From: a virus
Direction: 5' to 3' (one strand)
IMG/VR virus record: IMGVR_UViG_3300006086_000024
Location: 1 to 30,195 of that record
DNA length: 30,195 bases
Positions 1 to 30,195 of the stretch are shown here, in pieces. The first letter of the stretch is position 1; every line of letters begins with the position of its first letter. Both the position numbers and the translations under genes were made by a program. The notes under the pieces were generated by a model that made no database searches, had not been told where the DNA came from, and saw only the letters and a list, made by a program, of their open reading frames with translations.

Positions 1-521
1 AATAAAAACTCTTTATGTGGCATTGTATTTATATTATAGAATTCATTTGGGTCAATTTTATAGGTCACTATAGGTTGTTCCCCTGTAAATTCACTTGCTT
101 CGTTTATTTTTCTTCCTATGTAATTCATTACAGGAACAGCCATTGATTTACCAAAACTTCTATATTTGCTATTATCATTTGCTGGTTTATTGAGATGAAT
201 TATATCGAGGTAATTTTCAGGAAATCCTTGCAGTCTAGCATATTCAATGGGAGTCAATTTTCTTACTACAGTAGATGTTGGGTTTATGATTGCAACACAA
301 TGTCTATCTGCGCCAGTGAGAGTATAACAAACTCCAGAATCATCGAAACCTGTTCCATTACCGCCGTTTTCTGGCTGTCTGCCAATCGTATTTCCTACCA
401 ATGAATAAACATACTCTTTAGTAAATGGAGTAGGTGCTATCTTACACCCAACAGTTAATGCATATTTTAATGGTGCTGGTAATATTTTATTTCTAGTCTC
501 TGCTCGGTGGATTAGAGCCTC
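1..521 (-). pseudogene. C-terminal part of a cytosine-C5 DNA methyltransferase, out of frame with its N-terminal part; runs off the window
   Basis: Reading the minus strand in the frame whose codons begin at 521 gives an uninterrupted stretch to the window edge that completes the methyltransferase of 493-1137. It holds the short target-recognition region, motif IX (V-R-K-L-T-P-I-E-Y-A-R-L-Q-G-F-P, around 210-260) and motif X (F-G-K-S-M-A-V-P-V-M, around 125-155). The frame joins the N-terminal part near 493-510, where PPSR is followed by a premature TAG. Adding two bases to the short AG run there would read PPSRETRNK, the usual continuation in this family. Motif X normally has Asn where this protein has Lys (codon at 147-149, minus strand). 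No ATG or GTG with a ribosome site is available for separate translation; only a TTG at 539 precedes the break. Seen: the frame break and motifs. Inferred: a single broken gene, or a sequencing error. Confidence 0.8.
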
Positions 522-1137
522 GCAAACTTCTTTTTTCAAGTAATATCGGGGGTCTATTGAACCAGTCTCCAAAATCTGCGACAACAAACAAACGCTTGCG
601 TCTTTGCGCCAGTCCGAACCATTGAGCGTCCAAAACGCTCCATTCGATAAATGCTTTATCCCCAATCGCTGCTCCCTCGCTTCCCCAACCGTGTTCAGGG
701 ACTTCAACGTGCTGTAGTCCTGCCATTTCTGCAACCACAGCAGCAAAGTCCTTGCCCTCGGTTGAGCTAAATGCTCCGGGTACGTTTTCCCATAATGCAA
801 ATCTGCATCCATTGTGTTTTCTAGCCCATTCAATTATTTTTATTCCATGAAAAAACAAACTACTTCCAGTTCCCTCTGTAAATCCTTCTCTTTTACCTGC
901 AACCGATAACGCTTGACAAGGGGAACCAAATACAACTAGGTCAAATTGACCTAGTGATTTAATTTGTTCTTCAGTTATTTTTGTTATGTCACCTAAGTTT
1001 GGTATTGTTGGATAATGATAATCTAATACTGAGCATTGAAATGGTGATATTTCAGATAATGCGACACAATCCCAATCAAGTGATTCCCATGCAGTGCTTG
1101 CTGCTTCTATACCAGAAAATAATGACAAATATCTCAT
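493..1137 (-). CDS. DNA (cytosine-5-)-methyltransferase, N-terminal catalytic part (frameshifted gene)
   Basis: This 214-residue frame holds the catalytic half of a C5-cytosine DNA methyltransferase: motif I L-S-L-F-S-G-I-E-A-A-S (SAM binding, residues 4-14), motif IV G-S-P-C-Q (catalytic Cys74), motif VI E-N-V-P (117-120) and motif VIII Q-R-R-K-R (179-183). It stops in the sequence PPSRD just before the target-recognition region; motifs IX and X follow in another frame (1-521). The ATG at 1137 has an AAGGA ribosome site inside the end of the upstream CmoA-like gene, whose stop is 2 bases away, so the two are probably translationally coupled. The break after motif VIII resembles natural two-subunit enzymes such as M.AquI, but the second part lacks a convincing start, so a mutation or sequencing error is more likely. 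The modified sequence cannot be predicted. Confidence 0.88.
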   Translation of the reverse strand: MRYLSLFSGIEAASTAWESLDWDCVALSEISPFQCSVLDYHYPTIPNLGDITKITEEQIKSLGQFDLVVFGSPCQALSVAGKREGFTEGTGSSLFFHGIKIIEWARKHNGCRFALWENVPGAFSSTEGKDFAAVVAEMAGLQHVEVPEHGWGSEGAAIGDKAFIEWSVLDAQWFGLAQRRKRLFVVADFGDWFNRPPILLEKRSLRGSNPPSRD

Positions 1138-1138
1138 T

Positions 1139-1801
1139 CTAATCCTTGATCACTACTATTCCGACAAAATTTAAACTCTTCCAGAAAATCTCAACTTTAC
1201 CGATATCAGATAACTCAGTTATAAGTTCATTTAAAGTTTTTAATCGTAGGCTTCGACGTAATTGTCTTTGTTTTAATAATATTTCATTGTCATTAAAACT
1301 CATACCCTTAAACTCATAATAAATGGAATCCATTGCTGATTGCATTATTGCGGTTTCGCTGTGTATCTTCTCACAACAAATAAAAGCACCCCCTTTATTC
1401 AATCCTTTCTTTACTAGATTGATAGTTTGTTCTCGTTTTTTTGGAGATAAAAATTGAAGTGTGAATAAAGATAAAATCAAAGAAGAATTAAAGATATCAG
1501 TATCAACAATATCCATTTTAAAAAACTCTAGATTTTCCAAACTTTTATGGGGAATAAGATCAGATTCATCGATGCCAATAAAATTTGAATTTGGATATTG
1601 AGGAGCAAGAATACTTAAAGTTTTTCCTGTCGAACAACCAATATCTACAACGTTAGTACTGTCGTTAATGAAATAAGAAGCAAACTTTATTACCTGATCG
1701 TGCATTGTGTCATAGTTTTGTATCGATGATTCTATATGTGCATCAAAATTCTTTACTGTATTAAAATTAAACTTGTCGCTCATAATCCAATAATCTTTCA
1801 C
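1139..1801 (-). CDS. cmoA: CmoA-like class I SAM-binding enzyme (putative carboxy-SAM synthase)
   Basis: The protein has a Rossmann methyltransferase fold with motif I V-V-D-I-G-C-S-T-G-K (51-60) and the acidic I-G-I-D-E-S (75-80). By eye it aligns over nearly its whole length with E. coli CmoA: F-T-L-Q-F-L (113-118), G-L-N-K-G-G-A (133-139), the E-K pair (144-145) and the ending L-N-F-V-G-I-V-V-I-K. CmoA converts SAM and prephenate into carboxy-SAM, which CmoB uses for tRNA wobble uridine. Arg179 in K-Q-R lies where E. coli CmoA has Arg199, recalled as the residue gripping the carboxylate; this depends on my ungapped alignment from the shared Phe-Lys. The start is uncertain: GTG at 1801, or ATG at 1783, which better fits the family N-terminus. 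It overlaps the end of the upstream cytosine methyltransferase gene and is followed after 1 base by another. No CmoB partner is visible. A generic methyltransferase is the alternative. Confidence 0.8.
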   Translation of the reverse strand: MKDYWIMSDKFNFNTVKNFDAHIESSIQNYDTMHDQVIKFASYFINDSTNVVDIGCSTGKTLSILAPQYPNSNFIGIDESDLIPHKSLENLEFFKMDIVDTDIFNSSLILSLFTLQFLSPKKREQTINLVKKGLNKGGAFICCEKIHSETAIMQSAMDSIYYEFKGMSFNDNEILLKQRQLRRSLRLKTLNELITELSDIGKVEIFWKSLNFVGIVVIKD

Positions 1802-2660
1802 CTATCCATGTAACTGCTGGTACAGTCATTCCGTTATACATAAATTTTTCCGTCTCACTCCCATTTGGGAACCAATCATCGGGAAATCCTTGAAGTCTTA
1901 ATCTTTCTAAAGGTGTTACTCGTCGCAACACTCCATTTTGCAACACAATATCAGTAAAATCTTTATAGTCGCGCTTTGTTAAAGTAGAACTTACACCTGC
2001 ACAAGCAAACTCGTTACTGCGCTGTCTAGTAAAGTAGGCAAAGGTGTGTCTGTCTCCTTCGCTCTCCTTGAAATTCCATTTAATGCTTTGTTTGAAAGAT
2101 TCCACTTTTGATCTACACTCTTTTCGATCACGTTCTGCAAGCTGGAATATATCGGAATTATAGGGGATTCCATCCCTGACTCCGAGAATATAAACCCTAC
2201 GTCTCCGTTGCGGGACTCCTGTGTATTGGCTGTCAATGACCGTCCAAGTCGCATCGTACCCGATTTGGGCAAGGTCGTGGAGTACTTTTTCAAGTCCTCT
2301 GCCAAGCAAACCGAAGACATTTTCAATGATGCAGTATCGGGGTCTAATAACCCCAATTGCACGAAAATATTCATTCCATAATCCACTTCTTTTTCCATAA
2401 ATCCCATCTCCAGTTTTACTTGCTATACTTATGTCTGTGCATGGAAACCCACCACATATTACATCTGCTTCTACAGTAGAAAAATCAATCTTCGTTACGT
2501 CACCTAGATTGACTACATTCGGAAAATTTTTCTGTAGTGTTTTTTTCGGAAATTCATCTATTTCAGAAAAAGCGATTGTTTCAAAACCCCCCGTTTTTTC
2601 CAAGCCCAAACTGAATCCACCAATACCAGAAAATAAATCTAACACCTTTAGCTTTTTCAA
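1767..2660 (-). CDS. dcm: DNA (cytosine-5-)-methyltransferase, intact
   Basis: This is a complete 297-residue C5-cytosine DNA methyltransferase. Motif I is L-D-L-F-S-G-I-G-G-F (8-17), motif IV G-G-F-P-C-T (catalytic Cys74), motif VI E-N-V (113-115), motif VIII Q-R-R-R-R (151-155), motif IX R-R-V-T-P-L-E-R-L-R-L-Q-G-F-P, and motif X Y-N-G-M-T-V-P-A-V. Motif X keeps the usual Asn but has Tyr where Gly is normal. The start is a TTG that overlaps the TGA of the nucleotidyltransferase gene, with GAGGA about 10 bases ahead; a GTG at 2645 is an alternative. It probably protects phage DNA from host restriction or marks it for another purpose. No restriction endonuclease is visible nearby, which fits an orphan phage methyltransferase. 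The recognition sequence is unknown. Confidence 0.93.
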   Translation of the reverse strand: MKKLKVLDLFSGIGGFSLGLEKTGGFETIAFSEIDEFPKKTLQKNFPNVVNLGDVTKIDFSTVEADVICGGFPCTDISIASKTGDGIYGKRSGLWNEYFRAIGVIRPRYCIIENVFGLLGRGLEKVLHDLAQIGYDATWTVIDSQYTGVPQRRRRVYILGVRDGIPYNSDIFQLAERDRKECRSKVESFKQSIKWNFKESEGDRHTFAYFTRQRSNEFACAGVSSTLTKRDYKDFTDIVLQNGVLRRVTPLERLRLQGFPDDWFPNGSETEKFMYNGMTVPAVTWIGERLLDYERQV

Positions 2661-3670
2661 TTAAATTTTTCCTCTAAATAAAAATCCAAATTATATTGAA
2701 CCCAAGGTTTTAATACTTCTGGATTTAGTGATAAAACTTTTTGTTTCAGATAACCATCTGCATATTTTTCTTTCATCCAACGCATAAACCAACCCAATTC
2801 CTTATCAGTCAAACCAGTCCATTCCCTAACTAGGTCGCCATTATACACACGTTTAAACAAAATTTCTTCTTCGTAATCTTTAGAAATTTGGTCATACGCA
2901 TGTTTAAATCCTGGAATTACATCAAATAAATAAGGCAAATAAATTGACTTGTCTTTTTTGTTATGCAGTAAAGTCTCAGGATAATCTATTTTTTCTGGAT
3001 TGATATATTCTAAGAATTGAGTGTATGTTTTGCGTTTTCGATCACGAGTACGCGATACATTATTTCTATTTTGCAATAAGAATATTTCTTTATTATAAAA
3101 CTTACTGGACATAACAAATTTAAAAATATCTTCTAAATCATCAAATCCTTCTTCGTACTTATCATATGACAAGTCAAGTACATGTAAGATAGTCTTCCAT
3201 GATTTTGATAATATAACATTTGTATATTGGTATGTTTCTATGCGCCAATTATAAGAAAGTCCATCGTGACCAAGTTTTAAACCTATTGAATGAGCTAAAC
3301 GACCACATAAATTTCCAAGATCGTTGTATGCAAAGTAATTATATGAAGTTTCATATTCAGATGGTTTTGTTCCAATTAAATCAATTTGAAAATTTTTATA
3401 TTCAAATGACAATACATTACCATTTTTAACATGATCTTTTGAATGAAATTCATCTAGTATTAATTTAACGTAGGTATCTGGCAAATTGCTTGCTTCGATA
3501 ATGATATCCATATCACCAAATGATTCTTTGTTTTTATACGATTTAATTACATCGTGTCTAATAAAAGGAAATAAAGAATCTAACTTTGTAGAAACCTCTT
3601 TACATAAATCCATATACTCTTGTTTTTCGTAACGTCTTGTTTCTGCATTACGTAAAGCGTTTCCACCCAT
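2657..3670 (-). CDS. putative nucleotidyltransferase (DNA polymerase beta-like fold)
   Basis: The 337-residue protein shows a nucleotidyltransferase metal site: S-F-G-D-M-D-I-I-I (50-58, Asp53 and Asp55) followed by a third carboxylate in F-Q-I-D-L-I (94-99, Asp97). The N-terminus begins M-G-G-N-A-L-R, a start I associate with an uncharacterised phage family. The rest is helical with many charged residues and no recognised domain. The ATG at 3670 has a strong TAGGAG ribosome site, and the TGA overlaps the TTG start of the next methyltransferase gene. The substrate is unknown: tRNA, protein or nucleotide transfer are all possible. Its place among DNA-modification genes suggests a role in modification or counter-defence, but that is only context. 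Confidence 0.7.
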   Translation of the reverse strand: MGGNALRNAETRRYEKQEYMDLCKEVSTKLDSLFPFIRHDVIKSYKNKESFGDMDIIIEASNLPDTYVKLILDEFHSKDHVKNGNVLSFEYKNFQIDLIGTKPSEYETSYNYFAYNDLGNLCGRLAHSIGLKLGHDGLSYNWRIETYQYTNVILSKSWKTILHVLDLSYDKYEEGFDDLEDIFKFVMSSKFYNKEIFLLQNRNNVSRTRDRKRKTYTQFLEYINPEKIDYPETLLHNKKDKSIYLPYLFDVIPGFKHAYDQISKDYEEEILFKRVYNGDLVREWTGLTDKELGWFMRWMKEKYADGYLKQKVLSLNPEVLKPWVQYNLDFYLEEKFN

Positions 3671-3679
3671 ATTATTCTC

Positions 3680-4441
3680 CTAATTAAACATCTCAAACAA
3701 AGACTCTTTTTTAATATAAGTCTCAATGGTCGGTTCATTCATTTTACTTGTTACCGCAATTCTATTTTTTGCTATTTCAAAATACTCGTCGTCTTTTTCT
3801 ATTCCTACGAATCTACGACCTGTATTTATACATGATACACCTGTAGTGCCACTACCCATAAACATATCACACACTAAATCATTCTCGTTGCTATGTATAG
3901 CAATAAGTGCTTCCATTAACCATTCTGGTTTTTGTGTTGTATGATTTGTTCGTTCAGAAAGTGGTGTTAAACCACCAGTAAATACAGGACGTTGATAATC
4001 TGGGTGTTGGCGATTAAAAGTCCATTTAGCGTCTTTATTAGTACACCAAACAGCAACTTCATAATCGGTTACATATCGTCTGTCTCTGTTTCTTGGCATT
4101 GGATTAGTCTTTTCCCACCTAATCATATCTTTGATCACTAGACCTAATGATTCACAATGCCTAGCAATATCCCCTAGATTTTTCCAGTCATTGAATATAA
4201 TTACGCTACCATCTGGGTGTAATATTCTCGGTATATGGTTGATATAAGAAAAAAGATCAAATCCTTTATCCCATTCACCAAAATCAATACCAGTCCTGCC
4301 CATTGTGTGAAAATTGTTTTCTTTTGCTATATTGTATGGAGGGTCAGTTAAGACTAACTTTACTGACCCCGTAGGTATTTCTGCTAATTTTTCTAAACAG
4401 TCACCATGTAAAAGTAAATAAGAGTTTTTAACTAACTCCAT
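3680..4441 (-). CDS. DNA methyltransferase of the beta class (adenine-N6 or cytosine-N4)
   Basis: The catalytic motif T-D-P-P-Y-N (32-37) comes first and the SAM-binding motif D-M-F-M-G-S-G-T-T-G (192-201) comes last, the order that defines beta-class amino methyltransferases. T-T-Q-K-P (168-172) just before the SAM motif is typical of the family. DPPY slightly favours N6-adenine, but N4-cytosine cannot be excluded. The length of 253 residues is normal and all motifs look intact. The ATG at 4441 has a very strong GAGGAGG ribosome site 4 bases away and lies inside the 3' end of the upstream small gene. It probably guards phage DNA against restriction together with the cytosine methyltransferases downstream. 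Confidence 0.93.
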   Translation of the reverse strand: MELVKNSYLLLHGDCLEKLAEIPTGSVKLVLTDPPYNIAKENNFHTMGRTGIDFGEWDKGFDLFSYINHIPRILHPDGSVIIFNDWKNLGDIARHCESLGLVIKDMIRWEKTNPMPRNRDRRYVTDYEVAVWCTNKDAKWTFNRQHPDYQRPVFTGGLTPLSERTNHTTQKPEWLMEALIAIHSNENDLVCDMFMGSGTTGVSCINTGRRFVGIEKDDEYFEIAKNRIAVTSKMNEPTIETYIKKESLFEMFN

Positions 4442-4628
4442 CTGCCTCCTCGATGATTAACTCTTCTATATATTGATCAATCGATTTTACACCGTCTCGA
4501 CTAAGTTGAATATACAAAGAAGGAAGTTTAATCAAAGCATCCATTCCACGTAAATCAATATCTGCTAATTTTAATTTTCCTAATAACCAGCGATACTTTT
4601 CTGAATCACTAAGCTGAATATGGTTCAT
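4428..4628 (-). CDS. hypothetical protein, 66 aa
   Basis: A short acidic, probably helical protein that I do not recognise. It has no membrane segment and no cysteine pair. Its ATG at 4628 lies inside the end of the upstream 98-aa gene with GAGGT about 10 bases ahead, and its own end overlaps the start of the methyltransferase by 14 bases. This chain of overlaps is the main support for it being a real gene. Confidence 0.6.
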   Translation of the reverse strand: MNHIQLSDSEKYRWLLGKLKLADIDLRGMDALIKLPSLYIQLSRDGVKSIDQYIEELIIEEADGVS

Positions 4629-4905
4629 ATTGTACAGACCTCACAAATATAACAGTTTTTAAAAATTTAAGTAATTCTTTGATAGTACAAAACTCATTAA
4701 GATCAATTTCTCCGTAAGTTTCTCCTAATGAAAATTCTATTTTATTATCTTCTGGTATATGTTGTACATCAAAAATCTCGATAGAATGAAACGTGTAATA
4801 AATATAAGAACCATTTTTATTTTTATTTTTACTATTTGCAACTTTTATTTTGAAATTTAAATCATCTACTATAGTATCGATCTTTTTTTGCTGCTTTTTA
4901 TTCAT
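4609..4905 (-). CDS. hypothetical protein, 98 aa
   Basis: A lysine-rich N-terminal half (several N-K repeats around residues 24-31) is followed by a more hydrophobic beta-prone half. I recognise no motif. The ATG at 4905 has a clear GAGAGGATT ribosome site and overlaps the last base of the upstream gene's stop codon, so it reads as a true operon member. Function unknown. Confidence 0.65.
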   Translation of the reverse strand: MNKKQQKKIDTIVDDLNFKIKVANSKNKNKNGSYIYYTFHSIEIFDVQHIPEDNKIEFSLGETYGEIDLNEFCTIKELLKFLKTVIFVRSVQYEPYSA

Positions 4906-5291
4906 TATCTAATCCTCTCAAAAAATACTTTTTCACTCATAAAATCATGTATCCCATCTCCGAACATTCTAATTACTACATTATATCTAGAATCTTCGAT
5001 ACCTAATGTATAGCTGATAAATGGGTGCTTTTCTGCATGATCAACTGCATCTAATTTACTTCGTCTAATTCTTTTTGTTACTTTGGTTGGTGTTTCTTCT
5101 GCAAGTACAATCTTTTGGTTTAATAGTCGGTGGTAATCGTAAAGAATGCTAACTTTATATTTCTTTTCGCAACATGTTTTGTCGTGAAATAAAATATACT
5201 CTTCGTTATCACTGGTACTGAATATAACATACTTTTGATCAATTACATCTAGACCAACTAAAATTTTTCCTTCTAAAACATTAAAATTCAT
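4905..5291 (-). CDS. small phage protein resembling DUF7448
   Basis: The region F-H-D-K-T-C-C-E (residues 34-41 from this start), followed later by L-N-Q-K-I-V-L-A-E-E, resembles a small phage family I remember with a double-cysteine C-C-E motif and a downstream L-A-E-E (DUF7448); no function is established. I chose the ATG at 5291 (M-N-F-N-V-L-E-G-K) over a TTG at 5321, because it gives an 11-base overlap with the preceding SLOG gene. The basic stretch K-R-I-R-R-S-K in the middle may sit in a loop. The family assignment is from memory and should be treated as tentative. Confidence 0.6.
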   Translation of the reverse strand: MNFNVLEGKILVGLDVIDQKYVIFSTSDNEEYILFHDKTCCEKKYKVSILYDYHRLLNQKIVLAEETPTKVTKRIRRSKLDAVDHAEKHPFISYTLGIEDSRYNVVIRMFGDGIHDFMSEKVFFERIR

Positions 5292-5646
5292 ATAAATTTG
5301 TCTCGAATGGTTTATATACAAAAATTGGTTTTTCCATTTTTTTCATCCAACGAATCATATGATCAGTTCCTTTGCTACTTCCGTCCCATATTGCTATGAG
5401 CACATCTGCATAATTGCCCATACGAACGTTTCTTTTTATACCCGCTAACTTTCCTTCTTGCGCCCAAAACGCAGGAAATTCAGCAACTTTAATTTTTTGT
5501 GTTTTTGCCCATTGCAATCCTAATGTGTCAACACCCGAAGCCATACCACACACAACTTCTGTAATGTTAAAATTAGATAAAACTATCGCAGTTTCAATAT
5601 GTTTCATCTCTGTGATTGACCTTGAACCCGCGATAATAGTTTTCAT
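5281..5646 (-). CDS. SLOG/DUF2493 family nucleotide-binding protein (YspA-like)
   Basis: The 121-residue protein fits the single-domain SLOG (Rossmann-like) family: an N-terminal strand followed by A-G-S-R-S-I (6-11), then G-M-A-S-G-V-D (34-40), a conserved basic pair near K-R-N (71-73), and the glycine loop D-G-S-S-K-G-T (88-94). SLOG domains bind nucleotides or nucleotide-derived signals and occur in cytokinin-activating LOG enzymes, DprA and some defence effectors. In phages they are common and uncharacterised. The ATG follows the stop of the MazG-like gene directly, suggesting co-translation and possibly a joint nucleotide-related role. Confidence 0.82.
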   Translation of the reverse strand: MKTIIAGSRSITEMKHIETAIVLSNFNITEVVCGMASGVDTLGLQWAKTQKIKVAEFPAFWAQEGKLAGIKRNVRMGNYADVLIAIWDGSSKGTDHMIRWMKKMEKPIFVYKPFETNLYEF

Positions 5647-6030
5647 TTAGTATTTCTTTCCGTTGACTGAATCACGAGCTTCTTTTTTATGATCTGCTCG
5701 ATTTTTATTGTATTCCATTTTTTCTACTAATGCTCTACCTAAATCTAAATTGTATGCACCAGCAAGATCACATAATCTAATCATTGCATCCGCTAATTCA
5801 CACTCAGTTCCCAATAAATGAGGTAAATGTGAATCCATTAAATCTTTACGATCTGCTTCTAGTGCCTCCGACAATTCGCTATGAATCAATGCAATTTTAT
5901 TTGAAAATGCATATGGATTGTTTTGAATTGGATTTCCGTTTTTGTCTGTCCACCAATTTGCATCAAAAGATTCTTTATGACACGCAAAAACCAACAATCT
6001 TACTGCTTCTTTTAATTCTTCATTTAACAT
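5647..6030 (-). CDS. MazG-like nucleotide pyrophosphohydrolase
   Basis: The alpha-helical protein carries the all-alpha NTP pyrophosphatase signature: S-E-L-S-E (51-55, E-x-x-E) and E-L-A-D-A (78-82, E-x-x-D), with an alternating helix in between. Such enzymes hydrolyse (d)NTPs or related nucleotides to monophosphates and pyrophosphate. In phages they have been proposed to clear non-canonical nucleotides or lower (p)ppGpp. The ATG at 6030 has an AGAGGA ribosome site. It is the first gene of the minus-strand island reading towards position 1, divergent from the plus-strand gene at 6097. Confidence 0.8.
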   Translation of the reverse strand: MLNEELKEAVRLLVFACHKESFDANWWTDKNGNPIQNNPYAFSNKIALIHSELSEALEADRKDLMDSHLPHLLGTECELADAMIRLCDLAGAYNLDLGRALVEKMEYNKNRADHKKEARDSVNGKKY

Positions 6031-6061
6031 ATTTTTCCTCTAACGTTGAACTTTCAATACT

Positions 6062-6074
6062 ACTAAATATAAAC
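6062..6074 (+). promoter_or_regulatory. putative late promoter for the lone plus-strand gene
   Basis: ACTAAATATAAAC matches the (G/A)CTAAATA box found ahead of the structural transcription blocks. The box ends 28 bases before the ATG at 6097. It lies in the 66-base divergent gap with the MazG-like gene. Role inferred from motif recurrence. Confidence 0.55.
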
Positions 6075-6096
6075 ACAATAACCATGAAGGATATGC

Positions 6097-6396
6097 ATGA
6101 ACTATATTATTAATCTCTTTAAAACAGTTGTAAAAAATATTTTTACTGGAATGGACAACATTACTTACGACCCTGCTAGAGTTGTCGGCTATGGTACAGG
6201 TATAGTTGGTGTATTGTCATTTGCTGCTGACAGTATCGTTCATTTGGTACAAAAAGGAGCATTAGATGCTTCTTCTTTTGGTATAGAATTCGCTGCTTTG
6301 AGTGCTGGTCTTACTGGTATTGCTGCTGGTGTCGCAATCAAATCAAATGCTGAACCAACACCAACAGCAACTGTTACCACAACAATTAGTCAGTAA
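6097..6396 (+). CDS. small membrane protein, holin-like
   Basis: The 99-residue protein has an amphipathic N-terminus, a conserved-looking D-P-A-R-V-V-G-Y-G-T-G block leading into a hydrophobic segment (about 30-50), a second hydrophobic, glycine- and alanine-rich segment (about 63-82), and a Thr/Pro-rich tail. Two membrane spans and a short polar tail are compatible with a holin or other small inner-membrane protein; similar small proteins in other phages are usually left unassigned. The ATG has GAAGG 6 bases ahead. It is the only plus-strand gene in the left half, with its own CTAAATA box, and it converges on the gene at 6390-6698 with a 7-base overlap of the ends. Function not shown by sequence. 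Confidence 0.72.
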   Translation: MNYIINLFKTVVKNIFTGMDNITYDPARVVGYGTGIVGVLSFAADSIVHLVQKGALDASSFGIEFAALSAGLTGIAAGVAIKSNAEPTPTATVTTTISQ

Positions 6397-6698
6397 GTTA
6401 AATTTTGTTCGTTAATAATTTTATCCACCATAACTCTTAAATTTGGTGTGTATTTGAATGTGATCTTGTTTAACTTACCAAATTCAGGAGTAACATCTTC
6501 ATCTAGCAGCAATCCAGCAGAATGGTATTTGCTGATTAATCCTCTTACTACCTGCTTAAATTGAACGATAGTAATTGATGTAATTGTCGTTGATGTTATT
6601 TGGTTACGCAAACGAAATAGCTCAATTAAAAGTTGCTTTGCTGCACTATATTCTAATTCAATTAAATCCATATCTGGATTAGATTCTTTGTATTCCAT
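6390..6698 (-). CDS. hypothetical protein, 102 aa
   Basis: I do not recognise this protein. The N-terminal half is predicted helical (E-L-E-Y-S-A-A-K-Q-L-L and following), the middle is Thr/Ile-rich, and there is no membrane segment or metal motif. The ATG at 6698 has a good AAAGGA ribosome site. It starts just downstream of a strong hairpin that probably ends the HTH-phosphoesterase transcript, so it may have its own promoter or depend on readthrough. Its 3' end overlaps that of the opposing gene by 7 bases. Confidence 0.65.
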   Translation of the reverse strand: MEYKESNPDMDLIELEYSAAKQLLIELFRLRNQITSTTITSITIVQFKQVVRGLISKYHSAGLLLDEDVTPEFGKLNKITFKYTPNLRVMVDKIINEQNLTY

Positions 6699-6719
6699 TC
6701 ACTTTCCTTTTTAAAAAAC

Positions 6720-6757
6720 AAAATCGAGAACTAGATGTTATTCTAGTTCTCGATTTT
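6720..6757 (-). terminator. strong intrinsic terminator hairpin
   Basis: Arms AAAATCGAGAACTAG and CTAGTTCTCGATTTT pair perfectly over 15 bases around an 8-base loop. On the minus strand the stem is followed by TTTTGTTTTTT-like sequence. It lies just past the stop of the HTH-phosphoesterase gene. The other strand is also T-rich after the stem, so it may work both ways. Confidence 0.85.
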
Positions 6758-6776
6758 TGTCAATCTATTTTTACAT

Positions 6777-8072
6777 CTAAATGATAACACTTTGAATAAT
6801 ATAAGTACCTTTGTTGTGGTTCTTATTATTATATGAAATCAATGTTTCATCGAATGGATATTCTGGCTCGTCGTCTACTATCTGTAGATCGATTTTAACC
6901 CCATCAATCTCACCTAATTTATCATAAACTAAAAACACATTTTGGCTACTTCTTCCAGATAAATTTAATGCTCTTTCGGAATAAGCATTTGAGCCTGGCA
7001 GTCCCGAAGAACGAGCATATAAATCAGATACAAGTGCATGATGAATATGTCCACAAATTACGTATTGAATTGAAATTCCATGTGCTGCAAATCGTGCTTT
7101 AATTTTTTCTACTTCTGGTTCTGGATTACGTGCTAACCCTTTATGAAGGTTTCCATGTACCATTAAGATGTTATTGCCATTGATATTTACAACGCATTCT
7201 ATTGGATTATCCATCGGAATAAAATTAACACCTTTACTTCCCTTGAATAGGTAAGTTAGCATGTTATGAATTGCTGCGTCATAAGAATCACCCGCCAAGA
7301 AATCAGTGTGGTGAATATGTTCTCCGACACGAGATTCATTACCAACAACCGAAGCTACCGTTACATTAAAATCCTCATTTAAATCAAAAATAACTTGCTG
7401 GAGGATATCCACCGCTAAAAACAATGCACGAGTACGATTTGTAGCTGCATTGGTAATTTCATCTAAACGGCGATCCGAGTTCAATAAATCTCCAGTCAAT
7501 AACAATGCAACATTCTTCATACCATGCGCTTTAAAATGAACCTTGGCTTTTCTAATCAATTTATGAAGACGTTTTGACGCAACATTAAAGTTATATTTGT
7601 TGTTCTCCAATTCGATTAATTCATTAAAATGAACGTCACTCAATTGAACAATACCAACTGGTGCTTTTGATTTAACACTAGCAGTATGCTCTTTTGTTTT
7701 AAGATGAAAATCATTTTCTTGAAGGATAGATTTCATTTCATCGTGCATAACCGAAATCATTGTATCAACTCGGCTAAACTCTCTGAATGATTTACGCTCA
7801 ATGCGTTGGGTGTCTTGTAACTGTTGGGCTTTTTTTGCTAATCGAATGTTGGTTTCGATAATTTCTGCATCTTTTTCTTTATTTGCTGGTGAATATTCTT
7901 CTTCCACCAACCTTAAAATACTTTCGTATTTTGGATTTATTAAAATCCGAGTAATTGTACTTGGAGCTACAGAAAACAAATCTGCAATTTCTACTCGTTT
8001 TAAATTTGAAACATGAAACAGTTTGAATATTTTAATTAATTGTTCTTCTGTGAAGTTACAGTTTGCCGCCAT
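6777..8072 (-). CDS. HTH-containing metallophosphoesterase
   Basis: An N-terminal helix-turn-helix-like region (about 7-47, with V-E-I-A-D-L-F-S-V-A-P-S-T-I resembling a site-specific recognition helix pair) is joined through a charged helical linker to a calcineurin-like phosphoesterase domain (about 138-400). Metal-site motifs are L-S-D-V-H (144-148), T-G-D-L-L (193-197), G-N-E-S-R (244-248), V-H-G-N (305-308) and G-H-I-H-H (341-345). The third motif is normally G-N-H-(D/E); the His is absent here while the metal-binding Asn remains, so the reaction may differ from classical nucleases. The ATG has an AGGAAT site. The gene follows primase and precedes a strong terminator, and an extra late-type box lies in the primase 3' end just ahead. 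A DNA-associated nuclease or phosphatase is likely; the substrate is unknown. Confidence 0.82.
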   Translation of the reverse strand: MAANCNFTEEQLIKIFKLFHVSNLKRVEIADLFSVAPSTITRILINPKYESILRLVEEEYSPANKEKDAEIIETNIRLAKKAQQLQDTQRIERKSFREFSRVDTMISVMHDEMKSILQENDFHLKTKEHTASVKSKAPVGIVQLSDVHFNELIELENNKYNFNVASKRLHKLIRKAKVHFKAHGMKNVALLLTGDLLNSDRRLDEITNAATNRTRALFLAVDILQQVIFDLNEDFNVTVASVVGNESRVGEHIHHTDFLAGDSYDAAIHNMLTYLFKGSKGVNFIPMDNPIECVVNINGNNILMVHGNLHKGLARNPEPEVEKIKARFAAHGISIQYVICGHIHHALVSDLYARSSGLPGSNAYSERALNLSGRSSQNVFLVYDKLGEIDGVKIDLQIVDDEPEYPFDETLISYNNKNHNKGTYIIQSVII

Positions 8073-8087
8073 CTATTATTCCTGTAG

Positions 8088-9116
8088 TCAGTAAGTATTA
8101 CTTTTATTTAGTTTAGTAAATACCAATTTGGCTTTAATTCCAGAATAGGTATGCTCTTTTATTATTTCTGCTATTTCCTGCTTTGTTAAACCTGCCATTA
8201 CTGCATCGTTAATATCTTTCCAAACAAACGATTTAGGAAACAACACAACTTTTTTTCCTAAATCAATTGCTTGTTCGATTCTGCGTTTAATATCTTTGTT
8301 CATGTACTGATTATCGAATATGTATATGTCAGCATTCACTTTTAGAAGATTAGAGTCAGCAGAAGCTAAACAGTTATCGATAAAAAGACTGTCGATGGGA
8401 CCTTCGCAACAATAAACTTCTTTGCTTCTATTAATCCTATCTAAACCAAATGTTTTCTCTACGTCTTCTGATTTTTTTACTGTAACATATCGAATAAAAG
8501 CGTCCTTTTCTAATGCCCTCCCTTGTAACATTGTTATTTGACCATACTCGTCATAAAAAGGAATAATCAAACGCTGATCGTCAGGAATTTTTTCTGCATA
8601 TTCTTCATTAATAAACTGCCCTACTAACTTTCGCATGTTAATTGTGAAGTATAAATGCTTATGAAATTCTTCTGGGATCATACGTTTATTTACATACTCT
8701 TTACAAAGGTGTCCTTCAGGGAGCATGGGTATAGGAATTGCATATGGTACTTGAGATTCTTTTATTTTTTCTGCACGTACAACAGGAACCTCTTCTTTGA
8801 TTTCTTTTTTTGTATATGGTTTTCTTCCGTGTTTGTCGATAAAACATTCAAGGTAAAACTCCGAATACATACTTTGGTTATGCTCTTTTAAAAAGTTACC
8901 AAACGTTCCTGAAGCATTGCAGTTGTGGCATAAATAGCAAAATCTTTCTGTCCCGCTTTTATAATTTTTATAAAAATAAAAGCGGGTCTTTTTACCTTTT
9001 TTTCCGTCTCCACAAAAAGGACATCTGCATACAGCAACATTACTACGAATCCACCTAAACTTTTCCAATGAACTAGCAATGTACTGTATGTATTTCTTAT
9101 CAATCAGGGTGGACAT
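8088..9116 (-). CDS. 61: DNA primase (T4 gp61-like)
   Basis: At 342 residues the protein has the length of T4 gp61. An N-terminal zinc-binding region has C-R-C-P-F-C-G (30-36) paired with C-Y-L-C-H-N-C (60-66). A TOPRIM-type catalytic core follows, with C-C-E-G-P-I-D-S-L-F (236-245) and I-Y-I-F-D-N-Q (264-270). It would make short RNA primers for lagging-strand synthesis with the replicative helicase, which is not in this window. The ATG has a GAGGAA site and follows the gp46 stop by 8 bases, so it belongs to the recombination-replication operon. Confidence 0.88.
   Translation of the reverse strand: MSTLIDKKYIQYIASSLEKFRWIRSNVAVCRCPFCGDGKKGKKTRFYFYKNYKSGTERFCYLCHNCNASGTFGNFLKEHNQSMYSEFYLECFIDKHGRKPYTKKEIKEEVPVVRAEKIKESQVPYAIPIPMLPEGHLCKEYVNKRMIPEEFHKHLYFTINMRKLVGQFINEEYAEKIPDDQRLIIPFYDEYGQITMLQGRALEKDAFIRYVTVKKSEDVEKTFGLDRINRSKEVYCCEGPIDSLFIDNCLASADSNLLKVNADIYIFDNQYMNKDIKRRIEQAIDLGKKVVLFPKSFVWKDINDAVMAGLTKQEIAEIIKEHTYSGIKAKLVFTKLNKSNTY
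8105..8112 (-). promoter_or_regulatory. possible late-type promoter ahead of the HTH-phosphoesterase gene
   Basis: On the minus strand ACTAAATA, followed by AAAG, ends 33 bases before the ATG at 8072 and lies in the last codons of primase. It matches the plus-strand late-type box. It would give the phosphoesterase a transcript separate from the replication operon. Inferred from motif and spacing only. Confidence 0.35.
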
Positions 9117-9124
9117 TTATTCCT

Positions 9125-10837
9125 CTATGCTAATACGGTCATATCATCCTTAAGTGCATAAACGATAGACTCGTCAAAATACTGCTCAAATTCTGCGTGG
9201 CGTTGACTAATAACGAATAAATTAGTATCTTCACCTAATCCATTCCACATTGTCATAAATTCTTCTACACCACTTGCAGATAAATTTTCTAAAATTTCAT
9301 CAAGAATTAAGATATTAACATCAACACTTGCTTTTGATTTAGCTATATTACGCCATGCAATCAAATTAGCTAAATCAAGCCTACGCCGTTGACCTGTAGA
9401 AAGATCATCAATAGTTTGATTCTTTCTATTTGGTGATCGCATACTTAAATTAGCATCGCTATCTAAATCAATGTTCAGATATAAATTTAACTTATCCAAC
9501 GTAGCATTCATATCTTCTACCAAGAAAGGAATGTATTGTTCAACGATAATTGCCTTAGCACCATCGTCTGCTAATATTTTTAACATATGGCTATGTTTTA
9601 ATTCATTTTTCTTGTGTTCTTGTAGCTCGTCGTCTTTTTGTTTAATCTGAGTTATGAGAGAATTAATTTCTTTCTGTTCAGCTTCAATCAAAGAGTCTTC
9701 GTTTGCATCAATTGTTTTCGCTTTTAATGCTTCAATTCTATTATTGGCAGCAGATAAACGTCCTTCTAACTGAGCCTGTGTGACACGCAAATCATTAATT
9801 TTTTTCTTAACTTCATTGTTAGCCACTACAATTTTTTCTTGTGCTTCTAAGTCTTTAGTTAATTTTTCCATAGGAGCAGAAAAATTATTAATCGATTCTT
9901 CTGCTGCATTTTTAATTGAACTTTTATGATCTTCCGTAACTCCCTGCTTACATGTAGGACAATCATGAAGCGAAGTAATGTTATTCATGTTTGTTTTAAG
10001 TTGTTCAATCTTAAACTTAAACTTATCCAACATAGATTTAATTTCGGAATACTTAGTTTCTGCTCCAGCAACAATTGACTCATTTAACGTTGTCATCTTG
10101 GCGTTTAACATAGAAAGCATTTTTGTTACGTCTGTTTGCTCTTTTACGAAGCCAGCTAATTCATCTCCTGACTCAGCAAGTCGCGCTTTCTTTTTATCTT
10201 CTAGAATCTTAAGAGTACGTTTTCTAGCGTCTAATTTACTTTCTAACGTACCGCCTTCATAAAAAGTTTGATCTATTAATTTTTTAACGACTTTGATTCG
10301 TTCTTTTGCTTTATTCGACATATCAGAAATAATAGTCAAATCAAGCATGTTTTCGATAAAAGTTCTACGTTCAGCAGCAGAGAATTCAGTAAATGGAACA
10401 AAACGACTAACCCCTAAAGCAATAGTTGTAAAGAAAGCTTTTTCATCAAATCCAATTACCGATTCTAGGTAAGCTTGCGGGTCTTTTACACTAGCTTCAT
10501 TATCTTTACGAACACCGTCTTGATATATTTCAAAAATTGCTGGTTTCTGTCCACGTTTTACTGTCCAAACACTACCTTTAGTTTCAAAATCAAGTTCAAC
10601 CACGGAATCTTTGTTTGATCTTGTATTAATTAAACCTCCTATCTTTGCTCCCTTCTGATAATTCTTACCAAAAAGGGCATAGAACGGAGCAAAGATAGAC
10701 ATGGTACTTTTCCCTGCCCCATTGTCCAAAGAGGCTATAAGGGTCGATTTATTGGCTTGGTAATCGATTTCCATTCCTGCATTACCAATGCTCCGAAAAT
10801 TCTTAGCTCTACATTTCAAAAAATTAAATTTAGCCAT
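9125..10837 (-). CDS. 46: recombination endonuclease ATPase subunit gp46 (Rad50/SbcC-like)
   Basis: The 570 residues match T4 gp46 in size and order. Walker A is D-N-G-A-G-K-S-T (38-45). A long heptad-rich coiled coil (about 180-420) is interrupted by a zinc-hook C-P-T-C (293-296). The ABC signature is L-S-T-G-Q-R-R-R (479-486) and Walker B N-I-L-I-L-D-E (508-514). With gp47 it forms the nuclease complex that resects double-strand ends to feed recombination-dependent replication. Its ATG overlaps the gp47 stop by 8 bases with AAGGAAG ahead, favouring matched production of both subunits. Confidence 0.95.
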   Translation of the reverse strand: MAKFNFLKCRAKNFRSIGNAGMEIDYQANKSTLIASLDNGAGKSTMSIFAPFYALFGKNYQKGAKIGGLINTRSNKDSVVELDFETKGSVWTVKRGQKPAIFEIYQDGVRKDNEASVKDPQAYLESVIGFDEKAFFTTIALGVSRFVPFTEFSAAERRTFIENMLDLTIISDMSNKAKERIKVVKKLIDQTFYEGGTLESKLDARKRTLKILEDKKKARLAESGDELAGFVKEQTDVTKMLSMLNAKMTTLNESIVAGAETKYSEIKSMLDKFKFKIEQLKTNMNNITSLHDCPTCKQGVTEDHKSSIKNAAEESINNFSAPMEKLTKDLEAQEKIVVANNEVKKKINDLRVTQAQLEGRLSAANNRIEALKAKTIDANEDSLIEAEQKEINSLITQIKQKDDELQEHKKNELKHSHMLKILADDGAKAIIVEQYIPFLVEDMNATLDKLNLYLNIDLDSDANLSMRSPNRKNQTIDDLSTGQRRRLDLANLIAWRNIAKSKASVDVNILILDEILENLSASGVEEFMTMWNGLGEDTNLFVISQRHAEFEQYFDESIVYALKDDMTVLA

Positions 10838-11921
10838 TAGTTACTTCCTTATAAATATCGGCAGCTAATTCTTTTAGCCCTTGTTTATCGATATCATTAT
10901 CTTGCTTGTCGATATAATCACTTATGGCAGAAATTGTATTTAAAGCCAACGTTTTTTCGCTGATAACTACCTTTTCAATTTTTTGTTCTGATACATCGAT
11001 GATCGAGAATGACAAAAAAGAAGCTTCGTTAAGCAATTTAGTAAAATTCTTATAGTGTTTTTCGTTGTCTTTTTTGCTGACTAATACTTTAACTATATTT
11101 CCACTGTAAGGTTCAAACGTACTTTCGTCATACTTAACTTCTGGGTCATATCCAATCACAGAAAATAAAGTAAGAAAATCAGGATTAGGCACGAAATTTA
11201 ATGCGTCACTGTCTGTATCTAGGACATAAAATCCTCGTGGCGTTCGATCTGAGTAATCACCCCAATTTAGGATATAAGGAGCACCTGTAATTGTTAAGTT
11301 TTTATGTTCTGATGGAATATGAAAATGACCAGAAATGACACGTGTGAATGATTTAAACGTCTCAAGATCAACCCCATGTTCGCATAAATGCCCTTTCATC
11401 ATTGGCATACCAATAACGTCTAAATGGGCGACCAGATAATCTACATTTCCATTAGTAGAGACAATAGATGCAAGTGAATCCAGTAAATTATCTTTTATGT
11501 CTTTGCTTAAATATGGCAGCAAAGCAACTTTTTTATCACCAAATTTTAATAAAATAGGCTTTTCTTTAGCAATATTTATTTTTAACGAATTTGATTTAAT
11601 CGAATGCAACAAATCAACAGACGAAATTGTATTAACGTCTCGATAAAATAAATCATGATTTCCTGCGGGAACCGATAAAGATTTAATTCCATTTGAATGT
11701 AATTTTTCTGGAAGCCAATTCAGCACCATATCCATGACATTTAATGGCATATATTTTCTAATATCAAAAAAGTCACCTGTTTGGATGATATCTTCGATAC
11801 CATTTTCTTTACAGTATGGTAAAAAATAATCAGCTAACCATGATTTTTGAAAATCAAGAAAGTCTTTATCACCATTTTTAAACCCAAAATGCATATCACC
11901 TACAATGGCGATTTTTGTCAT
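10830..11921 (-). CDS. 47: recombination endonuclease nuclease subunit gp47 (Mre11/SbcD-like)
   Basis: The 363-residue protein has the five phosphoesterase motifs of Mre11-type nucleases: G-D-M-H (8-11), T-G-D-F-F (48-52), A-G-N-H-D (86-90), A-H-L-D (165-168) and S-G-H-F-H (197-201). All metal ligands are present. The C-terminal region is probably the gp46-binding and capping part. Its ATG overlaps the gp55 stop as ATGA, with GAAGGG about 10 bases ahead. Gene order 55-47-46 is the same as in T4 apart from inserted genes there. Confidence 0.95.
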   Translation of the reverse strand: MTKIAIVGDMHFGFKNGDKDFLDFQKSWLADYFLPYCKENGIEDIIQTGDFFDIRKYMPLNVMDMVLNWLPEKLHSNGIKSLSVPAGNHDLFYRDVNTISSVDLLHSIKSNSLKINIAKEKPILLKFGDKKVALLPYLSKDIKDNLLDSLASIVSTNGNVDYLVAHLDVIGMPMMKGHLCEHGVDLETFKSFTRVISGHFHIPSEHKNLTITGAPYILNWGDYSDRTPRGFYVLDTDSDALNFVPNPDFLTLFSVIGYDPEVKYDESTFEPYSGNIVKVLVSKKDNEKHYKNFTKLLNEASFLSFSIIDVSEQKIEKVVISEKTLALNTISAISDYIDKQDNDIDKQGLKELAADIYKEVTNG

Positions 11922-12646
11922 ACCGCAATCCCTTCAAATAATATAAACTCCTCTGTTTCTTGAAGTTCTTCTTCAAATAAATCAAACATAAAAGTATTAG
12001 ACTTTTTAGTAGGCTTCTTAATTTTTTGTTTTTTCTTGGCTTCTTTATCTGCTTCGTACTCCAATGCTTTGTTCATAAACTCATTACCAAGAATACTAAC
12101 GGAAGTACCACCTTCTTCTGAATCATCCGATTCAATTATTTCGTCTCCAAATGCTTCATTTCCACCTAACAATCCGTAGGAGATATATTTAAGATATTGT
12201 TGTTCCTTTTCGTACTCAATACGATTGTTAAATGATTGAATAGAGATGAAGTTAATGTAGGTAAAAGCAGAATTTTTACCTTTCATATTTTTCTTTTGGG
12301 GATTAAAATTATGTATGTACTTGACATTATTCAGCAGTGCGTCTGATTTCATTTCGTCAAGGTAACTATAACCGATGTAGTTGTGGCGTTTTCCTATAGC
12401 GTCAATGATTTTGATAATACATTCACCGACAAATTTAGGTAGTGTTGGGGTAGGAAGCCCCAATAATTTTTGTTCTTTATATTCTACCGACCATTTTCCC
12501 AGTACTTCTGTTAATTTATCGTCATCTACATAATGACGTGATTTATCTTCTTCTGGTAATAATGTTTCTTTTTCTGTTACTGATTTTTGTGTATCTTGCG
12601 TAAAAGCAATATTTTCTAATTCATCCAACTCTACTAGTTCAGCCAT
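11918..12646 (-). CDS. 55: late-transcription sigma factor (T4 gp55-like)
   Basis: The central part (about 70-160) aligns by eye with T4 gp55, the smallest sigma-70 family member: a helix like E-C-I-I-K-I-I-D-A-I-G-K-R, then H-N-F-N, S-A-F-T-Y-I and a basic helix ending in K-Y-I-S-Y. gp55 replaces host sigma and directs RNA polymerase to late promoters. The C-terminus (F-M-F-D-L-F-E-E-E-L, 219-228) resembles the hydrophobic-acidic tail with which T4 gp55 binds the gp45 sliding clamp. It is longer than T4 gp55, with an acidic N-terminal 45 residues and an acidic linker. Immediate downstream genes are gp47 and gp46. The recurrent CTAAATA boxes are its probable targets. Confidence 0.88.
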   Translation of the reverse strand: MAELVELDELENIAFTQDTQKSVTEKETLLPEEDKSRHYVDDDKLTEVLGKWSVEYKEQKLLGLPTPTLPKFVGECIIKIIDAIGKRHNYIGYSYLDEMKSDALLNNVKYIHNFNPQKKNMKGKNSAFTYINFISIQSFNNRIEYEKEQQYLKYISYGLLGGNEAFGDEIIESDDSEEGGTSVSILGNEFMNKALEYEADKEAKKKQKIKKPTKKSNTFMFDLFEEELQETEEFILFEGIAV

Positions 12647-12654
12647 TTATTCCT

Positions 12655-13146
12655 TTAATATTTGAAGTCATTCACCATTTTAACATCTAATTTGTCCGTT
12701 GTCAAATCTTCTTTTAAATTTCTCATTCCTTTTCCTGCCCAAAGATCAGCTAACTCATTTTTTTGATGTTTATTATGTCCTTTTACCCATTTTACATCTG
12801 TATTACCATGTGTATCTAATAACTCAAAAAGTGGAATCCATAATTCCTGATTTGCTACGTCTTCATACCCTCTATTTTCCCAACCACGTCTCCATTCGTT
12901 AATACCTTTTACACAGTATTGACTGTCGGATAAAATCTCAATTTTCCAATCTTTTTGTTTATGGAATGTCTTTAAAATATAAATTATTCCAGTTAATTCT
13001 GCTTTGTTATTACTTGATTGTGCTGGTAAATGACCATATCGAACATAATTTTTGCCATTCATAAAAAAACATGCAGACCACCCACCAACACATATAACTT
13101 TACCATTGTTTAAACAAGAACCATCTGTAGCACACTCTAATATCAT
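12655..13146 (-). CDS. rnhA: ribonuclease H, type I
   Basis: The fold and catalytic residues of bacterial-type RNase HI are present: A-T-D-G-S (Asp8), N-K-A-E-L (Glu50), L-S-D-S-Q (Asp74), K-G-H-N (His124) and E-L-A-D (Asp134). It would remove RNA primers from lagging-strand fragments. T4 itself uses an unrelated 5'-nuclease-type RNase H, so this is a different solution for the same step. The ATG overlaps the stop of the preceding small gene. The gene precedes gp55 by 8 bases in the same operon. Confidence 0.95.
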   Translation of the reverse strand: MILECATDGSCLNNGKVICVGGWSACFFMNGKNYVRYGHLPAQSSNNKAELTGIIYILKTFHKQKDWKIEILSDSQYCVKGINEWRRGWENRGYEDVANQELWIPLFELLDTHGNTDVKWVKGHNKHQKNELADLWAGKGMRNLKEDLTTDKLDVKMVNDFKY

Positions 13147-13328
13147 TTTACACGCCTTACCTCAAAACCAAATTTATCAGTTATTACAAAGTAATTTATT
13201 TTAAAAAATTTGTAATGCCATAACAAATAATTTTGTCGTTTTTGTTCGACATGAACAAAAAATGTAAATAACCAAATCAATGGGTAAAGACCTATTATTT
13301 TTAAAATTTCCGAAGGTTTATATTTCAT
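13143..13328 (-). CDS. small membrane protein, about 61 aa
   Basis: From the ATG at 13328 the product starts M-K-Y-K-P-S-E-I-L and has one hydrophobic span (I-I-G-L-Y-P-L-I-W-L-F-T-F-F) followed by a basic, aromatic-rich tail. The ATG comes one base after the upstream gene's TAA with no good ribosome site, so it probably relies on coupling; a longer form from 13370 would overlap 41 bases. The stop overlaps the RNase H start as ATGA. Function unknown. Confidence 0.55.
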   Translation of the reverse strand: MKYKPSEILKIIGLYPLIWLFTFFVHVEQKRQNYLLWHYKFFKINYFVITDKFGFEVRRVK

Positions 13329-13329
13329 T

Positions 13330-13587
13330 TTAGGCACAATCAAAAAGATATTGAATACGATTCCATTCATTGTGTAATTCAGTTCCTGACATGTATGGGT
13401 TTTTTACTGGTAACTCAGGCTCAATTGAATGTCCATATGAATCATTTAGAAATTCAGATGTTTCTTTTAATGCAAGTGCAAATTCACCGTCTTTGTGTTT
13501 GTTTAATTCGCTTCTTAAATCTTCTTTACTCATAGACTTAATTTTAGCAAATACACTGTCTAACGCTTCTCGTATTGTTAGTGACAT
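13330..13587 (-). CDS. hypothetical protein, 85 aa
   Basis: I do not recognise this protein. The N-terminal half looks helical and charged (K-S-M-S-K-E-D-L-R-S-E-L) and the C-terminal half is mixed. The ATG at 13587 has AAAGGGG 7 bases ahead, an excellent site. It is the first gene of the minus-strand replication-recombination operon, starting downstream of the terminator of the lysis-type cassette, so the operon promoter should lie in about 13588-13635; I see no box there I would commit to. Confidence 0.65.
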   Translation of the reverse strand: MSLTIREALDSVFAKIKSMSKEDLRSELNKHKDGEFALALKETSEFLNDSYGHSIEPELPVKNPYMSGTELHNEWNRIQYLFDCA

Positions 13588-13635
13588 AATTACCCCTTTT
13601 GATTAATAGATGTAATTCTAACACAACAAAAACAA

Positions 13636-13661
13636 AAAATCCACCCTTTCGGATGGATTTT
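13636..13661 (-). terminator. intrinsic terminator after the holin-type cassette
   Basis: Stem AAAATCCAcCC with GGaTGGATTTT (one mismatch) around a 4-base TTTC loop. On the minus strand it is followed by a T-rich run. It lies just past the stop at 13667 and separates that cassette from the replication operon. Confidence 0.75.
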
Positions 13662-13666
13662 ATATT

Positions 13667-14041
13667 CTACAGATTTGGAACTAAGTCATATAGATTTGTA
13701 TAGTTTATTTGTGTATATACACCCGGCGATTGCTTTATATATAGACCGTTATTTGTTGGAGTTGGGTCTTGATACACTCTGACAATTAAACTTTGGTCTA
13801 TATTCAAATCATCTGCAATCATTAGTTCATACGTTTGAATATCAATTATTTTTTGTACGTACCTAAACGTAGTCAACTCTTTTATTATTCCAGCAAGAGA
13901 CTTTATTGTTCCGTTTGCTGTAACAATTGTTGTATTAGCGTCACCGTTAATAAATGAGTTTAATTGAGCATTCAGTGCGGTAAATTGTGAAATCAGAGCA
14001 GCATATTGTGCATCTAAATTTAAATTAAGCTCTGTTTGCAT
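13667..14041 (-). CDS. hypothetical protein with fibre-like C-terminal segment, 124 aa
   Basis: The N-terminal 35 residues are a short glutamine-rich helix. The C-terminal part reads V-R-V-Y-Q-D-P-T-P-T-N-N-G-L-Y followed by a hydrophobic strand and Y-T-N-L-Y-D-L, a pattern I associate with small modules in phage tail fibres and other virion proteins. The ATG at 14041 has AAGGAAAAAG ahead and shares one base with the stop of the holin-like gene. It lies in a cassette with two membrane proteins rather than with the tail genes. Virion or lysis role is not decided by sequence. Confidence 0.6.
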   Translation of the reverse strand: MQTELNLNLDAQYAALISQFTALNAQLNSFINGDANTTIVTANGTIKSLAGIIKELTTFRYVQKIIDIQTYELMIADDLNIDQSLIVRVYQDPTPTNNGLYIKQSPGVYTQINYTNLYDLVPNL

Positions 14042-14400
14042 TATTCTTTTTCCTTTTCTTTAGGAGGGTCAATTGCAACACCTAATGCCACACTGCCTAA
14101 TAGATTTACAATAAATCGACTCATATATGCATTGACTAAATCCAATATTGGGAAAACACTAAACCCCGACATTAAAAGAATTCCATCATGAAAATTATGA
14201 AGGCTATCTGGTATCAAAGAACCTACTACTTGACCAACGAAAAATGATAAAAGAACACAAACACCAAACGATATAAAAGAGAATTGTTTTGTTCCTTTAT
14301 ACGATTGATATAATGCTTGAGAAGCACCCCCAAAGCTCGCTAAAACACCTGCTGCGAATAAATCAGAGAATCTATCTATAAATGATGGTAATGCCGACAT
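14041..14400 (-). CDS. holin-like membrane protein (LydA/holin superfamily III type)
   Basis: Three hydrophobic segments (about 12-30, 40-62 and 72-90) with a short N-terminus and a highly charged tail (K-E-K-E-K-E) match phage holins. The first span contains A-S-F-G-G-A-S-Q-A-L-Y, a pattern typical of LydA-type holins. Holins open the inner membrane at the set lysis time. The neighbours are another small membrane protein upstream and a fibre-like small protein downstream; no endolysin is in the window. The ATG has AAAGGG ahead. Confidence 0.75.
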   Translation of the reverse strand: MSALPSFIDRFSDLFAAGVLASFGGASQALYQSYKGTKQFSFISFGVCVLLSFFVGQVVGSLIPDSLHNFHDGILLMSGFSVFPILDLVNAYMSRFIVNLLGSVALGVAIDPPKEKEKE

Positions 14401-14402
14401 TG

Positions 14403-14702
14403 TTAGCCCTTTGTTTGAATTGTTGTGGGATTTTTATTTTGGACTAGATAACCAATCATAAAAACAGATAATAAAGATTGGAAGAAAATCGATCCGAAGC
14501 AGAAGTGAGAAAGTAAGTGAGGAAGATCGGTATTAAAAATAACGATATCCATACAAATATTTAGAGCAGATAGCAAACCTATACATGTTGCTATTACCTC
14601 CTCTTTATTTGTTAAATTAGAGCGGTGAAGTATTAAGCAGTTGTATGTTTTGTATAGTACAAATAAAGACAAGAAGATAGAAACGATGTTCAGAAAATGC
14701 AT
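14403..14702 (-). CDS. small three-span membrane protein
   Basis: Three hydrophobic segments (about 3-24, 36-57 and 66-87) separated by short polar loops, and a short polar tail. No family recognised. It is the first gene of the minus-strand cassette, followed after 2 bases by the holin-like gene, so it may be a holin partner, antiholin or superinfection-exclusion protein. The ATG has a GGGG ribosome-site core. It diverges from gp6 across a palindromic promoter region. Confidence 0.68.
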   Translation of the reverse strand: MHFLNIVSIFLSLFVLYKTYNCLILHRSNLTNKEEVIATCIGLLSALNICMDIVIFNTDLPHLLSHFCFGSIFFQSLLSVFMIGYLVQNKNPTTIQTKG

Positions 14703-14734
14703 TCTTTTTCCCCATTAAAAATTTAAATGCGCGT

Positions 14735-14751
14735 TATATAGTTATTTAAGG
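14735..14751 (-). promoter_or_regulatory. putative late-type promoter for the holin cassette
   Basis: On the minus strand CCTTAAATAACTATATA lies 32 bases ahead of the ATG at 14702. It is the mirror image of the gp6 promoter box, sharing CTTAAATAA. This is a variant of the CTAAATA box with one added T. Confidence 0.5.
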
Positions 14752-14763
14752 TCGCTTAAATAA
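14742..14763. repeat. perfect inverted repeat between divergent transcription units
   Basis: Arms TTATTTAAG and CTTAAATAA are exact reverse complements with a 4-base GTCG spacer. The arms coincide with the two divergent late-type boxes, so the symmetry probably reflects back-to-back promoters, though an operator is possible. Confidence 0.7.
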
Positions 14764-14774
14764 TAGATATATAC
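14754..14774 (+). promoter_or_regulatory. putative late promoter for the gp6 transcription block
   Basis: GCTTAAATAATAG followed by ATATATAC lies 35 bases ahead of the gp6 ATG. It resembles the GCTAAATAATAG box ahead of the large fibre gene, with one extra T. Confidence 0.55.
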
Positions 14775-14796
14775 GCATTTAAAACAAGGGCTTAAA

Positions 14797-16584
14797 ATGA
14801 CCACATCAACTGACGCAGCTTTTATTTCTAATGATTTTAATGACATAATGAATTCACTCAAATTATTCATGTCTACACAGACTGAATTTTTGGATATGAA
14901 TTTTGCTGGTAGTGCCATTACTGAGTTGTTGAGGGTTCTTGCTTTCAATGCTCAAAATCAATCGTTCCAAAACAACTTTATGTTCAACGAATTAATGTTG
15001 GACTCAGCACAGCTACGTAACAACGTAGCTTCTCTTGCATCTAGTATGGGATACATTCCTAGCTCACCTCAAGCAGCTAAATTAACTGTCAATATAGTGG
15101 TGACACCACCATTAGCAAATCAAGCACCTTCTAGTTTGCTTCTTCCGATATCTACTCAGTTCTATACGTCGAATAACGGACAATCATTTAATTTTTCTCC
15201 TGCGACTAACTATACAGCACAATTAATAAATGGAGTTTATACGTTCAACAACGTGGTATTACTACAGGGTACTTGGGCGGTTAATGCATTCACAGTGGAT
15301 ACTCAATATGGAAATGATAGCTATATTATTCCAAATAGTCAGATAGATACAACTACATTGCAAGTCAATGTACGTTCTTCTTTGACATCTGCAAATCAAG
15401 TCGTTTATAACCAATTTAAAAGCGCATATGACTTAGGACCGACTGCATTACTGTATTTCTTAAGAGAGACACAGAATGGTTTGTATGGGTTTAAATTTGG
15501 GGATGGAAAATTTGCGAATCAACTTTCATATGGAAACGTAATCACCGCTAGATATTTAGTAACTGATGGTGCTAGTGGTAACAATCTCTCTAACGTAGCC
15601 CCTTCTACTTCAATTGGAGGCTACTACAACATTGTTATCAATCAAGTAGACCCTCTTAGCTATGGTGGCGCAGATCAAGAAGATATCGAGTCAATTAGAA
15701 CGTTAGCTCCCATTGCGTTTGCAACCGCAAATAGTGGTGTCACTGCTGCTGATTATGTTGGTCTAGTAAGTAATTTATTTCCTGCCGCTGGAAACACAAT
15801 TGCATGGGGAGGACAAGATAATAATCCACCTAAACAAGGTTACACATTTATTGCAGTTGAGCCTGTTGGTGGTGGTGTTTTAACACCTTCACAAAAGGCA
15901 GATTTAGTGTCTATTCTTCAAAAATATAACATTGGGTCAATAACACCAATCATTGTTGACCCAATTTATTGCTACATTAATTTAACAACCACTATAAATT
16001 ATCTTCCCTCACAATTAGCAATTACAACAGACGCTTTAAAACAAAAAATTAGCGATTATTGCGGAATATATAGTCAACAAAATATGGCTAAGTTTAACGG
16101 TAGCATGAATATGTCTGTCTTATCACAATTTATTAATGCTATTGACCCTGCAATTGACGGTAATTATACAACTGCTTCGTATGAATTGCGATTTGTTCCT
16201 AATTTAAATTCAGCAAGCTCATATTTACTTGAATTTAATCATGCTATTAGTGCAGGTACAGTTCGTTTAGATGGATTTACTGTTACTGATCTAAATAATG
16301 CAGGTATGACTTACTATGTAGCAGACGATTCTGAAGGCTCTTTATCCCTATTTAAAACAGATGGGACAGTTATTACCACAATGGTATCTAACTTAGGAAC
16401 CGTAAATTACAACACAGGTGAAATTAGTATTTCTGGATTTAGACCGAATGCATTACTTAGTAATGGATATGTTCGAGTTCAAGGTAGTTTGCTCATTGGT
16501 GATCAATCGATTAAGGCAATAAATAATTGCATTTTGTTGATCAATGACGTGAATGTTACCTTATCACCAGTAGCTAATGGATAA
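14797..16584 (+). CDS. 6: baseplate wedge protein gp6-like
   Basis: The N-terminal region (about 37-90) carries the gp6 pattern: a helix F-A-G-S-A-I-T-E-L-L-R-V-L-A-F-N, then F-M-F-N-E-L-M-L-D-S-A, R-N-N-V and M-G-Y-I-P-S-S. The middle has the baseplate J-like segment T-A-A-D-Y-V-G-L-V and the strand Y-T-F-I-A-V-E-P. At 595 residues it is slightly shorter than T4 gp6 (660). gp6 forms the ring that ties six wedges together and transmits the trigger for sheath contraction. The ATG has AAGGG ahead. It opens the plus-strand structural region. Confidence 0.85.
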   Translation: MTTSTDAAFISNDFNDIMNSLKLFMSTQTEFLDMNFAGSAITELLRVLAFNAQNQSFQNNFMFNELMLDSAQLRNNVASLASSMGYIPSSPQAAKLTVNIVVTPPLANQAPSSLLLPISTQFYTSNNGQSFNFSPATNYTAQLINGVYTFNNVVLLQGTWAVNAFTVDTQYGNDSYIIPNSQIDTTTLQVNVRSSLTSANQVVYNQFKSAYDLGPTALLYFLRETQNGLYGFKFGDGKFANQLSYGNVITARYLVTDGASGNNLSNVAPSTSIGGYYNIVINQVDPLSYGGADQEDIESIRTLAPIAFATANSGVTAADYVGLVSNLFPAAGNTIAWGGQDNNPPKQGYTFIAVEPVGGGVLTPSQKADLVSILQKYNIGSITPIIVDPIYCYINLTTTINYLPSQLAITTDALKQKISDYCGIYSQQNMAKFNGSMNMSVLSQFINAIDPAIDGNYTTASYELRFVPNLNSASSYLLEFNHAISAGTVRLDGFTVTDLNNAGMTYYVADDSEGSLSLFKTDGTVITTMVSNLGTVNYNTGEISISGFRPNALLSNGYVRVQGSLLIGDQSIKAINNCILLINDVNVTLSPVANG

Positions 16585-16592
16585 GGATAAAA

Positions 16593-17462
16593 ATGAGTAA
16601 TCCAAGTTATAGAATACAAGACCAATTACCCCAAAGATATATCGAAGATTACCCTACTTTTATTATATTTCTTAAAAAGTACTACGATTGGTTATATGCA
16701 AGCAATCTAACAGAAGCGGAGGTAGCTGCTCTGCAAAGAGATACCTCTTGGATTGCCACTGATATTAACAAATATATCGAAACAGGTCAAAGCAAATACA
16801 TACAGGGAAGTGATGTTGACACTGCAATTACCGAATTAAATTCAATTCCAAAACCAGGTAGAGCATCTGATCTTTTACCAAATGCAATAACATTAAATGT
16901 AACCAATGACGGTTTTAGTGCTGCAAATAATGCTGAGTTTATCGACACAAATAATGCTCAATTGAGTATGTTAAACATCGATGCAGATATTATTCGCAGA
17001 AAATTTTTAAATTTAGGATTTGAAATGATAGAGGTCGGTGAATATTCATTGACCCCGATAGATCAAGTACTAATGCTATCTTTACTAAAACAACTCTATG
17101 CAATCAAAGGAACAGCACAATCAATAGATTTGTTTTTTAATTTGTTTTTTGGTATTCCAGTTCAACACGTTTTTCCTAAATTAAATATTGGTGTTTTAGA
17201 CGATCACTGTGTTTTAGACGGTACTGATGTTTTGCGTGACGACAATTATTATGATGAATTTACTTATGCATTAACTATTGCAACTCCAATCACAAATAAA
17301 ATTTTAGATATATTCAACAACATATATATGAAAACAACTCACCCAAGCGGTTTTAGAGTTTTCTTATCTTATGTTCCACCTACAGCTTCTACCACTTATT
17401 TGACTACTGAAACTGGTATTCAATTTGTGACTGAGACTGGAATTCCATTTATACAAGGATAA
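16593..17462 (+). CDS. baseplate wedge-associated structural protein
   Basis: The N-terminal segment E-D-Y-P-T-F-I-I-F-L-K-K-Y-Y-D-W-L (18-34) and the later K-G-T-A-Q-S-I-D-L-F-F-N-L-F-F-G-I (172-188) are patterns I know from baseplate or fibre-attachment proteins of T4-like phages outside the T-even group. The protein ends in a short repeat of T-E-T-G-I-x-F. It starts 8 bases after gp6 with AAGGAT ahead, so it is co-transcribed and co-translated with it. A gp53- or gp7-like wedge role is possible, but the exact T4 counterpart cannot be decided by eye. Confidence 0.65.
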   Translation: MSNPSYRIQDQLPQRYIEDYPTFIIFLKKYYDWLYASNLTEAEVAALQRDTSWIATDINKYIETGQSKYIQGSDVDTAITELNSIPKPGRASDLLPNAITLNVTNDGFSAANNAEFIDTNNAQLSMLNIDADIIRRKFLNLGFEMIEVGEYSLTPIDQVLMLSLLKQLYAIKGTAQSIDLFFNLFFGIPVQHVFPKLNIGVLDDHCVLDGTDVLRDDNYYDEFTYALTIATPITNKILDIFNNIYMKTTHPSGFRVFLSYVPPTASTTYLTTETGIQFVTETGIPFIQG

Positions 17463-17463
17463 A

Positions 17464-18309
17464 ATGAGTACACAAACCTTTTCTGGATTACCTGTTGGTA
17501 ATCCTCTTTCAGGCAACGAAATAATACCGATGGTACAGGGTGGCATTAATACACAAACTACTCCAGCAGCTTTAAAAGCATTTGTTGGAGCAGGTGGAAA
17601 ATCAGTCAATCTAAAAATTACTGTCCCAGTTTCATCTTTAACTGCTACCGTTATAGCAGATTCTGTTGTAGTAGAGACTGCAATCGGTGGTTTGACTACT
17701 ACTCTTTATAACATAAATGCAACCACAAATCTCTCTGTGACTGGTGTATCGGGTATGGATACAGGTACTGTTCCTACATTTGGATTTGTTGCTTTGTATT
17801 TGATTTATAATCCAAGTACAAACACAATTGCAACACTCGCTCAGGACGTTTCATCTAGTTCCGCTGGTTCTGTGTATGGAGGTGCTAACATGCCAAGTGG
17901 ATTTACATATTCTGCTTTGGTAAGCGTATGGCCAATCCAATCAAGTAAATTCGGTGTTGGTAATCAGAACAACAGTGATATTTCAATACCAGCGACACTT
18001 GCAGTTAGCACAGCGACTTCACAAGCTTCCTACACACCAATTGGAATCTCAGGTACGGTTCCTAAAAATGCAAAAACAATTAGTGGCACGATTTCTATTA
18101 CAGCAAGTTCTTCTGGTAATTTAAATGCACACTTATCAGGTGATTATAACGGTACTGGCGATTTTTATTTGAGTGAAAATCCATCTACTCAATCAACAGA
18201 ATCTTTTAGAGGTCTTCCGTTAATAACTCAACAGACTGCATTCTATATAGCCACAGCCTCTACTGGACTGACTAATTTCAGCATTTATATTAATGGGTAC
18301 ACTATATGA
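17464..18309 (+). CDS. tail fibre or virion appendage protein
   Basis: The N-terminus reads F-S-G-L-P-V-G-N-P-L-S-G-N-E-I-I-P-M-V-Q, a short module common at the start of phage fibre and appendage proteins, with Q-T-T-P-A-A-L as its second half. The remaining 240 residues are Ser/Thr/Gly-rich and beta-strand-like with no enzyme motif. The ATG follows the preceding stop by one base with AAGGAT ahead. The end overlaps the fibre-assembly-like gene as ATGA. Probably a small fibre or decoration exposed on the baseplate. Confidence 0.65.
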   Translation: MSTQTFSGLPVGNPLSGNEIIPMVQGGINTQTTPAALKAFVGAGGKSVNLKITVPVSSLTATVIADSVVVETAIGGLTTTLYNINATTNLSVTGVSGMDTGTVPTFGFVALYLIYNPSTNTIATLAQDVSSSSAGSVYGGANMPSGFTYSALVSVWPIQSSKFGVGNQNNSDISIPATLAVSTATSQASYTPIGISGTVPKNAKTISGTISITASSSGNLNAHLSGDYNGTGDFYLSENPSTQSTESFRGLPLITQQTAFYIATASTGLTNFSIYINGYTI

Positions 18310-18788
18310 CCACTGTTTATGTTCAATTTTCTGACTCCTCAAATACTACGGTAATATCCGTTTTTGGTTGTCCTCAAGACCCAACTGCATATCCAAATCA
18401 GGGTGAAATCGATAGTGCCGATCCGCGATATCAATCATTCATGAATCCTATTACAACCGTTTCAGGTCAAATGGCAATTAACGAAGCTGCAATACAGGAA
18501 TACATGAATAAAGTTGTTGCTGTACGTGGATATTCCAGCACAGACTCTGCATGTAAATATGCATCTTCTATCCCGTTTGTTGCACCTGCTAATGCAACTC
18601 CACTTCAATATGAAATTGCTGCACTACAAGAGAAGTTTAGACTTGAAGGCAATGCAGTTCAAGAATGGGTTTCATTGACATGGGCGACTGCATATATCTA
18701 CATAAATCAAGTCACCGAGGGACAAAAACCTATGCCAACCAAAGAAGAAGCGGTTGCATTAGTACCTCCATTCACATGGCCAGACTAA
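18306..18788 (+). CDS. tail fibre assembly-like protein (Tfa/DUF4376-like tail)
   Basis: The C-terminal half shows a helical arrangement: Y-S-S-T-D-S-A-C-K-Y-A-S, then E-K-F-R-L-E-G-N-A-V-Q-E-W, W-A-T-A-Y and finally G-Q-K-P-M-P-T-K-E-E-A with a P-P-F-T-W-P ending. This is like the C-terminal domain found in many phage fibre-assembly or fibre-bound proteins. The N-terminal 80 residues are strand-rich. The ATGA overlap with the fibre upstream supports pairing with it, as a chaperone or a bound cap. A strong terminator follows. Confidence 0.65.
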   Translation: MTTVYVQFSDSSNTTVISVFGCPQDPTAYPNQGEIDSADPRYQSFMNPITTVSGQMAINEAAIQEYMNKVVAVRGYSSTDSACKYASSIPFVAPANATPLQYEIAALQEKFRLEGNAVQEWVSLTWATAYIYINQVTEGQKPMPTKEEAVALVPPFTWPD

Positions 18789-18809
18789 ATACAAAATTAA
18801 TCTAACCTC

Positions 18810-18831
18810 AAGGGAACCATATGGTTCCCTT
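18810..18831 (+). terminator. intrinsic terminator (perfect palindrome)
   Basis: AAGGGAACCAT followed directly by ATGGTTCCCTT gives 11-base perfect arms, then TTTATTTT. It ends the gp6 transcription block and lies 7 bases ahead of the next late box. Its symmetry lets it work on both strands. Confidence 0.88.
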
Positions 18832-18838
18832 TTATTTT

Positions 18839-18846
18839 GCTAAATA
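18839..18846 (+). promoter_or_regulatory. putative late promoter for the large tail fibre
   Basis: GCTAAATA, continuing ATAGATAG, ends 46 bases before the fibre ATG and directly follows a terminator. The same box recurs at 24003 and 28862, each with a terminator hairpin beside it. Confidence 0.65.
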
Positions 18847-18891
18847 ATAGATAGAAACTCTAAATTCGCGGATAAAAGAAACGGATAAAAT

Positions 18892-21800
18892 ATGGCAGAA
18901 ATTAGCAATCCATTTGTAGCAAAGAAAGGTCTTGTTGTACAAGGTAATGCGACAATAAATGGAACAACAACCTCTACAGGAAATGTAACTGCGCCTTCAT
19001 TTATAGGCGCATTAACAGGTACTGCGACCAATTCAAATCAGCTAGGAGGCATTGTTGCTGCTAATTATGCGGTATTAAATTCTCCTGCTTTTATAGGGAC
19101 TCCTTTAGCTCCTACCGCTGCACTCAACACTAACACAACACAAATCGCATCTACTGCGTTTGTTATGTCACAAATTGCTAGTTTAGTTGCGTCAGCCCCT
19201 GCAACATTAAACACATTAAATGAGATTGCAACTGCATTAGGAGATGACCCAAATTTTGCAGCTACAATGACAACCAATTTGTCATTGAAAGCTCCTTTAT
19301 TGTCACCTACATTTACAGGTGTTCCGTTAGCTCCTACAGCAGCAGTCAATACCAACACAACACAAATAGCAACAACCGCTTTTGTATTGGGTCAGGCAGC
19401 TACTATTAGTCCTCTTGTAAATGGAACTGCTGCTGTTGGTACTAGCACTTTGTATGCGAGACAAGATCACGTTCATCCTACAGATACAACAGGAGCAAGA
19501 AACTCAATATCCTTAACGGGAGGTGGTGGTTCGTATAATGCTTCTACTGGTGTAATTACATTGACCGCTAATGTAACCTCAGTTCAAGGTCATACAGGTG
19601 TTGTTGTATTAAATAATTCGGATATAGTTGGTGCTTTAGGCTTCACTCCATATAACGCAACTAATCCTAATTCTTATATCACATTACCTCAAGCATTAGC
19701 TGGTATTTCTGTTGTAGGAGGTGGTTCTTATAATTCTAGTACAGGTGTAATTACTGTCACTGGTGTTGTATCTCAAGTAGCAGGTAGAACAGGTTCAGTT
19801 GTATTAACTCAAGCTGATATCGGTGGTTTAACCGCTAGTAGTTCCCCTACGTTTGCGACTGTAACTGCATCGTTAAATGGTAACGCAAACACCGCAACAT
19901 TAGCAACAAATGTTGCTGGGGGTTTAGGTGGTTCTATTCCTTATCAAACAGCAGCAAATACTACTGCGATGTTAGCTGCTGGTACTGGTGTTCTAGTTGG
20001 TGGTGCTACCCCTTCTTACACTACAACTCCTACATTGACTGGTACTAACTTCACTGGAATTCCTAATTCTGGTCTTTTAAATTCATCTGTAACAATCGGT
20101 ACTACTGCTATTGCATTAGGTAGTTCTGCAACAACTATTACAGGATTAAATTCTGTTACTGCAACCACATTTAACGGTACATTAAACGGCACATCAACAA
20201 TAACAAATAATATTTCTGGCGGTACTGCTGGTGCATTGGTATATCAATCTGGTGTAAGTACAACGACCACATTAGCGGCTGGTATTAACGGTCAAGTATT
20301 AACAATGAATGGGTCAGTTCCTTCATGGACTACTTATGTTGGTTTAACTAATCCAATGACTGCGGCTGGTGATTTAATTTATGGTGCTTCTGGTGGTGTG
20401 GCAACGAGATTACCTACAGGTACTGGAGTTTTGATAGGCGGTGCTACACCTTCCTACACCACAACTCCAACATTGACTGGTACTAATTTCAGTGGAATTC
20501 CTTATTCAGCGATGACAGGAACTGTACCTACGTGGAATCAAAGCACAACAGGTAATGCAGCAACTGCGACCAACGCAACTCAATTAGGAGGTGTTGCTGC
20601 TAGTGGTTATGCATTATTAAGTGGAGCTACATTCACTGGTGCTGTCACATTAGCATCTGGTTCATATGCACCAGCATTATTGAGTTCAGTAAATAATACT
20701 GTTACCGCAGCAGGTACTACTCAAGCAACTGCTACAGTTTTAACTGCTGACTATGTAACGGTAACAACTTCAACCGCAGGTTCAGGTGTTATGGTTGCTC
20801 CTGCTAATGGTGGTAGAAATGCGACGATATCAAACATATCATCTAATCCAATTAATGTTTATCCAAACACAGGTCATTCATTTGATCAGTTAGCAGTCAA
20901 TATACCCATTTCTTTGCCCGTTGGTGGATTAATTGAATTATTCGGACAATCAACAAGTCGTTGGAATACTACATTAAATGCTGCAATTAACGGTAATATG
21001 GTTATAGGTGCAGTTGGAACAGCGAATGCATTAACTACCGCTAATAGCTATACCGTAGCTAACTTAACCGCTACCTCAACCGTTACTGCTTCAACTTTAT
21101 CAGGAACTTATTTTTATAATCCTAATGCTGCTGCCAATGTCGGTAGTAGTGGTAACTTTGGACTAAACCTAGTCACAAATAATGCAGTTCATGGGACTTT
21201 GGATACGTCTGGTAATTTATCTATTACAGGTGCTTTAACCACAAATATAGCTGGTATAGGTCTTATCATTAATGGTAGTGCAGCAACTTCAAATAAGATT
21301 CAATTTTTAGAAAGCGGAACTAGTCGTGGATATATTCAATCGACAGCGACAACTCCTTTTTCTGTAGTAAATGCGGGTAATAGCGCAAATTTACTATCCA
21401 TAGATACGTCTGGTAATGGTACTTTTATTGGAGGTGTTAGTACGGCTGCTTCTACTGGTTTATCTGTCACCTATACTGGAACAGATAGTGCAGTTAAATT
21501 AAATAATACCACTGCAACAACAGGAACTAGTTGGTTATTAACATCTCAAGCTGCTGGTACATTTGCTTTGTATAATCAGACTAGTGGGATATCTGCATTA
21601 ACTGTTGATAAAACAGGAAATATAACTTCACCAAACGTAATAACTGCAACGAATGGTTTTAATTCGGGAATGTCGGGTCAAGCGGTGATTAACGTTGCCA
21701 CGGCGAATGCTTTTGGTGGTGCTAACTATGCTGGTGTAATGTATTTTAAAAATACATGTTCAGGTGCAACCAATCCAAATAAATATTTCCGTATCAATCC

Positions 21801-22776
21801 AACTGGCGGTTGGGAAATAATTAATAGCGTCTACAACTCTGTTATTCAACAAACGGATGATGCTGGTAACTTTAATACTTACGCAGGAACAATTAGTACA
21901 AATGCGAATATTACCGTAGGTGGTGGTCGAGTTTCATTTCCTACTAACGGATACATACAGTCTAATGACGGTAATTGGGGTATGGTTTTTAGACCTTCCT
22001 TGGCAGGAACAAATGCTGACTACTTATTCGCAGATATTAACGGAAGTTATCTAGCATCAATTACCGCTGCTGGTGTCTTCTCTGCGGGAACCATTACATC
22101 CAACGGCAATATTAATATGGCGGGAACATTTTATGATAGTCAAAATACTGGCTACTATGTAAAACCGTCGAGTACAACTAACTTGAACACGCTGTCCGTT
22201 CAGGGTAATGCTAATGTTGTAGGAAATATTAGTGTTAATGGTGTGATTTCAAATAGCATACAAAATTTAGGACAATTTGAAGCAATTGCTGGTTCTGGTT
22301 CAACATGGTATTCGGCGGGATTGAGAAATGATGGCTCGTCTGTATATTTTCTTTCATCTGCTGCTCAAACCACACAGGCTGCCGCACAGACAGCTTCGTT
22401 TAATTCGTTTAGACCGTTAAGTTGGAATTTAGCTAATGGTGCGGTAAGTATTGACGGAGGTGCGGCTGGAACTGGTTTTGGAGGCAACGTAACTATGCCA
22501 TCATTTACTATTTCTTCTGATATTCGGTTAAAAACAGATATAGAAGAATTAGGTGAAACAGGTACATTATTAGACGATACAAAAGTCTATGAATATACCA
22601 AAAATGGTCGTCGTCAATATGGAGTGATCGCGCAAGAAGCGCAGGACGTTGTGCCGATCATGGTACATGAAGGGGATGATGGAATGCTTGGGGTTGAGAT
22701 GATGGGTTATGTGCCATTATTGATCGCTGAAATAAAAGCGTTACGTGCTCGTGTAGCTGCATTGGAGGGTGTATGA
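18892..22776 (+). CDS. large tail fibre with C-terminal S74 intramolecular chaperone
   Basis: The 1294-residue protein is Ser/Thr/Ala/Gly-rich and built of repeats. P-L-A-P-T-A-A and T-N-T-T-Q-I-A modules occur twice near the N-terminus (DNA 19094-19170 and 19318-19386), and G-G-A-T-P-S-Y-T-T-T-P-T-L blocks occur twice further on (about 19984-20064 and 20419-20502). The last 90 residues form a peptidase S74 domain with S-S-D-I-R-L-K; by analogy with endosialidase chaperones Ser1209 and Lys1214 form the dyad and cleavage falls between Ser1209 and Asp1210. The ending L-I-A-E-I-K-A-L-R-A-R-V-A-A-L is a trimeric coiled coil. The domain folds the fibre trimer and then cuts itself off. The stop overlaps the adhesin gene start. 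Confidence 0.9.
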   Translation: MAEISNPFVAKKGLVVQGNATINGTTTSTGNVTAPSFIGALTGTATNSNQLGGIVAANYAVLNSPAFIGTPLAPTAALNTNTTQIASTAFVMSQIASLVASAPATLNTLNEIATALGDDPNFAATMTTNLSLKAPLLSPTFTGVPLAPTAAVNTNTTQIATTAFVLGQAATISPLVNGTAAVGTSTLYARQDHVHPTDTTGARNSISLTGGGGSYNASTGVITLTANVTSVQGHTGVVVLNNSDIVGALGFTPYNATNPNSYITLPQALAGISVVGGGSYNSSTGVITVTGVVSQVAGRTGSVVLTQADIGGLTASSSPTFATVTASLNGNANTATLATNVAGGLGGSIPYQTAANTTAMLAAGTGVLVGGATPSYTTTPTLTGTNFTGIPNSGLLNSSVTIGTTAIALGSSATTITGLNSVTATTFNGTLNGTSTITNNISGGTAGALVYQSGVSTTTTLAAGINGQVLTMNGSVPSWTTYVGLTNPMTAAGDLIYGASGGVATRLPTGTGVLIGGATPSYTTTPTLTGTNFSGIPYSAMTGTVPTWNQSTTGNAATATNATQLGGVAASGYALLSGATFTGAVTLASGSYAPALLSSVNNTVTAAGTTQATATVLTADYVTVTTSTAGSGVMVAPANGGRNATISNISSNPINVYPNTGHSFDQLAVNIPISLPVGGLIELFGQSTSRWNTTLNAAINGNMVIGAVGTANALTTANSYTVANLTATSTVTASTLSGTYFYNPNAAANVGSSGNFGLNLVTNNAVHGTLDTSGNLSITGALTTNIAGIGLIINGSAATSNKIQFLESGTSRGYIQSTATTPFSVVNAGNSANLLSIDTSGNGTFIGGVSTAASTGLSVTYTGTDSAVKLNNTTATTGTSWLLTSQAAGTFALYNQTSGISALTVDKTGNITSPNVITATNGFNSGMSGQAVINVATANAFGGANYAGVMYFKNTCSGATNPNKYFRINPTGGWEIINSVYNSVIQQTDDAGNFNTYAGTISTNANITVGGGRVSFPTNGYIQSNDGNWGMVFRPSLAGTNADYLFADINGSYLASITAAGVFSAGTITSNGNINMAGTFYDSQNTGYYVKPSSTTNLNTLSVQGNANVVGNISVNGVISNSIQNLGQFEAIAGSGSTWYSAGLRNDGSSVYFLSSAAQTTQAAAQTASFNSFRPLSWNLANGAVSIDGGAAGTGFGGNVTMPSFTISSDIRLKTDIEELGETGTLLDDTKVYEYTKNGRRQYGVIAQEAQDVVPIMVHEGDDGMLGVEMMGYVPLLIAEIKALRARVAALEGV

Positions 22777-23528
22777 GTTTAAGTACACCTTGGACTTCTG
22801 CACAGTTAGCTTCTGAATTTTCTTTAGGAGCTACTTGGACTTCTGCACAAGCGGCTTCTGCGATGAAATTTGGAGCTACTTGGACTTCAACTGATGCTGC
22901 TAACGCTAACGCTTATACACCAACGCTTCATACCTTTACCTCATCTGGTAGCTTTACCGTTCCTACTGGAATGACGTCGATAAATTTGCTAGTTGTAGCT
23001 GGCGGGTCAAATGGCGGGTCAAATGTTGCGGGTCAATTCGGCTCTCACGGAGGCGGTGGTGGGGCGGGTAAGGTGGTAAATCAGACTTTGGCAGTAACAC
23101 CAGGCAACGTGTTGACAATTACCGTTGGTGGCGCAGGGGCAACAAGCAGCGTATCGGGCGCATCAGGTGGAACAGTTACAGCGGCAGTCTCAAGCACAGG
23201 TGGAACGGCAGGTCACGCAGGTAACTCGTCGGCTGGCGCTGGCGCTGGCGGTAATGGCGGAACAAGCGGAAATGGCTATGCTGGAGGTACTGGCGACATT
23301 TTGGGTAATACAGGCTACGGTGGTGGTGGTGGTGGTGCTGGTGGAGTTGGTGGAAGTAACGGAGATCCTACTGGCGGAGCTGGCTTAACTATCAACTTAG
23401 GTGGAACCAACTTTACGGTTGGTGTCGGGGGATCTGGTAGCGTTACAGGAACAGTCACGGCAAATACAGGTAATGGCGGAAATAGCGGCAGTGGTGGCGC
23501 AAGCGGAATTGTCGCCTTCTATGGTTAG
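22773..23528 (+). CDS. glycine-rich tail-fibre tip adhesin
   Basis: Three 15-residue repeats of the W-T-S-A-Q-A-A-S type (residues 7-50) are followed by a strand F-T-S-S-G-S-F-T-V-P-T-G-M, which begins the glycine-rich domain. About 160 residues rich in G-G-G and N-G-G runs follow, comparable to polyglycine-helix adhesins such as gp38 of S16-like T-even phages. It ends S-G-I-V-A-F-Y-G. It probably caps the fibre upstream, with which it overlaps as ATGA (GGAGGGTG ribosome site), and binds the host receptor. Base composition is clearly more G+C-rich than its neighbours, partly because of glycine codons. Confidence 0.82.
   Translation: MSLSTPWTSAQLASEFSLGATWTSAQAASAMKFGATWTSTDAANANAYTPTLHTFTSSGSFTVPTGMTSINLLVVAGGSNGGSNVAGQFGSHGGGGGAGKVVNQTLAVTPGNVLTITVGGAGATSSVSGASGGTVTAAVSSTGGTAGHAGNSSAGAGAGGNGGTSGNGYAGGTGDILGNTGYGGGGGGAGGVGGSNGDPTGGAGLTINLGGTNFTVGVGGSGSVTGTVTANTGNGGNSGSGGASGIVAFYG
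22789..22923 (+). repeat. three 45-base coding repeats in the adhesin N-terminus
   Basis: CTTGGACTTC recurs at 22789, 22834 and 22879 with an exact 45-base period. The first two copies share CTTGGACTTCTGCACA; the last two share GGAGCTACTTGGACTTC. Each unit encodes 15 residues beginning W-T-S. Confidence 0.85.
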
Positions 23529-23589
23529 TAAATTTTATTATAAATACAACGGTATAGCTGGTTCAGGATTTGTTGAATTTTATGGATAA
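23521..23589 (+). other. possible remnant of an alternative adhesin C-terminus (22 codons)
   Basis: A frame starting ATG at 23521, overlapping the adhesin stop, encodes a 22-residue peptide ending S-G-F-V-E-F-Y-G and then TAA. The adhesin ends S-G-I-V-A-F-Y-G. The shared ending suggests a leftover 3' end of another fibre tip after recombination. No ribosome site supports its separate translation. Confidence 0.45.
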
Positions 23590-23635
23590 TTGATTGTAAT
23601 TTTCATTTAGATGTGATATTATTCAATTTCCTTGA

Positions 23636-23665
23636 TGTACTGGACTAAATAATTACTCTAGTACA
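23636..23665 (+). promoter_or_regulatory. late-type promoter box inside an inverted repeat
   Basis: ACTAAATA (23644-23651) lies 52 bases ahead of the ATG at 23703. It is flanked by TGTACTGGA (23636-23644) and TCTAGTACA (23657-23665), reverse complements in 8 of 9 positions. The box matches the other late-type motifs; the surrounding repeat could be an operator or a 5' RNA hairpin. Confidence 0.5.
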
Positions 23666-23702
23666 TAAATGAATTTAAATTAACCCATTTTGAAAGACTT
23701 TA

Positions 23703-23921
23703 ATGACTCAACCACAAACAAAACAAACTTTAACTATCAACGTTGATATCGATCAAGCAAATGTAATTTTAGGTGCATTGAGTAAGTTGCCATATGAAAC
23801 AGTTGTTTCAACAATCAATTCAATTCATCTTCAGGCACAAGCTCAATTGCAAGTACCTGCAACCGAAGCTTCTGCACCTGTTGAAGAAACAGACGCAACA
23901 CCACCAGAAGCAGCCGCATAA
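23703..23921 (+). CDS. small conserved phage protein, 72 aa
   Basis: An N-terminal strand L-T-I-N-V-D-I is followed by a helix N-V-I-L-G-A-L-S-K-L-P and T-V-V-S-T-I-N-S-I, then an Ala/Gln segment and a disordered acidic Pro/Glu/Ala tail. I associate this pattern with small uncharacterised phage proteins near tail genes. It has its own late-type box and is followed by two hairpins, so it forms a one-gene transcript. The ribosome site (GAAAGA) is weak. Abundant virion-associated or regulatory roles are both possible. Confidence 0.68.
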   Translation: MTQPQTKQTLTINVDIDQANVILGALSKLPYETVVSTINSIHLQAQAQLQVPATEASAPVEETDATPPEAAA

Positions 23922-23934
23922 GTAGGAAGTCGGA

Positions 23935-23964
23935 CAGAAATAAGTTACCCGATTTACTTATCTG
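23935..23964 (+). other. hairpin upstream of the terminator
   Basis: CAGAAATAAGT pairs with ACTTATCTG, with a 2-base bulge and a 10-base loop, ending where the terminator stem begins. Two hairpins in tandem after a single small gene could stabilise its transcript end. Confidence 0.4.
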
Positions 23965-23995
23965 AAAAGGAAGAACTCACAAGGTTCTTCCTTTT
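23965..23995 (+). terminator. strong intrinsic terminator
   Basis: AAAAGGAAGAAC and GTTCTTCCTTTT pair perfectly over 12 bases around the loop TCACAAG, and the T-run continues past the stem. It ends the 72-aa gene transcript just before the next late-type box. Confidence 0.9.
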
Positions 23996-24002
23996 TTGTT
24001 TT

Positions 24003-24010
24003 GCTAAATA
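24003..24010 (+). promoter_or_regulatory. putative late promoter for the DUF4815 protein
   Basis: GCTAAATA, continuing GGTATATAG, ends 47 bases before the ATG at 24057 and directly follows a terminator, the same arrangement as at 18839. Confidence 0.65.
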
Positions 24011-24056
24011 GGTATATAGCCTATAAACTCAACAAAATAACAGATTAAGGAATAAC

Positions 24057-27000
24057 ATGGCACTAGATACAAATTTAAACGTTTCACCGTATTTTTCTGA
24101 TTATACCTCTAAATCTGGATATAACTCAATTTTGTTTGGCGCAGGTAGAACAATTCAAACACGTGAATTAAACAATCTTCAAGCACAACTACAAAATCAG
24201 ATTGAGCAATTCGGACGTAATATTTTTCAAGAAGGTGCATTAGTAATTCCTGGTGGGATAACAGTTTCTACTAGCCAACCTTATGCGACTTTTTCTTTTA
24301 GTTCTGGTTCTAATTATGCGTCAATCGCAAATATTCCTAACCTGTATATCAAATCGAATACTACAGGATTAATCGCGGCTGTATCAGATTTAACTAATGC
24401 AACTAATTCAAATCCAGCGACAATGTTCACTGACATTACCAATTCTGGTACTGGACAGCAAAATACATTCGTCAACGGAGAAGCATGTACTATTTTTACC
24501 TATAACTCAGATGGAAGTGTGAATAATGTTGCGTTAGTAAATATTATTGGCACTGGTCTTGGTTCGTTTGCATCCGTTCAAAGCGGAGTGTATTTTATTC
24601 GCGGTAATTTCGTATATACTCCAGATCAAACTTATGTAATTAATCCATACGCAACTAATATCTCTGCTCGAATTGGTTTTAATGTTACAGAATCAATAGT
24701 CACCGCAGCACAAGATGCAAGTTTATATTCAAACGCAAACGGCTATCCAAATGTCAATTCTCGTGGCGCAGATCGTCTACAAGTAACATTGACATTAACT
24801 GCAATTGGATTGACCGACACTAATTTAAATTTTGTTGAATTAGCTCGTCTAGAAAACGGTGTATTGCAATCGACTGTTGCAGCTTCCCAGTATTCTCTAA
24901 TTCAGGATTCAATTGCACAAAGAACATTCGAGACAAACGGAAACTACACAGTAGTTCCTTTTGGGTTGGCGATTAATGAAAGCCTCAATACAGGCACAAA
25001 TGGTGGTATTTACACTGCGGCTCAAGGTGGTACAGAATCTCAATTCGTTGCTTCTGTAAAACCTGGCATTGCTTATGTTTCTGGATATCGCGTTGATAAT
25101 ATTGGTATCGATAATATTTCAATCAATAAAGCACGTAGCACTGCATTTTTGGATAATGCAGTCGCGTCTTCTGACTATGGCCCATACTTTTTAGCAAACA
25201 ATACTTTATCGTTACCTGATATTAATATTACTAACGAAATTCAATTGTTAGATAATACAGCAACTATGGTTGGATATTGCCGTATTCGTGCTGTTCGATA
25301 TGTAAATTCTCAATATCGTTTCTATGTATTTGACATTAATTTTAATGTAGGAAAATCTGTTTCTAACGTTACTTCATTAAAGTATAGCGATTCAAGCAAT
25401 CTGTTCAGTGCCACATTGGTTTCATCTGTTTTATATAACTCCAATTTAGATTCTTTGGTATTTCCTTTGCCCGTTTCTTCTGTGCAGACATTGGAAGTAC
25501 AAGGACAAGCAAACACTAGCTATACCGTAATGCGTTCATTTAATTTAATGACAAACGCTGCTGGTGTTGCAAGTGCATCTGTTGGTGTTAATGAAGTGTT
25601 TGCTCCTGTTGACCCATCTGTTTATTTTATTGTAGCAACAGGTGCTACTAATAATGGAACTGTGTTTAACAGCAATTCGATTACTTTAGGCGGTACAATA
25701 GTCGGTACTTCGCTGACCATTAATTTAGGTGCTACTTACGCTTCAACATCGATCAAATTGTTAGCTCCAGTAATTAAATCTGCTCCTACAATGCGTAGTA
25801 AAACATTGGTCACAGTCACAAATGAATTGGTAAATTTCCCTGCAACTACCACACAAAAACTAGCCAATGCTGATGTCTATAAAATTATCTCTATAGTCGA
25901 TACAACTACTGGTCAAGATGTGACTTCTTTATTCACATTAGATAACGGTATGCGTCCTAGTTATTATCAAGTAGGTGCATTGAATACAGTAGGTTCCCAA
26001 TTAATTATTAGGACTTTACATGTTACATACCAATACTTCAGTCACACTGCGGGAGATTATTTCTGTGTTGATTCCTATCAAGGAATTAATCGCACTAACA
26101 TGCCTACATATAATGGTTATAATTTGGCTGATTGTATCGATTTTAGACCAACTAAAGACTCTAACGGAAACTTAACTAATTTGACTGTAAATGGTGAGAT
26201 TGTTAAACCAGCAGATACAATCAGAGCTAATATTACTTATTATTTGCCTCGTAACGATTTGATTTGTGTGGATGAAACTGGTAAGTTTTTTGACGTAACT
26301 GGTATTTCAAGTTTAAGTCCAACATATCCAGCAGTACCCGCTAATTCAATGGCATTATATCAGTTAGAAATACCTGCATATACTTCATATGCTTCTGATA
26401 TTACAGTACACCAATTATCTAACACTGTTTATACAATGAAAGATATTGGCGCATTGGATACTCGTATTGGTAATTTGGAATACTACACTTCATTATCTTT
26501 ATTGGAATCAAAAGCAGCAAACACACAAATAACTGACCCTACCACTGGTCTTCCCGCATTTAAAAATGGTATTGCAGTAGATGGTTTTAATAGCTATGCA
26601 TTATGTGATTTGTTGAATCCTCAATTTTCTGCTTCTTTGGATTTAAATGCCAACACATTGAATGCGTCATTCACACAAAATGGGGTTAATTTTACTCCTG
26701 CATCCTTAACTGGAACGCAAGTAGGAAAAGACGTTTTTGTGAATACATTCACAGAAAATAGTTTAGTCATTCAGCCTTTAGCTACTACAACTATTAATAT
26801 CAATCCATATTCGCTGTTTAACTGGGTTGGTACTGTAAGTTTATCTCCAAACCAAGATTTTTGGAATGACGTTTATTTTAATCCACCTGTTGTTGTCAAC
26901 AATGTGATTAATCTAGAAGGTCCTAATATTAATAGCTTGGTATGGACAGGATGGTGGAAAACAACTCACCAAGCAAATCCAGTAGGAAATCATGCAGATT

Positions 27001-28856
27001 GGTCTAGATTGCAGTATGAAAATGATCTGGTTCAAACATCAACTAAGGTAAATACAAGTCCTACACAGACTACAACAACACAGTCTATCACGACAAGTAT
27101 AATTCCTTATATGCGTTCAATTAACGTTGCGTTTAATTGTGTTGGATTTAGACCATTCACGCAAATTTACCCGTTCTTTGATTCAGTTGCAATTACTCCA
27201 TATTGCTACCCAACAGGCGGTGCTTATGGTCAAGCAATCATTACCGATGCACATGGTCAAGCTTCTGGTATATTTACAATTCCATGTACTTCTACTGTTA
27301 ATTTTACTACGGGAACTTCTGTTTTTAGATTCTCAGATAGTCCAACTAATAGTACAGATGAAAATGTAATTACAACATGGGGTTCAACAACATTTGAATC
27401 AGGTTCAACTGCAACAGCAATTAATACTTTAACGACAAATACTGTAACACTAACCACTACAACCACGTCAAAAATCGTTCAATCGACTTACATTGACCCA
27501 GTTGCTAACACATTCATCATTCCTAACGGAGGTGATGCATTTGTTTCTAGCGTTGATATTTTCTTTGCTACGAAAGCATTGAGTATTCCAGTTACAGTAC
27601 AAGTAAGGACTGTTGAGACAGGTCTGCCAACAAATATTATTGTTGCACAAACTACTCTAAATCCTTCTTCTGTTAATGTCTCCAATGATGGTTCAGTTGG
27701 TACTAGATTTGAGTTTGCTGACCCAGTTTATATGCAAGCAGGTGTGCAGTATGCAATTGTTGTTATTTCAAATACAACTGAATATAACATTTATATTGCT
27801 ACTGTAGGTGAGGCGGTTATTGGTGCTCAATATGCACTTTCTAGCCAAGCTAACGTAGGTGTGTTTTTAACGTCTTCAAACGGTTCTACTTGGAACCCAG
27901 ACCAAACCTCACAAATGAAGTTTAATGTCAACCAAGCGTTGTTTAACACTAGCCAAACGTCAATCCTGTTTAATTGTACTGCTCCTGTTGCTGTTCCTGT
28001 TTCATTTAATGCTTTATCTACTGTTTCAGGTAGCCCAGTAATTACATGTCAAATGAAAAATCATGGTTTGATTTCTGGTGATACTGCAACAATTTCTGGT
28101 GCTATTGCGGGAAATAATATTTCTTCTGCTGATTTGAATAAGACAGTAACTGTTATTTCATCTACTTTAAACTCATTCACTTTTAATGCAAGTACAAATG
28201 CAAACTTGACTGGTTCATTAGGTGGTTCAGGAATAATGGTTCAAGCTAATTATCCATTTGCTTTGTTTAACGCAAATGTAAACGCTTATGCTCCTCCAAA
28301 TACAAGTATTACTTGGTCATATCAATATAAAGCACAACAAAACAGAGCATTATCTGGATTTACTGTGTTTGATATTAATAATGACGTGTACTTACCAAAT
28401 CAAGCGGTAATTACACAAGCAGGTGATTTGCAATTGTTAGCAACATTTAACACCAGCAAAGCAACCATGTCACCTTGTATTGATGTATCAGGATTAGGGG
28501 TAATTGCGATAGCACCTCAAATCGATAGAGTTCAACAAGTGTTTAACTATGTCAGTGTTCCTATTTTGTTTAATAATCCTTGTACTTCGGCTACGTTTTA
28601 TATAAGTGCAAGTCTTCCTAATCTGTCAAATATGCAGTTTTATATTAAGCCTATTGACAATACTAACGAAGATTTAACAAATGTTGCATGGATTCCTTTA
28701 AATCCTACAACTCCTATAGCGAACAGTTTGAATTTCGTTGAATACAAATATCTGTATCAGGGTAACTTTGTTGGGTACAAAGTAATGATTTCATTTACAG
28801 GCGATCCAACAATGCTTCCTATATGTAATGAGTTTAGAAGCATAGCTCTTGCATAA
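24057..28856 (+). CDS. large DUF4815-containing tail or baseplate protein
   Basis: The N-terminal region (about 12-67) has the DUF4815 pattern: Y-F-S-D-Y, I-L-F-G-A-G-R-T-I-Q-T-R-E-L-N, L-Q-N-Q-I-E-Q-F-G and I-P-G-G. DUF4815 proteins are large tail components in many T4-like phages outside the T-even group, probably fibre or peripheral baseplate parts. The following 1500 residues are beta-rich, Ser/Thr/Asn-heavy and without enzyme motifs. The end has the jelly-roll-like pattern often seen in appendage proteins. At 1599 residues it is the largest protein here. TAAGGAAT serves as ribosome site, and it has its own late-type promoter. The exact place in the virion is not decidable from sequence. 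Confidence 0.8.
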   Translation: MALDTNLNVSPYFSDYTSKSGYNSILFGAGRTIQTRELNNLQAQLQNQIEQFGRNIFQEGALVIPGGITVSTSQPYATFSFSSGSNYASIANIPNLYIKSNTTGLIAAVSDLTNATNSNPATMFTDITNSGTGQQNTFVNGEACTIFTYNSDGSVNNVALVNIIGTGLGSFASVQSGVYFIRGNFVYTPDQTYVINPYATNISARIGFNVTESIVTAAQDASLYSNANGYPNVNSRGADRLQVTLTLTAIGLTDTNLNFVELARLENGVLQSTVAASQYSLIQDSIAQRTFETNGNYTVVPFGLAINESLNTGTNGGIYTAAQGGTESQFVASVKPGIAYVSGYRVDNIGIDNISINKARSTAFLDNAVASSDYGPYFLANNTLSLPDINITNEIQLLDNTATMVGYCRIRAVRYVNSQYRFYVFDINFNVGKSVSNVTSLKYSDSSNLFSATLVSSVLYNSNLDSLVFPLPVSSVQTLEVQGQANTSYTVMRSFNLMTNAAGVASASVGVNEVFAPVDPSVYFIVATGATNNGTVFNSNSITLGGTIVGTSLTINLGATYASTSIKLLAPVIKSAPTMRSKTLVTVTNELVNFPATTTQKLANADVYKIISIVDTTTGQDVTSLFTLDNGMRPSYYQVGALNTVGSQLIIRTLHVTYQYFSHTAGDYFCVDSYQGINRTNMPTYNGYNLADCIDFRPTKDSNGNLTNLTVNGEIVKPADTIRANITYYLPRNDLICVDETGKFFDVTGISSLSPTYPAVPANSMALYQLEIPAYTSYASDITVHQLSNTVYTMKDIGALDTRIGNLEYYTSLSLLESKAANTQITDPTTGLPAFKNGIAVDGFNSYALCDLLNPQFSASLDLNANTLNASFTQNGVNFTPASLTGTQVGKDVFVNTFTENSLVIQPLATTTININPYSLFNWVGTVSLSPNQDFWNDVYFNPPVVVNNVINLEGPNINSLVWTGWWKTTHQANPVGNHADWSRLQYENDLVQTSTKVNTSPTQTTTTQSITTSIIPYMRSINVAFNCVGFRPFTQIYPFFDSVAITPYCYPTGGAYGQAIITDAHGQASGIFTIPCTSTVNFTTGTSVFRFSDSPTNSTDENVITTWGSTTFESGSTATAINTLTTNTVTLTTTTTSKIVQSTYIDPVANTFIIPNGGDAFVSSVDIFFATKALSIPVTVQVRTVETGLPTNIIVAQTTLNPSSVNVSNDGSVGTRFEFADPVYMQAGVQYAIVVISNTTEYNIYIATVGEAVIGAQYALSSQANVGVFLTSSNGSTWNPDQTSQMKFNVNQALFNTSQTSILFNCTAPVAVPVSFNALSTVSGSPVITCQMKNHGLISGDTATISGAIAGNNISSADLNKTVTVISSTLNSFTFNASTNANLTGSLGGSGIMVQANYPFALFNANVNAYAPPNTSITWSYQYKAQQNRALSGFTVFDINNDVYLPNQAVITQAGDLQLLATFNTSKATMSPCIDVSGLGVIAIAPQIDRVQQVFNYVSVPILFNNPCTSATFYISASLPNLSNMQFYIKPIDNTNEDLTNVAWIPLNPTTPIANSLNFVEYKYLYQGNFVGYKVMISFTGDPTMLPICNEFRSIALA

Positions 28857-28861
28857 AGTAA

Positions 28862-28869
28862 GCTAAATA
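28862..28869 (+). promoter_or_regulatory. putative late promoter for the neck gene block
   Basis: GCTAAATA ends 51 bases before the ATG at 28920. Unlike the other cases it lies before, not after, the hairpin, so transcription would start within the left arm of the stem. Confidence 0.55.
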
Positions 28870-28870
28870 T

Positions 28871-28900
28871 ATAGAGGAACGGCTAAAATCGTTCCTCTAT
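28871..28900 (+). terminator. hairpin terminator overlapping a promoter start region
   Basis: ATAGAGGAACG and CGTTCCTCTAT pair perfectly over 11 bases around GCTAAAAT, followed by TTTCTATAGG, a short T-run. It lies 14 bases after the DUF4815 gene stop and would end that transcript, if weakly because of the short T-run. Confidence 0.75.
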
Positions 28901-28919
28901 TTTCTATAGGAAAACATCG

Positions 28920-29120
28920 ATGATCAAAGTTAAAAATGAAGTTGACCTCGCAAGAGACTCAATTGGTGTCATTCATAATGTAAATAAAAACGCATTCGAT
29001 GAATATATAACTAAAAGAAACGAAAAACTAAAACTAGACACAAGAATCAATAAAATTGAGGCAGAAATGTCCGATATTAAACAATCTTTGTCTGAGATTA
29101 TTAGATTACTGCGAGGATAA
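28920..29120 (+). CDS. small coiled-coil protein next to neck genes
   Basis: The 66-residue protein begins with a short strand and D-L-A-R-D, then N-V-N-K-N-A-F-D-E-Y, and ends with a heptad helix (R-I-N-K-I-E-A-E-M-S-D-I-K). Small proteins of this type sit beside gp13 in many T4-like phages of non-enteric hosts; their role is unassigned, probably virion-associated. The ATG has AGGAAAAC ahead and the stop is 2 bases before the gp13 ATG. Confidence 0.72.
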   Translation: MIKVKNEVDLARDSIGVIHNVNKNAFDEYITKRNEKLKLDTRINKIEAEMSDIKQSLSEIIRLLRG

Positions 29121-29122
29121 TT

Positions 29123-29890
29123 ATGGTACGCAACCAAAGTAGAGCAGATTTAAGACAGGATATACTTAGGACTTTAGGCGAACCTTATATTAAAGTAAAT
29201 CTATCACAAGAACACTTAGATCAAGCCATAAATACCGCACTAAAGTATTTTTGGAAAACAAGCCCTTATGGTTCATTTGAATCATATTACCTATACACAG
29301 TAACTGCACAAGATGTTACTAATGGCTGGCTACCAGTGCCAAACTGGATTGATTCTGTAACTGAAATTATATATCAAGGTTATGGAATGAACAGTGATTT
29401 TATGACGGTTGAATATCAAATGGGTAGAGCTATTGGCTTATCTATGATGAATCAATTTAACTCAGTAAGTTTAACTGACTATGTGACCATGAAAGAGCGG
29501 CTGTATGATATGCAGCAAATTCTTTCTCAACCAAACAATTTTACTTATGTTCGATATCAACGTAGATTAATCCCTACTTTCGATTTTGTTGAAGGTCAGG
29601 TAATTGCTATGCGGTGTCATGAAAATGTTGACCCAGAGGCTTCTAGTGACAATGGCAACCCAAATGCTCCTCCTTCTTTAGATTTATGGGATGATGAAAT
29701 CTTAAAAGCATTAGCAGTTGCGTTTGCTAAACAGATATGGGGCGGTATTTTGCGTAAGTTTGGAAATGTTGTTTTGCCCGGCGGTGTTTCTCTTAGCGGG
29801 GATAATCTACACCAAGAAGGCACACAAGAAATTAAAGAAATAACAGATAAAATGCTTCTTGGAAATCCGATAGATTTTTTCATGGCATAA
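29123..29890 (+). CDS. 13: neck protein gp13-like
   Basis: The start has the gp13 pattern: R-A-D-L-R-Q-D-I-L-R-T-L-G-E-P, then V-N-L-S-Q-E-H-L-D-Q-A-I-N-T-A-L, and I-P-T-F-D-F later. The ending includes V-V-L-P-G-G-V-S-L-S-G-D, E-I-K-E-I-T and P-I-D-F-F-M, typical of T4-like neck proteins. At 255 residues it is shorter than T4 gp13 (309). gp13 and gp14 seal the filled head and join it to the tail. GAGGAT lies ahead of the ATG, and the gp14 gene follows directly. Confidence 0.82.
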   Translation: MVRNQSRADLRQDILRTLGEPYIKVNLSQEHLDQAINTALKYFWKTSPYGSFESYYLYTVTAQDVTNGWLPVPNWIDSVTEIIYQGYGMNSDFMTVEYQMGRAIGLSMMNQFNSVSLTDYVTMKERLYDMQQILSQPNNFTYVRYQRRLIPTFDFVEGQVIAMRCHENVDPEASSDNGNPNAPPSLDLWDDEILKALAVAFAKQIWGGILRKFGNVVLPGGVSLSGDNLHQEGTQEIKEITDKMLLGNPIDFFMA

Positions 29891-29902
29891 AAGGAAAAAT
29901 AA

Positions 29903-30195
29903 ATGGCTATTAATATAATGTCCGATTTCAGAAATAAAAACGAACAAAATCTTGTTTCGGATTTAATCAAAGAAGCCATTGAACAGCGTGGTACAGATAT
30001 ACATTATATTTTAAGAACTCAGCTAAACACCGATTATATTTTAGGTGAATCTAGTATGTCTGACTTCACTGATTTTTTCTTAATGCCTATGTATTTGGAG
30101 AGCATGGAGCATTACGACAACTCAGGTATGGTATGGGACGGTTTTGGGCGTAATAACATGGATGCAGCAACTTTTGAAGTATCCACCATAACATT
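29903..30195 (+). CDS. 14: neck protein gp14-like (N-terminal part, cut by window end)
   Basis: From the ATG at 29903 the frame is open for 97 codons to the window end. It reads E-Q-N-L-V-S-D-L-I-K-E-A-I, then G-T-D-I-H-Y-I-L-R-T, M-S-D-F-T-D-F-F and A-A-T-F-E-V-S, matching the gp14 order as I remember it. AAGGA precedes the ATG by 8 bases, and it starts 12 bases after the gp13 stop. Pairing with gp13 supports the call. The C-terminal part is outside the window. Confidence 0.78.
   Translation, partial: MAINIMSDFRNKNEQNLVSDLIKEAIEQRGTDIHYILRTQLNTDYILGESSMSDFTDFFLMPMYLESMEHYDNSGMVWDGFGRNNMDAATFEVSTIT

Follow-up and report, generated by a model that had tools for sequence, protein, structure and literature searches.

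The engineered bacterial CpG methyltransferase M.MpeI N374K reportedly uses carboxy-SAM to make 5-carboxymethylcytosine. A natural phage route to this base was published in December 2025 for Synechococcus phage S-B43, in which CmoA and CmoX together yield 5-carboxymethylcytosine (Yang et al., Nat Commun 2025, PMC12783734). This precedent covers the chemistry, the structure and the native phage DNA, in which a glycyl derivative is present, and it places an arginine of CmoX (Arg350) at the motif-X Asn position; 5,615 homologues were collected with SPPC and Arg350 as requirements, and CmoA-mediated SAM depletion was raised as a possibility (PMC12783734). The initial annotation of the DNA studied here had proposed such a pathway while knowing of no natural example of CmoA-fed DNA carboxymethylation, a statement that S-B43 contradicts. 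The general idea is thus already published, and the Lys type described below is probably a slightly different version of it.

The locus analysed here resembles the CmoA-CmoX(-CmoY) system of S-B43 in that CmoA lies next to a C5-methyltransferase homologue with a basic motif-X residue and the catalytic Cys, and both CmoAs belong to the same Arg182 subtype (36% identity). It differs in the basic residue itself (Lys instead of Arg350), in motif IV (GSPC instead of SPPC) and in the lineage of its methyltransferase, M1, which comes from a different, Asn-type phage group, as well as in the division of M1 over two frames, the presence of a second C5-methyltransferase, M2, and the lack of CmoY on the contig. 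Judging from the sequence, we consider the M2-CmoA-M1 cluster to be probably a natural system for cytosine-C5 carboxymethylation, in which a Lys-type transferase is paired with a cofactor synthase of its own, a case that rests on one contig.

Gene order and the CmoA homologue

The window, i.e. the whole 30,195-bp stretch analysed, is a complete IMG/VR virus record and therefore only part of a larger genome; the baseplate-wedge gene it carries shares 34-41% identity with counterparts in T4-like phages, the records of which span 157-166 kb. On the minus strand the gene order is M2, CmoA and M1, with M1 running to the contig edge. M2 (1767-2660, minus strand) is complete, lies just upstream of CmoA, overlapping its start, and belongs to an ordinary Vibrio-phage family. 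Its motif X contains Asn (MYNGMTVPAV) as in its Vibrio-phage relatives, by which M2 was ruled out as the carboxymethyltransferase. A gene for an N6_N4 DNA methyltransferase (PF01555; 3680-4441, minus strand) is found close to this cluster, and 4.5 kb of the window hold three DNA methyltransferases (the C5 enzymes M1 and M2 and the N6_N4 enzyme). Neither CmoB nor a CmoY-like or Asn-synthetase-like ligase was found on the 30,195-bp contig, which ends inside M1; because the window is a viral fragment, a gene not seen on it may still be present in the phage, and the earlier argument from the lack of a CmoB partner loses its force.

The CmoA homologue, a putative carboxy-SAM synthase (1139-1783, minus strand), is better started at ATG 1783 than at the alternative GTG 1801 and ends with TAG at 1141-1139. 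It is homologous to CmoA in the PDB over its full length (3e-18), matches phrog_4752 (3e-52) and scores 100.6 bits against TIGR00740 (1.1e-28), which is under the 193.3-bit equivalog cut-off of this NCBIfam model of bacterial CmoA. Identity to phage CmoAs ranges from 36 to 39%, with 36% to the biochemically proven SpCmoA of phage S-B43, and single-sequence patterns found no close relatives in IMG/VR. By homology, this protein (P0002) is a genuine CmoA relative, as had been claimed; the spacing to M1 on the same strand is 1 nt (between TAG 1141-1139 and the M1 ATG at 1137) and not 2 as first given.

In E. coli CmoA, the carboxylate is bound through a salt bridge by Arg199 (PMC3663124). The window protein has Gln at the aligned site (Q178, residues being counted from the GTG start) and Arg182 one helical turn further on. 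Among 149 distinct phage CmoAs, Arg is present at the Arg199 site in 27 and one helical turn later in 115, in both places in none (0), and exactly one of the two alternative arginines is found in 142 of the 149. The Arg182-type signature is common to the window protein and the proven SpCmoA. Arg182 is hence our candidate for the carboxylate-binding residue, in place of the previously suggested Arg179, which is not conserved in this set.

A lysine at motif X and its lineage

The Lys codon of M1 (AAA, 149-147, minus strand) sits in YRSFGKSMAVPVM, and the motif GKSM[AT]VPV has a single occurrence in the window, where chance would give 0. Profile and pairwise alignments equate this residue, Lys330 in the numbering of the fused pieces M1a and M1b, with Asn304 of M.HhaI and Arg350 of S-B43 CmoX (the Asn374 position of M.MpeI), confirming that the left-end C5-methyltransferase has Lys at the Asn304 position. 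Motif IV of M1 reads GSPC, not SPPC. With Lys and GSPC, M1 falls outside the published CmoX search rule and consequently outside the homologue set assembled with it (PMC12783734); by these published criteria it is no member of the CmoX family, and it probably works like CmoX. Otherwise M1 is well preserved: of 40 columns that do not vary among 19 relatives it retains 37, including the Pro-Cys, Trp-Glu-Asn-Val and Gln-x-Arg-x-Arg motifs (core of motifs I, IV, VI and VIII), the three changes being N330K, C299Y and R324K.

To place this lysine in context we searched IMG/VR and phage records for CmoA and gathered 205 loci, many of which are near-copies, so that the counts are not independent. A C5-methyltransferase was present in 166 of them, and motif X of these enzymes carries Arg in 160 cases and Gly in five (staphylococcal), while the window contributes one Lys (M1) and one Asn (M2). 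The 80 nearest relatives of M1 in IMG/VR gave a different picture: all 57 that align correctly at motif X have Asn, and CmoA is in the locus of none. Two Gly calls in this set (L155 and L159) look like misalignments and were discarded; single-sequence patterns found no M1 relatives in genome_contigs. The expected co-occurrence therefore stands insofar as a basic residue tracks CmoA (160 Arg, one Lys), whereas the pairing of CmoA with a Lys-type methyltransferase is a single instance, neither the IMG/VR scans nor the surveyed CmoA loci having yielded another phage with it. For the proposed pathway as a whole, the chemistry is real in S-B43, and that the window pair probably carries out the same reaction is well supported by this residue-level co-occurrence.

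Lysine at motif X is rare also without CmoA. The pattern GKSM[AT]VPV matched seven times in IMG/VR, with none of the matches in a methyltransferase, and wider Lys motif-X scans over 2.9 million IMG/VR viral contigs retrieved 44 stretches, of which five are true methyltransferases besides M1 (L188, L190, L191, L194 and L197), none with CmoA on its contig. In bacterial genomes, the CAA form of the pattern gave at least 119 stretches, with no Lys-type methyltransferase among the matches listed. The possibility raised at the outset, that motif-X Lys is common in methyltransferases lacking a nearby CmoA, is thus not borne out by these five enzymes, of which those included in the tree fall in a clade of their own.

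In a maximum-likelihood tree, M1 is positioned inside an Asn-type phage clade (96/97) and does not group with the Arg-type CmoX enzymes, which constitute their own clade (100/99); those of the other Lys-type enzymes that the tree includes cluster apart from both (100/100). The L191 enzyme has a long branch and its exact place is unsure, the placement of M1 being independent of it, and the branch of M1 is itself long (0.69). On this tree the residue labels call for at least two origins of Lys and a separate one of Arg. Since M1 lies within the Asn clade and CmoX in its own, the basic residue arose separately in the two, and on this topology the M1 lysine is an independent N-to-K change that matches the engineered M.MpeI N374K. 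The substitution and its position are identical in both enzymes; M.MpeI N374K is a laboratory mutant, whereas the lysine of M1 is natural and found in a phage, beside the phage's own CmoA.

A methyltransferase in two overlapping frames

M1 had been taken for an intact gene, which does not hold. Its N-terminal polypeptide (frame A; 493-1137, minus strand) comprises motifs I-VIII, with FSGIEAA, GSPC, WENV and QRRKR, and stops at TAG 495-493; motifs IX-X lie in another polypeptide, read in frame B (+1 relative to A; 3-833, minus strand), starting at ATG 812 or TTG 833 and open at the contig edge. Residues 1-126 of frame B are a conserved overlapping-ORF segment fused to the variable region and motifs IX-X with the lysine, so that 493-833 (minus strand) is read doubly, as methyltransferase motifs VI-VIII in frame A and as the conserved +1 ORF in frame B. 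PF00145 is found in both pieces, and both frames are open and match homologues. A single-indel sequencing error as the origin of the split was ruled out, because the frame-B homology continues for about 38 nt beyond the frame-A stop and one indel cannot create this arrangement.

Relatives of M1 are mostly single ORFs, yet they retain the +1 ORF over motifs VI-VIII. Of 63 relatives, 61 have an open +1 frame, compared with 9.3 expected; when synonymous codons were shuffled in 300 rounds, the number never exceeded 15. Just 5 of the 63 have an open +2 frame. The conserved pattern of the +1 ORF is LETG..D.R[YF][FY]LS.KAC.GILRRA..RGK.LP..L..AL (493-833, minus strand, in the window; also L012 and L103-L182), and in L172/L173 and L182 the methyltransferase is split as in M1, with the +1 ORF fused in frame to motifs IX-X. 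We regard this reading frame as an apparent unannotated overlapping gene in M1-type phage C5-methyltransferase genes; a literature search found no paper on it.

Division of a C5-methyltransferase into two polypeptides has a natural precedent in M.AquI, the large subunit of which contains motifs I-VIII and the second subunit motifs IX-X, dividing in the same region as M1 (PMC3404938). Unlike M.AquI, M1 has a predicted second polypeptide with about 126 additional residues, for which the coding sequence is the +1 frame within the first gene. A structure model of the fused M1 shows a C5-methyltransferase fold (pTM 0.72) and matches M.HhaI with an E of about 1e-14 and a TM of 0.52-0.63; modelled as a single chain, it has low confidence at the join (residues 207-285), and the choice of cofactor is not readable from it. 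Together this argues for, without proving, a working, split enzyme.

Proposed function and rival explanations

The homologies, the lysine, the operon, the lineage and the split are read from the sequence, and from them we infer the cofactor, product, subunit assembly and function of M1 and CmoA as follows. CmoA would convert SAM and host prephenate to carboxy-SAM, and M1, assembled from the two polypeptides encoded in overlapping frames, would attack C6 of cytosine with Cys74 and carboxymethylate C5 with carboxy-SAM as the donor, whose carboxylate Lys330 would bind in a salt bridge, as Arg350 does in CmoX and as is thought for M.MpeI N374K. The resulting 5-carboxymethylcytosine would hinder restriction and may be amidated by a ligase encoded off the contig. 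More tentatively, and with somewhat less than even confidence, we propose for its history that a 5-methylcytosine methyltransferase of an Asn-type lineage apart from CmoX became a natural carboxymethyltransferase through the N-to-K change after linkage with CmoA, as a two-subunit enzyme with its second subunit partly encoded in an overlapping frame.

The chief rival, which we consider unlikely though worth serious attention, is that M1 is a 5-methylcytosine methyltransferase, ordinary or in decay, its lysine and its split being products of drift and CmoA having another partner or having lost it. The long branch, the stop codon at 493-495 that splits the gene and changes at near-invariant sites (D76A, C299Y and E300A) would fit such decay, N-to-K requires one base change, and a Lys-type methyltransferase beside CmoA is known from a single example. 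The five Lys-type methyltransferases on contigs that lack CmoA, the missing CmoY-like ligase and the low-confidence join of the structure model likewise speak against the carboxymethyltransferase reading. Decay is, however, difficult to reconcile with 37 of 40 invariant columns kept across two polypeptides, with two frames that are both open and homologue-matching and with the recurrence of the split in L172/L173 and L182; moreover, the residue that changed is the known cofactor-selectivity site, is near CmoA and is now basic. Improbable to a greater degree is that the adjacency to M1 is coincidental and CmoA serves a standard Arg-type CmoX, a tRNA CmoB or SAM depletion (raised in PMC12783734) elsewhere in the phage. 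Such partners could be encoded outside a fragment whose T4-like relatives are represented by records of about 157-166 kb and which itself carries neither CmoB nor CmoY, but a C5-methyltransferase accompanies CmoA in 166 of 205 loci and the one adjacent downstream in the window carries a basic motif-X residue. Finally, a sequencing or assembly error at the lysine codon (AAY to AAA is one base, in an assembled viral contig) is very improbable, as the surrounding residues diverge too (YRSF vs YKAL), the base lies within an open, homologous stretch, the split is not explicable by one indel, and chance would hardly place an error on precisely this codon next to a CmoA gene.

If the Lys-type carboxymethyltransferase reading is true, DNA carboxymethylation evolved more than once, M1 is a natural counterpart of the engineered N374K enzyme on a different scaffold, and the use of carboxy-SAM can be predicted from one motif-X residue. 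The rule of SPPC plus Arg350 would then miss systems, namely the lysine of the window and the glycine of staphylococcal enzymes with CmoA. The latter, in staphylococcal phages and prophages (vB-SscS-F1, SPbeta-like), resemble M1 in having CmoA nearby and no motif-X Asn, and differ from it in having Gly at this position (VGGVINQLHLK; L004 7488-8495, L008 6660-7658 and L228-L230), and carboxylate recognition must therefore differ. By their gene neighborhood and motif X, these Gly-type enzymes are CmoA-linked and outside the Arg350 rule. In the F1 ligase, SGGNGS replaces the usual SGGVDS loop.

The five Lys-type methyltransferases without CmoA have an unusual motif IV, either QPSC or DDC. Thymidylate-synthase-like genes are found beside them at the inspected loci L188, L191 and L194, and an asparagine-synthetase-like ligase (12061-13389) is encoded 1.5 kb from the L191 enzyme (9381-10526); a novel pyrimidine modification is possible for this group. 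This ligase hints that Lys-type enzymes may share in amide hypermodification, perhaps with carboxy-SAM of the host.

Two further CmoA contexts were noted in the survey. In Erwinia jumbo phages (L015 5962-7644, and others), CmoA adjoins an asparagine-synthetase-like gene with no C5-methyltransferase within 6 kb and a DNA adenine methylase a few kb off. A human-gut scaffold labelled 'Bacteriophage sp.' (MT835562.1; L007 5944-6738) carries a CmoA-like gene among ABC exporters and metabolic-looking genes, without a DNA methyltransferase, and looks bacterial rather than phage.
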